The translations under genes and the position numbers were made by a program. A stretch of DNA of 64,000 bases, taken from NCBI GenBank assembly GCA_035539175.1, contig DATLIY010000007.1, positions 1,116,001 through 1,180,000 on the forward strand, read 5' to 3'. Numbering within the stretch: position 1 is the stretch's first letter; each line of letters opens with the position of its first letter. Below, piece by piece: positions 1-64,000 of the stretch. The notes under the pieces were generated by a model. It was not told the DNA's origin. It saw only the letters and a list, made by a program, of their open reading frames with translations, and made no database searches. This DNA is from Acidisarcina sp. Lineage in GTDB: Bacteria; Acidobacteriota; Terriglobia; Terriglobales; Acidobacteriaceae.

Positions 1-925
1 ACTCATCGATCACAACGCGCATATGCTGCTTTTCCCGCTGCATTTCGCGGAGCAGCTCGTTCACCTTCTTCGTCTCCGGCACAAAGGCTGCGGGGCGCTG
101 GATGTTGGCCACGGTAAGCGTATGCGCATCGGCGTCGGTAATCTGCAACAGGTCGTGCGCAAATGCGATCCCGGTAATCGTATCGATCGAATCCTCGAAC
201 ACCGGAACGCGCGAATAGGGATGCCCATCGAGAGCGGCCAGAAACTGCTCGAGGGTCAGGCTGCCGGGAACCGCGAAGACTTCGGGCCGAGGAGTCATCA
301 CGTCGCGCACCACCTTGTCGCCAAACTCCACGGCGGAACGGATCAGGTCGCGGTCGCTCTCCTCCAGAATACCTTCTTCTTCGCCTGCCTCCAGCAGAGC
401 GTCCACGGCTTCAGAGGGGCTCTCTTCCTCATCGCGCGCCGGAGGCTCGGCCAGAGAGGCAATGGACAGCAGGAAGCCCAGCAGCAGCGTGACTGGAAAT
501 ACCAGGTAAAACAGGATCCGCAGGATGACGCGGTAGCGCGCAATCCAGAGCCCGCGCGTCCGGGTAAAAAAGACGAAGGGCAGCAGCCGGTTGAACAGGA
601 CCACGACCAGCACCACGCCGAGAACCGCCTGTCCAATCTCCGCAGGGCTTGGCCGGTCCGTAATCGAAGCACGATCGAAGAGGAGCACCCCGAACAGCAG
701 CGCCACGCAGGCCAGCGAAAGCTGCGAAACCACGGCCGCCGACAGCGCAATGCGATCCGGGCTCATTCCCAGGCGAGGCTCCACCTTTTGCTCCCACGCG
801 TCGATATTCTCCTGAAATTCGCGCGAGAGAAATTTGCCCATCTCCGAATACATCCGGTCCACATAGGAGCCGAGCGTAAGGACAAACAGCAGAACCAGGA
901 TCAGCAGTACGGCGCCGATGCTCAT
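1..925 (-). CDS. CorC/HlyC-family CBS-domain membrane protein (3' part missing)
   Basis: About 308 codons are inside the window; the C-terminus lies beyond the left edge. The N-terminal 155 residues are hydrophobic with several predicted membrane segments (DUF21/CNNM-like). They are followed by an acidic linker and GILEESDRDLIRSAVEFGD, then RDVMTPRPEVFAVP around residue 207, the characteristic entry into the CBS pair of CorC/TlyC/HlyC proteins. These are membrane proteins linked to magnesium/cobalt transport or tolerance. The ATG overlaps the ybeY stop as ATGA, so translation is probably coupled. phoH-ybeY-corC order is a widely conserved neighbourhood. The transport substrate cannot be read from sequence. 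Confidence 0.85.
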   Translation of the reverse strand, partial: MSIGAVLLILVLLFVLTLGSYVDRMYSEMGKFLSREFQENIDAWEQKVEPRLGMSPDRIALSAAVVSQLSLACVALLFGVLLFDRASITDRPSPAEIGQAVLGVVLVVVLFNRLLPFVFFTRTRGLWIARYRVILRILFYLVFPVTLLLGFLLSIASLAEPPARDEEESPSEAVDALLEAGEEEGILEESDRDLIRSAVEFGDKVVRDVMTPRPEVFAVPGSLTLEQFLAALDGHPYSRVPVFEDSIDTITGIAFAHDLLQITDADAHTLTVANIQRPAAFVPETKKVNELLREMQREKQHMRVVIDE

Positions 926-1539
926 GGCTGTTTGCTCCGTTTTGCCGGGGGCGCGGTTCGCGTGGCGCGCTTCCTGGGAGCACTCTTCTTCGCAGTGCGC
1001 GTCTTCACGGGGGCAGCCTTTCGAGCGACAGGCTTCTTCGTTGCCTCTCCGCTGCGCTGGATCAGCCCCAGCGGCAAGCCGAAGCGTTTTCTCAAGCTGC
1101 TCTCGCGCCGCGCCATCTGGCCGGAATCCGTCTCGTGATCCAGCCCCGCCAGGTGCAGCAAACCATGCAGCAGCAGCACCTTCACTTCCGTCTGCAGCGT
1201 ATGCCCAAAGGCCCGGGCCTGGCGCGCAGCCGTCTCCAGCGAGACCGCCAGATCGCCCGCCAGCAGCGCAGTCTTTCTTCCGCTGCTCACCGGCTCTGCC
1301 GCAGGAAAGGAGAGCACATCCGTAGCTTTATCCTTCTTGCGAAATTGACGATTGAGCTCGCGGATGGTGCGATCGTCGGTTAACAGAACGGAGATTTGAC
1401 CCTTCACGCCTACCCCTTCGGCCGCAAGACCGAGAAAGCTGGAAAGCTCGCGCCTACCAAGGGGGGCGGTCCTCCCGGAGGAGGTTCCGGAAGCGGCGGC
1501 CAGAGAAGCTAACAAATTTGCAGGTTCAATAACGATCAT
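922..1539 (-). CDS. ybeY: Endoribonuclease YbeY with basic C-terminal tail
   Basis: Zinc-dependent single-strand endoribonuclease acting in 16S rRNA 3' end maturation and 70S quality control. The signature HGLLHLAGLDH spans residues 125-135, giving His125, His129 and His135 as metal ligands. The family is usually about 150-160 residues; this protein has 205. The surplus, residues 166-205, is a Lys/Arg/Ala/Pro-rich tail with KKSAPRKR and AKRSK-type clusters, resembling histone-H1-like tails. It may add RNA or ribosome affinity (inference). The gene sits between phoH and a CorC-type gene and its stop overlaps the next start. No clear ribosome site precedes the ATG. Confidence 0.95.
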   Translation of the reverse strand: MIVIEPANLLASLAAASGTSSGRTAPLGRRELSSFLGLAAEGVGVKGQISVLLTDDRTIRELNRQFRKKDKATDVLSFPAAEPVSSGRKTALLAGDLAVSLETAARQARAFGHTLQTEVKVLLLHGLLHLAGLDHETDSGQMARRESSLRKRFGLPLGLIQRSGEATKKPVARKAAPVKTRTAKKSAPRKRATRTAPPAKRSKQP

Positions 1540-1580
1540 TGCCTGGAGCGATCACCGACACGTGCGCTCGTTGCCCTCAG

Positions 1581-1616
1581 AAAAAAACGAAACAGGAGAG
1601 CCGAAGCCCTCCTGTT
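1581..1616 (-). terminator. Intrinsic terminator after phoH
   Basis: Read on the minus strand, an 11-bp stem (AACAGGAGGGC paired with GCTCTCCTGTT, one G-T pair) closes on a TTCG tetraloop and is followed by TCG and seven T. It lies 20 bases after the phoH stop and before ybeY, so phoH can be transcribed alone and ybeY may depend on read-through or its own promoter. Confidence 0.85.
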
Positions 1617-1635
1617 GATGGTATCGCACTCGGCT

Positions 1636-2676
1636 CTACTGCGGCTTCACCGAGGGATGTGCGGCAGCGGCCTTGGAGCCTGGCTTCGCCAGCACCGGGC
1701 TCTCCGCCATGGTCAGCGGCAACTCTGGCTGGTTGCGTCCGAAGCTGTCGTACGCCCGCACAATTCGCTGTACCAGCGAGTGGCGCACCACATCTCCTTC
1801 CTCAAAGTGGCAGAAGCGGATTCCCTCCACTCCTTCCAGCACATTGATCGCCTCTACCAGTCCAGACTTCTTGGGATTGGGGAGATCGATCTGCGTGATA
1901 TCGCCGGTGATGACCGCCTTGGAGTTGTTTCCGAGGCGCGTCAGGAACATCTTCATCTGCTCGGTAGTGGTGTTCTGCGCCTCATCCATGATGATGAAGG
2001 CATCGTTGAGCGTGCGCCCGCGCATGAACGCCAGCGGAGCAACCTCAATGATGTTCTTTTCCAGCAACTTATCCACCCGCTCCGGCTCCAGCAGATCGTA
2101 GAGCGCGTCATAGAGTGGACGAAGGTAGGGATCGACCTTCTCCTGCAGGCTGCCGGGAAGAAAGCCGAGGCGCTCGCCCGCTTCGACCGCCGGACGTACC
2201 AGGATGATTCGGCTCACCTTCTTCGCCATCAGCGCGGAGGCCGCCATGGCGACGGCAAGATAGGTCTTGCCGGTGCCCGCGGGTCCCACGCCAAAGACCA
2301 TGTCATTGGCTTCAATCGCCTCCACATAGCGGCGCTGGTTCACCGAGCGCGGCTGGACCATCCGCTTGATGCCGGAGGAGCGCTGCTTGCCGGCCTCTAC
2401 CAGGCTGCGCAGCGTAATCCCCTTGTCAGAGACGACCAGCTTCAGCATGCCGTGCAATTCCCCGTTCTGCAGCGTATGGCCTGCGCGGCGGAGATGTTCG
2501 AAGTCCGCGAAAATTCGTTCGACGTGGGAGATGCTCTCCGCAGAGCCCTCAACGTGTACCGCATCAGACCTTAAATCGATCCGCACGCTGAGGCTGTCTT
2601 CGAGAAGCCTGAGGTTTTCATCGCGGGTCCCAAACAGGGGCTCAAGATTCGGTGTGATTTCCAGCGCTTTTTTCAT
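1636..2676 (-). CDS. phoH: PhoH family ATPase (YbeZ type)
   Basis: Predicted RNA-associated P-loop ATPase of 346 residues that partners YbeY in ribosome/RNA metabolism. An N-terminal KH-like segment (about residues 5-65) precedes the PhoH core. Walker A is GPAGTGKT at residues 131-138, and FIIMDEAQNTT is the Walker B/DEAQ motif. The open frame runs upstream to about 3039, but the extension has no family similarity. The ATG at 2676 gives the usual N-terminus and has GGAGG 15 bases upstream, somewhat far. A TTG directly before the ATG would sit better. A promoter lies about 180 bases upstream. Confidence 0.95.
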   Translation of the reverse strand: MKKALEITPNLEPLFGTRDENLRLLEDSLSVRIDLRSDAVHVEGSAESISHVERIFADFEHLRRAGHTLQNGELHGMLKLVVSDKGITLRSLVEAGKQRSSGIKRMVQPRSVNQRRYVEAIEANDMVFGVGPAGTGKTYLAVAMAASALMAKKVSRIILVRPAVEAGERLGFLPGSLQEKVDPYLRPLYDALYDLLEPERVDKLLEKNIIEVAPLAFMRGRTLNDAFIIMDEAQNTTTEQMKMFLTRLGNNSKAVITGDITQIDLPNPKKSGLVEAINVLEGVEGIRFCHFEEGDVVRHSLVQRIVRAYDSFGRNQPELPLTMAESPVLAKPGSKAAAAHPSVKPQ

Positions 2677-2777
2677 CAAGCGGAGAAATTCCCTCCCATG
2701 GTTGTGCCTCTCGCGAGACACAGGTGAGTTGTGAGTGGTGGGGTACAAAGGGGCGAGGAAGTGCTGTGGAACTCCAC

Positions 2778-2813
2778 ATCCAATTGGATGCAGCCAGCAA
2801 TCCTTGGATGCAG
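2778..2813. repeat. Palindrome and 20-bp-phased direct repeat in phoH leader
   Basis: ATCCAATTGGAT (2778-2789) is a perfect 12-bp palindrome. Overlapping it, TTGGATGCAG occurs at 2784-2793 and again at 2804-2813, exactly 20 bases (two helical turns) apart. This is the arrangement of a dimeric DNA-binding protein site, or of leader RNA structure. It is downstream of the predicted phoH start point. Confidence 0.5.
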
Positions 2814-2860
2814 TGCGGTCGGGTTGGCGGTGAGCACCAAATCTTTCCCGTAATGCGCTC

Positions 2861-2889
2861 AGAGTAGCGCCGTGCTCGCATCCCGTCAA
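2861..2889 (-). promoter_or_regulatory. phoH promoter
   Basis: On the minus strand TTGACG (2889-2884) and TACTCT (2866-2861) are separated by 17 bases, a good sigma-70-type match. The predicted start near 2854 gives a leader of about 180 nucleotides before phoH. Confidence 0.6.
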
Positions 2890-3058
2890 TGAAGAAACAA
2901 CGCCAAAAGATAACGCGAGGTTCCTTTTCGGATATCTGCTGCAAGGAAAGGAACTTCCAGCGGGCTGGGATTCCTTCCTTGCAGCACCGGTCTTGTCAAA
3001 GGCACGCCACTTGCGGGAGCAAGGGCTGGCACCCGGCACACGAAATCTGGTACGAGCG

Positions 3059-4093
3059 TCAGGGCCTGGTTGCCAGAATCAACGGAGATGGGCCGGGCAC
3101 CTCGAGGAGCCGTGGGCGAACAAAACCCGCACCCTCCAGCCACCGGCTAATCTCCTCGAACGAGTAGGTATCTCCAGCATCCGTATTCACCAGCATGTTT
3201 ACGGCGAAGAACAGGCTGAGCAGTGGTCCGGTTCTATCGTCGTTTACCAGGAATTCACCGATGGCAATTGTGCCGCCCGGAACCAGCGCGTCAAAGGTTT
3301 TCGCCAGCAAGGCACGGCTGTGGGCTTCGCCCTCGCTGTGAAGAATGTGGCCCAGCGTAGCGACGTTGTGGTTGCGCCCGAAGTCTGCCTCCAGCAGATC
3401 TCCGCCGACGAATTTGTAGCGAGCGGCCAGACCGTATCGGGCAACGGTCTTCTCCGTCACTGGCAGAACCTCGGGCCAGTCAACGGCGGTTACGGAGACA
3501 TTCTCCGCGCTCTGCGCCAGAGCGATGCTCCACACGCCCGAACCTGCTGCCAGGTCCAGAACGCTGACGGGAGAGCCTGTGGCTCCCAGCGCAAGATGCA
3601 CGGCCAGCGCCTCTGCCGATGGGTAGCTCATGGGGAAGATGTCGACCACGAAGTTCTGAAAGAAGTCGCCGCCGGTTGCCTCCTGATTCACGGACTGCAC
3701 TGGTTTGCCGGTGCCGACGACCTCATTGAGGTGGAGCCACCGGGGAATCAAATGCTCGCTGCAGTGACGAATCATGCCGCCGCGAAAGCCTGGCTTGGTA
3801 CTGACAAGGAAGGCGGCGCTCTCGGCGGTCAGCGAGTAGCGGCCCTGCGCATCCTTGGCAAGAAGATCCAGCCCCACCAGCACATTCATAATGGAGCTCA
3901 ATCCGCGAGCCGAGGCTCCCGTCGCAGCGGCAATCTCTGCCACGGTTCCTGGGCCGGCATCCAGAGTATCGAAGACACGGTGGCGAATCGCTGCCTCCAG
4001 CACCAGGGGCGGGACATAGCTCCATGCGAACTGCATGATCCGCTCGGGGTTTACGGATTGTTGAGTAACGGGTGGCTGCGCGGTAGTTGTCAT
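3059..4093 (-). CDS. SAM-dependent O-methyltransferase (Methyltransf_2 type)
   Basis: 344-residue class I methyltransferase with an N-terminal winged-helix dimerisation region (about residues 25-95: QFAWSYVPPLVLEAAIRHRV, then TVAEIAAATGASARG) and a Rossmann domain. The SAM-binding glycine loop is VLDLAAGSGVWSIALAQ from residue 178. This architecture belongs to the acetylserotonin/CrtF/hydroxyneurosporene O-methyltransferase group acting on small secondary metabolites. The substrate cannot be assigned, and no pathway genes flank it. The ATG is preceded by GAGGAG three bases away. It stands alone with its own promoter, divergent from rpsT. Confidence 0.8.
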   Translation of the reverse strand: MTTTAQPPVTQQSVNPERIMQFAWSYVPPLVLEAAIRHRVFDTLDAGPGTVAEIAAATGASARGLSSIMNVLVGLDLLAKDAQGRYSLTAESAAFLVSTKPGFRGGMIRHCSEHLIPRWLHLNEVVGTGKPVQSVNQEATGGDFFQNFVVDIFPMSYPSAEALAVHLALGATGSPVSVLDLAAGSGVWSIALAQSAENVSVTAVDWPEVLPVTEKTVARYGLAARYKFVGGDLLEADFGRNHNVATLGHILHSEGEAHSRALLAKTFDALVPGGTIAIGEFLVNDDRTGPLLSLFFAVNMLVNTDAGDTYSFEEISRWLEGAGFVRPRLLEVPGPSPLILATRP

Positions 4094-4169
4094 AGGCTCC
4101 TCTAAGGCTTTAGATCGGGGATGAATTGGGGATTGAATTTCTTTTTGGGGCCCTGGTTGAAGCCCCGCA

Positions 4170-4198
4170 AGTCTATTCAAGTGCTCTCCTCATAGCAA
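4170..4198 (-). promoter_or_regulatory. Methyltransferase promoter
   Basis: Minus strand TTGCTA (4198-4193), 17-base spacer, TAGACT (4175-4170). The start point near 4163 leaves a leader of about 70 nucleotides. Confidence 0.6.
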
Positions 4199-4238
4199 TC
4201 GAAAAATCGGCCTGTGGACTCTCCGGAGACGGCGCCAT

Positions 4239-4267
4239 TTGACCGAAAGCCGCATTTTTCATAAACT
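4239..4267 (+). promoter_or_regulatory. rpsT promoter
   Basis: TTGACC at 4239-4244, 17-base spacer, TAAACT at 4262-4267. The start near 4274 gives a leader of about 72 nucleotides before the S20 gene. It is back-to-back with the methyltransferase promoter. Confidence 0.75.
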
Positions 4268-4345
4268 TAATGATTGCAGGGGATGTGGCACGTGAGTCTC
4301 TTCTGCCTGCATCCCATTTCCACACGAAAGTTAGGACTTTTACAG

Positions 4346-4621
4346 ATGGCGAACCATGTTTCCTCGCTGAAGCGCGCCAAGCAGACCGTCAAGAAGACGG
4401 AGATTAACCGTGCCAACAAGAGCGTGGTGCGCGGCAGCCTGCGCAGCCTGCGTGAGGCACTCACCAAGGGCGATGCCACTGCGGCGCAGGAGCAGTACCG
4501 GAAGACCGTCTCCGCTCTCGACAAGAGCGTGCAGAAGGGCATCCTCCACGACAATACCGCTTCGCGCTACAAGAGCCGCCTCAACGCACGCGTGAAGGCA
4601 CTCGCAACCAAGACCGCCTAA
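4346..4621 (+). CDS. rpsT: 30S ribosomal protein S20
   Basis: 91-residue basic protein of the small ribosomal subunit that binds 16S rRNA during early assembly. The sequence begins [20 protein letters not shown] and ends with a Lys/Arg/Ala-rich helix ([14 protein letters not shown]), typical for S20 in length and composition. The ATG at 4346 has AGGA nine bases upstream; the longer open frame upstream adds only non-conserved residues. The gene is monocistronic between its own promoter and a strong terminator. Confidence 0.97.
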
Positions 4622-4643
4622 GCTATCCGCAAGACTGGCAACG

Positions 4644-4670
4644 AAAAGGCCGGAGAATCTCCGGCCTTTT
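4644..4670. terminator. Terminator after rpsT, usable from both sides
   Basis: Perfect 12-bp inverted repeat AAAAGGCCGGAG / CTCCGGCCTTTT with a three-base loop. The A/T flanks give a T-rich 3' side on both strands, so it can end rpsT and the convergent gene whose stop is at 4712. Confidence 0.9.
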
Positions 4671-4711
4671 CGTTGTGCCTGGAAATGCGCCTTTCCCCCT
4701 GGCTCCCTGCT

Positions 4712-5977
4712 TCAGGGCAGGTCGTAGATCTCAATGGCTCCGTCGTGGAGTATGGCAAAGCGGCGCCCATCGGCGGAGAGCGCGAAGTTCTGGCCGGCGT
4801 CGTAGATCGGCGTTGCGGGAGCAGAGAGCAGCAGAGCTCCGCTGGCCGTGTCGAAGACGTCGACCTGCTGGCCGGATACATCATCCATCCCCAGCGGCGT
4901 CTGGCCCGCTGGCCGGACCAACATTCCCTGCGCGACGCGGCTTCCATTCTGCGAATACGCCCACGTGGGCCATACCCGCCTGGCCTGCCACTTGTGCTCC
5001 CACAGCATCTTCCCCTGCAGCGTAAGGAACGTCGCCAGGTGCTCATAAGATGGAGTGCAGCGGGTGGCCACGATGGTATCCCGGCTAACGCATGTGAGGG
5101 TGGGTTGGCAGGTGGATGTCACCTGGGCAAAGGGTTTGGCAGAGGGCGCGGGCGAGCCATCGGTAAGTGGCGTAAAGCTCAGCACCCATTGATTGGGCTT
5201 GCCTTCCAGACTCTCGAAAAAGCCGCTCTGATTGATGGGTAGATTCACGGGGCTGCGCACGCGGGATTTCGCGACCAGCGCGTGGTCCTTGACCCGGAGA
5301 ACCAGCATCAGGATCGGCCTGGCATCCGTAGTCAGAGGCTTGCTGGCTGTGGAATCCGGGGCACTCCCTGCCTGAGCCTGCGCGACCGGCACCCCTTCCC
5401 GTTTCTCCGGTTGCTCAATTTGCGCCACCAGAAGATCGCCCCCCGGAGACACCTGCAGGCCAACAAGCCGCCCCGGAAACCGGCCATACGGCTGCAGCTT
5501 CAGCGAGGCATCCGTGAGAAAGAGCGTATCGCGCTGCCGCACCAGAAAACTCCCCGGAGACAGAGGCCACAGGTAGCGCCGGCGGTCGGGCATGCGCCAG
5601 TCGGCGGAAGCGCTGACCTTGCCTTCGGGCAGGTGCAGTACGACGGCGTGGATCAGCTGGTCGTCATCGTCCGGCTGCTCATCCGGCGAGTGGCGCAGCA
5701 ACTCTTTCTTTTGAAACGTGAACAGCAGGTGATCGGCATCGACGAAATCCAGCGATACCTGCGAATACCGCATCATGAAATAGAGCTCGCCGGGTGGACC
5801 ATACCCCAGCGGCCCAACCGGGATAACGATGGAAGGCCTGGCGGTGGCGTGGCTAAACTCTGCCGCAGACAGCGCCCGTGCAGCGAGAAGCATCGCCAGC
5901 GCAAGCAGGCAGTATGCTGCCAGACCCCGCAGGGCCAGCCGCTTCGCGAAGCCTGCATCCGTTCGAACGTCTTTCAT
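4712..5977 (-). CDS. Secreted protein of unknown function, beta-propeller-like
   Basis: About 421 residues. The N-terminus has a basic stretch followed by a hydrophobic core (LAAYCLLALAMLLAARALSAAEF), a typical Sec signal peptide. The mature part has recurring short strands with phrases such as GDLLVAQIEQPE, DTLFLTDASL, NGSRVAQGM and RRFAILHDGAIEIYDLP, which recall WD40/YVTN-type propeller blades, but I see no named family motif. The start is uncertain: the ATG at 5977 places the signal peptide well, while an upstream in-frame ATG at 6028 has AGG nine bases before it. The gene is divergent from the M13 peptidase. Function unknown. Confidence 0.6.
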   Translation of the reverse strand: MKDVRTDAGFAKRLALRGLAAYCLLALAMLLAARALSAAEFSHATARPSIVIPVGPLGYGPPGELYFMMRYSQVSLDFVDADHLLFTFQKKELLRHSPDEQPDDDDQLIHAVVLHLPEGKVSASADWRMPDRRRYLWPLSPGSFLVRQRDTLFLTDASLKLQPYGRFPGRLVGLQVSPGGDLLVAQIEQPEKREGVPVAQAQAGSAPDSTASKPLTTDARPILMLVLRVKDHALVAKSRVRSPVNLPINQSGFFESLEGKPNQWVLSFTPLTDGSPAPSAKPFAQVTSTCQPTLTCVSRDTIVATRCTPSYEHLATFLTLQGKMLWEHKWQARRVWPTWAYSQNGSRVAQGMLVRPAGQTPLGMDDVSGQQVDVFDTASGALLLSAPATPIYDAGQNFALSADGRRFAILHDGAIEIYDLP

Positions 5978-6158
5978 CTCAACGAATCCCGCTGTCCTAT
6001 TGTCGCCTATTGCGGCAGCCCTGGTCATGCAGTAGCGCCTATCCATTGACTTTCCCGGCAGTCGCCCGTTTTTATTGCTGTGACAGAGCGAACCGATGCG
6101 TTCCGTGCTGCGTATTCCATGGGAGGAACGCGTGGCCACACTTTCTGGAGGACTTTGG

Positions 6159-8210
6159 ATGCACAAGCGAGGAATAACTCAAGTACTGGCAGTCGCGGCC
6201 CTCGGGGCTTCCTGCATGGCGCAGATGACACAATCCACTCCGGTGTACAAGCCGATTCCCGGCTTTGATAAGAGCGCGATGGATTTGACCGCCGATCCCT
6301 GCAAGGACTTCTACCAGTACGCCTGTGGCAACTTCGCCACGCAGCATCCGATCCCCAATGACCGGCCCTCGTTCGGGCAGTTCGACAATCTTTATGAGAT
6401 CAATACCCAGGCGCTGCACGGGATCCTGGAGAAGGCTGCGGCCGGGGGAGCAGAGCGCAGCGCAAACGACCAGAAGATCGGCGATTACTACGCAAGCTGC
6501 GTCGATACCGCGTCGATTGAGACAAAGGGCCTTGCGCCTATCCAGCCGGAACTGGACCGCATTGACGCGCTGAAGAGCAAGGACGAGCTGCCCGACCAGA
6601 TCGCCCGGCTGCAGAAGATACAGGTGGCAGCCTTCCTTGACTTTGGCTCGCAGCAGGACTTCAAGGATGCCACCCGGCAGATCGCCGTCGTCGACCAGAG
6701 CGGCCTGGGCTTGCCGGAGAAGGACTACTACCTGCGCACGGACGCCAAAAGCGAAGAGCTGCGGAAGCAGTATGTTCAGCACCTGACCAATCTGCTGAAG
6801 CTGCTGGGCGTGCCTGCCGCAAAAGCTGAGGCCGAGGCGCAATCTGTGATGAAGATGGAGACCGCGCTGGCGAAGGTCTCGATGGGAAACGTCGCGCGCC
6901 GCGATCCGGAGAACGTCTACCACCTGATGCCGCTGACGGCTCTCAAAGCCAGCGAGCCGGGACTGGGCTGGGACAGATTCCTGAAGGGCGTAGGGTCACC
7001 CGTTATCAGTGAAATGAATGTGACCTCGCCGGAGTTTTTCAAGGGACTCGACCAGACGCTTGCCAGCACGAACATCGAAACGATCCAGACCTATTTGAAA
7101 CTGCGGCTGATCGATTCGCTGGCGATGCGGCTGCCCAAAGCTTTCGACGAAGAATCCTTCGACTTCCATGGGCGCAAGCTGATGGGGACTCCGGAGCAAT
7201 CGGTGCGCTGGAAGCGCTGCGTATCCGCGACCGACGCGGCGATGGGCGAGGTGCTGGGCCAGGTTTACGTGCAACAATACTTCTCCCCGGACCAGAAGGC
7301 TAAAACGCTGCAGATGGTGCACGACATCGAGGCGCAGATGGGCAGGGATCTGGACTCGCTGGACTGGATGAGCGCGGCAACCAGGGCCAAGGCAAAGGAG
7401 AAGCTGCAGCAGGTCGCCGACAAGATCGGGTATCCCGACAAGTGGCGCGACTACTCCGGACTGGAGATCAAGCGTGACGATGCGCTGGGGAATTCCCTGC
7501 GCGCTCGCAGCTTCGAAGTAGCCTTCCAGTTGGCAAAGATCGGCAAGCCGGTTAACCGCGGGCAGTGGGATATGAGTCCGCCGACGGTGAACGCCTACTA
7601 CAACTCCAGCATGAACGACATCAATTTTCCCGCCGGCATTCTGCAGCCTGCTTTCTATGACAAGAATGCCAGCGACGCCACCAACTACGGGCACATTGGA
7701 GCCGTTGTCGGGCACGAATTGACGCATGGTTTCGACGACCAGGGGCGCAAGTTCGATGGCAAGGGAAACCTCTCCGACTGGTGGACCGCCGCAGACGCGA
7801 AGAACTTTGAGGAGCGCACGAACTGCCTGGTGGAAGAGTATGGCAACTTTACTGCCGTGGACGACGTAAAGGTGAACGGCAAGCTCACGCTCGGCGAGAA
7901 CACCGCCGACAATGGCGGCCTGCGCCTGGCAATAATGGCGCTGATGGCACGGGCGCAGCAGTCCGCAATCGACATGAAGCAGAAGACCGATGGCTACGAT
8001 CCCCTGCAGCAGCTCTTCCTGGGGTGGGCGCAGAACTGGTGCAGCAATGAGCGTCCCGAGATGCTGCGCATGATGGCCCAGGTGGATACGCATTCGCCGG
8101 ATCGAACGCGTGCCAATGGCGTCGTGGTGAACATGCCGGAGTTTGGCGCCGCCTTCGGCTGCAGGAAGGGAGCGCCCATGACGCCGGTGAAGCAATGCCG
8201 CGTCTGGTAG
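6159..8210 (+). CDS. M13 family zinc metallopeptidase (neprilysin/PepO-like)
   Basis: 683-residue secreted endopeptidase. A signal sequence (about residues 1-21) precedes ADPCKDFYQYACGNF, the conserved M13 N-terminal block. The zinc site is GHELTH at 518-523 (His519, Glu520, His523) and ENTAD at 580-584 supplies the third ligand. The C-terminus keeps the family CRVW ending. The ATG at 6159 follows GGAGG by seven bases, much better than the upstream frame opening at 6096. Such enzymes cleave oligopeptides outside the cytoplasm. It converges on the S53 protease gene with only 20 bases between stops. Confidence 0.95.
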   Translation: MHKRGITQVLAVAALGASCMAQMTQSTPVYKPIPGFDKSAMDLTADPCKDFYQYACGNFATQHPIPNDRPSFGQFDNLYEINTQALHGILEKAAAGGAERSANDQKIGDYYASCVDTASIETKGLAPIQPELDRIDALKSKDELPDQIARLQKIQVAAFLDFGSQQDFKDATRQIAVVDQSGLGLPEKDYYLRTDAKSEELRKQYVQHLTNLLKLLGVPAAKAEAEAQSVMKMETALAKVSMGNVARRDPENVYHLMPLTALKASEPGLGWDRFLKGVGSPVISEMNVTSPEFFKGLDQTLASTNIETIQTYLKLRLIDSLAMRLPKAFDEESFDFHGRKLMGTPEQSVRWKRCVSATDAAMGEVLGQVYVQQYFSPDQKAKTLQMVHDIEAQMGRDLDSLDWMSAATRAKAKEKLQQVADKIGYPDKWRDYSGLEIKRDDALGNSLRARSFEVAFQLAKIGKPVNRGQWDMSPPTVNAYYNSSMNDINFPAGILQPAFYDKNASDATNYGHIGAVVGHELTHGFDDQGRKFDGKGNLSDWWTAADAKNFEERTNCLVEEYGNFTAVDDVKVNGKLTLGENTADNGGLRLAIMALMARAQQSAIDMKQKTDGYDPLQQLFLGWAQNWCSNERPEMLRMMAQVDTHSPDRTRANGVVVNMPEFGAAFGCRKGAPMTPVKQCRVW

Positions 8211-8230
8211 CACGCGGCTCTCAGATGAAG

Positions 8231-10027
8231 CTATGGATTGCTGGGCGTTTGCGGAACTCCCGCCGATGGCACATTGGGCGCGAGGATGAAGTCCTTGCCA
8301 TACAGCGTGCCGTTGCCTAGAACCATGTTGTAGCGGGGCCCGGTGTAGTACTTGCCATTGAAGCCAGAGATATTCGTGTGGAAGACACGCAGCGTCGGGC
8401 TCTTCTCCTGCGCGGCTGCCAGCGCATAGATGGCGTAATTTTCGTTGCCCTGGCGATGGCCCGATCGCTCAATTTTGAGTGCGGTCAGCCCGGCAAAGGC
8501 GGGAGAGGCAGCGCTGGTTCCAATCACCTGATACAAGGTGCCCCCGCTCACGGTTACGACAGAGCTGCGATCTGGATGACATGGCCATTCTGCGCCGAAG
8601 GGACAGCCGCCCATATGTAACGCAAGATCCGGAACCGCGCGCATTCTGGAGCCGGTATGCGACGTGATCTGAAATTGTGGCCGGCGAAAGAAGATGCTCG
8701 TCCCACCTCCCGAGCTCCAATAGCCCCCGGTAGCCGGCGTGCGGTAGAAGATATCCATTTGCAGCGGATCGCCCCAGGCCGCTTCCTTGATATAGGCGGA
8801 ATCGAGGTTTGGATGGAGCGCGCTGTAGGTGGTGATGAGGTTTGTGCCGCCGACCCCTGTCACGTGCGGGCTAGCAGCGGGCACTTCCACCGATACTCTG
8901 AAGGAGCCACAACTGCTGGTTGCAGCGACATCGAAGCAGGCAGGCGGAGGTATCGACTTTGCCCCAAGATCCCCAGAGCTGGCGACGAAGGTAATGCCCT
9001 GCGCATTCCCCTGTTTGAACAGGGAGTCCCACACGTTGAGCAGTCCGAGTTGATCGACGCCGCTATTGTATTCGGCGGTATAGCCAAGTTCAGCCGAGCC
9101 GAAGGACATGTTGACGATATCCACTGCGTTGCTCTCAACGATGGTGGTGAGTCCGGCAAAAATGGACGCATCGGACAAATCGGGCAGATTGTAGAGAACA
9201 ATCTCTGCTCCCGGAGCCATGCCCCCAGCCTGCTGGATGTCAAGATGGGTTTCGAGCGAAGCGATGGCGTCAAAGGGCGCCCCGCCGCGAATCTCCACCT
9301 CGAAGATGCGGGGCGTACTGAGCTTCTCATGGCCGAAGTACAAATCCATATCTGCTGGGTTATACGCGCCGGTCATCAGGATGCCGATACGGGCGCCCTT
9401 ACCCGTGTAGACCTGGTAGCTGGGAAACTCATATGCCTGCTTCAGGTCGTCGAACCAGTAGGGACCGGCGGAAGAATAGCGGTCCTCCGGCGCTGCTGAA
9501 GCGAACTGCGCATGGGAGTGCATGTGGATGGTGTCGGAAAAATCCATCACGATGGCTCCGGCAGAGGTAAGCAGAGGCGACAGCCGCAGTGGTTGCGTGG
9601 CAGCCAGGACCGTCTTGCCATTGGCAAGGGAAGCATGGGCGACGCGGGTGGAGAAGACTCGCTCCACGTCTCCCACAGTGCCGGCGACATGCATGGAATG
9701 CGTATGCACGCCTATTACCTTGAAACCCTCGCCGCGAAGCTCCTGGGAGATCGCGTTCATCAGCCGTGTCGACGGCGCGAACCGGGCCGCGAATTGCTGC
9801 GGTGTAAGCCATTGCTGGAAAAGCGAAGAGTCCGGGTCGTGCAGGTCGTTGAGCAGTTGGTCCAGCTCGGATTCGTGCTGCAGCGGCAGGTAGAGATCGA
9901 ACTCTACCGGCTGAGCCGCCGGGGCACGGTCTTGAATCTTCGCTTTCTCAAGAGCCGCGGCAGAAGGAATGCAGGATATTGCAGCAGCCAAGCCGAGGAT
10001 GACGGCTAAGGGTAGGCTGATTCTCAT
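8231..10027 (-). CDS. Sedolisin/kumamolisin-type S53 peptidase
   Basis: 598-residue secreted serine-carboxyl protease, active at acid pH in characterised relatives. A signal peptide (MRISLPLAVILGLAAAIS) is followed by a pro-domain (to about 190, with FDLYLPLQ and the WLTPQQFAARFAP block) and the catalytic domain. Catalytic residues are Glu259 and Asp263 (ETHLD), oxyanion Asp353 (SSGD) and nucleophile Ser505 (GTSAASP). The C-terminal calcium site, normally D-I...G-x-G-x-D, reads Asn552-Ile...Gly563-Pro-Arg565-Tyr-Asn567, so both Asp ligands are Asn and a Gly is Arg. GGAGG lies four bases before the ATG. It could still be an active enzyme with altered calcium need. Confidence 0.92.
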   Translation of the reverse strand: MRISLPLAVILGLAAAISCIPSAAALEKAKIQDRAPAAQPVEFDLYLPLQHESELDQLLNDLHDPDSSLFQQWLTPQQFAARFAPSTRLMNAISQELRGEGFKVIGVHTHSMHVAGTVGDVERVFSTRVAHASLANGKTVLAATQPLRLSPLLTSAGAIVMDFSDTIHMHSHAQFASAAPEDRYSSAGPYWFDDLKQAYEFPSYQVYTGKGARIGILMTGAYNPADMDLYFGHEKLSTPRIFEVEIRGGAPFDAIASLETHLDIQQAGGMAPGAEIVLYNLPDLSDASIFAGLTTIVESNAVDIVNMSFGSAELGYTAEYNSGVDQLGLLNVWDSLFKQGNAQGITFVASSGDLGAKSIPPPACFDVAATSSCGSFRVSVEVPAASPHVTGVGGTNLITTYSALHPNLDSAYIKEAAWGDPLQMDIFYRTPATGGYWSSGGGTSIFFRRPQFQITSHTGSRMRAVPDLALHMGGCPFGAEWPCHPDRSSVVTVSGGTLYQVIGTSAASPAFAGLTALKIERSGHRQGNENYAIYALAAAQEKSPTLRVFHTNISGFNGKYYTGPRYNMVLGNGTLYGKDFILAPNVPSAGVPQTPSNP

Positions 10028-10256
10028 AGAGCCTCCGAAGAATCGCACTGTTGTGAGGAAATTTAAAGTCGGGCGAACAAGTGTATCCGGATAGTACGAT
10101 GCCCTCCGCAGCCGAAAACCCTGCACGCCTGATTGCTAGTAGATGCAAATCTGTGGATGTCTGCGAGCTATTTGGTGGCGGGATCAACAAAACATGGAAG
10201 ATGGTTCGCTCGGGTGGTAGCCCCCGCTGGCGGCAGCGATGTGCGAAAGTGGAAGT

Positions 10257-11195
10257 ATGGTGAGCTGTGAAATGGAGCAGGCTGCCCGACAAACACGGCA
10301 GCGCGTGCTTGGCTACGCGGCGTGCGCCGGGGCTGGATGTTTGTGGGGCATGGGCTTCTACTTTGGCAAGCTGGCGCTTCGGGAGATGGGCAGCAACCAT
10401 ATGGTGCTCTATCGTTTCCTGTTCGCCTGCATCGGGTTTCTGCCGGTCGTGCTGCTCCATCCAGCGCGGCTCAAGGCCTCGGAGTGGCGGGCCCTGCTTA
10501 CCGCTTCGTTGCTGGGTATCCCGGTGCAGTTTCTGGTGCAGTTCTACGGACTGTCGCTGACCACCGTGAGCCATGCCGCGCTGATGGTCGGGACTATGCC
10601 GGTGATCCTCGCCGCGGGCGCGGTACTCTTCGCGAAAGAGCGGCTGGATGGACTTGGCTGGCTGGCGCTGGCAGGATCCACGACGGGCGCGGCGCTGATC
10701 GTCCTGGGCGGCAAGCACTCCCAGACAGGCAGGGGCCCGAGCCTGGTTGGAGACCTGCTGATCGTTCTCTCACTCATCGTGGCCCTGGGTTGGATTCTGC
10801 TGAATAAACGGCTGATGCAGACTCACTCGCCGATCGTGGTCACGGCATACGGAATCCTGAGCGGCACGGCGATGCTGATTGTCTTTGTCGTCTTACGCAG
10901 CGGGCTGCCGCCGGTCCATGGCATAAGCATGAGGGCGTGGGGGGCGCTTGCCGCGAGCGGCATCCTATGCACCTCGACCTCAACCCTGCTGTGGAACTGG
11001 GGGATTCACCACGTCCCTGCCTCGCGCGCCGGAGTGTTTCTGAATATCGAGCCTGCACTGGGTTCGTGGCTGGGAGTCAAGCTGCTGGGGGACCAGTTGG
11101 GACCGCATGCGTGGATCGGCGGCGCGCTGATTCTGGCGGCTGCTATTACGCTCACCACCCGGGGGCATGAAGAGATTCCAGCCCTGCTGGAATAA
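10257..11195 (+). CDS. EamA/DMT-family transporter
   Basis: About 312 residues with ten hydrophobic segments in two repeats. The first begins GYAACAGAGCLWGMGFYFGK and the second, after the polar QTGRGPSLVG loop, contains LIVALGWILLNKR and ALAASGILCTSTSTLLWNWG, the usual two-EamA-domain architecture of drug/metabolite exporters. The substrate is unknown. Start is ambiguous among ATGs at 10239, 10257 and 10272; none has a strong ribosome site. It converges on holA with nine bases between the stops. Confidence 0.88.
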   Translation: MVSCEMEQAARQTRQRVLGYAACAGAGCLWGMGFYFGKLALREMGSNHMVLYRFLFACIGFLPVVLLHPARLKASEWRALLTASLLGIPVQFLVQFYGLSLTTVSHAALMVGTMPVILAAGAVLFAKERLDGLGWLALAGSTTGAALIVLGGKHSQTGRGPSLVGDLLIVLSLIVALGWILLNKRLMQTHSPIVVTAYGILSGTAMLIVFVVLRSGLPPVHGISMRAWGALAASGILCTSTSTLLWNWGIHHVPASRAGVFLNIEPALGSWLGVKLLGDQLGPHAWIGGALILAAAITLTTRGHEEIPALLE

Positions 11196-11204
11196 CGGAC
11201 GCTT

Positions 11205-12368
11205 CTATAGCTCCATGGCGTATTGATTCGCGGCGGGATTCGCCGAGGCCGAACGATCGCTGGCCAACTCCAGCACCAGACGCTCCAGCACCAGCCGCTT
11301 ATCCGGCGGCGAGGAGCGCAGCTCCAGATCCGCACGGGCGATCAATCGAAGAGCGCGGGTGAGCTCGCGGCGGGACTTGTAGCGGCGCGCCTGGCGGATC
11401 AGATCTTCAGCCGCGAAGGGCGGCATGCGAAAGCCCTGCCACAATGCCTGCCAGATGGCCCGGGAATCCCGCACATTTTTCTCCAGGATGACGAGCATCT
11501 GGCGAAAGGTTCGCGCCAGCATGTAGAGGTGCCCGATCGCCGAATCCTCTCCGCCATCGGAGGCATTCAGGAGCCCCTGCAGCAGCAGCAGGGAGCGCGC
11601 CTTGTCCTTGGAAGAGATCGCGTCGGTAAGCTCATAGAGCGAGCGCTGCTTGGCTGCGAGGACCATCGTCTCCACATCGCCCAGCGTCACACGGCGCTTC
11701 TCGCCCACGTACAGCACCAGCTTTTCGAACTCGCTGGCGATGAGCATCATGTCCGCGCCCAGGGCGTCGGAAAGCTCGCGAGCCGCTTCCGGGTCAAAAC
11801 GAACCTGGCGTTTCTCTCCCTCGTCGGTCAGCCAGCGGACGGCATCGGCTTCGTCTGCACGCGCCAGTTCTACCATTCCGCAATCCTCACCCAGGGTCTC
11901 GCGGATGCGCTCGTAGCGATTCTTATCTTCGTAGTCCATGCGGCGCAGGTCGGAGGGGATACGAATGTGGTCCGCGACAAAGAGAAGCAGGGCCTGCGGG
12001 TTGGGAGAGCGAAAGTAATTCTTAAGCGCCGCGAATTCGTCTTTCTTTGCGCCGCGGGTGTAGAGCACTTTGAGGTTGCGCAGAAAGAGCACCTGGAAAG
12101 GCGCCATCAGCGAAGGCGTCTGAGCGCGGTCCAGCGCTTCAAAGATTCCTGTCTCGGCAAGATCCAGATCCGACAGGCAGAAGTCGCGCATATCCGGGGG
12201 GACAAAGGCATCGAGAACCGCATGGCGGCAGCGTTCGTAGAGAAAGATCTCATCGCCGACGAGAACGTAACCGGGCTTCAACGAGGACGGATCCTTGGCA
12301 GCCGCGCGAATCTCGGCGACAAATCGTTCGGTGGAGGCGAACCCCGCTCCCCAGCGTGCTGCGCTCAC
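11205..12368 (-). CDS. holA: DNA polymerase III subunit delta
   Basis: 387-residue clamp-loader delta subunit, which opens the beta sliding clamp. The N-terminal AAA+-like module (PGYVLVGDEIFLYERC, then FQVLFLRNLKVLY) lacks a functional Walker A, as in the family. LTDAISSKDKARSLLLLQGLL and the HolA C-terminal helical domain (FRQMLVILEKN) follow. The start is GTG with GGAG eight bases upstream. It is transcribed after lptE with 41 bases between, a common pairing (lptE-holA) in diderm bacteria. Confidence 0.93.
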   Translation of the reverse strand: MSAARWGAGFASTERFVAEIRAAAKDPSSLKPGYVLVGDEIFLYERCRHAVLDAFVPPDMRDFCLSDLDLAETGIFEALDRAQTPSLMAPFQVLFLRNLKVLYTRGAKKDEFAALKNYFRSPNPQALLLFVADHIRIPSDLRRMDYEDKNRYERIRETLGEDCGMVELARADEADAVRWLTDEGEKRQVRFDPEAARELSDALGADMMLIASEFEKLVLYVGEKRRVTLGDVETMVLAAKQRSLYELTDAISSKDKARSLLLLQGLLNASDGGEDSAIGHLYMLARTFRQMLVILEKNVRDSRAIWQALWQGFRMPPFAAEDLIRQARRYKSRRELTRALRLIARADLELRSSPPDKRLVLERLVLELASDRSASANPAANQYAMEL

Positions 12369-12409
12369 TTGCTTCTCCGTTCTGGTGGCGTGGATGGCAT
12401 CGAGTTCCT

Positions 12410-12934
12410 TTAGAAGGATTCCAGAATATCGCTCACGAGCGACTGCGCAAAGTCCTGCGAGAGACGACGAATTGCGGCGGGATCTTCCTGAATAAAGCTG
12501 GAGAGATCGGCCGTGGTCTCGTACTGGTGGCGAAAGACGTAATCCGGATTCTGGTAGAGCACCGCGTTATTACGATCCGTCACCACAACCTTGGTGTGGA
12601 CCGTGACCAGAAAGCTGGAAGACTGACCGGTGCCGGAGTTGTAGGTAAGCGGCGTAACGGTCTCGGTAAGGACAGTTCCGCGCAGGGTTGCATCCGCGTC
12701 CGGCGGAGCATCGGCGCTCAGCACCTTCCACGACGTGCGGCTGGTGAACTCACGGATGACGGCCTGGGTCATCACGACTTCCGTATGGAAGGACTGCGCG
12801 TGATTCTGGAAGATTGGAATGTCCAGCGTATGCACCGTGCTAGGAAGATGCGCGGCCGAGCCAGGCGTGTGATATCCACAGCCGGCAAGGCAGGAGACAA
12901 ATGTGGCAAGGAGAACAAACTGGACCGGGCGCAT
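12410..12934 (-). CDS. lptE: LPS assembly lipoprotein LptE
   Basis: 174-residue outer-membrane lipoprotein that plugs LptD in the lipopolysaccharide export complex. The lipobox is L16-A17-G18-C19, followed immediately by GYHTPG, the typical LptE mature start. Then come FQNHAQSFHTEVVMTQAVIREF and strand-rich sequence ending in FAQSLVSDILESF. The in-frame region upstream of the ATG at 12934 is not signal-like, so this start is preferred. It is in the same direction as holA downstream and separated from ftsH by a terminator. Confidence 0.9.
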   Translation of the reverse strand: MRPVQFVLLATFVSCLAGCGYHTPGSAAHLPSTVHTLDIPIFQNHAQSFHTEVVMTQAVIREFTSRTSWKVLSADAPPDADATLRGTVLTETVTPLTYNSGTGQSSSFLVTVHTKVVVTDRNNAVLYQNPDYVFRHQYETTADLSSFIQEDPAAIRRLSQDFAQSLVSDILESF

Positions 12935-12990
12935 GCTGTCTCTATTCTCGCAGAAGCATGGGCTGTGCACTACGATTCCGCACCTGCTCC

Positions 12991-13022
12991 AAAGGAAAAA
13001 GGCGGCCTTTGTGAGCCGCCTT
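12991..13022 (-). terminator. Intrinsic terminator after ftsH
   Basis: On the minus strand AAGGCGGC and GCCGCCTT form an 8-bp stem with an eight-base loop, followed by TTTCCTTT. It lies 28 bases past the ftsH stop and before lptE. Confidence 0.8.
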
Positions 13023-13050
13023 CTCCTGTTGCTGTAGTTTGCTGTCCTGC

Positions 13051-14964
<1,914 letters not shown>

Positions 14965-15279
14965 TCAGAACCCTCTTTCTCTTAGCGCCTGCTGCATTGG
15001 AGATGGAGTTCGCTACGCCCAGAACGATTAGGGGAAGGCTAACTTCTCACCTGCATTGCACTATTAGACGACAAGAGTCGCCGATAAGTATCAGAAAGAC
15101 TCCGGTCTTAATTTTTGACGGCAACAGAGACGACTGCCGGGAGGTTTCCGAACTGTAAACTTAATTCTACCCCGGATGGGCAGGATTCACCCTACAACTC
15201 CCGGTGACAGGAGTAATGCTTTCGGTATTCGTGGGCAGCTTTACGGAACCCATGCCGGGCAGCCCCCTCCGAGGATTCC
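14965..15279. other. Gap between tilS and ftsH
   Basis: 315 bases without a credible gene. It must contain the ftsH promoter, but I find no convincing -35/-10 pair. A small inverted repeat AAGAC-TCCG-GTCTT (15096-15109) sits mid-gap, followed on the plus strand by AATTTTT. In many bacteria hpt lies between these two genes; here there is none. Confidence 0.5.
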
Positions 15280-16692
15280 TCAGCCTGCCGTTTCCGCCGA
15301 AATCTCCAGCTTCAGGGCAGCTTCCAGCTCCGGCTCCAACTCGACCCCCCGCATCCACACCACCTCTCCTCTCCACTCGACAACCGGCCAGAGCGTCCGG
15401 TCAGGGGCGGCGATGTGCATGCGCTCAAAAACTTCTTTCATGCGCTTGGGGCCGCGAGTGTAGCGGAGGCGAACTCGGTCCCCGGGCAAGGGTGGCCGAA
15501 CGGTAGCGGGAGCAAGGTCGCCGCCACCCTGGCAGGTGCAGCGGAAATGAAGTCCGAAGGCCTCCGCAAAAACCTCTCCGGGAACTGGAAGTACATATTG
15601 CAGAATGGCTTGCGCCGTTGCGGGGGGCTTCCCGCAGACGACTTCCAAACGTAGCTCCCGGGCGCTGCGCCTGGCGCGAACGCCGCCGGGGAGGTCAATC
15701 CCCGGAGGCAGCTTTTCTCCGGCGGAAGGGTTGCAGAGGGCCGCAAGCTCCTCCGTGGGATCGAAGCCAACACTCACGCCCAGCTGCGAGAGAGCCGCCC
15801 GCAGCACACGGCGCCGCAGGGCGGGATGAAGCGAACGCAGGCGCTCCAACTCAATCGAGAGGGACTTCTCCCCCGGATGGGTACTGCTGGCCCGGCCGCC
15901 TCCTCGCACCGGTTTTCCTGGTAAGAGGAGCGAGGGAAGCAGTTTTGCCAGTTCGGCTTGCCAGTAGGCTTCCTCGTCGCGGGCAATCGCGGAGAGAGCT
16001 GCAAGCTGGGCTTCCACCCCGGGGTTATACTCCCGCAGAGCCGGAAGTAGCTGATGGCGAATACGGTTACGGCTATAGATCAGCTCGCGGTTGGAGGCGT
16101 CTTCCCGCCAATCCTGATGGCGCTCGCGGAGAAATGCCTCCACCTCGGCGCGCCGCACCGCAAGCATCGGACGCAGGATCCGGCCCCCGACGGGTACTTC
16201 CCTGCCGGACACTTCGCCGGATACTTCATAGATGGGATAGATACCGCCAAGGCCCTCAGTCCAGGCACCGCGAATGAGCTTGAGCAGAACCGTCTCCGCC
16301 TGGTCATCGAGGGTGTGCGCGGTGGCAACGGCATCTACCTGGCGGGATGCCAGCAGGCCGCGGAAAAAATCGTAGCGCAGGTTGCGCGCGGCCTCCTCGA
16401 TTCCCTCCCCGTTCGCACTTGCCGCGGCAGGGGTGTCGCAGCGGTGGAGGTGGAACTCAAGGTCGTGCACCCGCGCCAGTTCGCAAACGAAGGCTTCATC
16501 GGCGTCGGCATCGGCTCCGCGAAGACCATGATGGACATGTGCAACGGACAGTACGAGACCGAGTTCTCTGGCCCGCTCCAGCAGGGCGCGAAGCAGCGCC
16601 ACCGAATCCGCCCCGCCGGAGACGGCCACGGCGACACGCATGCCAGGCCGGAAGAGCGATGTATTCAGCGCCAGTATGGCGGGATTGCTCAT
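15280..16692 (-). CDS. tilS: tRNA(Ile)-lysidine synthase
   Basis: 470-residue N-type ATP pyrophosphatase that converts C34 of tRNA-Ile(CAU) to lysidine so it reads AUA. The PP-loop SGGADS is at residues 25-30, followed by VAHVHHGLRG and the family block TAHTLDDQAETVLLKLIRG. C-terminal substrate-binding domains end with PPLPGDRVRLRYTRGPKRMK. The start ATG has no Shine-Dalgarno; instead TAGGAT lies seven bases upstream. It is divergent from ispD. Confidence 0.95.
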   Translation of the reverse strand: MSNPAILALNTSLFRPGMRVAVAVSGGADSVALLRALLERARELGLVLSVAHVHHGLRGADADADEAFVCELARVHDLEFHLHRCDTPAAASANGEGIEEAARNLRYDFFRGLLASRQVDAVATAHTLDDQAETVLLKLIRGAWTEGLGGIYPIYEVSGEVSGREVPVGGRILRPMLAVRRAEVEAFLRERHQDWREDASNRELIYSRNRIRHQLLPALREYNPGVEAQLAALSAIARDEEAYWQAELAKLLPSLLLPGKPVRGGGRASSTHPGEKSLSIELERLRSLHPALRRRVLRAALSQLGVSVGFDPTEELAALCNPSAGEKLPPGIDLPGGVRARRSARELRLEVVCGKPPATAQAILQYVLPVPGEVFAEAFGLHFRCTCQGGGDLAPATVRPPLPGDRVRLRYTRGPKRMKEVFERMHIAAPDRTLWPVVEWRGEVVWMRGVELEPELEAALKLEISAETAG

Positions 16693-16699
16693 GACTTTT

Positions 16700-16705
16700 A
16701 TCCTA
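16700..16705 (-). promoter_or_regulatory. Putative -10 box of leaderless tilS
   Basis: TAGGAT on the minus strand with seven bases to the ATG. No clear -35 box and no ribosome site. A transcript started there would begin at or within a base or two of the start codon. Confidence 0.45.
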
Positions 16706-16846
16706 GAGCCTGCCTATCCGATTGGTCTTGGCTTGATCCATGCTGTTGGCCTCGTGCAATCCCCCGCCCGGCGGTGAGGCTCCCGCTTGGCCGTAGGCTG
16801 TGGTCCGAGGGAGGAGGTGACACGCCAGATTCAAATCCCGGGCCAA

Positions 16847-16878
16847 TTGGCGGCGACCTGCGAGAAGTCCTGTATACT
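16847..16878 (+). promoter_or_regulatory. ispD promoter, leaderless layout
   Basis: TATACT (16873-16878) is a near-consensus -10 box, nine bases before the ispD ATG. A possible -35, TTGGCG (16847-16852), is 20 bases away, longer than ideal. The bases between -10 and ATG (CCTCTTTTT) cannot act as a ribosome site. Confidence 0.55.
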
Positions 16879-16887
16879 CCTCTTTTT

Positions 16888-17634
16888 ATGCGTGTATTCG
16901 TTATATTACCGGCGGCAGGAATCGGCACCCGCATGGCAGTGGCTCACACTGCACCCTCGGCGCCCAAGCAATTTCTCGAACTTAACGGTATTCCGATCCT
17001 GGTTCATACGCTGCTTGCCTTTGCCGCAGTGAGCCAGGTTAACGCAATCTATGTTGCCGTGCGCAAGACGGAGATGGAACGGCTGCGGAAACAGATCGAC
17101 GACTACGGATTCAGCGGAAAGGTATTCGTAGTGGAAGGCGGGAACACGCGGCAGGAATCCGTCAGCAACGCGCTGCACGCGCTTGATTGCAGCGGTGACG
17201 ATATCGTCCTGGTGCATGACTCGGTGCGGCCGCTGATTGAACCTGCGATTATCGAGCGGACCATCGAGGCTGTAGAGAAGCATGGCGCGGCCATTGTTGG
17301 CGTGCCTGCCATTGACACGATCAAGCAGGTGGAGCGGACCGCGGATGGAGCTATTATCTCCAGCACCATTCCCCGTGAGCGGATCGTATTGGCGCAGACC
17401 CCCCAGGGCTTCCGCTGCGATCTGCTGAAAAAGGCCTTTGCCGAGGCTGAGGCGGATGGCTTTCTAGGCACCGATGAGTCGTCCGTGGTGGAACGCTCGG
17501 GAACGAGCGTCTTCGTCGTGATGGGCTCGCCCAGCAACATCAAGATCACCCAGCCATCCGATCTGGAACTCGCAGAGTTTTACCTGAAGACGCGCTCGTC
17601 GCGGCTGACAACGCCGGCCAGAGAGAAGGACTGA
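16888..17634 (+). CDS. ispD: 2-C-methyl-D-erythritol 4-phosphate cytidylyltransferase
   Basis: 248-residue enzyme of the MEP isoprenoid pathway, forming CDP-methylerythritol from MEP and CTP. The nucleotide-binding N-terminus ILPAAGIGTRM is followed by APKQFLELNG; VHDSVRPLIEP and AQTPQGFRCDLL are standard IspD blocks. The frame stays open far upstream as antisense of tilS, but the family N-terminus fixes the ATG at 16888. The next enzyme-class gene, ispF, follows after 43 bases. Confidence 0.96.
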   Translation: MRVFVILPAAGIGTRMAVAHTAPSAPKQFLELNGIPILVHTLLAFAAVSQVNAIYVAVRKTEMERLRKQIDDYGFSGKVFVVEGGNTRQESVSNALHALDCSGDDIVLVHDSVRPLIEPAIIERTIEAVEKHGAAIVGVPAIDTIKQVERTADGAIISSTIPRERIVLAQTPQGFRCDLLKKAFAEAEADGFLGTDESSVVERSGTSVFVVMGSPSNIKITQPSDLELAEFYLKTRSSRLTTPAREKD

Positions 17635-17677
17635 ACCCGGGCCGCCATTCGTTGCCGTCCGCGCGGAGAGATTCACT

Positions 17678-18298
17678 ATGAGCATGAGAATTGGATATGG
17701 TTGGGATTCGCACGCATTCAAGCCAGGCGTGCCGCTGCGTATTGGTGGATTGACGCTGCAACACCCGGAAGGACTCGCCGGTCACTCCGATGGAGACGTG
17801 CTGCTGCATGCGATCACCGACGCTTTGCTGGGTGCGGTCTCCGCCGGGGACATTGGCACCTTCTTCCCCCCGGGAGATTCGCGATGGAAGAATGCCGATT
17901 CGGCCATCTTTCTGAACCTTGCGCTGGAGGAGATTCAGAATGCGGGTTACAGCATCGTAAACGTGGATACGACGCTGATCCTCGCCGCACCGAAGATCTC
18001 TCCAGTGGCCGCAGAGATGCGCGAACACCTTGCCGAATTGATGGAAGTGGAGCCCTCGGTCATCAGCATCAAGGCGAAGACGCCGGAAGGCCTGAACCAG
18101 GATCACGTAGCTCAGGCGCATGCCGTAGTGCTACTGGAAAAGGTAGAAGATCCGCAGGATCTGAAGAGCATGAGCGCCGTCATCGAGAGCCAGAAGCAAC
18201 TGGAAGATGTAGTGGAAGACCTGCTGAGCCAGGTGCATGGAGTTCAACCACGGGACAGGGCAGCTCTTCCGACTTTTGATACAGAAGACATCACCTAA
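17678..18298 (+). CDS. ispF: 2-C-methyl-D-erythritol 2,4-cyclodiphosphate synthase, extended
   Basis: Catalyses cyclisation of CDP-ME 2-phosphate with loss of CMP. Metal ligands Asp10, His12 and His44 and the AGHSDGDVLLHAITDALLG block are present. The protein has 206 residues where about 160 is usual. Residues 156-206 form an extra, partly helical acidic tail. The conserved GFxGRGEGIA nucleotide loop near the end of the fold is replaced by a shorter EGLNQDHVAQAHAV stretch (137-150). GGAG lies upstream of the ATG. Probably functional, since no other ispF is visible. Confidence 0.93.
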   Translation: MSMRIGYGWDSHAFKPGVPLRIGGLTLQHPEGLAGHSDGDVLLHAITDALLGAVSAGDIGTFFPPGDSRWKNADSAIFLNLALEEIQNAGYSIVNVDTTLILAAPKISPVAAEMREHLAELMEVEPSVISIKAKTPEGLNQDHVAQAHAVVLLEKVEDPQDLKSMSAVIESQKQLEDVVEDLLSQVHGVQPRDRAALPTFDTEDIT

Positions 18299-18359
18299 TC
18301 ACCGAAAGCAAGCGAGCCTTAACCGAAGCCCCTTAAGCGGAGGCCCTAAATCGGAGACA

Positions 18360-20231
18360 ATGGCTCGAAGGACCAATCCCTTGAGAATGAAAGCCGCGGC
18401 CTTCGGGACCGCCATGATTGCCGTGTCGCTCGCATGCGCTCTTATCGCGCCGCTGCTGCGAGCGGAGGAGAAGCAGGACTGGCTGACTCCCGCGGAGCAG
18501 AGCGGATACCGCACCACTCCCAACTACGAGGAAACGATGGCCTACCTCAGGCGAGTGGCCGAGGCCGCACCCCGGCAGGTACGCCTGGAACCTTTTGGCA
18601 AAACGGGAGAGGGCCGCGATCTCTACATCGTGATTGCATCACGTGACGGGGAGTTTGACCCGGCGAAGCTGCACGCCGCGAAGAGACCGATTGTGCTGGT
18701 GCAGAACTCCATCCACGCCGGCGAAATGGATGGCAAGGATAGCTGCCTGGCGCTGCTTCGCGACATGGTCGTGACTCAATCGCAGGCTGCCCTGCTGGAT
18801 CGCGCCGTCTTCGTCTTTATCCCCATCTACAATGCCGACGGCCATGAACGGCGTTCGAAATATAACCGCATTAACCAGAATGGCCCGGAGGAGATGGGCT
18901 GGCGAGCGAACGGCAGCAACCTGAACCTGAACCGCGATTACATGAAGGCAGACGCACCGGAAACACGCGCCCTGCTGAAGATGCTGCATCGCTGGCTGCC
19001 GGACTTCTTCGTGGACGATCACGTCACCGATGGCGCGGACTACCAGTACGACGTAACCTTCACCCTGGACAATGGACCGGATGTAGCGCCGGCAACCGCG
19101 AAATGGGTCACCGGAACAGTGACTCCAGCCCTGGAGAAGGCTGTGGACGATGCAGGCCACCTGGCCGCTCCCACATACATCACGCTGAACGACGACACGG
19201 ATCCGGCCCAGGGGCTCTCCTTCAACGACGACCCGCCGCGCTTCTCAACCGGCTACATGATTCTGGAAAACCGGCCCGGTCTGCTGGTCGAGCTGCACAT
19301 GCTGAAGGACTACAAGACGCGCGTGACCGGGAATTACGAGATCCTGCGCGGGCTGATGCAACTGGTCAATCGCGATGCGGATCGCCTGATCGATCTGAAC
19401 CGCGAGGCGGATCAAGATGCGATGCGGCTTGGCGCACATCCGCTCGGCAACCAGCCCTTCCCGCTCCGCATGGTGTGGGGCGGCGAGACTACGCCGTTTT
19501 TGTATCGCGGCTACAAGGCCACTCGGAGATTGAGCGAGGTTTCCGGCGCGATGTGGGTGGAGTATTCCCACGAACCATGGAATGTCTCTCTTCCGCTGCA
19601 GACCGGCGCCAAAGTCGTCGCATCTACCGTACCTCCAGCGGCCTATATTATTCCCGCTGAATGGACGCGGGTGATCGACGTGCTGCAGGCGCACCAGGTT
19701 GAGATGAAGCGCACGACTGCTCCCTGGACCGGGACCGTTGAGACCTACCGGTGCAGCGGAATGGAGTGGCAGGATCGGCCATTTGAGGGCCGTCATCCCA
19801 TTTTTTCAGGGGAGGGCGCTCATGGCAGGCCGGGGCAGTTCGGTCAATGCACATTAGTAACCAACGCGGTTACATATCCTGCGGGGTCGGCGGTTGTCCT
19901 GCTGAATCAGCGCCTCTCGAAGGTCGCCGTGCACTGGCTGGAGCCGCAGGGGCCGGACTCGGCTATGGCCTGGGGCTTTTTTGATTCCATCTTTGAGCAA
20001 AAGGAGTATGGCGAAGCCTACGTGTTGGAAAAGCTTGCCCGGGAGATGATGGCGAAGGACCCCAAGCTCAAGGCTGAGTTCGAGCGCAAGATCGCCACCG
20101 ATCCGCGTTTCGCCGCAAACTCCGAGGCCAGGCTCGAATTTTTCTATGACCGCTCGCCCTGGGCAGATGCGCGGCTGGGACTCTACCCGGTCGGCAGGCT
20201 CACAAAACTGGACGGTATTCCCTTGAAGTAA
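18360..20231 (+). CDS. Secreted M14 family zinc carboxypeptidase
   Basis: 623 residues with an N-terminal signal segment (KAAAFGTAMIAVSLACALIAPLLRA, residues 11-35 in all, cut near RAEE). The zinc motif is His119-Ala-Gly-Glu122 (QNSIHAGEMDGKD). NLNRDYMKADAPETRA and FFVDDHVTDGADYQYD carry further conserved M14 residues including a candidate third ligand. LLVELHMLKDYKTRV is the likely catalytic Glu region. The C-terminal 250 residues are longer than a bare peptidase domain. GGAG precedes the ATG by three bases; an alternative ATG at 18387 starts nearer the signal core. Substrate unknown. Confidence 0.85.
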   Translation: MARRTNPLRMKAAAFGTAMIAVSLACALIAPLLRAEEKQDWLTPAEQSGYRTTPNYEETMAYLRRVAEAAPRQVRLEPFGKTGEGRDLYIVIASRDGEFDPAKLHAAKRPIVLVQNSIHAGEMDGKDSCLALLRDMVVTQSQAALLDRAVFVFIPIYNADGHERRSKYNRINQNGPEEMGWRANGSNLNLNRDYMKADAPETRALLKMLHRWLPDFFVDDHVTDGADYQYDVTFTLDNGPDVAPATAKWVTGTVTPALEKAVDDAGHLAAPTYITLNDDTDPAQGLSFNDDPPRFSTGYMILENRPGLLVELHMLKDYKTRVTGNYEILRGLMQLVNRDADRLIDLNREADQDAMRLGAHPLGNQPFPLRMVWGGETTPFLYRGYKATRRLSEVSGAMWVEYSHEPWNVSLPLQTGAKVVASTVPPAAYIIPAEWTRVIDVLQAHQVEMKRTTAPWTGTVETYRCSGMEWQDRPFEGRHPIFSGEGAHGRPGQFGQCTLVTNAVTYPAGSAVVLLNQRLSKVAVHWLEPQGPDSAMAWGFFDSIFEQKEYGEAYVLEKLAREMMAKDPKLKAEFERKIATDPRFAANSEARLEFFYDRSPWADARLGLYPVGRLTKLDGIPLK

Positions 20232-20251
20232 AGCCAAGGATCGTAACCTCC

Positions 20252-21802
20252 ATGATGCATCCACCGGACAGTACGCAGGCTGAGAGAGCGCCGAACAACA
20301 TCTGGCAAAGTGGGCTTGGATGGGCTGCGGTTGTGGCGCTGCTCCGGCTGCTGCTTTATGTGTGGATCGGGCCGCGCTACGGATATTTTCGAGATGAGCT
20401 CTACTACCTTGCCTGCGGCCATCATCCTGCATGGGGATACGTCGATCAGCCGCCGATGATCGCATGGATGGCGTGGCTGCTGGAGCACTCGATTGGCACC
20501 TCACTCTATGCCCTGCGGCTGCTGCCTGCCTTGGCAGGCGCGGGAACCATCTTCCTCTGCGGGTGGCTGGCAAAGGAGTTTGGCGGCGGACGGCGCGCGG
20601 TCCTGGTTGCGGCACTGGCCGCTCTCTGCACGCCGATCTACCTGGCGATGAGCCACCTCTTCTCCATGAATGCCTTCGATCCACTTCTCTGGATGGCAGC
20701 CGCGGCGGTGTTGGTTCGCGCAGCAAAAACCGGTAATGAGAATGTCTGGATCTGGCTAGGGCCGGTGGTGGGATTCGCGCTGCTCAACAAGTATGGAGTC
20801 GCGTTCTTTACGCTGGGCCTTCTGGCGGGAATTCTGCTAACGCCAATGCGGAGCGCATTTTTGAATCTGCGGCTTTGGGCAGGCGCGGCCATCGGGGCCG
20901 CGATCGCAATGCCGAATTTCCTTTGGCAGTGGCATCGTGGTTTTCCCTTCCTGCAGTTGATGCACGCCATCCGGGCCAGCGGCCGCGATACATGGAACGG
21001 TGTGCCATGGTTCCTCGGCCAGCAGGCACAGATACTGCATCCGCTGAACGTTGTGCTGATTGCAGGCGCGCTGATCTTCTGGTTCGGGCCGAGGGGCAAG
21101 GCCTTTCGCTCCTTGGGATGGGCCTTCCTGGCAACCTTTCTGCTCCTGATGGCGATGCACGCAAAAAACTACTACCTGGCGCCGATGTATCCGATGGTGC
21201 TGGCAGGAGGAGCGGTCTGGCTGGGTTCAGTGAGATATCGCTGGATCGTACCGGCTTTCTCTGCCGTGCTCATTGCGAGCGGCATTCTCCTTTCGCCCAT
21301 TGCTGTCCCGGTGCTGACGGTGAACCAGTACCTGCGCTACACCCATGCGTTGGGCATTGCCCCGCCAAAGTTTGAGAACAACCGGCCCGGTCTGCTGCCG
21401 CAACTTTATGCGGACATGTTCGGTTGGGAGCCAATGGCGCAAAAGGTCGCGGCCTATTACAACTCTCTGCCAGACGAAGAGCGTGCGCGGACCGGCATCT
21501 TTGCGAACAACTATGGAGAGGCAGGCGCAATCGATTTCTTTGGGCCCCGCTATGGGCTTCCACCGGCCATCAGCGGCCACCAGAACTACTGGTACTGGGG
21601 AGCGCATGGCTACACGGGAGAGAGCCTGATTGTGCTGGGCGACAACGAAGCGACCCTGAAGAAGGAGTGCTCTTCGGTCACCACAGCAGCAGTGCTGGAC
21701 GATAAGTATGCACGGCGCGATGAGATCGGTTCCGTATTCCACTGCCGCGGATTGAAGTGGAACCTGGCAGACGACTGGGCGCGCGTGAAGAAGTGGAATT
21801 GA
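20252..21802 (+). CDS. Family 39 glycosyltransferase (ArnT/PMT-like)
   Basis: 516-residue integral membrane protein with about ten or more hydrophobic segments. The first periplasmic loop has the DE pair in GPRYGYFRDELYYLA (Asp48-Glu49) and a further conserved Asp in GYVDQPP, the hallmark of polyprenyl-phosphate-sugar-dependent GT39/GT83 enzymes such as ArnT. The soluble C-terminal domain begins near residue 360 and holds NNYGEAGAIDFFG. It probably transfers a sugar to lipid or protein on the periplasmic side; acceptor and donor are unknown. It follows the M14 gene by 20 bases. Confidence 0.85.
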   Translation: MMHPPDSTQAERAPNNIWQSGLGWAAVVALLRLLLYVWIGPRYGYFRDELYYLACGHHPAWGYVDQPPMIAWMAWLLEHSIGTSLYALRLLPALAGAGTIFLCGWLAKEFGGGRRAVLVAALAALCTPIYLAMSHLFSMNAFDPLLWMAAAAVLVRAAKTGNENVWIWLGPVVGFALLNKYGVAFFTLGLLAGILLTPMRSAFLNLRLWAGAAIGAAIAMPNFLWQWHRGFPFLQLMHAIRASGRDTWNGVPWFLGQQAQILHPLNVVLIAGALIFWFGPRGKAFRSLGWAFLATFLLLMAMHAKNYYLAPMYPMVLAGGAVWLGSVRYRWIVPAFSAVLIASGILLSPIAVPVLTVNQYLRYTHALGIAPPKFENNRPGLLPQLYADMFGWEPMAQKVAAYYNSLPDEERARTGIFANNYGEAGAIDFFGPRYGLPPAISGHQNYWYWGAHGYTGESLIVLGDNEATLKKECSSVTTAAVLDDKYARRDEIGSVFHCRGLKWNLADDWARVKKWN

Positions 21803-21813
21803 GCGGCGGCGTG

Positions 21814-21844
21814 TTGGAATCGCGTGCGGCGATGGTGCTAGCAT
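21814..21844 (+). promoter_or_regulatory. Possible gltX promoter
   Basis: TTGGAA (21814-21819) and TAGCAT (21839-21844) with a 19-base spacer, in the 63-base gap before gltX. The leader would be about 15 nucleotides with only a weak purine stretch before the ATG. Confidence 0.4.
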
Positions 21845-21865
21845 CGAAGTTACTCCGAAAAGAAA

Positions 21866-23329
21866 ATGGCTGACATCATCAAGACTCCCCGCGTACGTTT
21901 TGCGCCTTCCCCCACCGGCTACCTGCACGTGGGCGGCGCTCGCACTGCTCTTTTTAACTGGCTCTTTGCGCGCCACACCGGCGGCACGCTAATCCTGCGG
22001 ATTGAGGACACCGACTTTGAGCGCTCCTCCGAGGAGATGGTCGAGGGCATCCTCGTGGGGATGCGCTGGCTGGGCCTGAACTGGGATGAAGGACCGTTCT
22101 ATCAATCGAAGCGCCTGAGCCTGTATACCGAGACAGCGGAGAAGCTGCTGGCCAGCGGTCATGCGTATTACTGCTTCTGCACGAAGGAAGAGCTGGAGCA
22201 GCGCCGCGCAGAGGCCACACGGACCGGACGCACGCCAATGTACGATGGCCGCTGCCGCAAGATTGACCCACAAGAGGCGCTCCGCCGCAAGCAGGCAGGC
22301 GAGCCGTGCGCGGTACGGTTTGCCGTGCCCGTCGGCGGATCGACCAGCTTTGACGACGCCGTATTCGGCAAAGTCGAGTTCCAGAACGCGGAACTGGAAG
22401 ACTTCGTACTGCTGCGGTCGGATGGGATACCGACGTACCACCTGAGCGTCGTGGCAGACGACCTCGATATGCGGCTGACTCATATCATTCGCGGCGCGGA
22501 CCACATCTCGAACACTCCCAAGCAGGTGTTGCAATACCGTGCTCTGGGCGCGGAGCTCCCGATCTTTGCGCATGTGCCGCTGATTCTTGGTCCAGACAAG
22601 ACGCGGCTCTCCAAGCGCCACGGCGCAACCAGCGTCATCTCCTACAAAGACATGGGAATCGTGCCCGAGGCCTTCCGGAACTTCCTCTCGCTGCTGGGCT
22701 GGTCGCCAGGGGCAGCGGGCAAGGACGCCGATGGCAAGGATCGCGAAATCTTCTCCTCCGAGGAGCTGATCCAGCTCTTTTCGCTGGAGGGAATCTCCAA
22801 GTCAAACGCTGTCTTCGACAACGATAAGCTGGCATGGTTCAACACGGAATACATCCGCGCCTATCCCGTGGAGAAGCTGCTGCCGCTGATCGAAGAAGAG
22901 TGGGAGAAGGCCGGCCTGAAGCCGACACGCACGCCCGGAGAGATTGCCGCCGCGATTGAATTGCTGAAGCCTCGCGCGCGCAACCTGAAGGACTTTGCAG
23001 GCGCCTTCAAGGCTTATTTCACGGATACTTTTGAATTTGATACTGCAGCGGTTACGAAGTTCTTCAAGGATGACTCGCTGCGCGGACGGCTGGTGGAACT
23101 GGCCGCGAGATACAAGGCTGCGCCGGAGTTCACAGAGGCATCGACTGAACAGGTGCTGCGCGCTTTCGCGGAGGAGAAGGGCATGAAGGCGGGCGCGCTG
23201 ATCAACGGAGCGCGCGTGGCGCTGACCGGGCAGGGCGTGGCTCCCAGCCTGTTTGCCGTCATGGTATCTCTTGGCAAGGAGCGTGTGGTAAAGCGCCTGG
23301 CAACGGCGGGAGAGATCCCGGCAGCCTAG
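21866..23329 (+). CDS. gltX: Glutamate--tRNA ligase
   Basis: 487-residue class I aminoacyl-tRNA synthetase. The HIGH-type signature is HVGG at 21-24 in FAPSPTGYLHVGGARTALFN, and the KMSKS-type loop is RLSKRHG. The inserted acceptor-binding region and C-terminal anticodon-binding helices (LRAFAEEKGMKAGALINGAR) are standard. Whether it is discriminating or misacylates tRNA-Gln depends on gat genes outside the window. Confidence 0.97.
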   Translation: MADIIKTPRVRFAPSPTGYLHVGGARTALFNWLFARHTGGTLILRIEDTDFERSSEEMVEGILVGMRWLGLNWDEGPFYQSKRLSLYTETAEKLLASGHAYYCFCTKEELEQRRAEATRTGRTPMYDGRCRKIDPQEALRRKQAGEPCAVRFAVPVGGSTSFDDAVFGKVEFQNAELEDFVLLRSDGIPTYHLSVVADDLDMRLTHIIRGADHISNTPKQVLQYRALGAELPIFAHVPLILGPDKTRLSKRHGATSVISYKDMGIVPEAFRNFLSLLGWSPGAAGKDADGKDREIFSSEELIQLFSLEGISKSNAVFDNDKLAWFNTEYIRAYPVEKLLPLIEEEWEKAGLKPTRTPGEIAAAIELLKPRARNLKDFAGAFKAYFTDTFEFDTAAVTKFFKDDSLRGRLVELAARYKAAPEFTEASTEQVLRAFAEEKGMKAGALINGARVALTGQGVAPSLFAVMVSLGKERVVKRLATAGEIPAA

Positions 23330-23345
23330 AAGAATCGGCGCTGTT

Positions 23346-23387
23346 TCTGCGCGGTGCGGCAATCTTTTAAAGAACCCATCGCGCAGA
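23346..23387. repeat. Inverted repeat between convergent gltX and DsbD-like gene
   Basis: TCTGCGCG (23346-23353) and CGCGCAGA (23380-23387) are perfect complements around a 26-base AT-richer loop. It occupies the 73-base convergent gap and may act as a shared transcription stop, though it lacks a T tract. Confidence 0.4.
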
Positions 23388-23402
23388 GAATCTGCACTGC
23401 GT

Positions 23403-23906
23403 CTATTTCGCCGCGATGTTGAAGACCACGGGAATCGTCTTGGGCGGATAGCAGGAGTTGGAGTCGCAGGCCTGATAGCGGAGGACTGCTTCAACCAGAT
23501 GCTGCCCCGGCTGCGCGGTAACGTGCGCTTTCAGAACAAACTCCCCGGCATACACGCTCAACTTTTCCTTCGGGGAAAACGAGAAGCTGTAATCGGCTCC
23601 GGCTGGGAAATCCACTGCGCTTACATTGACTCCTGGTTTTTCCGCAACCACGAAATTCGTCGGGATCAGCAGTTTCGAGTGTGGCGTATGCGAGTTGATG
23701 TGCATGCCGTCGGCCACGCGGAAGTGCAACTCCACAACACCCGGCTTCTTGGCGGCGAGGGCAACCTGATCCGGGAAGAGGAAGCGGACCGAATCGGCGC
23801 CGCGTGCGCTTGACTGCGCGGACTTCTCCGACGCCGGAAACTGCGGCTGTGCCGGAAGCGCCAGTGCAACCAGCGATGCGGCAACAAGCAGAGCGCGAAT
23901 CTTCAT
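23403..23906 (-). CDS. Stand-alone DsbD N-terminal-like periplasmic domain protein
   Basis: 167 residues: signal peptide (MKIRALLVAASLVALALPAQ) then an immunoglobulin-like domain of the DsbD alpha type. VELHFRVADGMHINSH, FPAGADYSFS and YQACDSNSCYPPKTIPVVF match the family; the last holds the Cys pair (C-x4-C) used by DsbD alpha to pass electrons. No membrane DsbD follows. The start ATG at 23906 overlaps the tlpA stop (TGATG), with GGAGG six bases upstream, so translation is coupled to the thioredoxin-like protein. A role in periplasmic thiol reduction is inferred. Confidence 0.82.
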   Translation of the reverse strand: MKIRALLVAASLVALALPAQPQFPASEKSAQSSARGADSVRFLFPDQVALAAKKPGVVELHFRVADGMHINSHTPHSKLLIPTNFVVAEKPGVNVSAVDFPAGADYSFSFSPKEKLSVYAGEFVLKAHVTAQPGQHLVEAVLRYQACDSNSCYPPKTIPVVFNIAAK

Positions 23907-24547
23907 CACTGTCCTCCTGCCAAGGCCTTGCGGATATTTGCTTCAACCTCATCGCGAGGAACCAATCCAACGGTCTGCGCGACCACGGTTCCCTTGCGAT
24001 CGATGTAGAAGGAAGTGGGCAGCGAATCAACACCGCCGTAAGGATTGCTGATGGAGTCGCCGTCGATCAATACCGGGTAGGTCATCTTCTGCTGCTCGAC
24101 GAACTTCGCGATCTCGGCCTTTTGCGTAAACAGCTTCGCGCGGTCTTCCTTGTCCAGGTCGTCGCTGGAGACGCCAAGAATCTCAAACCCCTGCCCTGCA
24201 TACTGTTCGCGCAGCTTGAGGAACCACGGAATCTCCACCTTGCAGGGAGCGCACCAGGTTGCCCAGAAGTTCAGCAGCACGGCTTTGCCGCGATAGTCCG
24301 CGAGTGAAACTTTTTTGCCATTCAGGTCGCTCAGCGTGAAGTTGGGAGCGGGCTTGCCCTGCAACTGCGAGACCTCCTGGTCTGCGGAGTCCTGCTGCAG
24401 CGTGACGTGCGTTGCGCGAAGCCGTTCCGCCTGCTGGCGTCGGCTCTCGTAGTTCGCCCATCCCGCCCAGAACATCAGCGCCAGCGAAGCAAGGATAAGA
24501 AGCAGAATGAAATGATTGCGTTTCACCGAAGACCGTGACCTTCCCAA
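23906..24547 (-). CDS. TlpA/ResA-like thiol-disulfide oxidoreductase
   Basis: 213 residues with an N-terminal membrane anchor (HFILLLILASLALMFWAGW) and a thioredoxin fold facing the periplasm. The active site is WCAPC with Cys99 and Cys102 in LLNFWATWCAPCKVEIP, and the cis-Pro region reads SLPTSFYIDRKG. Relatives reduce apocytochrome c or other periplasmic disulfides. The TTG start is the longest option; a GTG seven codons in (24526) would put the anchor nearer the N-terminus. It is divergent from kdsD and coupled to the DsbD-like gene. Confidence 0.9.
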   Translation of the reverse strand: MGRSRSSVKRNHFILLLILASLALMFWAGWANYESRRQQAERLRATHVTLQQDSADQEVSQLQGKPAPNFTLSDLNGKKVSLADYRGKAVLLNFWATWCAPCKVEIPWFLKLREQYAGQGFEILGVSSDDLDKEDRAKLFTQKAEIAKFVEQQKMTYPVLIDGDSISNPYGGVDSLPTSFYIDRKGTVVAQTVGLVPRDEVEANIRKALAGGQ

Positions 24548-24690
24548 AGGCTCGCATATAGCGCCGCATACAAAACGAAGGAAACGGACGCTGCCTCTAT
24601 TCTAAAGGAGGATGGACGGAGCCGCTTCACGGCCCGGACACGGACGCTCTGATACCATCAATTGCTTTGGGGACAGGAAGCGGGAGCAAC

Positions 24691-25668
24691 ATGACGGAAC
24701 ACACCCCGGCATCGCTGGTAAGGACAGAGGCAGAGGCGCTGCTGGCGCTGGCAACACGGCTGGAAGGACCAATGGCAGCGGACTTTGACCGCGCCGTGGA
24801 GCTGGTACTGCGCTGCGGGGAAGAGCGGGGCCGGGTGGTCGTCACCGGCATGGGCAAAAGCGGAATCGTGGCGCAGAAGATCGCCGCGACCTTGAGCTCT
24901 ACCGGGTCGCCCGCGCTGTTTCTCCATCCTGCAGAGGCCCTGCATGGCGACCTCGGGGTGCTGATGCAGGGCGACGTCGTAATTGCGCTCTCGGCCAGTG
25001 GCGAGACCGAGGAGATTCTGCGCCTGCTGGCCACGCTCAAGCGCATGGGCGACGCGCTTATCAGCTTCTGCTGCAACATAGCATCGACTCTTGCGCAGGC
25101 GAGCGATGTGGCCTTGGATTGTTCGGTTGAAAAGGAAGCCTGCGGACTGGGCCTGGCGCCGACGGCCTCGACCACTGCGATGCTCGCGCTGGGCGATGCA
25201 CTGGCTATTGCGGTCTCGTTGAAAAAGGGTTTTCGTGCCGAGGACTTCGCCGACCTGCACCCCGGTGGCAAGCTGGGTAAGAAGCTGGCCCGCGTCCGGC
25301 AGTTAATGCACTGCGGCGACGCCGTGCCACGCGTCGAGCGCACGACTCCTATGACGGACGTGATCTACGAGATGTCGCGCAAGGGCCTGGGCCTGACCAC
25401 GGTACAGGAAAACACCAGGCTGGTCGGCATCATCAGCGATGGAGACCTGCGTCGCCTGCTGGAGCACGAAGGCCCGGCAGCCCTGGAGAAGACTGCGGGA
25501 GAGGCCATGAACCCGGCTCCCAAGACGATTGCGCCAGAGGAGCTCGCGGTCCGCGCCCTGAGCGTGATGGAGGGCAAGAAGATCACATCCCTGGTGGTGG
25601 TGGACGCAGCAGGCGCGGTCGAAGGCGTGCTGCACCTGCACGATCTATGGGGCACGGAGATGCTGTAG
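24691..25668 (+). CDS. kdsD: Arabinose-5-phosphate isomerase (KdsD/KpsF)
   Basis: 325-residue enzyme converting ribulose 5-phosphate to arabinose 5-phosphate, the first step towards KDO for lipopolysaccharide. The SIS domain (about 35-175) has [16 protein letters not shown] near residue 52 and [11 protein letters not shown]. Two CBS domains follow (from about 205, ending [11 protein letters not shown]). GGGAG lies four bases before the chosen ATG; the eight codons upstream in the open frame are non-conserved. It fits with lptE as evidence of an LPS outer membrane. Confidence 0.94.
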
Positions 25669-25798
25669 CGGCATCCTGACCCAAAGGGCATCTACTGCAC
25701 CGGCCAGTCCTCCCGAGGGCAGCGAACACCGCAAACGGGTAGAATGGGCTTTTACCTTTTATCTGCAAGATTCCTTAAAGGAAAGCACAGTCGAACGC

Positions 25799-27559
25799 AT
25801 GCATCGCTGGTCAAAACTCTTTATTCCTACACTTCGTGAGGCTCCGGCAGACGCCGAGGTCGCCAGCCACAAGTTTCTGCTTCGCTCGGGATATATCCGG
25901 CAGCTTGGCGCGGGCATTTACTCCTACCTTTTTCTCGGGCAGCGCTCCATCAACAAGATCATCGGCATCGTGCGCGAGGAGATGGACAAGATCGGGCAGG
26001 AGTTCCTGCTGCCGGCGCTGAATCCGCGCGAGGTGTGGGAGGCGAGCGGCCGCTGGTCAACCATGGGCGACAACCTGTTCCGGCTGAAGGACCGCAAGGG
26101 AGCCGACCTGTGCCTGGGCATGACGCACGAAGAGGTGATGACCGACATTGCCCGCAAGGAGCTGCGCAGCTATAAGCAGCTTCCGCAGGTCTGGTACCAG
26201 ATCCAGACCAAGTTTCGCGATGAGCCGCGCCCCAAGTCGGGCCTGCTGCGGGTTCGGCAGTTCATCATGAAGGACTCGTATTCCTTCGACATCGACAAGG
26301 CCGGGCTGGACAGGAGCTTCGACCTGCACGACGCGACCTACCGGACCATCTTCAACCGCTGCGGGCTTCCTTTCGTCGCGGTCGAGGCGGATTCGGGCGC
26401 AATGGGCGGATCGCAGTCGCAGGAGTTCATGGTCTACACCGATGCAGGCGAAGACCTGATCGCAAGCTGCCCCAAGTGCAGCTATACGGCCAACATGGAG
26501 AAGGCCACGTCGCGCCTTGAGCCGGTGGAGGACCTTGCGGCAACCGGAGACGGCAAACCCGAACCGGTGCACACTCCCGGCCAGAAGACAATTGAGCAGG
26601 TAGCCGCGTTTCTCCAGGTCGAGCAATCGCAGCAGATCAAGACCATGGCTTATATGGCTGAGTTCCGCGTAGCCGGGAAAGAGTCCGAAGCAAAGCTGGC
26701 TCCGGTAGTCGTGTTTCTGCGCGGAGATCACCAGGTCAACGAAGCCAAATTGAACTCGATCGTGGGTGCTGTGGCGTTGCGTCCCATGCACGAGGAGGAG
26801 ATTCGCCAGACATTCGGCTCCGCTGCTGGCTATCTTGGTCCCATCGGGCTCACTACGGCGGCCAAAATTGCATCTGAAGGTGTGACAGTCATTGTGGATC
26901 GCGCACTGGAGGGTCGTACAAACCTGGTTGCCGGCGCCAACAAGGAGGAGTACCACCTGCGCAACGTCACCCCTGTGCGAGACTTTAAGGCCACGGTGAT
27001 CGCGGATGTGCGCAACGCTGCGGAAGGCGAGGGCTGCCCCGTATGCGGCACTCCGCTGAAGGTTGCCAAGGCAGTAGAGGTGGGTCACATCTTCAAGCTG
27101 GGCTACAAGTACTCCGAGAGCATGGGCGCCCATGTACTGGACCCCAACGGCAAGGAAGTCGCACCGATCATGGGCAGCTACGGAATTGGCATTGAACGCA
27201 TTCTGACCGCCACGGTGGAGCAGTTCCATGACGAGAAGGGCTTCTGGCTGCCACGTTCGATTGCGCCGTTTGATGTGGTCGTGACGATAACCAATACCAC
27301 CGATACGACCTTGGTGGAGGCGGGCGAAAAGATCGCCGCCGAACTGGAAGCGGCAGGGTTGGATGTGCTGCTGGATGACCGGGATGAGCGGGCGGGCGTG
27401 AAGTTCAAGGACGCCGACCTGGTGGGGATTCCGTATCGCGTCAACGTTGGAAAGAAGACGGCCGATGGCAAGGTAGAGCTGGTGACGCGCGCAACCTCGA
27501 GCAGTCAGGATCTGGACTTCGACGCGGTCGTGAGTACCCTCAAGACGATCGCTGGATAA
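25799..27559 (+). CDS. proS: Proline--tRNA ligase
   Basis: 586-residue class II synthetase of bacterial type. Motif 2 region [21 protein letters not shown] and motif 3 [10 protein letters not shown] are present. Between them is the YbaK-like editing insertion (about residues 260-400, with [13 protein letters not shown]) that hydrolyses Ala-tRNA-Pro. The C-terminal anticodon domain ([18 protein letters not shown]) is intact. No strong ribosome site is seen before the ATG; TAGAAT at 25740-25745 might serve as a -10 box with a leader near 45 nucleotides. Confidence 0.97.
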
Positions 27560-27646
27560 TCCTCCAGATACAGCGTGCCGAATTGCTCTCCGGGAACGTC
27601 TAAGTAAGCTGAAGAATGCGAGACCAGGAAGGTAGAAGGTAAACGG

Positions 27647-30250
27647 TTGCCAGTCAAGATTAAACTCGGTCGTCCGGGAACGTCGGTACAGGACTTCTTT
27701 GCAAGTAAATCTGGCAAGCAGGCGGTGAAGATCTTGCTCGGTGGCGTAGTGGCGGTTTTGCTCGCGCTCTTCGGGGTAGCATCTTTCTACTACTACCGCT
27801 ATGAGCAGATCGTAGACAAGCGCCTTACCCAGCCATTGTTCGCGCGCACAGCAAAGATTTACGCGGCTCCGCGCGAGGTGCGTATCGGGCAGAAGCTCAC
27901 CGTGAACGCTATAGCGCAGGAACTCAGTCAGGCCGGCTACAGCCGGTCGAGCGACATTCATGCTTCGCAGATGGGCACCTATGAAGATCGGCCGGGAAGC
28001 ATCTACATCCATCCCGGAGCGCAGTCCTACCACACGCAGGACGGCGCAACAATCAGCATCGCCAACGGTCTTGTCAGCCAGATAAGCGGAGACCAGGGGC
28101 AGGCGCTGGCTGCCTATGAGCTGGAGCCGCTGCTGATCACCGGCCTGTCGGAAGATGCCAATCGCACCAAGCGGCGCTTGGTCACCTACGACGAAATTCC
28201 GCCCAACCTGGTGCAGGCTGTGCTCGCCATCGAGGACCGCCGATTCTTTGAACACAGCGGCGTGAACTACTACCGCCTGATGATGGCGATGTTTAAAGAC
28301 GTCCGCTCCGGGCAGAAGGCGCAAGGCGGATCGACGCTCACCATGCAATTGGCACGCGGCTTCTTCCTCTCCCCGGAAAAGCGGCTGAAGCGCAAGCTGA
28401 TTGAGATTGCAATTACCTTCCAGCTCGAACATCGCTTCAATAAGCGGCAGATCTTCGAAATGTACGCGAACCAGATCAACCTGGGCCAGCGCGGCAGCTT
28501 CTCGATCAACGGATTCGGCGAGGCCGCAAGGAGCTACTTCGGCAAGGATGTGCAGCAGCTTGATCTGCCGCAATGTGCGCTGCTGGCCGGCATGATCCAA
28601 CGGCCGAATTACTTTTCTCCCTACAAGCATCCCGAGCGCGCACTGGAGCGGCGCAACCTGGTTCTCGACTCGATGGTGGAGACAGGCGCCATCACCCGGC
28701 AGCAGGCGGATATCGCAAAGGCATCTCCACTGAAGCTGGCTGTCATGAGCGTCGATGCCAGCGAGGCGCCCTACTTTGTGGACCTTGTTCGCGACCGGTT
28801 AAACCAGAAGCTCGGCGAGCGCGACTTCAACCGCGAGGGGCTGCGTATCTATACCTCGCTCGATCCTGACCTGCAGCGTGTCGCGGCGGAAGCAGTTGAG
28901 ATCGGCATGAAGAATGTGGACCAACTGGTGCTGAAGGCCCACTCGCATAAAGCGAAAGATGGGACGATCACCACCAGCGGCAACATCACGTATCCGCAGG
29001 TGGCGCTCATCGCGCTCAATCCGCACACGGGGCAGGTGCTGGCCCTGGTTGGCGGACGGAATTACGGCATGAGCCAGTTAAATCACGCGGTGTCCAAGCG
29101 ACCCACAGGATCGATCTTCAAGCCCTTCGTGTATGCAGCGGCTTTTAACTCGAGTCTTTCAGGTGCTCAATTGACGGGGCAGGACGCCGTGTTTTCGCCC
29201 GTCACCATGTTGAGTGACGAGCAGACCACGTACAACGCCGGCAGCAGCCAGGAATATACACCGCGCAACTACCACTCCGAATATCACGACCAGGTAACCG
29301 CGCGCTTTGCCCTGCAGCAATCGCTGAACAACGCCACCATCTCCCTGGCGCAAATGGTGGGCTTCAACAACGTGGCTTCTCTCGCGCGGGATGCAGGCAT
29401 CAAGTCGGCTCGGGGAACTCCGGCCGTCGCGCTGGGCGCCTATGACGCAACGCCTCTCGACATGGCCGGCGCTTACACCGTCTTCGCCAACAACGGAGTC
29501 AAGATTGATCCCTGGATGCTGGCCTCCGTTCGCACCAGCTCCGGTGACGTTATCGACGACTATTCTCCTGACTCCAAACCGATTCTTGATCCGCGAGTCG
29601 CCTACCTCACAACCAGCTTGATGCAGAACGTGATCAACGCCGGCACGGGCTACGAAGTACGCAGGCGCGGCTTCAACGCTCCAGCCGCGGGCAAAACGGG
29701 AACCTCGCACGATGCCTGGTTTGCAGGTTACACCAGCAACCTGATCTGCATTGTGTGGGTGGGCAACGACGACTATACCGACGTAAAACTTTCAGGCAGC
29801 GCCGCCGCGGCCCCCATCTGGGCAGAATTCATGAAGCGCGCGGTACAGTTACCGCAATACTCTGACACGCATGACTTTGCCGCCCCTGCCGGCATCATCC
29901 AGGTACGCATCGACAAGGCAACGAATCTCCTCGCGAACGATTCCTGTCCGGACAGCTATACGGCATCGTTCCTCGACGGAACGGCTCCGACCGATACCTG
30001 CGATCATGCCAATGGCGATCAGCGCAACCTGTTTCAAAAACTCTTTGGCATAGGCGAGAAGCCCGCCTCCCCGACGGTCAACGGTCAGCCGATTGTGCAG
30101 CCACCAGGCCAGGCTGCTGGAGACGTAAGCGCGAGCCGCACGGAGACAAATCCGGATGGCACAAAGAAGAAGGGATTCTTTGGAAAGGTATTTGGCGCGC
30201 TGAAGGGTAGCGATAAGAAGCCCGCTCCGCAGGCACAACCCTCTCCTTAG
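27647..30250 (+). CDS. Class A penicillin-binding protein (PBP1B-like)
   Basis: 867-residue bifunctional peptidoglycan synthase. A cytoplasmic tail and single membrane anchor (about 27-50) lead to a UB2H-like segment. The GT51 glycosyltransferase has catalytic Glu196 in AIEDRRFFEHSG and GGSTLTMQLARG. The transpeptidase has Ser489 in TGSIFKPFVYA, SLNN, and Lys683-Thr-Gly in AAGKTGTSHDAWF. The C-terminal tail after 770 is Pro/Lys-rich. The start is TTG with AGAAGG seven bases upstream; no in-frame ATG gives the same N-terminus. It follows proS by 87 bases. Confidence 0.95.
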   Translation: MPVKIKLGRPGTSVQDFFASKSGKQAVKILLGGVVAVLLALFGVASFYYYRYEQIVDKRLTQPLFARTAKIYAAPREVRIGQKLTVNAIAQELSQAGYSRSSDIHASQMGTYEDRPGSIYIHPGAQSYHTQDGATISIANGLVSQISGDQGQALAAYELEPLLITGLSEDANRTKRRLVTYDEIPPNLVQAVLAIEDRRFFEHSGVNYYRLMMAMFKDVRSGQKAQGGSTLTMQLARGFFLSPEKRLKRKLIEIAITFQLEHRFNKRQIFEMYANQINLGQRGSFSINGFGEAARSYFGKDVQQLDLPQCALLAGMIQRPNYFSPYKHPERALERRNLVLDSMVETGAITRQQADIAKASPLKLAVMSVDASEAPYFVDLVRDRLNQKLGERDFNREGLRIYTSLDPDLQRVAAEAVEIGMKNVDQLVLKAHSHKAKDGTITTSGNITYPQVALIALNPHTGQVLALVGGRNYGMSQLNHAVSKRPTGSIFKPFVYAAAFNSSLSGAQLTGQDAVFSPVTMLSDEQTTYNAGSSQEYTPRNYHSEYHDQVTARFALQQSLNNATISLAQMVGFNNVASLARDAGIKSARGTPAVALGAYDATPLDMAGAYTVFANNGVKIDPWMLASVRTSSGDVIDDYSPDSKPILDPRVAYLTTSLMQNVINAGTGYEVRRRGFNAPAAGKTGTSHDAWFAGYTSNLICIVWVGNDDYTDVKLSGSAAAAPIWAEFMKRAVQLPQYSDTHDFAAPAGIIQVRIDKATNLLANDSCPDSYTASFLDGTAPTDTCDHANGDQRNLFQKLFGIGEKPASPTVNGQPIVQPPGQAAGDVSASRTETNPDGTKKKGFFGKVFGALKGSDKKPAPQAQPSP

Positions 30251-30336
30251 TCTCCTCGACGGAGAGTCCCGGATTCTCCATCTGCCATTTTGTAACAGCA
30301 TCGGTGCTCAATCCAGAATCCATCCTGCAGGGCACG

Positions 30337-33300
30337 CTAATGCACCTCCGGTGCAATGGATTCCTCCGACTGCGGCGGCAGCAGCATGCGTCGCAGATTG
30401 AAGCCCAGTGGCGCAGCCTGAAATCCCGCATCGAGCAGCAGCCTCGCCATCCAGTGCAGATGGGCGGGCTGGCCGTTGATGGCCGCCACCAGCATGCCGC
30501 CACGACGATCGGCATTATGGCGCTGCATCTCCTCCTGGGTTGTCCTCGCCAGAAAATGCGCCAGATCGCGCGCCACATTCGTGCGCTCTGGTTCCTCCAG
30601 CGGAAGAAAGACCTGCAGGTTCGGATTGTTGCGGCGCAGATAAGCAACCAACTCCCCATTGCGTAGCACGACACTCGCGCCAACGCTCCGGGCGAGCGAT
30701 CGCGGAGCCTGTTCCTCTCCCTCATCAGCCTGTGCTGCGGCAGGCCAGCGCAGCACGGAACCATACGGGTTCGCCGGGTCCGTCGCTGCGAGGAGCACCA
30801 TCTCCGACTTTTCCGGCTGCGCGGAATTTCTGAGAGACCGCAGAAGATCGACCGCCGCCGGCAACGCGAATTGCGTCGCGCCAAGACCAGCGACAAAGTA
30901 TCCGCGCCGAACCCTGCCGCTCTCCTCAAGCGCCTTCAGCACATCGTAGATGGCAGAAAAACCTCCAGGAAGATTCTCAGACGCTACGGATTCGCGCGTC
31001 AGCACGCCGTAGCGATGGAGCAACTGCAGCGCTATCGCGTGACTCCACTCCGTCTGCAAAGCGCTCGCTGTCTCCGCGGTTGCCTCCTCCACCGGCACCA
31101 GCGCCCAGCGGCCCTGCGCGCTTGGCGGAGTGGTTCGGCGGGAGCGATATGCAGGCAAATTATGCTGGTGTCTCGATGGACGCACAGTCGAAGGCTTTGC
31201 CACATAGGCCCGCAGTGCATGGAAGGTATCATTGGTCACCTTGCCGCGCCACACCAGGCTCCAGAGTGCATCGAGTGTCTCCCCGGGATAGCCGCCTCCC
31301 ACCGCATCGTGTATTTGCGAAAAGAATGCAGCGCCGCCACGACGCAGTTCTTCCAGAATCGCCAACTCCCGCGGCGAGAGCGGTGCGCCGCTGCCGGCAT
31401 CGCGCGCAGAGCGGAGCGGCAGCAAAGATCTGAGCTTATCGGCGAGATAAAGAGACACGCGTCCGTCATGCTCGCCCAACGCATCGAAGCCGCACCACAT
31501 CACTTCCCCCGCAGCGATCAGCGTGTCCAGATGGGCGGAAGAATAATTCACCAGACGCGCGGGAAGAATCGCGGTCTCCAGCAAGGAAGCCGGCAGCGGG
31601 GCACCCTGCAGGTTCTCGATCGCATCCAGCAATGCATCCAGGCCGCGCCGTGGCTGCAATACACCTTGCCAATGCGTAAACAGCCGCGCCAGCACCTGCG
31701 GCTCAACCGGCTCCACTTCCTTGCGCAGGCGCGCCAGAGATTTACGCCGGATAGAGCGCAGCACTTCCACGTCGCACCACTCTCGATGAACGCCACCCGG
31801 GCGAAAGCCTCCCTCAACAATGCGCTCATCCGCCATGAGGATGCGCAGCGCCTTCTCCACTTGTGCGGCGTCCAGAGAAAATCTTGCAATCACCTCGTCC
31901 AGCGTGAAAGGACCATGAGTGCGCGCGTAGCGGCGGACCAGTTCCACCACCGGCGCACCAACCTGCGTAAGCAACGCGGCAGGCAGGCCACGCGGCAAGG
32001 AAAGTCCAAGGGCATCGCGGTATCGGGCCGCATCTTCCACCGCAATCCATCTCTTCTCGCCTGCGATTTTCACTTCAACCACACGTCTTACGCGCTGCAG
32101 GCGGTCCAGGTTCTTCAGCAGGTTGGGACTAACACAGCGGCGAGCCAGCTCGTCCCTAGAGATATCTCCGAGATGCAGCAGCAGATCATGCATGCCATCG
32201 GCGGAGCGGGCACGCATCGGCTCGGCAAGAGATTGAAGATGCTCTTCTACTTCCGCAATGGCATCCGCATCCAGAAGCTCGCGCAGATCGGCGTCGCCCA
32301 TCAGTTCGCGAAGCTGATCCTGATCGATGGAGAGTGCCTGCGCCCTGCGCTCAGCGAGGGGAGCGTCGCCATCGTAGATATAGTTCGCCACATAGCTGAA
32401 GAGCAGCGAAGAGGCAAAGGGCGAGGGTGTCTGCGAATCCGCGACATGCACGCGAATGTTACGCGTCGCAATCGCACGCAACGTTTCAAGGAACGCGGGC
32501 ATATCGAAGACATCGCGCAGGCACTCACGGTACGCCTCCAGCAACATGGGAAATGCCGGATAGCGGGATGCGACCGACAAAAGGTCATGGGCTCGCTTGC
32601 GCTGCTGCCATAGCGGAGCGCGGCCCTGGGCACGGCGGCGGGGCAGGAGCAACGCACGCGCTGCGCTCTCGCGAAATTTCGCAGCGAACAACGCAGTCGA
32701 TCCGAGCTGGCGCAGGACGAGGCTGGTGGCCTCGGCCGGATCCAGCAAAAACTGCTGAACATCCGGCACTATGTCACTATCGGGAAAGCGCAGCACCAGG
32801 CCATCGTCGCCCCACAATGGCTCGACGTCCGGCCCGCCCGCCGCTCGACTCCTCTCTGTGATCGCCATCGCCCAGGGCGCGTGAATGCGGCTTCCGAAGG
32901 GCGTAAGGATGCAGACACGCCAGTCTCCCAGTTCGTCGCGGCAGCGCTCAATCACAATCGTGTGATCATCTGGAACAGCCGTAGTTGCAATTTGCTGATC
33001 CCCGAGAAAGCGCATCATGTTTTCCGCTGCTGCCGGATCGAGATCGTGTTCGCGAGCTAATTTACTGAGCGCGGCCGTTCGTGGCATGGCGCAAAGCTCG
33101 CGCACAAGCTGACCAATGCGGCGGCCAAACTCCAGCGGTCGCCCTGCGGCATCGCCATGCCAGAAAGGCATCTTTCCCGGCTCGCCCGGCGCGGGAGAAA
33201 CCAGCACGCGGTCATGCGTTATCTCATCGATGCGCCAGGTGGACGCACCAAGCACGAACGTGTCTCCTGTGCGGCTTTCGAAGACCATCTCTTCATCCAG

Positions 33301-35067
33301 CTCCCCCACTCGAACTGGCTTGGTCTCGGAGCTGGCGAGAAAGACCCCATACAATCCGCGATCGGGTATGGTTCCACCATTCAAAACAGCGAGGATCTTG
33401 GAGCCTTCGCGCGGAGTCAGAAGATTGCGATTGCGGTCCCAAGTGATGCGCGGACGCAGCTCGGAAAATTCATCTGAGGGATATCTGCCGGCCAGCAGAT
33501 CCAGCACGCCCTCAAATGCCGCGCGCGTAAGAGAAGCGAAGGGCGCTGCGCTACGAATGATTCTGTACATCTCCTCGACGCTGATCTCCGGGTCGATCGG
33601 CGGTACGTCCTTCCGTCGGCTTGCGAGTGTGCGCTGCGGCGGTTGAGCGGTAATGGCAACGATCTGCTGGGCCAGAACGTCGAGCGGATTCCGCAGGTAG
33701 CGCGTAGACTCCACCAGCCCTTCATGCATGGCGCGGGTCACCGCTGCACAGGCCACCAGGTCGGCACGAAATTTAGGAAAGATGATGCCTTCGCTGGCTG
33801 CGCCGACATGGTGCCCTGCGCGGCCAATACGCTGCATGCCGCTGGCAACCGATGGCGGCGCTTCAATCTGCACCACGAGATCGACTGCGCCCATGTCGAT
33901 GCCAAGCTCCAGCGACGATGTGGCCACCAGCGCACGGATCTGACCGGCTTTCAGCAGCTCCTCTATCTCTGTGCGCTGCGCAGCCGCCAGCGAACCGTGA
34001 TGGGCCCGCGCCAGTGTCTCGCCTGCCAGTTCGTTCAGCGCTCCCGCAAGACGCTCCGCAATGCGGCGGCTGTTTACAAAGATGATGGTCGAAGTACGAG
34101 AGCGCACAATCTCCAGCAGGCGCGGATGAATTGCACTCCAGATGGAGGTGCGCTTTGGCTCCTTGGAGGCAGTTTCGCTGGCGCGCTCCTCTACCTGTCC
34201 CAGGCGCGCCATGTCCTCTACAGGAACTTCAACCCGCAGTTCCAGCCGTTTCGGTTCGGTGGCATTGAGGATGGTTACAGGCCGGAATGCCGGAAATGCT
34301 GGATCCTCTATATCGCCCGTAAACTCCGCCGCGAGGTTATCGTGCTCGCTTGCCTCCGATGTCTCCGGAGTCGCTGCTTCCACGCCCGAAAGAAAGTGGG
34401 CTACCTCCTCCAACGGTCTCTGCGTTGCGGAGAGGCCGATGCGTTGCAGCCTTTGACCGCAGATCGCCTGGAGGCGCTCGAGAGAAAGAGCGAGGTGAGC
34501 GCCGCGCTTGGTCGGCACCAGAGCGTGAATCTCGTCAACAATCACGGTCTCGACGCTGCGCAGGCTAGCGCCAGCATCGGAGGTCAGAATCAGGTATAGC
34601 GATTCCGGCGTGGTAATCAGTATCTCGGACGGATGCCGGCGAAAGCGACTGCGCTCTTTCTGTGGAGTGTCGCCGGTGCGCACGCCGATCTCTGGTGTAT
34701 GAAAGGCGACTCCGCGGCTGCGCGCCATATCGGCGATGCCCGCAAGCGGCATGCGCAGGTTGCGCTCCACGTCGACCGCCAGTGCTTTCAACGGGCTGAT
34801 GTAGAGTACGCGGCAGCCTTCCGCGGCTGGCTCGCTCGCGTGCAGCATTAGCCGGTCAAGGCACCAGAGAAACGCAGTCAGCGTCTTTCCCGTACCCGTG
34901 GGCGCAAGAATGAGAGTGCTTTCTCCGCGCGCGATGACAGGCCAGCCGAGCCGCTGTGGCGCGGTCGGGCGCTTGAATACGGCGCGAAACCACTCTGCCG
35001 TAACCGGATGAAAGAGCGAAAGTGGATCAGGCTCCTGCGACTGCCCGCGTTGCCCTCGCTTCGTCAT
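30337..35067 (-). CDS. lhr: Lhr-family ATP-dependent helicase
   Basis: 1576-residue superfamily 2 helicase of the long Lhr type. Walker A APTGTGKT is at 55-62 and VIVDEIHALVPTKRG is motif II. IGLSATQRPLEEVAHFL and QRIGRAGHHVGAASEG (motif VI) follow, then the Lhr-core winged helix and beta-barrel domains and a long C-terminal part. Relatives unwind DNA/RNA hybrids and are induced by DNA damage in mycobacteria. The frame continues 76 codons upstream, but ATG 35067 has GGAG five bases before it and starts the conserved region. Divergent from the cdd operon. Confidence 0.93.
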   Translation of the reverse strand: MTKRGQRGQSQEPDPLSLFHPVTAEWFRAVFKRPTAPQRLGWPVIARGESTLILAPTGTGKTLTAFLWCLDRLMLHASEPAAEGCRVLYISPLKALAVDVERNLRMPLAGIADMARSRGVAFHTPEIGVRTGDTPQKERSRFRRHPSEILITTPESLYLILTSDAGASLRSVETVIVDEIHALVPTKRGAHLALSLERLQAICGQRLQRIGLSATQRPLEEVAHFLSGVEAATPETSEASEHDNLAAEFTGDIEDPAFPAFRPVTILNATEPKRLELRVEVPVEDMARLGQVEERASETASKEPKRTSIWSAIHPRLLEIVRSRTSTIIFVNSRRIAERLAGALNELAGETLARAHHGSLAAAQRTEIEELLKAGQIRALVATSSLELGIDMGAVDLVVQIEAPPSVASGMQRIGRAGHHVGAASEGIIFPKFRADLVACAAVTRAMHEGLVESTRYLRNPLDVLAQQIVAITAQPPQRTLASRRKDVPPIDPEISVEEMYRIIRSAAPFASLTRAAFEGVLDLLAGRYPSDEFSELRPRITWDRNRNLLTPREGSKILAVLNGGTIPDRGLYGVFLASSETKPVRVGELDEEMVFESRTGDTFVLGASTWRIDEITHDRVLVSPAPGEPGKMPFWHGDAAGRPLEFGRRIGQLVRELCAMPRTAALSKLAREHDLDPAAAENMMRFLGDQQIATTAVPDDHTIVIERCRDELGDWRVCILTPFGSRIHAPWAMAITERSRAAGGPDVEPLWGDDGLVLRFPDSDIVPDVQQFLLDPAEATSLVLRQLGSTALFAAKFRESAARALLLPRRRAQGRAPLWQQRKRAHDLLSVASRYPAFPMLLEAYRECLRDVFDMPAFLETLRAIATRNIRVHVADSQTPSPFASSLLFSYVANYIYDGDAPLAERRAQALSIDQDQLRELMGDADLRELLDADAIAEVEEHLQSLAEPMRARSADGMHDLLLHLGDISRDELARRCVSPNLLKNLDRLQRVRRVVEVKIAGEKRWIAVEDAARYRDALGLSLPRGLPAALLTQVGAPVVELVRRYARTHGPFTLDEVIARFSLDAAQVEKALRILMADERIVEGGFRPGGVHREWCDVEVLRSIRRKSLARLRKEVEPVEPQVLARLFTHWQGVLQPRRGLDALLDAIENLQGAPLPASLLETAILPARLVNYSSAHLDTLIAAGEVMWCGFDALGEHDGRVSLYLADKLRSLLPLRSARDAGSGAPLSPRELAILEELRRGGAAFFSQIHDAVGGGYPGETLDALWSLVWRGKVTNDTFHALRAYVAKPSTVRPSRHQHNLPAYRSRRTTPPSAQGRWALVPVEEATAETASALQTEWSHAIALQLLHRYGVLTRESVASENLPGGFSAIYDVLKALEESGRVRRGYFVAGLGATQFALPAAVDLLRSLRNSAQPEKSEMVLLAATDPANPYGSVLRWPAAAQADEGEEQAPRSLARSVGASVVLRNGELVAYLRRNNPNLQVFLPLEEPERTNVARDLAHFLARTTQEEMQRHNADRRGGMLVAAINGQPAHLHWMARLLLDAGFQAAPLGFNLRRMLLPPQSEESIAPEVH

Positions 35068-35166
35068 GAACTCTCCATGAGAGTATCCCGTCGTTTTTCG
35101 TAGGATGCAATCCGCCCTGGATATGCTGAAACCCGGACACGCCAAACCGGGGAGGGCCGGAGAAGC

Positions 35167-35195
35167 TTGCACCGAACCTGAGTAGACGTTAGCCT
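35167..35195 (+). promoter_or_regulatory. Promoter of the nucleoside-salvage operon, leaderless layout
   Basis: TTGCAC (35167-35172), exactly 17 bases, then TAGCCT (35190-35195). Nine bases later is the cdd ATG (35205), so the predicted start point is about two bases before the start codon. No Shine-Dalgarno is present. Confidence 0.6.
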
Positions 35196-35204
35196 CAGTG
35201 CACG

Positions 35205-35639
35205 ATGAAAAGCGAAGAACCCCCGCTGACGCCAGAGCAGGTTGCGAAGCTGATCGACGAGGCGAAGTCTGCTGCCGCCAACGCGTATGCGCCATATTCG
35301 GGATTTCGCGTCGGTGCCGCCCTGTTCCTGCGCGATGGCGCAGTCGTTACCGGTGCCAATGTGGAGAATGCCTCGTATGGGCTGACGATATGCGCGGAAC
35401 GCTCCGCGGTAGTTCGAGCCATTGGCGAACGTGGGCCGCAAACACGCATCCGTGCCATCGCACTGGCAAACCTCAACGCGGCTTCCTCCTCCCCTTGTGG
35501 AGCTTGTCTACAGGTGTTGGCGGAGTTCACAGAACCCGACGCATGGGTTGTCTTCCCGGTTGCAGGCAGGCTGGAGACTCGGCGATTCGCGGAGCTTTTC
35601 CCCTTCCCATTCCAACTCAGCACGAGCGCAACTTCTTAG
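35205..35639 (+). CDS. cdd: Cytidine deaminase
   Basis: 144-residue zinc enzyme that deaminates cytidine and deoxycytidine to uridine nucleosides. Zinc ligands are Cys63 (CAE, with catalytic Glu65) and Cys98/Cys101 (PCGAC). PYSGFRVGAAL and GANVENASYGLTICAERSA are the conserved substrate and active-site blocks. First gene of a five-gene cluster that continues with phosphorylases, a permease and a kinase for the products. Confidence 0.96.
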   Translation: MKSEEPPLTPEQVAKLIDEAKSAAANAYAPYSGFRVGAALFLRDGAVVTGANVENASYGLTICAERSAVVRAIGERGPQTRIRAIALANLNAASSSPCGACLQVLAEFTEPDAWVVFPVAGRLETRRFAELFPFPFQLSTSATS

Positions 35640-35737
35640 GCTCCGTCTGCTGCAGGTGCAATCTCCAGCAATGTGCTTCAACCTATAAACAACTCATAAA
35701 TACACAGCAATTCGCTTCAACCAATGAATGGATACCA

Positions 35738-37084
35738 ATGCGAGCAGTGGACCTGATTCGAAAACAGCGCGACGGTATAGAGCTGAACGACGAAGAAATC
35801 AAGTTTCTTGTACGGGGAGCCGCTGAAGAGAGCCTGCCAATGGAGCAGTTATCGGCATGGCTGATGGCCGCGTGGTTGCGGGGACTCTCGCACAACGAGC
35901 TGACATCGCTGACGCAGGCGATGCGCTTCTCCGGCGAGGTCTTCGACACGACGACGCTCGGCAAGCTGGCTGTCGATAAGCACTCCACCGGCGGCGTGGG
36001 AGACAAAACCTCCTTCCTGGTTGCACCCATCGCGGCGGCGGCAGGGCTGGCAGTGCCGATGATCAGCGGGCGCGCGCTTGGCCACACGGGCGGCACTCTG
36101 GACAAGATCGAATCTATCCCCGGCTATCGCACGAAACTTTCACTGGCTGAGTTCCGCAGCATCCTCGATCGCACCGGCGCAAGCATTATGGGGCAGACGA
36201 AGAACCTGGCGCCTGCCGATCGTGTTCTTTATGCATTGCGCGATCGCACCGCGACCGTCGAGAGTCCCGATCTAATCTGCGCTTCCATCATGAGCAAGAA
36301 GCTGGCAGAGGGGCTGCATGCACTGGTGCTCGATGTAAAGACGGGATCAGGCGCGTTCCTCCAGCGTGAGCAAGACGCTCTTCACCTCGCGTCCCTGATG
36401 GTCCAGACGGGCGAGGCCGCGGGCACGCGCACGGTTGCATTGCTCACCGGAATGGAGCAGCCGCTTGGCCGCGCGGCGGGAAACTGGATCGAGGTGGCGG
36501 AAGCGATCGAGCTGCTGCATGGAGGCCGCGACCCGCTGACCGAAGACCTGCGCGAGTTATCCATCGCGCTCGCAGGGTGGATGATTTATCTCGGCGAGGA
36601 GGCAGCTTCGCCTGACGATGGCCGTCGATTGGCGGAAGAGCTCCTGGACAGCGGTGCCGCATTCCACGCCTTTCGCGCCATGGTCGAAGCACAAGGCGGC
36701 GACCCTGGCTGCATCGATCATCCGTCAACGTTCCATAAGCCCGGCGCATCGCGGAATTTTCCCGCAACGCGCTCCGGCATTATTTCGGAGATGGATTGTG
36801 CGCAGGTGGGATGGGCCGTACAGCGCCTTGGAGCAGGACGCGAGCGGGTGGGCGACGCTGTCGATCCGCATGCCGGTCTGCTCTTCCATGCCAAGTGCGG
36901 AAGTACCGTAGAGGCTGGGCAGGCAATCTGCACCATGTTCGCCGCCAGCGAGGATAAGTTCGAGGAACCCGAGCGGCTCCTCCGCACCGCGATTCACATC
37001 CAGGACACAGGTCACAAAGCAAACCCGCCCGTTCGTAGGATAATTACCGTCGAAAACGCCGCACAGTTTCTGAAGATCCAATAG
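35738..37084 (+). CDS. deoA: Thymidine / pyrimidine-nucleoside phosphorylase
   Basis: 448 residues; phosphorolysis of thymidine, deoxyuridine and possibly uridine to base plus (deoxy)ribose 1-phosphate. The family signature KHSTGGVGDKTS is at 81-92 (phosphate binding), followed by SGRALGHTGGTLDKIES. VLDVKTGSGAFL and the C-terminal domain (DAVDPHAGLLFHAKCGSTVEAGQ) complete the fold. The frame opens far upstream through cdd, but the family start MRAVDLIRKQRDG fixes the ATG at 35738; its ribosome site is weak. Thymidine-only versus broad pyrimidine specificity is not decidable here. Confidence 0.93.
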   Translation: MRAVDLIRKQRDGIELNDEEIKFLVRGAAEESLPMEQLSAWLMAAWLRGLSHNELTSLTQAMRFSGEVFDTTTLGKLAVDKHSTGGVGDKTSFLVAPIAAAAGLAVPMISGRALGHTGGTLDKIESIPGYRTKLSLAEFRSILDRTGASIMGQTKNLAPADRVLYALRDRTATVESPDLICASIMSKKLAEGLHALVLDVKTGSGAFLQREQDALHLASLMVQTGEAAGTRTVALLTGMEQPLGRAAGNWIEVAEAIELLHGGRDPLTEDLRELSIALAGWMIYLGEEAASPDDGRRLAEELLDSGAAFHAFRAMVEAQGGDPGCIDHPSTFHKPGASRNFPATRSGIISEMDCAQVGWAVQRLGAGRERVGDAVDPHAGLLFHAKCGSTVEAGQAICTMFAASEDKFEEPERLLRTAIHIQDTGHKANPPVRRIITVENAAQFLKIQ

Positions 37085-37115
37085 AGCAAAGCGCCCACAG
37101 TTAGAGGAGAAAGAT

Positions 37116-38354
37116 TTGGGGAGATTTACCGGGGTCCTGGGATTACTGACTATGCTGCTGCTGGCCTGGATCTTCTCTACGAACCGGCGTGCGATTCGCT
37201 GGCGCACGGTGGCTTGGGGACTGGGCCTTCAGATCCTCTTCGCGATTCTCGTCTTGCGGTTTGAGACAGGACAAAGGGCGATGGCAAAGGCCGGCAGCGC
37301 GGTCAACCATCTTCTCGCGTACGCGTTTTCCGGCTCGGAGATGGTCTTTGGCGAACTGGGGAAACAGCACTCGAGCCTGGGAATGATCTTCGCATTTCAG
37401 GTGCTGCCAACCATCATCTTTATCTCCGCGCTCTTCGCCGTGCTCTACCACATTGGCGTCATGCAGCTTGTGATCCGCTTCTTCGCGTGGCTGATGCAGG
37501 CCACGATGAAGGTCAGCGGCGCCGAAAGCCTGAATGTAGCCGCCAGCATCTTCATGGGGCAAACGGAAGCTCCCTTGACCATTCGCCCCTTCCTTCCCGG
37601 TGCGACAACTTCGGAGTTGATGACCATTATGACCAGCGGAATGGCTCACGTCTCCGGAGGCATCATGGCCGCGTATATCCTGTACGGAATCGAGGCGCAA
37701 CATCTGCTGGCTGCCGTCATCATGACGGCGCCTGGCACCATCGTGATTGCCAAAATGCTCGTGCCTGAGACCAGCACTCCGGCAACCGAAGGCACCGTGG
37801 TCATGCCAAAGAGCGAGGAGCATAAAGAAGAGAATCTGCTTGGCTCGATTGCCCGCGGAACCATCGACGGAGGCAAGCTGGCATTCAATGTCGCTATCAT
37901 GCTGATCTCGTTTCTTGCACTGGTGGCGCTGGTCAACGGCATCCTTGGCGGCGCGCATACCTGGCTTGGCTGGCATCACATTCCCTTCCCTTCCTCGCTG
38001 AACCAGATCCTGGGATTTCTCTTCGCGCCGATCGCGTGGCTCATCGGCATTCCGTGGCACAGCGCACGACTGGTCGGCAATCTGTTAGGAACTCGCATGG
38101 TGATCAACGAACTCGTCGCCTACTCCATGCTGGGAGCGCAGAAAGCAGCTCTCGACTTCCGCTCCTTTACTATTGCGACATTTGCTCTGTGCGGCTTTGC
38201 GAACCTGAGCTCCATCGGCATGCAGATCGGCGGAATCGGCGCACTCGCACCCACTCGCCGCAACGAACTCGCCCGCCTGGGCCTGCGAGCCATGTTGGCG
38301 GGCACGATGGCCAACCTGATGTCCGCCTCGATCGTCAGCATCCTGATACGGTAA
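37116..38354 (+). CDS. nupC: NupC-type concentrative nucleoside transporter
   Basis: 412-residue inner-membrane symporter with three N-terminal segments, a gate domain and C-terminal core. Conserved CNT motifs are present: SAVNHLLAYAFSGSEMVFG, FMGQTEAPLTIRPFL (substrate/ion site with Gln-Thr-Glu), MTSGMAHVSGG and GTRMVINELVAYSML. The start is TTG, five bases after AGGAGA. Located between the pyrimidine and purine phosphorylases, it probably imports the nucleosides that the neighbouring enzymes split. Confidence 0.93.
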   Translation: MGRFTGVLGLLTMLLLAWIFSTNRRAIRWRTVAWGLGLQILFAILVLRFETGQRAMAKAGSAVNHLLAYAFSGSEMVFGELGKQHSSLGMIFAFQVLPTIIFISALFAVLYHIGVMQLVIRFFAWLMQATMKVSGAESLNVAASIFMGQTEAPLTIRPFLPGATTSELMTIMTSGMAHVSGGIMAAYILYGIEAQHLLAAVIMTAPGTIVIAKMLVPETSTPATEGTVVMPKSEEHKEENLLGSIARGTIDGGKLAFNVAIMLISFLALVALVNGILGGAHTWLGWHHIPFPSSLNQILGFLFAPIAWLIGIPWHSARLVGNLLGTRMVINELVAYSMLGAQKAALDFRSFTIATFALCGFANLSSIGMQIGGIGALAPTRRNELARLGLRAMLAGTMANLMSASIVSILIR

Positions 38355-38373
38355 GAGCAGGAAGGAGACCGGT

Positions 38374-39222
38374 TTGAACCCTGGGGTATTTGAACGCGCC
38401 AGCGAGGCTGCGGAGTTTCTCCGCCAGCGAAGCAGCGCCGCTCCAACGATCGCCATTGTCCTCGGCTCCGGCATGGGGGCGCTCGCGGAGCAACTGGAAG
38501 ACTCGCTGGCGATTCCCTATGCGGAGATTCCGTACTTTCCCCGCTCCACCATCGAGGGGCACAGCGGCAGGCTGGTCATCGGCAGGCTGCGTGGGGTTCC
38601 CATCGCAGCGATGCAGGGCCGTGTCCACGGATATGAAGGATACAGCCCGGAGCAGGTCACATTTCCCATGCGCGCGCTGGGGCGGCTTGGCATTGAAACA
38701 GTTATTGTTACGAATGCCGCCGGGGGCATTCGCCGCGATCTGGAACAGGGTCAGCTCGCGCTTCTCTCCGACCACATCAACTTCACCGGGAGCAATCCTC
38801 TGACAGGCGCCAATGATGAGCGCTTCGGCCCACGTTTTTTTGATATGACCGAGGCGTACTCTCCTCGCCTGCGAGCGCTGGCACAGGGCGCAGCGCAGGA
38901 CGCTGGCTTCGATATGGCGGAGGGAGTCTATCTCTGCGTTCCCGGACCGAGCTTTGAAACCCCGGCAGAGATCCGCGCCTTTCGCAGCATGGGGGCTGAT
39001 CTGGTAGGCATGTCTACCGTGCATGAGGTGATCGTGGCACGTCACATGGGAATCGAGGTGCTTGGCATCTCCTGCGTCACCAACATGGCGGCCGGGATTC
39101 TTGGCCAGCAGATCAGCCACCAGGAGGTGCTGGAAACCGGCCTGCGCGTGCAGCAGCGTCTTGGCCAACTGGTCGCATCGCTGGTACCGCAGATTGGCGA
39201 ATGGAACCGGACAGCCAGATGA
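38374..39222 (+). CDS. punA: Purine nucleoside phosphorylase (trimeric type)
   Basis: 282 residues; cleaves inosine/guanosine (and deoxy forms) with phosphate. Family blocks: IVLGSGMGALAEQLED, QGRVHGYEGYSPEQVTFP, VTNAAGGIRRDL, CVPGPSFETPAEIRAF, GMSTVHEVIVARHMG and SCVTNMAAGI, all typical of PNP family 2. The start is TTG with AAGGAG shortly upstream. The stop overlaps the udk start as ATGA. Confidence 0.94.
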   Translation: MNPGVFERASEAAEFLRQRSSAAPTIAIVLGSGMGALAEQLEDSLAIPYAEIPYFPRSTIEGHSGRLVIGRLRGVPIAAMQGRVHGYEGYSPEQVTFPMRALGRLGIETVIVTNAAGGIRRDLEQGQLALLSDHINFTGSNPLTGANDERFGPRFFDMTEAYSPRLRALAQGAAQDAGFDMAEGVYLCVPGPSFETPAEIRAFRSMGADLVGMSTVHEVIVARHMGIEVLGISCVTNMAAGILGQQISHQEVLETGLRVQQRLGQLVASLVPQIGEWNRTAR

Positions 39223-39875
39223 CCACCTCGCCAGTGAGTGTCCCGCCCGTTGTCATCGGCATTGCAGGCTGCTCCGGTTCCGGAAAAACTACCCTGGCCC
39301 TTGAGCTATCCCGGACGCTTGGCGGCACGCATTTCCCGCTCGACCATTACTACCGCGACCTCGGCCACCTGCCTCTTGAGCAGCGTTGCCTGCAGGATTT
39401 CGATCATCCGGATACGCTTGAGTCCGAGTTGATTGTGGCTCACGTTGCGGAGCTTGCCGCGGGGCGCGGCATCGACCGGCCGGTCTATGATTTTGCCACG
39501 CATACCCGCACCCCTCACCGGACGGAGCGCATCGTTCCGGGCCGGCTGGTGCTGGTGGAGGGCATCTTCGCTCTGCACTACAAGGCGCTTTTGCCGCTCT
39601 ATAGTTTGCGGGTTTACGTCGAGGCACCCGACGAGGTTTGCTATCGGCGCAGGCTGGCACGCGACGTATGCGAACGCGGGCGCACACCTGAATCCGTAGC
39701 AGCACAATATGCCAGCACGGTTCGGCCCATGGCGGAGAGGTTCGTCCGGCCCTCCGCGCAGTATGCCGATCAGATAGTCGATGGCACCCGGTCGCTGGAC
39801 TTGTCGGTAGAGCAGGTCCTCAACCAACTGCGGCAGCGCAACCTCATGCCGCTCGCCCAGCAGCCAGGCCCTTAG
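39219..39875 (+). CDS. udk: Uridine kinase
   Basis: 218-residue P-loop kinase that phosphorylates uridine (and cytidine) to the monophosphate. Walker A GCSGSGKT at 17-24, then FPLDHYYRDL, RPVYDFATHTRT (nucleoside site) and VEGIFALHY (Walker B). The ATG chosen overlaps the preceding stop (ATGA), suggesting coupling; an ATG six codons upstream is possible but lacks a ribosome site. It closes the salvage operon: import, deamination, phosphorolysis, re-phosphorylation. Confidence 0.93.
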   Translation: MTTSPVSVPPVVIGIAGCSGSGKTTLALELSRTLGGTHFPLDHYYRDLGHLPLEQRCLQDFDHPDTLESELIVAHVAELAAGRGIDRPVYDFATHTRTPHRTERIVPGRLVLVEGIFALHYKALLPLYSLRVYVEAPDEVCYRRRLARDVCERGRTPESVAAQYASTVRPMAERFVRPSAQYADQIVDGTRSLDLSVEQVLNQLRQRNLMPLAQQPGP

Positions 39876-39877
39876 CC

Positions 39878-39897
39878 CAGGGAATGCAGCTTCCCTG
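39878..39897 (+). terminator. Hairpin after udk, weak terminator candidate
   Basis: CAGGGAA-TGCAGC-TTCCCTG, a 7-bp stem three bases past the udk stop. There is no T tract, so intrinsic termination is uncertain. Confidence 0.35.
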
Positions 39898-39966
39898 CCA
39901 ATTCCGGCGAGATCTGCGAACCTTGAGCCCGAGCAGGAACATCTAAAAATTTATACGGTGATCAAC

Positions 39967-40299
39967 ATGAAGAACTTACAAATCGGGTCGATACTCTTGT
40001 TGTGCCTGGCAACTGCGGTCTCCGCAGCCACACACCCAAAGCCAAAGATCTCCAGGACGGACGCGCAGGGAATCGCGCTCAAGCAGGTTTCGGGCAACGT
40101 CAAGAGCGGAGAACTGGAGAAAGAGCACGGACGCTGGATCTACTCCTTCGACATCCAGAACCAGACCGGGGTCCACGAAGTGAATGTGGATGCAAATACC
40201 GGGGTGGTAGTGGAGAATAGCATCGAGTCGGCGGCGGATGAAGCACGGGAAAAGAAGGCCGACGCTGCTGCAGTTCCCCCTAAAAAGCAAGTAAAGTAA
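39967..40299 (+). CDS. Small secreted PepSY-domain protein
   Basis: 110 residues: signal peptide (LQIGSILLLCLATAVSAA) and one PepSY-like domain with ISRTDAQGIALKQVSG, GELEKEHGRWIYSFDIQ and HEVNVDANTGVVVENS. The tail is Lys/Ala/Glu-rich. PepSY domains occur in periplasmic inhibitors and redox-associated proteins; the role here is unknown. A GTG three codons earlier is an alternative start; neither has a clear ribosome site. Confidence 0.8.
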   Translation: MKNLQIGSILLLCLATAVSAATHPKPKISRTDAQGIALKQVSGNVKSGELEKEHGRWIYSFDIQNQTGVHEVNVDANTGVVVENSIESAADEAREKKADAAAVPPKKQVK

Positions 40300-40344
40300 T
40301 CGAACACTGGGAATTAACAGGACGCGGCGGCAACTCGGAGAGCA

Positions 40345-40839
40345 ATGCGCAGTTTCTTCTACAACAAGTTCGCCGCTCCCCTGGCAGCACTGGTGCAGCA
40401 GGGCGCAACACCCGATATGCTGGCGCATTCACTCGCCATTGGCATCTGCGTCAGTTGTTTCCCGGTACCCGGTACAACCACCCTGCTCTGCTCGATTCTC
40501 GCCGTGGCATTCCGGCTGAATCTACCTGCCATCCTGCTGGCCAACTGGGCAGCGCTGCCTCTTCAAGTTCTGCTGCTGGTCCCCTTGATCAGCCTCGGCG
40601 AGAAGCTCTTTCATTCCGAACACCTTTCGCTGGACCCAGGCCGCCTGTCCGGCATGCTCCAGACGCAGCCGTTGCAGATGACGCGGCAGCTATGGACGTG
40701 GGAGTGGCACGCAGCGGTCGCATGGATGTTGACGGCTCCGCTGGCATGGTTGCTGTTGGCCTATGGGCTTCGGATTCCACTCAGCAGACTTGCAGCTTTC
40801 TCCCCCAGGCTCGCGACCAAAGAGATCGACCCCGCTTAA
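40345..40839 (+). CDS. DUF2062 membrane protein
   Basis: 164 residues with three or four membrane segments. The block AHSLAIGICVSCFPVPGTTT, then LAVAFRLNLPAILLANWAALPLQ, matches the glycine/proline-rich DUF2062 core. Such proteins often lie near glycosyltransferases or envelope genes, but no function is established. It follows the PepSY gene by 45 bases and converges on the S1/P1 nuclease. Confidence 0.75.
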   Translation: MRSFFYNKFAAPLAALVQQGATPDMLAHSLAIGICVSCFPVPGTTTLLCSILAVAFRLNLPAILLANWAALPLQVLLLVPLISLGEKLFHSEHLSLDPGRLSGMLQTQPLQMTRQLWTWEWHAAVAWMLTAPLAWLLLAYGLRIPLSRLAAFSPRLATKEIDPA

Positions 40840-40906
40840 TCCCGTACTGCCTGCCCGTACTACCTGCTTTGCGTTGCAATAGATTGGAAACGCGTTCGTT
40901 CCCTCG

Positions 40907-41872
40907 CTAGTTTTTCGTTACGGGTACCACACGCCTGCCGGAAGCATGCCAATCCGGGACAGGGCGGGCGCTCTCCACCCATGCGGTGTAGATCATGTCG
41001 CGCAGCATCGTCGCTCCGGCAGCAAGGCGTCCGGCGGTAAAGGCGCGCGACTCCTCCGAACCGGCTTCCTCAAAGCCATGCAGCTTCTCCAGTTGATAGA
41101 CGCGCTCAATCTGCGTCCCCGACTGGCGCAGGTAAGCGACGTAATCGGTAAAAGGATCTGCCAGGGTGTGCGGCGATTGCATCAGAGGTGCGACGGCGGA
41201 ATCCCGTATGTTCTTCGCCACAAACGCCGATTCAAACTGCGAGTGGATGCCATGCTGGGTGGTGTAACCATGCGGATTCTCCGGCGAAACCCAGCCATCG
41301 TAGTTGATGGTAACGTGCAGCGGCATAGAGCCATCGGCCACATAGTGCCCCAGCCACCCGGCATAAAAGAGGATTGCATCTTCCGTCGGCTTCACCTGCC
41401 GGTGATCCGCGGAGAGCGTGCGGTACTCGCGCATCGCAGCCTTCAGACGCTCGTAGACCTCGATCGCGACATAGGGTTGCAGGCCCACCTTCTCCGGCTT
41501 CAGGTTCAGCTCCGGATGTACTGCCTGCGCAGCAGCCAGCGCGGTGATGTAATCAAAGCGATTGCGCGGCAGAGGACCAACCGTATCCGCCAGTTCCAGG
41601 TCGATAAAGTGTTCCGGGGCCTGCGCCGCATTCAGCTCCGGCTCGGCAGGCGAGCGCCAGCGATCGGGCTCCGGGCCCAGATACTCAATCTCCTCAAGAG
41701 CCTCCGGTGTGCGGAGAAACGCAGGCGTCTCTGCTGGCAGCTTCTGCACAGCCAGCCGGTTCACCATGCGGTGACCATCATTTCCCCAGCCAAAGGACGG
41801 CGGGGCAGCAAACAAAACCAGCAGAATGGCGGCAGCCACCTTTCGCGGCAGGGCTAGAGCATTTGGAATCAT
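40907..41872 (-). CDS. S1/P1-type nuclease
   Basis: 321 residues: signal peptide (KVAAAILLVLFAAPPSFG) cleaved before Trp-Gly-Asn-Asp-Gly-His, which places the zinc-binding N-terminal Trp and the early His as in P1 nuclease. Later ligands are seen in APEHFIDLE, FYAGWLGHYVADGSMPLHV and HGIHSQFESAF. Relatives cut single-stranded nucleic acid and remove 3' phosphates outside the cell. The frame remains open upstream over the DHS gene, but the signal peptide fixes the start. There is no ribosome site; TATACT lies nine bases before the ATG. Confidence 0.9.
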   Translation of the reverse strand: MIPNALALPRKVAAAILLVLFAAPPSFGWGNDGHRMVNRLAVQKLPAETPAFLRTPEALEEIEYLGPEPDRWRSPAEPELNAAQAPEHFIDLELADTVGPLPRNRFDYITALAAAQAVHPELNLKPEKVGLQPYVAIEVYERLKAAMREYRTLSADHRQVKPTEDAILFYAGWLGHYVADGSMPLHVTINYDGWVSPENPHGYTTQHGIHSQFESAFVAKNIRDSAVAPLMQSPHTLADPFTDYVAYLRQSGTQIERVYQLEKLHGFEEAGSEESRAFTAGRLAAGATMLRDMIYTAWVESARPVPDWHASGRRVVPVTKN

Positions 41873-41881
41873 GGCAAAGCG

Positions 41882-41887
41882 AGTATA
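41882..41887 (-). promoter_or_regulatory. -10 box of leaderless S1/P1 nuclease gene
   Basis: TATACT on the minus strand, nine bases before the ATG. A TTGGCC hexamer lies 20 bases further upstream, the same unusual spacing as at ispD. Confidence 0.5.
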
Positions 41888-41982
41888 TCCGCAGCCCGCC
41901 AACGCCGGGCCAATCCCCGGCTGATTCTCGCCAGGAGGATAAAATTTCACAGAGTTTCCGGGAACCCCGAACCCGGCTTTGG

Positions 41983-41988
41983 TACTCT
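41983..41988 (+). promoter_or_regulatory. Possible -10 box before DHS homologue
   Basis: TACTCT, ten bases before the ATG; no Shine-Dalgarno in CTTAAAGCTGCT. No clear -35 box, so the call is tentative. Confidence 0.35.
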
Positions 41989-41998
41989 TAAAGCTGCT

Positions 41999-43060
41999 AT
42001 GCCGACGAAAAAAGAACTTCTTACCACTCCAATCCAGCACATCGACATCAAGCAACATAACGTCGTTGCCCTGGTCGATGCCATGAAGTCCATGGCCTAC
42101 AGCTCCCGTGATCTTGCCCGGGCAGCTTCGATCTATGAGCGCATGCTGCGCGATCAGGATTGCGGCGTTATCCTGTGCCTCGCCGGATCGCTGATCAGCG
42201 CCGGCCTGAAGCAGATCTTTGTCGACCTGGTGCGCAACAACATGGTGGACGCCATCGTCTCCACCGGCGCAAACATCGTCGATCAGGACTTCTTTGAGGC
42301 GCTTGGCTTCAAGCACTACATCGCCGATGAGCTCTACAAGCAGGGCACAGAGGATGCAACCCTGCGCGAGCTGATGATCGACCGCATCTACGACACGCTG
42401 ATCGACGAAGAACAACTGCGCATCTGCGACGAGACGACGGAGAAGATCGCCAACTCCCTGGATCCTCGCCCGTACAGCTCCCGCGAGTTCATCCGCGCCA
42501 TGGGTGCTTACCTGGTTGCAGAGGGCAAGACTCCCGAGAAGGGTGGTGTCGACTCCATCGTTCTGGCCGCTTATCAGAAAGATGTGCCGATCTTCTGCCC
42601 CGCCTTCAGCGACTGCTCTGCCGGATTTGGCCTGGTAGCACACCAGCATGCGCGCCAGAACAAGCCCAAGGTTTCGATAGACTCCGCCAAGGATTTTTAC
42701 GAAATCACCCGGCTGAAGATTGAGAATCCAACCACCGGCCTGCTGATGATCGGCGGAGGCGTACCCAAGAACTTCGCCCAGGACATCGTGGTAGCGGCTG
42801 AGATTCTAGGCAACGACGCCCCCATGCACAAATACGCGATCCAGATCACGGTCGCCGATGTGCGGGATGGCGCGCTCAGCTCCAGCACGCTGAAGGAAGC
42901 CAGTTCCTGGGGCAAGGTGGACACCACCTTCGAGCAGATGGTCTATAGCGAAGCGACCATCGCCCTGCCCCTGATCGCCGGCTACGCCTACAACAAGAGT
43001 GCGCAGGCAGGCCGCAAGGAGCGTCACTGGGCAAACCTGCTGGAGCCAGTCACCGCTTAG
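41999..43060 (+). CDS. Deoxyhypusine synthase-family protein
   Basis: 353 residues related to eukaryotic/archaeal deoxyhypusine synthase, an NAD-dependent transferase of the aminobutyl group of spermidine. Conserved: CLAGSLISAGLKQIFVDLV, DAIVSTGANIVDQDF, CPAFSDCSAGFG and MIGGGVPKNFAQD. The catalytic Lys is kept as Lys306 in ASSWGKVDTTF. Bacteria lack eIF5A, so the substrate must differ; a polyamine-related reaction (as in homospermidine synthase) is the likeliest inference. No polyamine genes are adjacent. A strong terminator follows. Confidence 0.88.
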   Translation: MPTKKELLTTPIQHIDIKQHNVVALVDAMKSMAYSSRDLARAASIYERMLRDQDCGVILCLAGSLISAGLKQIFVDLVRNNMVDAIVSTGANIVDQDFFEALGFKHYIADELYKQGTEDATLRELMIDRIYDTLIDEEQLRICDETTEKIANSLDPRPYSSREFIRAMGAYLVAEGKTPEKGGVDSIVLAAYQKDVPIFCPAFSDCSAGFGLVAHQHARQNKPKVSIDSAKDFYEITRLKIENPTTGLLMIGGGVPKNFAQDIVVAAEILGNDAPMHKYAIQITVADVRDGALSSSTLKEASSWGKVDTTFEQMVYSEATIALPLIAGYAYNKSAQAGRKERHWANLLEPVTA

Positions 43061-43100
43061 AAATCCAAAGTCTCTCTTCATTACAGGGACAGTTCTACTG

Positions 43101-43133
43101 AAAGCCGAAGGGGCATCGCTCCTTCGGCTTTTT
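43101..43133 (+). terminator. Intrinsic terminator after DHS homologue
   Basis: AAAGCCGAAGG and CCTTCGGCTTT make an 11-bp stem with a nine-base loop; TT continues the T run (five T in all). 40 bases past the stop codon. Confidence 0.9.
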
Positions 43134-43282
43134 CCATCCGGCGAAAAATCCAGACCATACCCCAACTCCGTCAATCGCCGATGGTCCACATGTTGCCGAT
43201 AACCATCCTGTAGGTACCTTAATTAACAATGATTTGGCCCAAAGCAGCAACAAATGGCATCGGAAGCGGTGCATCCTGCACG

Positions 43283-43288
43283 TATAAT
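43283..43288 (+). promoter_or_regulatory. -10 box for the phosphorelay operon
   Basis: A perfect TATAAT. The -35 region 17-18 bases upstream (TCGGAA) is poor, so an activator may be needed. The leader would be about 94 nucleotides. Confidence 0.5.
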
Positions 43289-43388
43289 CTGCGTTATCAG
43301 ACGGTAAATGTTGCCCTTGCGGTTATTACCTTTGTGAAGGTATTCGGCGCGGGATTTCCCCGCATGAGAGGCACGAAAGAACCAGAGC

Positions 43389-46300
43389 ATGACTTGGCTT
43401 CGCAGCAGGCCGATATTCCGCATGGTGCTGGCATCTGCGCTCGTGGTCTGCGCAGCGGCCGCCTATATTGCAGTGTCCGCGCATCACCCTCCACCCGTGA
43501 ACCGTTCGCAGTGGATCCGGCAGGAGTCCTTTCTTTTTGTCACTCTGGCTGTGCTCAACCTGATGTTGATCGCAGCCATGCGCAAGATCTTCCGCACGGA
43601 CCATGCCAGCCTGGAGCAAGTTGCTCTGCTGCAACGGAGCATCCTCGAGTCGGCAGGACCGATGATTCTCGCCACCGATCTCGATGGGCGATTTACCGCC
43701 TTTAATCCTTCTGCAGAGCGGATGCTTGGCTACTCCAAGGAAGAGATGCTGGGCCGCGCAAGATTTGAGGATATCTTTCCGGAGGGTAATCTACGACGGG
43801 TTGGGCGGCAGCTGGTGATGAATCTCAACCTCTCCCTGGACCCCCTCGCGGAATCCGACGACCCGGAGAATCCCCTGCGGGATTATGTCGAGTATGTGAG
43901 CAGCTTCCCCCCCAACCGCGTCCGAGGATTCGAACTGGAGTACAAGCGGAAGGACGGAAGCACTTTTCCGGGAATGGTCTATCTCTCAGCGATTCGCGAA
44001 CCGGAGGGCTCAGTCACCGGCCTGCTGGCCATCTGTACCGATCTCAGTGCCGCCAAGCGTACCGAGCATGCGCTGCGTGAAAGCCAGGAGCGGTATCGCG
44101 ACCTCTTCGAGAACTCGAATGAGATGATCGCAACCCTCAGCCCGCGGGGGCGCTACCTCTACGTAAATCCCGCATGGCAATCGCATTTTGGCCTGGGTGC
44201 CGACGACTTCGAAGGCCTGATCAGTTTTGAGTCCGCCTTTCCCCCGGAGACGCAGGCCACGGCAGCGGCGCTCTTCCGCCGGGCCTTGACCGGGGAGCGG
44301 GTGGAGCGCGTTTCGCTGCGCTTTCATGGAGCGCAGGGCAGGTTCACCGAAGTGGAAGGCAACCTGAGCTGCCGCCAGGAAGACGGCCAACCGGTCTCTG
44401 TGCGCTGCCTCTTCCGCGACGTAACCCAGGAGCGGCAACGCGAGCGGCAGATGGCGATGCAGCTGCTGGTGGCGCAGCTCGTGGGGGAAAGTACGCGCCC
44501 CGAGCAGGCGCTGCCACGTGTGCTGGAGTCGCTGGGCACGAGCCTGGGATGGGACGTCGCCATCATCTGGCGGGTGGATGAGGAGCAGCAGTACCTTAGC
44601 TATCACGCCGGCTGGTACGCCCCGGGCCACGCCTATCAGGAGTTCGGACGGGGAAATATCGGTCACATCCTCACTCGCGGAGAAGACATTCCGGGGCGCG
44701 TCTGGAGCGCCCGCAGAGCCTTCTGGATCGTGGATCTGCGGCGGGATGCGTCCTTTGGACGGCTGGAAGCCGCAGAGGCCAGCGGCCTGATTACCGGCTG
44801 GTCGGTCCCTGTGCGTGTCGGGAATAAGGTGATCGCGGTCCTCGAGTTTTTCAGCCACGAGCAGCAGAAGGAAGACCCGGAGATGATGGCCGCCGTGGAG
44901 ACGGTATCCGCCTCGCTCGGGCAGTTCATGGCCCGCTCCGCTCAGGAGGGCCAACTCCGCGAGTTGAACCGCCACAAGGAGTTCATCCTGAACTCAGTGG
45001 CCGACGGCATCTTTGGCACCGACCGGGACGGTGTGGTCATCTTCGTCAACCCCGCAGCGGAAATGCTCCTGGGGGCTGCCGAAGGCTCGCTCATCGGCCG
45101 CCAGGTGCAGGAAGTGATCCACATGGGGCGCAGAGGCCCGGCGACCGCAGACGGTTCCTACCCCACGATGCGCGCTTTTTCCACCCCACAGGGGACCACC
45201 GGCCAGGACCTCTTCTTCCGCAGCGATGGCACTTCATTCCCGGTGGAGTTCTCGGTTACGCCCATGCAGGAAGGCGGCAGCGTGGTGGGCAGCGTGTTGA
45301 GCTTCCGGGATATCAGCCAGCGATACGCTCTCGACCGCATGAAGGATGAGTTCATCTCCACCGTAAGCCACGAGCTGCGGACTCCGCTCACGTCCATCCG
45401 TGGCGCGCTGGGGCTTCTCTCCGCCGGCCTCGTAGGGGAAGTGAGCGAGAAGGCGTCGAACCTGCTCCGCATTGCCGTCAGCAACTCCGACCGGCTGGTG
45501 CGCCTGATCAATGACATTCTCGACCTGGAGCGCATGCAATCCGGTCGCGCTCCTCTCTCCTTCCGCCGCACAACGCTCAGCGAAGTCGCACAGCAGGCAG
45601 TCGATGCCATGATGCCGATGGCGGATGCGGCGAAGATTCGCATCGTGCTGGAAACGGGAACCGCCGCGGTGGACGCCGATCCCGACCGCTTGTTACAGGT
45701 GCTGACCAATCTGCTGAGCAACGCCATCAAGTTTTCTCCTGAGGATGCGACGATACGGGTGCTGATCAAAGCGGGCTCCGAGGGCGCCACGCTGAGCGTG
45801 ATCGATCAAGGCCGTGGCATTCCCGCGGATAAGCTGGAGTCGATCTTCGATCGCTTCCAGCAGGTGGATGCCTCAGACTCTCGTCAGAAGGGCGGCACGG
45901 GGCTGGGACTCGCCATCTGCAGAACGATTGTTCACCAGCACAATGGCCGCATCTGGGCCGAGCGCAATGCGGATCGCGGCACCACCTTCTCCCTCTTTAT
46001 CCCCTTCCACCAAAGCATCGGAGTGGAATCCTCGCCCTTTCCCGACCGCGAAGCTCGTGACGGTACCATCCTGATTTCCGATTCGGATGCCCGCACTCGC
46101 CGCACCGTAGCGGAGCACCTCACCCGGCACGGATACAAGGTGGTGGAAGCAGAAGATCCCGAACAGACAATGACGCTGGCTCGACGCCATCCGCTGGAAG
46201 CCATCCTGCTCGATGTCTCTTTGAGCGGAAGGAACGGCTGGAAGACGCTGCAAATGCTGAAGGGCGATCCCCTCACCTCCACAACTCCCGTCGTAGTGTT

Positions 46301-46853
46301 GAGCGTGCTTCCATCTTCGGAGCAACCCGAGATCCCCGAGCACATCGACGGCTGGGTGCAGAAGCCTCTCGACGAGGTCTCGCTGCTGACGGAGCTGTCT
46401 CGCGTGCTGGGCGGCAGCCATGGCGTTGCCCGTGTGCTCATCGTGGAAGACGACGAAGACCTGGCCCGCATCATCCTGGCGACATTCGCACGCGCCGGCA
46501 TTGAAGTCCATCACGCTGCAACACGGCGCCGCGCCATTGAGCTGTGCGAGACAATGCCGCCGGATTTGCTGATTCTCGACCTTTCCCTGCCGGACGGCGA
46601 TGGCTTCAATGTTGTAGATTGGCTTCGTCAGCAGAAAGATCTCAGCCATACGCCGCTGGTTGTTTACTCGGCCCGCGACGTCATGGATTTTGAACGAAAA
46701 CAGTTGCAGCTTGGGCCCACTGAGTTTTTGACCAAGGCGAGCGTTCCGCCGCAGGAGGTCGAGGCTCTGGTCCTCACCATGCTCCGCCGCCTTCGTAAAA
46801 TGGAAGACGGGCTCGATGCACCGAGCGACGGAGCTATCTCGCAATCCGCGTGA
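43389..46853 (+). CDS. Hybrid sensor histidine kinase with PAS, GAF and two receiver domains
   Basis: 1154 residues. Two N-terminal membrane segments (about 10-30 and 48-64) are followed by PAS (80-220), PAS (230-350), GAF (365-515), a third PAS (525-645), HisKA with phospho-acceptor His661 (VSHELRTPL), HATPase (N box LLSNAIKFSPE, GTGLGLAICR) and two receivers. The receiver Asp residues are Asp942 (AILLDVSL) and Asp1064 (LLILDLSL). The input domains suggest intracellular small-molecule or redox sensing. With the lone receiver and lone Hpt downstream, it forms a multistep His-Asp relay. No clear ribosome site precedes the ATG. Confidence 0.93.
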   Translation: MTWLRSRPIFRMVLASALVVCAAAAYIAVSAHHPPPVNRSQWIRQESFLFVTLAVLNLMLIAAMRKIFRTDHASLEQVALLQRSILESAGPMILATDLDGRFTAFNPSAERMLGYSKEEMLGRARFEDIFPEGNLRRVGRQLVMNLNLSLDPLAESDDPENPLRDYVEYVSSFPPNRVRGFELEYKRKDGSTFPGMVYLSAIREPEGSVTGLLAICTDLSAAKRTEHALRESQERYRDLFENSNEMIATLSPRGRYLYVNPAWQSHFGLGADDFEGLISFESAFPPETQATAAALFRRALTGERVERVSLRFHGAQGRFTEVEGNLSCRQEDGQPVSVRCLFRDVTQERQRERQMAMQLLVAQLVGESTRPEQALPRVLESLGTSLGWDVAIIWRVDEEQQYLSYHAGWYAPGHAYQEFGRGNIGHILTRGEDIPGRVWSARRAFWIVDLRRDASFGRLEAAEASGLITGWSVPVRVGNKVIAVLEFFSHEQQKEDPEMMAAVETVSASLGQFMARSAQEGQLRELNRHKEFILNSVADGIFGTDRDGVVIFVNPAAEMLLGAAEGSLIGRQVQEVIHMGRRGPATADGSYPTMRAFSTPQGTTGQDLFFRSDGTSFPVEFSVTPMQEGGSVVGSVLSFRDISQRYALDRMKDEFISTVSHELRTPLTSIRGALGLLSAGLVGEVSEKASNLLRIAVSNSDRLVRLINDILDLERMQSGRAPLSFRRTTLSEVAQQAVDAMMPMADAAKIRIVLETGTAAVDADPDRLLQVLTNLLSNAIKFSPEDATIRVLIKAGSEGATLSVIDQGRGIPADKLESIFDRFQQVDASDSRQKGGTGLGLAICRTIVHQHNGRIWAERNADRGTTFSLFIPFHQSIGVESSPFPDREARDGTILISDSDARTRRTVAEHLTRHGYKVVEAEDPEQTMTLARRHPLEAILLDVSLSGRNGWKTLQMLKGDPLTSTTPVVVLSVLPSSEQPEIPEHIDGWVQKPLDEVSLLTELSRVLGGSHGVARVLIVEDDEDLARIILATFARAGIEVHHAATRRRAIELCETMPPDLLILDLSLPDGDGFNVVDWLRQQKDLSHTPLVVYSARDVMDFERKQLQLGPTEFLTKASVPPQEVEALVLTMLRRLRKMEDGLDAPSDGAISQSA

Positions 46854-46866
46854 GGAGAGAAGAAAC

Positions 46867-47247
46867 ATGGTTCGCCGCCGCGTATTAATCATTGACGACG
46901 AAGACGATATCCGTCAGGTAGCTGCTCTCAGCCTGGAAACCGTCGCTGGCTGGGAGGTATCGATGGCCAGCTCCGGCATCGAGGGGATCGGCCGCGCCGC
47001 CAGCGAAAAACCGGATGCCATCCTGCTCGACGTCATGATGCCTGCCATGGACGGTCCCACAACCTTTCTCGAGCTGCAGAAGCGCGAGGAGACAACCGGC
47101 ATCCCGGTAGTCCTGCTGACTGCCAAGGTGCAGGGACCGGATCAGAAGCGCTTCGCGGGGCTGGGAGTTGCCGCTGTCCTCTTCAAACCCTTTGATCCTT
47201 TAACACTTTCGAGGCAGATTTCTGATGCCCTGGGATGGCAGGAGTAG
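46867..47247 (+). CDS. Single-domain response regulator
   Basis: 126-residue CheY-like receiver without an output domain. Acidic pocket Asp11-Asp12 (LIIDDEDD), phospho-acceptor Asp55 (AILLDVMMPAMDG), Thr in LLTAKVQ and Lys in LFKPFDP. The ATG at 46867 has AGGAG upstream and lies 13 bases after the kinase stop. Likely the intermediate or terminal receiver of the relay; being output-less, it must act by protein contact or hand its phosphate on. Confidence 0.93.
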   Translation: MVRRRVLIIDDEDDIRQVAALSLETVAGWEVSMASSGIEGIGRAASEKPDAILLDVMMPAMDGPTTFLELQKREETTGIPVVLLTAKVQGPDQKRFAGLGVAAVLFKPFDPLTLSRQISDALGWQE

Positions 47248-47262
47248 TCCATAATCGGAGCC

Positions 47263-47661
47263 ATGCAACACTCCAAGCTGAAAACAAAAGAGTCGAATTC
47301 GACCGATACCGCAACAGCCCTGTCAGGCGATCGCTTGCAACAATTGCTGCTGCAGCTCTGGATGACCAGCAAGTCCACCGTTGCCGAGCGGCTGGAGGCA
47401 ATCTGCCGTGCCCAGGCACTGCTGGAGAAAAATATGCTCGACGAGCAGGCCCGGTTGGAAGCCCTGGACGCTGCCCATAAGTTGGCAGGCATTCTGGGAA
47501 CGTTTGGCTTGCCGATGGGAACCGAACTGGCTCGCCAGATTGAGATGGCCATGGAGCAGGCCGGCAAGCCGGGATCGGTCGACGCGCACGCGCTGGCTGG
47601 CACTCTCGCCCAGCTCAGTGAACTGATCAATCAGAAATCCGCCGAAATTCCCTCCGCATAA
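47263..47661 (+). CDS. Stand-alone Hpt phosphotransfer protein
   Basis: 132 residues, helical. The Hpt motif is ALDAAHKLAGILGTFGLP with phospho-acceptor His72; the usual HxLKG reads HKLAG, with Lys replaced by Ala, a variant common in this sub-type. It starts 16 bases after the receiver gene, so kinase, receiver and Hpt are one transcription unit. It would shuttle phosphate between the kinase receivers and the lone receiver. Confidence 0.85.
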   Translation: MQHSKLKTKESNSTDTATALSGDRLQQLLLQLWMTSKSTVAERLEAICRAQALLEKNMLDEQARLEALDAAHKLAGILGTFGLPMGTELARQIEMAMEQAGKPGSVDAHALAGTLAQLSELINQKSAEIPSA

Positions 47662-47695
47662 TCCTGCACAGGACGCGCTCCCGACCAGAGGCACT

Positions 47696-47729
47696 AAATT
47701 CCCAGAAGCGCCAAATCCCCAGAGGCGCA
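47696..47729 (+). repeat. Imperfect 17-bp tandem repeat
   Basis: AAATTCCCAGAAGCGCC is followed directly by AAATCCCCAGAGGCGCA (14 of 17 identical). It lies 35 bases after the Hpt gene, upstream of the SpoIIE phosphatase gene; possibly regulatory, possibly chance duplication. Confidence 0.35.
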
Positions 47730-47876
47730 CGGCTCCCTACAAATATCGAGAGAGACCCGCGCACTCACAAACCAGATTAGCGCTGGCAGCAAATCTGCAT
47801 TCGCCGGCCTCCATTCAGCGCGCCGCATGGACAACACCCACATTCTGATATCCTTGCCGCGCTTGAGGGCGCACGC

Positions 47877-49283
47877 ATGCAGGATCATCTTCCGGCAATA
47901 CCCCGCGATCTTCTCCAGGGAATCATTTCCGGAACCGTCTTTGTGTTTATGGGATTGGCAGCCTGTTGCATCGCGGCAATTCGCCGGCGGAGCGAGATGC
48001 GCACCATATTGTGGCTCGGCATCTGGAGCGCCCTGTACGGGGCCCGGCCTCTGGCTAATTCGTTGGCAGCCGTGGCGCATTTGCCGCTCTGGCTCCGGGT
48101 CGGCATTCCCTACCTGGACACAATCAATGTCTACTTTATCGTGGTGGTTGCCTCGTTTGCGTTTCTGGAGCTCACCACCGGCAGGTTGCGGTTATTTCTC
48201 AAGGCTGTGATTGCCGTGGGGGCGGCCATAGGTGTGGCAGGGATTGCGCTCTTCGTCCTTACAGGCTCGAATCGCAGACTGGTTCTCTACAATGAGATCC
48301 TCGTCACCTGCATGCTTCTTGTCATGGTAACCGTGCTAGCGCTCCCAGGGCTCTCGCGCAAGTACCTCGTTCTGCCCAATCGCGGCGTTCTGGCTATCGG
48401 CACGTCTTTTTTCACGCTGGAGGCTCTCTACGTCAACCTGGCGCGCCCCTTTGGGTACCAGCCTCCGGCAATCTGGGGTGACCTGGGGTTTGCAGCTCTG
48501 CTTTTCTCTTTGGGCTACACCGCGATGCAAATCGTCTCTGCGAACGAGCGCCGCTTGCTGTCGATTGAAAATGAACTCGCGATCGCTCGCGAGATACAGA
48601 CCTCGATCCTTCCCAGCGCCAATCCCGAACTCAGCCACCTTCGCATTGCCGCAGCTTATCTCCCAATGACGGCCGTTGCCGGTGATTTTTACGATTTCAT
48701 TCCCATCGATCCGGATCGGGTCGGCTTTCTAGTCGCCGACGTCTCCGGACACGGCGTCCCGGCGGCTCTGATCGCAGGGATGGTCAAGATGGCGTTACAG
48801 TCAGTCGCGCCCTGCGCACATGACCCTCGAGCGGTTCTGCGTGGGCTGAACCGTTCCCTCTTCCGGGAACTCCACAGCCAGTTCGTCACCGCGTCCTATT
48901 TGTGGCTTGATACAGAGAATCACAAAGCGCTTTACTCAGCCGCGGGACACCCGCCGCTCCTGCGGTGGCGCGCAGGCAAACTGGAGCGCATCGAGAGCAA
49001 CGGCCTGCTTTTCGGTGTAATCCCTGAGCCCGACTACCCCGTTTTCGAGATGACCATCCATGCGGGCGACCGCTTTCTGATGTATACAGACGGCATGGTC
49101 GAACCCGAGAATGCGGGCGGCGATTCTTTCGGCGACGGCAAGCTCGAACAGGTTGTGCGTAACAATCAGTCGCGCCCTCCGTCCGAGCTGGTCGATCAAC
49201 TGCTAACCGAGATCCAGCGCTGGCAACCGGCTTCCACGGCCCAGCAGGACGACATCACGCTCATCGTGATCGACGCGATTTAG
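47877..49283 (+). CDS. Membrane-anchored SpoIIE/RsbU-type PP2C phosphatase
   Basis: 468 residues. Residues 1-220 contain about seven hydrophobic segments; a short helix (ERRLLSIENELAIAREIQTSILPS) links to a SpoIIE-type PP2C domain (about 255-465). Metal-binding acids are Asp270 (VAGDFYDF) and Asp288 (VADVSGHG), with QQDDITLIVI at the end. Such phosphatases dephosphorylate anti-sigma-factor antagonists in partner-switching stress responses. No antagonist or anti-sigma gene is adjacent. It lies 215 bases after the Hpt gene, so co-regulation with the relay is possible but not shown. Confidence 0.92.
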   Translation: MQDHLPAIPRDLLQGIISGTVFVFMGLAACCIAAIRRRSEMRTILWLGIWSALYGARPLANSLAAVAHLPLWLRVGIPYLDTINVYFIVVVASFAFLELTTGRLRLFLKAVIAVGAAIGVAGIALFVLTGSNRRLVLYNEILVTCMLLVMVTVLALPGLSRKYLVLPNRGVLAIGTSFFTLEALYVNLARPFGYQPPAIWGDLGFAALLFSLGYTAMQIVSANERRLLSIENELAIAREIQTSILPSANPELSHLRIAAAYLPMTAVAGDFYDFIPIDPDRVGFLVADVSGHGVPAALIAGMVKMALQSVAPCAHDPRAVLRGLNRSLFRELHSQFVTASYLWLDTENHKALYSAAGHPPLLRWRAGKLERIESNGLLFGVIPEPDYPVFEMTIHAGDRFLMYTDGMVEPENAGGDSFGDGKLEQVVRNNQSRPPSELVDQLLTEIQRWQPASTAQQDDITLIVIDAI

Positions 49284-49319
49284 TCTGCCGTCTATGTGGA
49301 TTGGACCGAACCCAGGACC

Positions 49320-49805
49320 TCAACTGACCGCTTTCTTCACGAGCGCGACTATCCTTGCCTCGTCGGCGGCGGTCAACTTCTTCAGCGCAAAGGCGACCGG
49401 CCAAATGGTTCCGTCGTCGAGGTTCGCTTTGTCGCTGAAGCCGAGCGTCGCGTATCTCGCCTTGAACTTGTGCGAACTTTGAAAGAAGCAGACAATATCG
49501 CCGTCCTTGGCGTACGCGGGCATCCCGTACCAGGTCTTCGGCGAAAGGGCTGGTGCGCTGGCTTTGATGATGGCATGGAGCCGCTCGGCCATGGCGCGAT
49601 CCGATTCCGGCATCTCGGCAATCTTCGCAAGCACGTCCTCTTCCCCGTCCGTCTTTTTCACGCGCAGGCCTCGGCGCTCTTCAGCCTTTAGCTCTTCGGC
49701 GCGCTCCTTCATTGCCGCGCGTTCCTCATCCGTGAATCCCTTGGCCGCCTTGCCGGACACGGCGGCACTCCTGGCGGACTTCAGCGCCTCTTTCGTCGGT
49801 TTCAT
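49320..49805 (-). CDS. DUF1801-domain protein
   Basis: 161 residues. The N-terminal 55 residues are charged and helical ([21 protein letters not shown]). The C-terminal part has [38 protein letters not shown] and [17 protein letters not shown], typical of the YdhG/DUF1801 fold. Cytosolic, function unknown. GGAGG lies four bases before the ATG. Confidence 0.82.
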
Positions 49806-49935
49806 AGAGCCTCCGGATAGACAGCCTGATGCAGAGCAAACAAGTAACAGTCAGTCTATCTATATCGCGGCAACTGTTGGCAGCTGGCGCTACAACTTTT
49901 GAGCGCTGGTACGATCCTGCATCAAGCACCCTCGT

Positions 49936-50676
49936 CTAATCTGCGTGATTAGACGCTATATCTAGCGTGCTAAACATTTGCTCCGCGATCGCAGCATGTC
50001 CCAAGCCGTTTGGGTGAATCGCGTTGCCCAGCCATGCAGCAAGGTTATTTTCAGTGCGGTGCGTATGCCAATACTGCCAATTGTCCACAAGAATTACGTT
50101 TTCCGAGGTTGCTACGTCCCGGATGATGGCGTTGTATGCAGGCAAGTCATGGCGGCGCGGGTCGTCAAGTGTCCAATTTGTTGTCTGCAAGATGGGGATT
50201 GCCCCCATGGCCCGGATTTGCTCGATCAGTTTCCGCAGATTGGTTTCGAATACCTGCCTTCCTCCAGAATCACGAGCCGCATCATTCATACCGAGCATCA
50301 CGCTTACGACGTCAGGATGAAAATGGCCGATCCTCCATTGAAAGTCCTCGAGGATGTCATCCGTTTTGTTCCCGCTGATGGCGCTGTTGATGATGACGTC
50401 TCGGCCACGGCGCATGTCCCAGCGGATGTGCTCAGAGAAGAGCTCTGAAAAATCGCGCTCACCATGGGTCCACTCCGCTCCTTCGGTGATACTGTCGCCG
50501 GTGAAAACCCAGGTGATGGGCTTGTTGCTTTTAAGGAGTTCGTGCAGAGAGGCGAGGTCGCGGGTGCCAGGGGCCGCTGCTGCGAGCGGCGTTGGTTTGC
50601 CCTGGGCAAAGAGACAAGCTGCCACGGACAAGACCCCGAAAAGAAGAGCGATGAAGCGAATTTGTCCAGTCTTCAT
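49936..50676 (-). CDS. Secreted SGNH/GDSL hydrolase
   Basis: 246 residues with an N-terminal signal (FIALLFGVLSVAACLFAQ). V18-A19-A20-C21 could be a lipobox, or cleavage may follow Ala-Gln. SGNH blocks: FTGDSITEG with nucleophile Ser62, the Gly in SGNKTDD, GMNDAAR (block III Asn) and NAIHPNGLGH (block V Asp replaced by Ile-His-Pro context, His kept). The usual catalytic Asp two residues before His reads Ala-Ile-His, which is odd. Probably an esterase or polysaccharide deacetylase. An ATG five codons upstream is the alternative start. Confidence 0.82.
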   Translation of the reverse strand: MKTGQIRFIALLFGVLSVAACLFAQGKPTPLAAAAPGTRDLASLHELLKSNKPITWVFTGDSITEGAEWTHGERDFSELFSEHIRWDMRRGRDVIINSAISGNKTDDILEDFQWRIGHFHPDVVSVMLGMNDAARDSGGRQVFETNLRKLIEQIRAMGAIPILQTTNWTLDDPRRHDLPAYNAIIRDVATSENVILVDNWQYWHTHRTENNLAAWLGNAIHPNGLGHAAIAEQMFSTLDIASNHAD

Positions 50677-50874
50677 TGTTTTCAATTCCATATTATCTGT
50701 ATGTGCGCGTTTCCAGGTGGCGCCATTCTAGAAACGTGCTGAAGGCTTGTTAGCGTCAACTCCCTTTAAGTCATAGGCGGGTCGGCCAGCTAAGCGGGGT
50801 TGTGAGAAGTACATTGCCCCGGTCGGAGGCTTTTTCACTTCCCCAAGTCTCCGCCATAATTCAAAAATCGCGGC

Positions 50875-50904
50875 TTGACATATTCCGATATGGGTATGTA
50901 ATGT
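50875..50904 (+). promoter_or_regulatory. arsR promoter with internal operator
   Basis: Consensus TTGACA (50875-50880), 18 bases, TAATGT (50899-50904), nine bases to the ATG, no Shine-Dalgarno. CATAT-TCCG-ATATG (50879-50892) is a perfect inverted repeat overlapping the -35 box and spacer, well placed for repression by the ArsR product. Confidence 0.65.
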
Positions 50905-50913
50905 AGCGGCAGT

Positions 50914-51252
50914 ATGGCACGTGCCGCAACCACTTCCGATTCCTTCAACGCAATAGCCGAACCGCGCCGGCGCCAAATCCTCACCCTTCTGGTGCTGAAG
51001 GAACTGGCCGTCGGAGATATCGTGGCGGCTCTCGAGCTCGATCAGCCGTCTGTCTCCAAGCACCTGCGCGTGCTGCGCGATGTCGGACTGGTACGCGTTC
51101 GGCGGAACGGACGGCACAAGCTGTATCGAACGAATGCAGAAGGCATCCGCCCCTTGTACGAGTGGTCCGCCACCTTCGAACGTTATTGGACCCATCAGTT
51201 GCACAGGATCAAGACACGGGCCGAAGAGGCTGCCGCTCAATCATCCAAATGA
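50914..51252 (+). CDS. ArsR-family HTH regulator
   Basis: 112 residues with a winged helix. NAIAEPRRRQILTLLVLKEL leads to the recognition region AVGDIVAALELDQPSVSKHL and the wing VRVRRNGRHKLYRTN. There is no Cys-based metal site, so it is of the SdpR-like group that often precedes SRPBCC (AHSA1) genes. It probably represses its own operon through the palindrome in its promoter. The predicted transcript starts about three bases before the ATG. Confidence 0.92.
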   Translation: MARAATTSDSFNAIAEPRRRQILTLLVLKELAVGDIVAALELDQPSVSKHLRVLRDVGLVRVRRNGRHKLYRTNAEGIRPLYEWSATFERYWTHQLHRIKTRAEEAAAQSSK

Positions 51253-51276
51253 ACGATTCCCCAAGGAGGAGAAACC

Positions 51277-51732
51277 ATGATCGAGGCCCCCGCAAGCATC
51301 GAAGACATGACGTTGAATATCTCGCAGGAGATCCACGTTAAAGCTCCTATCGATATCACATTCGCCGCGCTGCTCGACCAGCTTGGTCCCTTCAACCAAA
51401 CTCCCGATGGCGCGCCGATGCCCTTCAAGCTGGAAGCGTGGCCCGGTGGCCGCTGGTTCCGCGACCTTGGCGATCACAACGGCCATTTCTGGGGCAATGT
51501 CCAGGCCATCAAGCGGCCGTCATTGCTTGAAATCAACGGCCCGCTCTTCATGTCCTATCCCGTTGCCAACAATCTCCAGTACCGTCTCACCGAAGAGGCA
51601 GGGGAAACCATTATTCAGTTCCACCACACCGGCTTTGGCCTCATTCAGGACGACCATAAGAGAGGGGTGACCGGCGGGTGGAGCTCCATGCACGAGCAGT
51701 TGCGCAAGCGCGCTGAAGGCTCGCATCGCTGA
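51277..51732 (+). CDS. SRPBCC/AHSA1-family protein
   Basis: 151 residues with a START/Bet v 1-like helix-grip fold. ISQEIHVKAPIDITFAALLD opens the domain; WPGGRWFRDLGDHNGHFWG and HHTGFGLIQDDHKRGVTGGW are typical of the activator-of-Hsp90 homologue group. It binds an unknown hydrophobic ligand. AAGGAGG precedes the ATG by seven to eight bases. Second gene of the arsR operon. Confidence 0.88.
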   Translation: MIEAPASIEDMTLNISQEIHVKAPIDITFAALLDQLGPFNQTPDGAPMPFKLEAWPGGRWFRDLGDHNGHFWGNVQAIKRPSLLEINGPLFMSYPVANNLQYRLTEEAGETIIQFHHTGFGLIQDDHKRGVTGGWSSMHEQLRKRAEGSHR

Positions 51733-51801
51733 GGCGCTCGAAGGATGCGCTCGAACCAGAATTCATTCCACCGTGGCTTTGCCCCACAAAGGAGAATTTT
51801 C

Positions 51802-52320
51802 ATGTCGATTGCAAACTCATTACTCGCAGAATTTGAATCTCAAGCGCCCGTCACGCGCCGCTTCCTCGAGCGCCTTCCAGCAGACAAGCTGACCTGGAAA
51901 CCTCACCCGAAATCGATGTCCGCGGGTCAGCTCGCATACCACCTCGCAGTCGTACCCGGCAGCGTCGTTCGGGGCATGCAAACCAGCTCCGCGCCGCCAC
52001 CCGATTTTCAATTTCCAGAGGCGGCGAGCGTCCAACAGGTGCTCGATCTCTTCGACGAAAGCGTGGCAGCCGTACGTAAGATACTGCCAAACTTTAATGA
52101 TGATGCGATGCACGAGATGTGGCGCATCGTCGTCGGCGACCAGGAAATCCTCGCGTTCCCTCGCGGCCAATTCATTCGCGATGTCATGCTCAATCACTGG
52201 TACCAGCACCGGGGCCAATTCAGCGTCTATCTGCGCCTGCTCGACGTCGCCGTGCCTTCAAGCTGGGGGCCCAGTGCCGATGAGCCTGCGCCGTTTCAAA
52301 AGCAGCTCCAACCCGCCTAG
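51802..52320 (+). CDS. DinB-family protein
   Basis: 172 residues forming a four-helix bundle. The metal-binding His triad is His47 (QLAYHLAVVPG), His132 and His136 (LNHWYQHRGQF). The DinB/YfiT superfamily includes thiol-dependent transferases (bacillithiol, mycothiol); the activity here is unknown. AAAGGAG lies seven bases before the ATG at 51802, preferred over the upstream frame opening. Third gene of the arsR operon. Confidence 0.9.
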   Translation: MSIANSLLAEFESQAPVTRRFLERLPADKLTWKPHPKSMSAGQLAYHLAVVPGSVVRGMQTSSAPPPDFQFPEAASVQQVLDLFDESVAAVRKILPNFNDDAMHEMWRIVVGDQEILAFPRGQFIRDVMLNHWYQHRGQFSVYLRLLDVAVPSSWGPSADEPAPFQKQLQPA

Positions 52321-52349
52321 CTATTCCGTCGATCATCCCATCTCACTAG

Positions 52350-52387
52350 CTGGAAGTGGCGTTCTCCCCCAGGCATGCCACTTCCAG
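52350..52387. repeat. 11-bp perfect inverted repeat after DinB gene
   Basis: CTGGAAGTGGC (52350-52360) and GCCACTTCCAG (52377-52387) with a 16-base loop, in the convergent gap before the ion-channel gene. No T tract on either strand; a stem-loop terminator or attenuating structure is possible. Confidence 0.5.
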
Positions 52388-52511
52388 TAAGCCCGCTGCG
52401 TTGTCCGATCTTTCCGGCTCGCATTGATAGATCTGAAGAACCAGTCCGCGGGCAAACTGCGAAGAGTGGGATAGCACGCACCTGCCCCAGGCTCCGTCTA
52501 GAAACGGCTCT

Positions 52512-53675
52512 CTAGAAATCGTGATCGTCGTGCAGACCCGGTACGTGTGGAACCGCAGGAATCTTCTGGTCGGCAACCTCGGCCTGCTCTCGCACACGTG
52601 CCACCGTCAGCCAGTTGTCCCTGTGCGGATGTTCTGAGATCCACGGAGGCAGAGGCATGCATAGATAGCGGCTCAAGGCCTCGGCATAGCCCTCGTAGAG
52701 AGAGCGCATCTCGGTAAGCCGTTGCATCGAACGGTCATCCCTGCACATGCGAACGCCGGACTCATCCAACAACGCGTAGAGCTGCTGATAACGATCCGGG
52801 GGAAGGCGATCGACCCGGTTCGTCACCGGCTTCAGGGAGAAGATCTGCGAAAGATCCACCAGCGCGTGCCGTGCGATGGCGAAGGTGAGCTGCGCCTGGC
52901 GCGACTGGCGCCCCTGCACTCCCGCAATCAATAGCGCGCAGGTATCGAGGATGGCGGTCAAGGCGCCAATCCAGCTCTGGTTATTGTGTTGTGAGCGGAA
53001 GTAGCAGAGCAGCGGGTAGGAAATGTGGCTCTCCAGCAGCTCCGCCGACCATCGCTCCCACTCCGCCAGCAGCGCAGTCAAAGCATCGTTTGCATCTGGA
53101 TGGACATGACGGCGCATCAACTCGGCCGCGGTCGGCGGAGAACCGGCACGCGCATCGAGCAATGCGATGTTGACCTCCCGCCGGGAAAACGCTCCATAGA
53201 GGACGGGAAAGTAGCCCATAACCACCGCAAGAAAGCCCAGCCCTGTTCCTGCTTCGAGAATTATGAGTTCCCGGGCCCATCGGCTGCTGGGCGTTACATC
53301 TCCGAGGCCCAGGGTAAAGAGCGTGGTTCCGCTGACGTAGAGATCCGAGCGAAATCCATGAGGATCAACGGCATCGTGAAACGGGCTGCCAAGTCCGTGG
53401 AAGATAAGGGCAAAGCCGATGACCATCGTCCCTGCCCAAACCATCAGCAGAAAGATAAGAGAAAGCGGCCCATAGAAGCTGAAGGCCGTCTCCCGCTTCC
53501 GCGGATGGCGAAGCAGGTTGGTGCAGTAGGCCCAGGGCTTCCACGTAACGCCATAAAACATGTTCGTCAGACGGAAGCGCCCGGTGGCACGTCGTGGCAG
53601 GATGATGGTTTGAAAGGCGTCGAGCAGCGTGATGAGAAGAAGCGCAATTCCCACGATCAGGCTCAGAATATCCAT
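52512..53675 (-). CDS. Two-pore-type ion channel (K+ channel family)
   Basis: 387 residues. Membrane segments (about 1-20, 68-92, 135-160) flank a pore loop TTLFTLGLGDVTPSS, a divergent selectivity filter (TLGLGD instead of TVGYGD). The C-terminal 220 residues are cytosolic and helical with no recognised RCK motif (HVHPDANDALTALLAEWERW, DTCALLIAGVQGRQSRQAQL). Potassium selectivity is inferred only. GGAGGAG lies five bases before the ATG. Confidence 0.8.
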   Translation of the reverse strand: MDILSLIVGIALLLITLLDAFQTIILPRRATGRFRLTNMFYGVTWKPWAYCTNLLRHPRKRETAFSFYGPLSLIFLLMVWAGTMVIGFALIFHGLGSPFHDAVDPHGFRSDLYVSGTTLFTLGLGDVTPSSRWARELIILEAGTGLGFLAVVMGYFPVLYGAFSRREVNIALLDARAGSPPTAAELMRRHVHPDANDALTALLAEWERWSAELLESHISYPLLCYFRSQHNNQSWIGALTAILDTCALLIAGVQGRQSRQAQLTFAIARHALVDLSQIFSLKPVTNRVDRLPPDRYQQLYALLDESGVRMCRDDRSMQRLTEMRSLYEGYAEALSRYLCMPLPPWISEHPHRDNWLTVARVREQAEVADQKIPAVPHVPGLHDDHDF

Positions 53676-53744
53676 TGGCTCTCCTCCCTGCCGGTCGTGC
53701 TGGCGCGGCTCTCCTTCGTAAAATTAGCACACGCATTCCTCCGT

Positions 53745-53750
53745 TACACT
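53745..53750 (+). promoter_or_regulatory. Possible -10 box before DUF2905 gene
   Basis: TACACT, seven bases before the ATG. The GGGGAGC between them is too close to the start to work as a ribosome site. -35 not evident. Confidence 0.4.
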
Positions 53751-53757
53751 GGGGAGC

Positions 53758-53994
53758 ATGGGTGGGAACCTGAGCGAGATGGGACGAATCGTTTTGATCG
53801 TTGGCCTGTTGATGGTGGCAGTGGGCGCCGCCCTCATAGTGGCTGGCCGCATTGGCATTCCCCTGGGCCGGCTGCCGGGAGACTTCGCGTACCGGGGCAA
53901 GCATGTCTCCGTCTTTTTGCCGCTCGGCACTTCCCTGCTGCTGAGCATTCTGCTCTCGCTTGTCTTGTATCTGCTTTCGCGCTTCCGCGGCTGA
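53758..53994 (+). CDS. DUF2905 small membrane protein
   Basis: 78 residues with two hydrophobic segments (IVLIVGLLMVAVGAALIVAG and VFLPLGTSLLLSILLSLVLY) separated by GRLPGDFAYRGKHV, the conserved DUF2905 loop. Function unknown. It lies 44 bases upstream of xseA, which has its own -10-like box. Confidence 0.88.
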   Translation: MGGNLSEMGRIVLIVGLLMVAVGAALIVAGRIGIPLGRLPGDFAYRGKHVSVFLPLGTSLLLSILLSLVLYLLSRFRG

Positions 53995-54024
53995 GGCATG
54001 GTTTCCGCTTCCCATCGAGGCGTG

Positions 54025-54030
54025 TAGACT
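54025..54030 (+). promoter_or_regulatory. Possible -10 box of leaderless xseA
   Basis: TAGACT, eight bases before the in-frame GTG; the intervening TTTTCCTT has no ribosome site. Confidence 0.45.
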
Positions 54031-54038
54031 TTTTCCTT

Positions 54039-55436
54039 GTGGGCCTGCCAAATCAAGAGAGAGAAAGAGTTCAGCTCGGCTTCCTGTTTGAGGAGCCAAA
54101 GCCTCCCACGCGCCGCGTCTGGTCCGTGGGAGAACTGGTGGGCGAGGTTCGTGCGCACATCGAGCGGGAATACGCCGATGTATGGGTGGAGGGAGAGATC
54201 TCGAACTTCCGCTCCGCGCCCTCCGGCCATCTCTATTTCACGCTGAAGGACGGCGAATCGCAGCTCCCCGTAGTTCTTTTCCGCAGGCAGGCGCAGTTGC
54301 TGCGCTTCCGGCCCGGCGATGGCATGCAGGTTCTGGTGCGGGGTAAGGTCTCCGTTTACGAGCAACGCGGCCAGATGCAACTGGTGGCCGAAATCCTGGA
54401 GCCGCTTGGGGCAGGATCTCTGCAGCTTGCCTTCGAGCAGCTTAAGGAGCGGCTGCGCGCCGAGGGTCTGTTTGCCACGGAACGGAAGCAGCCCATGCCC
54501 GCCTTTCCTCGTTGCGTGGGAATCGTGACGTCGCCTTCAGGGGCGGTGATCCGCGACTTTCTGAACATCGTGGGACGGAGGCACGCGGCCTTGCACGTCC
54601 TGCTCTATCCCGCCGTTGTCCAGGGAGAGGCGGCCGCGGCTGAAGTCGCGGCAGGCATCGCTTACTTTAACCAGACCCGCTCGGCAGATATCGTCGTGAT
54701 TGCCCGCGGTGGCGGCTCGCTCGAGGACCTTGCCCCCTTCAACAGCGAGCTTCTGGCTCGCGCCATTGCAGCCTCGGAGCTGCCCGTTGTCTCCGCCGTG
54801 GGCCACGAGACGGATTTCACCATCGCGGACTTTGTCGCCGACCTGCGCGCGCCCACGCCCTCCGCTGCGGCGGAGCTGATAACCGAAGCGCAGCACAAAG
54901 TCGAGGAGCAGATCGATCAGTTGCGGCGGCGCCTGGAGCGGGCCAGCCGATATAAGCTGATGCAGGCCAGCGAAAGACTCGCGCGCCTCTCCATCGACGC
55001 CAGCTTCGCGCGCCTGCGGAATGCCTTCGGCCGCCGCCAGCAGCGGGTCGATGAGTTGGGCTTCCGAATGGAGGCTTCGTGGCGCAGGCTCTCGCGGATT
55101 CGTTATGATCGCCTGAACCACACAGTCAGCCGACTGTTGCAGCACGATGCGACACACCGGCTGCTCGTTCTGCGCGAGCGGCTGCAAGGGTTGGAAGGAC
55201 GCATGGTGCGTGCCCAGCGTATCCACACAGCAAACTGCGCGGCACGGCAGCGTGCGCTGGAAGGACGACTGCAATCCCTGTCGCCGCTGGCGGTGCTCAA
55301 TCGTGGCTACGCGCTGGTTTTCGATGAGAGCGGAACGTTATTGAAAGATTCGAAGCAGGCCGCCGAAGGAGATGTGCTGACAACAAGGCTGGCAACAGGA
55401 ACACTGCGCAGCCGGGTCACCGAATCGCGACCCTGA
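54039..55436 (+). CDS. xseA: Exodeoxyribonuclease VII large subunit
   Basis: About 465 residues; with XseB forms the single-strand DNA exonuclease. The N-terminal OB fold (VWSVGELVGEVRAHIE, then DVWVEGEISNFRSAPSGHLYFTLKD) precedes the catalytic domain: CVGIVTSPSGAVIRDFLNI, VIARGGGSLEDLAPFN and AVGHETDFTIADFVADLRAPTPSAAAE. A long coiled region and a C-terminal segment NRGYALVFDESG follow. The frame is open for a further 1 kb upstream, but only the GTG at 54039 fits the family start. The small subunit gene is not adjacent. Confidence 0.93.
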   Translation: MGLPNQERERVQLGFLFEEPKPPTRRVWSVGELVGEVRAHIEREYADVWVEGEISNFRSAPSGHLYFTLKDGESQLPVVLFRRQAQLLRFRPGDGMQVLVRGKVSVYEQRGQMQLVAEILEPLGAGSLQLAFEQLKERLRAEGLFATERKQPMPAFPRCVGIVTSPSGAVIRDFLNIVGRRHAALHVLLYPAVVQGEAAAAEVAAGIAYFNQTRSADIVVIARGGGSLEDLAPFNSELLARAIAASELPVVSAVGHETDFTIADFVADLRAPTPSAAAELITEAQHKVEEQIDQLRRRLERASRYKLMQASERLARLSIDASFARLRNAFGRRQQRVDELGFRMEASWRRLSRIRYDRLNHTVSRLLQHDATHRLLVLRERLQGLEGRMVRAQRIHTANCAARQRALEGRLQSLSPLAVLNRGYALVFDESGTLLKDSKQAAEGDVLTTRLATGTLRSRVTESRP

Positions 55437-55471
55437 AAAACACGCACGAAGAGAAAGGGCACGTCAGATTT

Positions 55472-56821
55472 ATGAGAAAGCTTTTTGGTACCGATGGAAT
55501 TCGCGCAGTCGCCGGAACTGCACCGCTGGACCCGACAACGATTTATGCAATCGGTATTGCCCTGGGACACTCGTTGAAGACCGCAGATTCCAACCCGAGA
55601 GTCCTTCTCGGGATGGACACACGCGAATCCGGCAATTGGATCGCGGCAGTCATTGCCGCCGGACTGGAGAGCGCCGGTGTGGGAGTGGTCAGCGCTGGAG
55701 TCATTACGACGCCAGCAATCGCATACCTGACGCGCAAACATCACTATGCCGCCGGCATCGTCATCTCGGCCTCGCACAATCCGTGGCAGGACAACGGCAT
55801 CAAGATTTTCGGCAGTGACGGTTACAAATTGGCGGATGCGACCGAGTTGCGCATGGAAGAGGAGATCTTCCACCATCTGGAGGGCCTTACCGCACCCGAC
55901 CCCGCATCCCTGCCCGTGCCCGCGATTGATACGCAATTGCGCCACGAATACGAGGCGTTTCTTCTCGCCTCGGTGCCCGGGCTCAATCTGCATGGCATGA
56001 AGCTGGTGATCGATTGCGCCAATGGAGCATCCTCCGCGATCGCGCCGGAGCTGTTTTCTCACCTTGGCGGCAACCCGGTCTTCACCCATGCCAAACCTGA
56101 CGGCCGCAACATCAACGCTCGTTGCGGAGCGCTGTATCCCCAGGTAGTAGCCGCGGAAACAATGGCAAGCGGCGCAACCATGGGCATCACCTTCGATGGA
56201 GATGCGGACCGGGCGCTCTTCTCCGACGCCAACGGCAACGTGGTCAACGGCGATGCCATCCTGCTGCTTGCTGCGCGCGACCTGCAAAAGAAGAAGAAGC
56301 TCACCGGAGATATTGTGGTGGCTACCACCATGTCCAATATGGGCCTGGAGGCCGCGTTGAAGCGTAGCGGCATCCGTATGCTGCGCGCACCAGTCGGCGA
56401 CAAATACGTTCTGGAAATGATGCAGGAGAAGAACGCGGCACTTGGTGGCGAACAGTCCGGCCACATCCTCTTTCCTCACCTGGCCACGACTGGCGATGGG
56501 CTGCTCACCGCACTGGTGGTGCTGGACCTGGTGCAGCGCTCAGGAAAGCCACTGCACGAGCTCTGCTCCGATATGAAGGTCTTCCCTCAGGTCATCGTGA
56601 ATGTCACCGTAAGGGAGAAGCGTCCGCTGGAAGAGATCCCCTCCGTAACACGCGCGATCCACGCCGCCGAGAAAGAACTCAAGGACAGCGGGCGAGTGGT
56701 CATCCGCTACTCCGGCACCGAACAGCTCGCACGCGTGATGATCGAAGCTGAATCCGAGGAGGCGATGCGGCGGCACGCCGATGCCATCGCCGAGGCGATT
56801 CGCGCCGAGCTTGGAGCCTGA
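55472..56821 (+). CDS. glmM: Phosphoglucosamine mutase
   Basis: 449 residues; interconverts glucosamine 6- and 1-phosphate for UDP-GlcNAc synthesis. N-terminus KLFGTDGIRAVAG, phosphorylated Ser101 in ISASHNPWQDNGIK, metal loop TFDGDADRALF, sugar loop GGEQSGHI and phosphate-binding RYSGTEQLARVM are all present. It starts 35 bases after xseA; the ribosome site (AAGGG) is far from the ATG. Confidence 0.97.
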   Translation: MRKLFGTDGIRAVAGTAPLDPTTIYAIGIALGHSLKTADSNPRVLLGMDTRESGNWIAAVIAAGLESAGVGVVSAGVITTPAIAYLTRKHHYAAGIVISASHNPWQDNGIKIFGSDGYKLADATELRMEEEIFHHLEGLTAPDPASLPVPAIDTQLRHEYEAFLLASVPGLNLHGMKLVIDCANGASSAIAPELFSHLGGNPVFTHAKPDGRNINARCGALYPQVVAAETMASGATMGITFDGDADRALFSDANGNVVNGDAILLLAARDLQKKKKLTGDIVVATTMSNMGLEAALKRSGIRMLRAPVGDKYVLEMMQEKNAALGGEQSGHILFPHLATTGDGLLTALVVLDLVQRSGKPLHELCSDMKVFPQVIVNVTVREKRPLEEIPSVTRAIHAAEKELKDSGRVVIRYSGTEQLARVMIEAESEEAMRRHADAIAEAIRAELGA

Positions 56822-56893
56822 GCGGGCAACGAACGGGCCAGGGCGCCAATCATCCCATAGCCTGCAGGCACGCGGTGCATACGCCACTACTTA

Positions 56894-59656
56894 CTACTTC
56901 AGGTCCCGCCAGTTCGCGCCGATGCCGCAGTCGGCCACCAGCGGGACCTTCAACTGGATGACGCCTTCCATCTCCTGCTTCACCAGCGACCGTACCGTCT
57001 CTGCTTCATCCTCCACCACATCAAAGAGCAGTTCGTCGTGCACCTGCAGCGTCATCACGGTATCAAGCTTCTCCTTCGCCAGCCGCTTGTCGATGCGGAT
57101 CATGGCGAGCTTGATGAGGTCGGCGGCGGTGCCCTGCAGCGGCGTGTTCACCGCTGTGCGCTCGGCAAATCCGCGCAGATTGGCGTTGCGGCTCTGGATA
57201 TCGGGGATGGGGCGCACGCGGCCAAAAAGCGTTCGCACGCGCTGTTCGCGCCTCGTCTCCTCCAGCACGCGATCGATATAAGCACGCACGCCCTGGTAGC
57301 GTGCGAAGTAAGTATCGATATACAGCCGCGCCTCGCTCTGCGAGATTCCCAACTGCGCCGCAAGGCCAAACGGGGAGATGCCATACACGATACCGAAGTT
57401 CACCGCCTTGGCGCGGTTTCGCGTCTCCTTGTCCATCTGCGCGGCGGGAATCCCAAACACCTCGGAAGCAGTCAGCGTATGGATGTCCTGGTTGGTCGCA
57501 TAGGCATGCACAAGCAGCGGATCCTCGGAGAAATGCGCCATCAGCCTCAGCTCGATCTGCGAGTAATCCGCGGAGAGCAGCACGCGGCCCGGCGCGGCAA
57601 TAAACGCGGCGCGAATCTCTCTCCCCAGTTCGGTACGAATCGGGATGTTCTGCAAGTTGGGATTCGTCGATGAGAGCCTGCCGGTTGCCGTGCCTACCTG
57701 GTTAAACGTGGTATGGACACGACCGTCGCGATCAACGAGCAGCGGCAGCGAGTCCACATAGTTTGACTTGAGCTTGGCAAGCTGGCGATACTCCAGCACC
57801 AGGCGCGGAACGGCGTGGTGCACGGAAAGATCTTCGAGCACATCCTGTGCCGTGGAAACAACCTTTCCCTTGCCATACTTCATTGGCTTGGGCAAACCCA
57901 TCTTGTTGAACAGCACATCGCCAAGCTGGCGCGGCGAGTTGAGATTGAAGCGGTGGCCAGACTGCGAAAATATCTCCTCTCCCAGCCGCTGCATCTCCGC
58001 CGACAGCCGGTCGCCCATGCGGTTCAACACGACGCTGTCGATGCGTACTCCGGCGTCTTCCATCCTGCGCAGCAGCGGCACCAGCGGCAGGTCGATCTCC
58101 TCGTAGACACTGCGCTCTCCGAGTTCTTCCACATCGTGGCGCAGCGTGGCAGCAAGCTGGTGAATGACGTGGGCCGCCTCCGGCAATTGCGCCTCTCCCG
58201 TCTCCTGCAGAGGACGCGCGGTAAAGCGCGCTGCCACATCACTCAGCCGATGCGTGGAGTGCGTGGGATTGACCAGGTAGGAGAACAGCATAATGTCGTT
58301 CTGCACTCCGCGCAGTTCGACACCCTGCTGCTCCAGCGAACGCTGCATCCCCTTCAGATCGTGTACCGATTTTGCGACGGACTCGTCTTCGAGCAGCGCG
58401 CGCAACTCCTCGCATCCTTCGCCGTCCAGCGAAACCAGCAATGCATCGCCCGCCGCGCAGCAGAGGCCCAGGCGGAAGACGGGTGCTTCCTGCTTGCGCT
58501 CCTCTTCTTCGACAAGATCCAGCAGAGACATCGTCTTGAGCACCGGAAGATCTTCTTCAACGGCTTCCGTCTCCTGCTCTCCCACCTGCTCGGTGGCCAC
58601 CTGAAACAGCGATGGCTCGACGGCAAGCGAGAAGCCATGCTTCCGCGCCTCCGCCACAAATGCTGCAATCTCCTGCGAGGTTGGCTTGAGGTTGAAGGCA
58701 ACCTTGGTGAACTCCTCCGGCGCCAGATCCTTCAACATCGAGGTGAATTCCAGCTCGGTGAAGAGCGTGCGGCATGCGCCCGTGTCCGGCGAGAGAGTGC
58801 GCATCTCTTCGAGATCCAGCGTCACCGGAACATCGGTCGAAATCGTCACCAGCTCCTTGCTCAGCAGCACCGTGTCCCGGTTGTTCTGCAACGATTCGCG
58901 GTAGGTCTTGCGCTTGACCTCATCGGCATGATCGAGCGCCGCCTCCACGCTGCCGAACTGCTGGATCAGCTCCACCGAGCCTTTGTCTCCAATACCGGGA
59001 GCACCGGGAATGTTGTCGATCGTGTCGCCCCGCAGCGCCATCACGTCGATCACCTGTTCCGGCGGAACGCCCAACGTCTCCTTCACCTTTTCGCGATCGA
59101 GGATCAGGTTGTCCTTCGTCGGGTTGAGCACCTTCACATGCTCATTCACCAACTGCATCATGTCCTTATCGCTGGAGACAATCAGCACCGGATGCCCTGC
59201 CTCCGCCGCCTGCCGCGCAAGCGTGCCGATGACGTCGTCTGCCTCATATCCCGCCGACTGCAGGATGGGAATGCGAAACGCCTCCAATGCGCGGCGGATA
59301 TAGGGCAACTGCTGTGCCAGGTCCGGTGGCATCTCGACGCGGTTGGCCTTATAGCCGTGGTAGTCCACTTCTTCGTAAGCCTGCGTTTCCGCGTTGAACT
59401 TGCGCAGCGTCAGCGACTTTGCCTTCTCGTCGCGAAAGACGCCTCCGCTGACATCGAAGACCGCTGCCAGATACTCCGGGTGGAAGTCGCGCCGCAGCTT
59501 GTTGATCATGTTCACAAAGACGTAGGTTGCCGCCGTGGGCACCCCCGTGCGCGTGGACATGGGCCGCTGCCGTTGCATGGCGTGATAGGCGCGGAAGATG
59601 AACGACATGGAATCAAGCAGGAAGACGGGCTGTGGGGTATCAGCGTTGGCAGACAT
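56894..59656 (-). CDS. polA: DNA polymerase I without proofreading residues
   Basis: 920 residues: 5' nuclease (1-300: FLLDSMSFIFRAYHAM, ALRGDTIDNIPGAPGIGDKG), a 3'-5' exonuclease-like domain (about 330-510) and polymerase (530-920: LLSADYSQIELRLMAHF, RNRAKAVNFGIVYGISPFG, LQVHDELLFDV). In the middle domain the ExoI D-x-E is absent (VFRLGLCCAAGDALLV), ExoII LKYD reads LKGM, and the ExoIII Y-x3-D is missing. The protein should polymerise and nick-translate but not proofread, like Taq. The start ATG lacks a ribosome site and has TAGACT seven bases upstream. Confidence 0.96.
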   Translation of the reverse strand: MSANADTPQPVFLLDSMSFIFRAYHAMQRQRPMSTRTGVPTAATYVFVNMINKLRRDFHPEYLAAVFDVSGGVFRDEKAKSLTLRKFNAETQAYEEVDYHGYKANRVEMPPDLAQQLPYIRRALEAFRIPILQSAGYEADDVIGTLARQAAEAGHPVLIVSSDKDMMQLVNEHVKVLNPTKDNLILDREKVKETLGVPPEQVIDVMALRGDTIDNIPGAPGIGDKGSVELIQQFGSVEAALDHADEVKRKTYRESLQNNRDTVLLSKELVTISTDVPVTLDLEEMRTLSPDTGACRTLFTELEFTSMLKDLAPEEFTKVAFNLKPTSQEIAAFVAEARKHGFSLAVEPSLFQVATEQVGEQETEAVEEDLPVLKTMSLLDLVEEEERKQEAPVFRLGLCCAAGDALLVSLDGEGCEELRALLEDESVAKSVHDLKGMQRSLEQQGVELRGVQNDIMLFSYLVNPTHSTHRLSDVAARFTARPLQETGEAQLPEAAHVIHQLAATLRHDVEELGERSVYEEIDLPLVPLLRRMEDAGVRIDSVVLNRMGDRLSAEMQRLGEEIFSQSGHRFNLNSPRQLGDVLFNKMGLPKPMKYGKGKVVSTAQDVLEDLSVHHAVPRLVLEYRQLAKLKSNYVDSLPLLVDRDGRVHTTFNQVGTATGRLSSTNPNLQNIPIRTELGREIRAAFIAAPGRVLLSADYSQIELRLMAHFSEDPLLVHAYATNQDIHTLTASEVFGIPAAQMDKETRNRAKAVNFGIVYGISPFGLAAQLGISQSEARLYIDTYFARYQGVRAYIDRVLEETRREQRVRTLFGRVRPIPDIQSRNANLRGFAERTAVNTPLQGTAADLIKLAMIRIDKRLAKEKLDTVMTLQVHDELLFDVVEDEAETVRSLVKQEMEGVIQLKVPLVADCGIGANWRDLK

Positions 59657-59663
59657 CGAGACG

Positions 59664-59669
59664 AGTCTA
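59664..59669 (-). promoter_or_regulatory. Possible -10 box of leaderless polA
   Basis: TAGACT on the minus strand, seven bases before the ATG. No recognisable -35 box; the upstream DNA belongs to the repeat region. Confidence 0.4.
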
Positions 59670-59737
59670 CCAGCCTCTTAGCGAAGAAGCTGCCCGCAGG
59701 CAGCAGAGAAGCAGTCAGCAGGAGATGCAATTCTCTC

Positions 59738-59769
59738 GCTAACCGCCTCTTGGCTGGCTGCTTGTCAGC
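59738..59769. repeat. Dispersed GGTTAGC-type repeat, copy between polA and queA
   Basis: CGCTAACCGCCTCTTGGCT (59737-59755), followed by GGCTGCTTGTCAGC, resembles the sequence after recG (CGCCAACCGCCTTTTTAGCT at 63981-64000 and GGTTAGCAAGTCAGC at 63918-63932). The queA stop codon lies inside this copy. Confidence 0.5.
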
Positions 59770-60841
59770 TGATAAACATACAGTCGCCGTAAGAGAAGAA
59801 GCGGTAACGGCTGGCAACCGCATGACGGTAGGCCGCCAATACGTTCTCGCGTCCGGCGAAGGCGCTCACCAGCATCAACAGGCTCGATTGCGGCAGATGA
59901 AAGTTGGTAAGCATCGCCTGCACCAGGCGAAACTCCGATCCCGGCGAAAGAAAGATGCTCGTCACTCCGCTGTGCGCCTCGAGCGGCGCTCCCCCGGCCC
60001 GTAGCGCACAGTGTTCCAGGGTGCGGACAGTGGTGGTTCCGGCAGCGATGACGCGCCGGCCTTCGCGTTGCGCGGCGTTCAGCTCCTCTGCGGTCTCGGC
60101 AGGCAACGTGTATCGTTCGGCGTGCAGGCGAATCTCCTCCACCCGCTCAACCCGCAGCGGAGCAAAGGTGCCCAGCCCCACATGCAGCGTTACAAAGGCG
60201 ATGCGGACACCTCGCGCGCGCAACCTCGCCAGCACCTCAGGCGTAAAGTGCAGGCCCGCCGTTGGCGCGGCCACCGATCCACGCTGCTCTGCATATACCG
60301 TCTGATAGCGCTCACGATCCGCCGCTGCATCGTTGCGGTGGATGTAGGGAGGCAGCGGGATATGTCCCAGCCGGTCGAGAGCCCCCCAGAAATCTCCGCA
60401 TGGCGTAAACCGGAGCACACGCTCGCCGAACTCGCCTCTTGCTACGACCTCCGCCTGCAGCATGGGCGCCGATGACGCCTCCTGCGGAGCCGTGAAGTGA
60501 AGCATCTCTCCTACGCCTACTTTGCGCCCCGGACGCACCAGCGCCCGCCACTCCCACTCGGAGATCTGTTCGGTCAGCAGCACTTCAATCATGCCGGTTG
60601 GGGGCTGCTGCCCCTTCCTCACGGAGCGATGCGCAAACAGCCGCGCCGGAATCACCCTGCTGTTGTTGAGCACCAGCAGGTCGCCCTCGTTCAGCAACGA
60701 AGGCAGGTCGAGAAAGACGCTATCGCGGAATGCGCCAGTACGCCGGTTAAGTTGCAGCATGCGCGCGCCAGAGCGCTCCGCCGGCGGCTCCTGCGCGATA
60801 AGTTCTTCGGGGAGATCGAAATCAAAATCCTGAACAAGCAC
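59765..60841 (-). CDS. queA: S-adenosylmethionine:tRNA ribosyltransferase-isomerase
   Basis: 358 residues; transfers and isomerises the ribosyl part of SAM onto preQ1-tRNA to give epoxyqueuosine. Blocks: [63 protein letters not shown] and [18 protein letters not shown]. The start is GTG; no ribosome site, but TAAAAT lies seven bases upstream, overlapping the stop of the acyltransferase gene before it. The last codons run into a dispersed repeat. Confidence 0.96.
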
Positions 60842-60848
60842 GAAGCTG

Positions 60849-60854
60849 ATTTTA
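60849..60854 (-). promoter_or_regulatory. Possible -10 box of leaderless queA
   Basis: TAAAAT on the minus strand, seven bases before the queA GTG. Its first three bases are the TAA stop of the upstream gene. CAGACA, 18 bases further upstream, is a partial -35 match. Confidence 0.45.
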
Positions 60855-61577
60855 GAGCCTGTACACTTCTGCTGTCTGAGGCTGCCCTGCCATGTATGCC
60901 TCGGCGTTCAGCCGGGCACGCTCCAGCGCAGCTTCCAGCTCCAGCCGCCGCGCTTCCAGTTCGGCGGCATCGGCGTCAGCAGCAACCGGCACAGAGCGGG
61001 CAAAGCTGACCACCACGCGAGAGAAGGGCTTGGGGACCAGCAGACGGTCCCAGGAGGGCACCTGCCATGTACGCTCCGGCAGCAGGTAAAAGGAGGACGC
61101 GGGATAGCCGGTCATTTGTGCCAGCTTCACCGGGCCCATCTTGGTGCGGTAGACCGGACCGCGCGGCCCGTCGGCGGTAAAGATCGCCGGATGCCCCTGC
61201 TCCAGCGCCTGCTTCATGCCCAGCAAACCTTCGTGGCTGCCGCGGCTGCTGGACCCGCGAGCCGCTCCATAGCCAAGCTTCGCCGCGGCCCGGGTAATCA
61301 ACTCGCCGTCAAAGCTCTGGCTGATGAGCACAACGGCGCGATACTGGCGGAAGTAGCAGGTGGCAAGCAGTACGGCGCGATGCCACATGCAATAGATTCC
61401 AGTGCCAGGTGGCGGCGGTATCTCAGCGCCTGGTTCGCAGATAATCTCATACCGCAGGGTTGAGCCGATGGCATGCAGGGCCAGCGCAACCAATGAGGGA
61501 ACAACCGCCAGCGCAATACGTTGGCCCATACTCCAGCGGCGGTTTTTTGAGCGATCGGTCGAGCTTGCTTTCCCCAC
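60852..61577 (-). CDS. DUF374 lysophospholipid acyltransferase-family protein
   Basis: 241 residues with one N-terminal hydrophobic stretch ([17 protein letters not shown]). DUF374 blocks: [48 protein letters not shown] and [16 protein letters not shown]. The PlsC-like H-x4-D arrangement is reduced to WHRAVL as in the family. Relatives act in lipid A or lysophospholipid acylation; the substrate here is unknown. The GTG start has TAGAAT six bases upstream; an internal ATG at 61529 is an alternative. Divergent from recG. Confidence 0.86.
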
Positions 61578-61583
61578 AGGATG

Positions 61584-61623
61584 ATTCTAGAGCCTCTCCG
61601 GAACTTTGGGCCTCTGGTAGCAT
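61584..61623. promoter_or_regulatory. Divergent -10 boxes for acyltransferase and recG
   Basis: Minus strand TAGAAT (61589-61584) lies six bases before the acyltransferase GTG; plus strand TAGCAT (61618-61623) lies seven bases before the recG GTG. Only 53 bases separate the two start codons, so polymerases on the two promoters would contact overlapping DNA. Neither has a clear -35 box. Confidence 0.45.
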
Positions 61624-61630
61624 CGCAACT

Positions 61631-63886
61631 GTGCTTGCCCTTGAAACCCAGGTCCAGTTTGTCCGCGGCATCGGCCCGCGTATCGCGGAGACGATCAAGG
61701 CCAAGGGCATCCTCACCGTCGAAGATCTGCTCTACCATCTGCCGTTTCGCTATGAAGACCGGCTCAATCCTCGCGGCCTGAACGAGCTGGTCGCCGGAGA
61801 GATGGCAAGCGTCATCGGCGAGGTGCGCGGCACCGCACTGCTGCGCACGCGATCCATGCCCATCTTTGAAATGACCATCGGCCAGGGCGTGGAGACGCTC
61901 AAGTGCATGTGGTTCCACGGCACCTACCTCAAAGACAAGTTCCAGCCCGGGCAGATGGTCGCGCTCTTCGGCAAAGTGGAGCCTTCCAGCTCCAAACGCG
62001 GCTTCAAAATGATCCAGCCGCAGTTTGAGATCCTGCCCACCGACCTGGACGACGACCTCAGCCGGCTGCTCGAAGTGGGCCGCATCACGCCGGTTTACGA
62101 ATCGCTGAGCGGCACCAGCAAATTGAGCTCGCGCTGGATACGCCGCGTGATCCACGGAGTCCTTGAAGACCTCAAGGGCCAGGTGCCGGAATCGCTGCCC
62201 AGGGCGCTGTGCGAACGTCTGCAGCTTCCCAGCCGCGAGCAGTCCTTTCGCGGAGTGCACTTTCCCGAAGCGGGTACCCCCTTCGTCCAGTTGCAGTCCT
62301 CGGCGACCGCCGCCCACCGCCGCCTGATCTTTGAGGAGCTGTTCTATCTCGAATTGGGGCTTGAACTGAAGCGGCGCAAGTTCAAGGAGAAGACTGGCAT
62401 CGCGTTCCAGACAGGCAGCACCGTGCGGGAGGCGCTGCGCGAGATTCTTCCCTTCCACCCCACCACGGCGCAGAAGCGGGCCCTGGGCGAGATTGTGACC
62501 GACATGCGGCGGCCCGGCCCCATGCGCCGCCTTCTGCAGGGAGACGTCGGCTCCGGCAAAACCATCGTCGCCATGCAGGCCATGCTGGTAGCCATGGAAA
62601 ATGGCTGCCAGGCGGCCCTGATGGCCCCGACGGAGATTCTGGCTACACAGCACTACCTGGCCGCCCGCAAGCTGCTGGAGCGCTCCTCACGCCGCTACAA
62701 AACGGTTCTGCTGACTGGCTCGCTTGACGATGAGCGCAAACGCAATGCGCGGCGCGCAATTTACCAGGGAGAGGCCAACCTCGTCATCGGAACCCATGCG
62801 CTGATTGAAGAAAAGGTCGACTTCGCCAATCTCGGGCTGATCGTGGTCGATGAGCAGCACCGCTTCGGAGTCCTGCAGCGCTTTCGCCTGATGCAGAAGC
62901 CGAACGCGGCAGAACCGGATGTACTGGTGATGACCGCGACCCCCATCCCCCGCACCCTCGCCCTGTCGCTCTATGGCGATCTCGACTTGAGCGTTCTGGA
63001 CGAATTGCCGCCGGGAAGAACTCCCATCGTCACCCGGCAGGTCAGCGACGAGCGCGCCAGCGATGTCTGGCAGTTTGTCCGAAAACAGGTCGCCGCGGGG
63101 CATCAGGCATATGTCGTATATCCGGTCATCGAAGGGGCGAAGGACGATCAGCCGGAACTTGATTTCGCTCCCCCGGAGACGGAGGAAGCAACCGCGCCGG
63201 CAAAGCGCGGGACGTCCGCCTCGCGAAAAAAACCAACAAAGGCCGCCTCGCTCTTTACCGCCGACAAACCCTCGCTGAAGTCTGCCATCAGCATGTACGA
63301 CAACCTGCGCGCCAACGACCTCGCCGGCCTTCGTCTGGGGCTGCTGCACGGCCGCCTCGATTCTGACGAGAAAGAGGTCATCATGCGGCGCTTCCAGCGT
63401 GGCGAGATCGACGTCCTCATCGCCACGACGGTGATTGAAGTCGGCGTGGACGTGCCCAATGCGACGGTAATGGTGGTCGAGCACGCGGAGCGGTTCGGAT
63501 TGGCGCAACTGCACCAGTTGCGCGGCCGCGTCGGTCGCGGCGCAGCCCGGTCGTGGTGCATCCTGATGACCTCCGGCCGCATCTCCCCCAACGCCGAGCA
63601 GCGATTGGCTGCCATGGTGCGCACCCAGGATGGGTTTGAACTGGCGGAGCTGGATCTGCAGCTACGCGGCCCCGGAGAGTTCTTCGGAACCCGCCAGGCG
63701 GGTCTGCCGGACTTTCGCGTAGCCAGCCTGGTGCGCGACCGCGCTCTGCTGGAGCAGGCCAAGCAGGAGGCCGCCCGCTTCGTACAGCAGCCCCTGGCGG
63801 AGGCCACCGAAGAAGAAAAAGCCCGCGTCTGGAAGCAACTGAAAGATGCCTGGCAACGCCGCTACGGTCTGGTTGAAGCAGGGTAG
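61631..63886 (+). CDS. recG: ATP-dependent DNA helicase RecG
   Basis: 751 residues; remodels stalled forks and branched DNA. The N-terminal wedge/OB domain (VQFVRGIGPRIAETIKAKG, HLPFRYEDR) leads to the helicase core: GDVGSGKT at 304-311, DEQHRFGVLQR, MTATPIPRTLALSLYGDLD and QLRGRVGRGAARSWC, ending with the TRG-like LDLQLRGPGEFFGTRQAG. The usual size is about 690; here roughly 45 extra residues, Lys/Ala/Thr-rich, sit in the second RecA domain (about 503-550). The frame extends 57 codons upstream, but GTG 61631 starts the conserved region and has TAGCAT seven bases before. Confidence 0.95.
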   Translation: MLALETQVQFVRGIGPRIAETIKAKGILTVEDLLYHLPFRYEDRLNPRGLNELVAGEMASVIGEVRGTALLRTRSMPIFEMTIGQGVETLKCMWFHGTYLKDKFQPGQMVALFGKVEPSSSKRGFKMIQPQFEILPTDLDDDLSRLLEVGRITPVYESLSGTSKLSSRWIRRVIHGVLEDLKGQVPESLPRALCERLQLPSREQSFRGVHFPEAGTPFVQLQSSATAAHRRLIFEELFYLELGLELKRRKFKEKTGIAFQTGSTVREALREILPFHPTTAQKRALGEIVTDMRRPGPMRRLLQGDVGSGKTIVAMQAMLVAMENGCQAALMAPTEILATQHYLAARKLLERSSRRYKTVLLTGSLDDERKRNARRAIYQGEANLVIGTHALIEEKVDFANLGLIVVDEQHRFGVLQRFRLMQKPNAAEPDVLVMTATPIPRTLALSLYGDLDLSVLDELPPGRTPIVTRQVSDERASDVWQFVRKQVAAGHQAYVVYPVIEGAKDDQPELDFAPPETEEATAPAKRGTSASRKKPTKAASLFTADKPSLKSAISMYDNLRANDLAGLRLGLLHGRLDSDEKEVIMRRFQRGEIDVLIATTVIEVGVDVPNATVMVVEHAERFGLAQLHQLRGRVGRGAARSWCILMTSGRISPNAEQRLAAMVRTQDGFELAELDLQLRGPGEFFGTRQAGLPDFRVASLVRDRALLEQAKQEAARFVQQPLAEATEEEKARVWKQLKDAWQRRYGLVEAG

Positions 63887-63894
63887 GAACAGCG

Positions 63895-63940
63895 GGTCAG
63901 CAAGTCGGCGGAAAAGCGGTTAGCAAGTCAGCAAAAAAGC
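63895..63940 (+). repeat. 23-bp imperfect tandem repeat after recG
   Basis: Two adjacent 23-base units, beginning GGTCAGCAAGTC and GGTTAGCAAGTC and both ending AAAAGC, differ at four positions. Inverted relatives (CGCTAAC, CGCCAACCGCC) follow at 63966-64000, so the region can fold back. It continues past the window edge and belongs to the same repeat family as the copy at queA. Confidence 0.6.
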
Positions 63941-64000
63941 AGCCTCAGTCGCCTCTATTCCCCTTCGCTAACTCGCGTTTCGCCAACCGCCTTTTTAGCT

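Follow-up and report, generated by a model that had tools for sequence, protein, structure and literature searches.

The sedolisin gene and its surroundings

The window, which is the whole stretch of 64,000 nucleotides of Acidisarcina sp. DNA that was analysed, carries a gene for a pre-pro-sedolisin (peptidase family S53) at 8231..10027, encoding a protein of 598 amino acids (598 codons and a stop codon). The extent of the gene and the residue numbering were correct in the initial annotation; the gene and all of its parts named below lie on the minus strand, with the coding sequence running from 10027 to 8231. A probable Sec signal peptide covers approximately residues 1-25 (9953..10027), recognised as the hydrophobic N-terminus of the translation with its boundary set by eye. 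It is followed by an activation prodomain at residues 30-146 (9590..9940; Pfam PF09286, E 8e-21, and alignment of the structure model to pro-kumamolisin 1t1e) and by the S53 catalytic domain at about residues 186-585 (8273..9472), as delimited by VIA-align against kumamolisin-As 1sio_B. The catalytic residues named at the outset were all found under their numbers when the translation was read: Glu259 and Asp263 in an ETHLD motif (9239..9253), the oxyanion Asp353 (8969..8971) and the nucleophile Ser505 in a GTSAASP motif (8513..8515). Across the 64 sequences of the related group described below, the Glu, the Asp and the oxyanion Asp are each present in 64/64 and the Ser in all 62 that reach its position.

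An AlphaFold model built from 23 sequences of the window and the group, in which the model number equals the protein number minus 24, reached a pLDDT of 86.8 and a pTM of 0.92. The model matched pro-kumamolisin 1t1e in Foldseek (E 3.0e-39) and, in VIA-align, intact pro-kumamolisin 1t1e with a Z of 47.6 over 486 aligned residues and kumamolisin-As 1sio_B with a Z of 48.0 (rmsd 1.9, 335 residues aligned, model range 162..561). By sequence, the closest solved relatives are kumamolisin (1t1e, E 6.7e-13), kumamolisin-As and sedolisin, while NCBIfam offered no family for the gene product up to E 0.1. The Pfam subtilase model also matches the protein (E 3.3e-13), which is explained by the fold common to S8 and S53; identity as an S8 subtilase with an Asp-His-Ser triad was ruled out, as the S53-type Glu259, Asp263, Asp353 and Ser505 align with those of kumamolisin. 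Thus the protein belongs to S53 by its fold, its prodomain and its catalytic residues, and is predicted to be an acid-type sedolisin that the cell secretes. The kumamolisin subfamily is marked by Glu32 and Trp129 beside the triad. In the window protein these places hold Met218 and Phe309, and the group shows Met in 42/64 and Phe in 60/64 of its sequences at the two columns, so that the protein is, on these residues, not a kumamolisin proper.

Beside the sedolisin gene lie genes for an M13 peptidase, an EamA transporter, the DNA polymerase III delta subunit, LptE and FtsH; the M13 gene (6096-8210, plus strand) encodes a full-length neprilysin-type metallopeptidase and is convergent with the sedolisin gene. 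Comparison of 60 loci, with short flanks of up to 4 kb for some and about 1.5 kb for others, gave no conserved neighbourhood: the widest flanking family was shared by five loci, which are closely related on the tree, and every other family by two to four. Two larger flank clusters, of 54 and 12 loci, seem to be shadow frames of the S53 genes themselves, judging by the coordinates of the subset checked. The M13, EamA, DNA polymerase III delta, LptE and FtsH neighbours consequently found no support as a known conserved context among these 60 loci. Elsewhere in the window we observed a 1652-aa Lhr-type large helicase with four Lhr winged-helix matches (30337-35295, minus strand) and a 1154-aa hybrid histidine kinase with PAS, GAF and receiver domains (43389-46853, plus strand).

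Residues at the C-terminal calcium site

In kumamolisin, a calcium ion ties together the loop that precedes the conserved Gly-x-Gly, bound by two Asp carboxylates and by backbone carbonyls; its ligands are D316, I317, G334, G336 and D338. A two-Asp calcium site of this kind is usual in the characterised members of S53 and lies outside the definition of the family. The equivalent loop of human TPP1 is reported to be calcium-tied likewise, with D517, V518, G539, G541 and D543 as ligands (PMC2914745).

The register of this loop was read from a joint alignment of 64 distinct group sequences, 54 other S53 sequences and kumamolisin. The Asp316 column holds Thr551 (8375..8377) and the Ile317 place Asn552; the same register was returned by a profile-profile alignment with six canonical S53 proteins and when the profile of the group was aligned with PDB chains of kumamolisin, where the Thr551 column of the group again coincides with Asp316. 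In the profile-profile alignment the loop stretch FHTNISGFNGKYYTGPRYNMVLGNGT aligns without a gap over 26 residues to the canonical loop of L028. Asn552, Arg565 and Asn567 are indeed present in the protein as first described, but the assignment of Asn552 to the first calcium Asp was off by one residue. The other two correspondences were borne out by the joint and the profile-profile alignments: Arg565 (8333..8335) is the counterpart of Gly336, and Asn567 (8327..8329) that of Asp338. The two-Asp C-terminal calcium site is therefore absent from the protein, Thr551 and Asn567 standing at the ligand places, and the former calcium loop as a whole (residues 549-574; 8306..8383) contains neither Asp nor Glu, and includes Lys559 and Arg565.

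The Asp316 column of the group holds Arg in 24, Gln in 14, Thr in 10, Asp in four, Asn in three, His in two and Lys in two of 62 sequences, with three singles, compared with Asp in 46/52 of the other S53 sequences. The Asp338 column holds Asn in 47, Ser in eight, Asp in five and Thr in one of 61 group sequences, as against Asp in 44/50 of the others. With the gapped sequences set aside (three of the group, four of the others), both calcium Asp residues occur together in none of 61 group sequences and in 44/50 other S53 sequences, a contrast too strong to be accidental; 52 of the 61 have neither, five only the second and four only the first, while 6/50 of the others lack both. All five sequences that keep the second Asp carry Arg or Lys at the Asp316 place (Fisher p 0.009, with relatedness ignored) and Gly, Asn or Ala at position 552, so that no group sequence has both Asp in either register. 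Furthermore, the loop is free of Asp and Glu in 31/61 group sequences and 1/50 others, and its net charge is zero or above in 56/61 and 6/50, respectively. Arg565 is private to the window copy, which is the only one of 61 group sequences with Arg at that place.

The Asn/Arg/Asn pattern, whose conservation in the clade the initial annotation had suggested checking, is thus conserved at Asn567, was not recovered at Arg565, and falls away at Asn552, the first ligand place being Thr551. The broader suggestion of a calcium-independent or differently stabilised S53 enzyme nonetheless gains from the comparison, on a different basis from that pattern: the carboxylate pair is gone throughout the group, most members have a loop of neutral to basic charge, and the catalytic residues are intact. 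As read from the alignments, the loss of calcium ligands is real and not private to the window copy. Calcium independence is a plausible interpretation, and it rests on the group rather than on one sequence. A disulfide between Cys475 and Cys483 was considered as a substitute for calcium and set aside as not specific, the two columns being Cys in 39 and 40 of the 54 other S53 sequences.

A widespread group with a conserved C-terminal tail

In a maximum-likelihood tree of the catalytic core, obtained by a quick search over 119 sequences with the columns of the calcium loop and the tail left out, the 64 group sequences form one side of a branch with an SH-aLRT of 100. The group also stands apart by score: a search of 398 genomes of the window's family gave at least 22 matches in 20 genomes at 598 bits or more, followed by a next best of 268, and in the combined set a gap from 383 to 270 bits separates the group from the rest. 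Redundancy among the sequences was removed on the basis of the last 350 residues; fragments from L093 and L108 were dropped, as was a 246-aa fragment from L035 on account of its length, and two further copies from G313 (L143, L160) stand outside the 64. Among the 54 other S53 sequences, L002/L004 and L003/L005 each represent a single gene that enters the count twice.

Group members come from records named Acidobacteriota, Eremiobacterota (Vulcanimicrobiota in NCBI) and Pseudomonadota; many are from metagenome bins, for which single taxonomic labels may be wrong. At least 15 of the 149 genomes covered by the Eremiobacterota search carry a member of the group, as do 12 of 299 in the order to which G423 (a bin labelled Rhodospirillales) belongs, five of 297 across the phylum of the window and one of 349 in the order of G429, this one being G429 itself; all of these counts are lower bounds, as few candidates were scored per genome (three in the family search). 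In a genome of the same genus as the window (G001), the last 400 residues of the copy are identical to those of L036, a record named Acidobacteriaceae bacterium. Taken together, the alignments and the tree describe a distinct and widespread S53 group that lacks the usual calcium-binding residues. No calcium-less S53 group was found in the titles and abstracts of the literature searched, which comprised open-licence papers only.

Two group members stand side by side in L038:1156-5806, probably through tandem duplication, and four Eremiobacterota members (L043, L046, L049, L056) show, by eye, a lipobox-like Cys in their N-termini and may be lipoproteins.

Outside the group, neither Asp is present in L087, L013, L114 and L057/L058 (two sequences in L058) among the 54 other S53 sequences, which indicates that loss of the calcium ligands is not unique within the family. 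L057 (a Proteobacteria bin) and L058 (Rhodanobacter sp. L36) belong to another line and encode two S53 proteins per locus; where read, their calcium Asp places are Asn and Ser (FHNITRG ... PGWS), an independent loss of the site.

The window protein ends in AGVPQTPSNP (residues 589-598; 8234..8263), a tail conserved up to its final residue. Among complete group proteins, 60/61 end in AGxPxxxxNP at the exact C-terminus, usually as AGxPQTPSNP; by position, the 61 sequences have A in 60, G in 60, any residue, P in 60, Q in 48, T in 50 or S in 11, P in 38, S in 40 or T in 18, N in 60 and P in 60. The exception, L127, has the motif followed by two more residues. The codons of the tail vary synonymously, which indicates that selection acts on the protein. 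The alignment to kumamolisin-As stops at residue 585 (model 561), short of the tail, and the last five or six residues of the tail are under pLDDT 50 in both AlphaFold models. It is the most unusual part of the finding and is new here.

A role of the tail as a sorting tag shared with other proteins was rejected after a whole-genome pattern search of seven genomes, which gave 18 places, eight of them S53 group genes and ten unconvincing (four without a stop at the end, four in open reading frames of 3 to 15 aa, one of 94 aa and one of 181 aa), the reversed control pattern also giving ten. The pattern was strict, missing the group member of G436 itself, and looser tags could have escaped it.

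Proposed folding without calcium and its alternatives

The reading that we favour, with a probability of about 0.7, is that the gene encodes an active secreted S53 endopeptidase of a subfamily that would fold and mature without structural calcium. By analogy with the family, the Sec signal would export the proenzyme, the pro-kumamolisin-type prodomain would hold it inactive, and low pH would bring about self-cleavage, using Ser505, Glu259 and Asp263, with Asp353 in the oxyanion hole. With Thr551 and Asn567 at the ligand places, the carboxylates gone and no acidic residue left in the loop, direct packing of side chains and backbone would have to hold the loop in place of the ion. In strong acid, carboxylates would be protonated and bind calcium weakly, so that loss of the ligands may be useful in acid habitats, and S53 peptidases have been tied to an acidophilic lifestyle (PMC6411800). 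However, kumamolisin-As, described as working at pH 4 and 60 C (PMC11294657), has a canonical loop (FHD...GWD in the alignment to PDB chains), and three other S53 genes in the window's own genome keep both Asp. Acidity alone thus does not explain the loss, which belongs to the lineage and is not a genome-wide habit; acid life would appear to permit, and not to require, the loss of the calcium site.

As to what took the place of the ion, the deepest branch of the group (L125, L126 and L127) reads K/D, K/D and R/D at the two ligand places (support 99, the rest 93; tree rooted on kumamolisin). A basic side chain at the first place with the second Asp kept makes it likely that the cation was replaced first by such a side chain and that the remaining Asp then changed to Asn, a route that comes from one quick tree in which L125 is flagged for odd residue make-up and long branches occur elsewhere. 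We tentatively extend this route to a fuller proposal, possible though short of probable: the ion would have given way first to Lys or Arg at the position of Asp316 and later to neutral packing, and the change would have brought with it the new obligatory tail AGxPQTPSNP-COOH as a working part, acting as a brace folding back on the former calcium loop, as a built-in product-like inhibitor in the active-site cleft, or as a binding tag.

The site could instead have been dispensable and lost several times with no particular substitute, an account that concerns the replacement of the ion and is compatible with calcium independence. The five changes of calcium-Asp state needed on the tree and the four other S53 lines without either Asp fit such an account, but the loop is conserved in its new form (Ile553 in 54/62, Asn567 in 47/61) and the near-invariant tail accompanies the group, both of which suggest that the ion was replaced rather than that the site simply decayed; we consider repeated loss without a substitute rather doubtful.

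It is less likely that calcium or another cation is still bound at the site, though more weakly, by the side-chain oxygen of Asn567, by Asn552 or its backbone, and by the remaining loop carbonyls. Asn can ligate calcium, and Asn567 with backbone carbonyls could still form a weak site; Asn fills the Asp338 place in most of the group, position 552 is Asn, Gly or Asp in 52/62, the overall fold is unchanged, and the nine group sequences that keep one Asp count against a calcium-free reading. This is offset by the absence of the Asp pair from every group sequence, by a basic residue (Arg or Lys) at the first of the ligand places in 26/62 and by a loop charge of at least zero in 56/61, to which the window copy adds Arg565.

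A reading of the copy as a protease in decay or without activity, its loop having drifted, is very improbable: Arg565 is unique to this copy, but its catalytic residues are intact, the ligand loss is common to the whole group, and comparison with its nearest relative L036 (412/595 residues identical overall, 22 of the last 23) gives a dN of 0.218 and a dS of 1.337 by Nei-Gojobori (dN/dS about 0.16), as expected under purifying selection. Substitutions unique to this copy combined with loss of activity, which the initial annotation had named as refuting its own idea, are not what was found as far as the sequence tells.

An S53 enzyme maturing without calcium, the reading preferred here, would bear on a wider question. 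Sedolisins are regarded as regularly containing calcium, and in human TPP1 the maturation of the zymogen depends on it, chelators being reported to inhibit the processing of the zymogen and not the mature enzyme (PMC2914745). A natural, conserved group without the ligands offers a direct route to the role that the ion plays as the enzyme folds and matures, and illustrates how a metal may be exchanged for side chains in evolution. Enzymes of the S53 fold that work without calcium in acid could also be of practical use as acid-stable proteases.

Among known systems, kumamolisin (1t1e) and kumamolisin-As (1sio) share with the group the prodomain and catalytic domain, the fold, the Glu-Asp-Ser triad and the oxyanion Asp, at 24-31% identity in the fold alignments; the group differs in lacking the Asp316/Asp338 pair and in its extra conserved C-terminal tail. 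Tripeptidyl-peptidase 1 (3edy, 3ee6) shares the fold of the pro-form (Z 33.8 to 34.4) and the triad and, unlike the group, keeps D517 and D543 as reported calcium ligands (PMC2914745). Pseudomonas sedolisin (1ga1/1nlu) shares the catalytic fold (Z 45.2 to 45.4) and the triad, whereas it keeps both Asp in its C-terminal loop, with no such tail visible in the aligned part. The calcium-independent subtilisin BPN' (1sub, 1suc), a subtilase fold without its calcium site, also matches the model (Z 26.3). There the loss was engineered by design, at another site and in an enzyme with other catalytic residues, whereas in the S53 group the calcium ligands have been lost naturally, by substitution.
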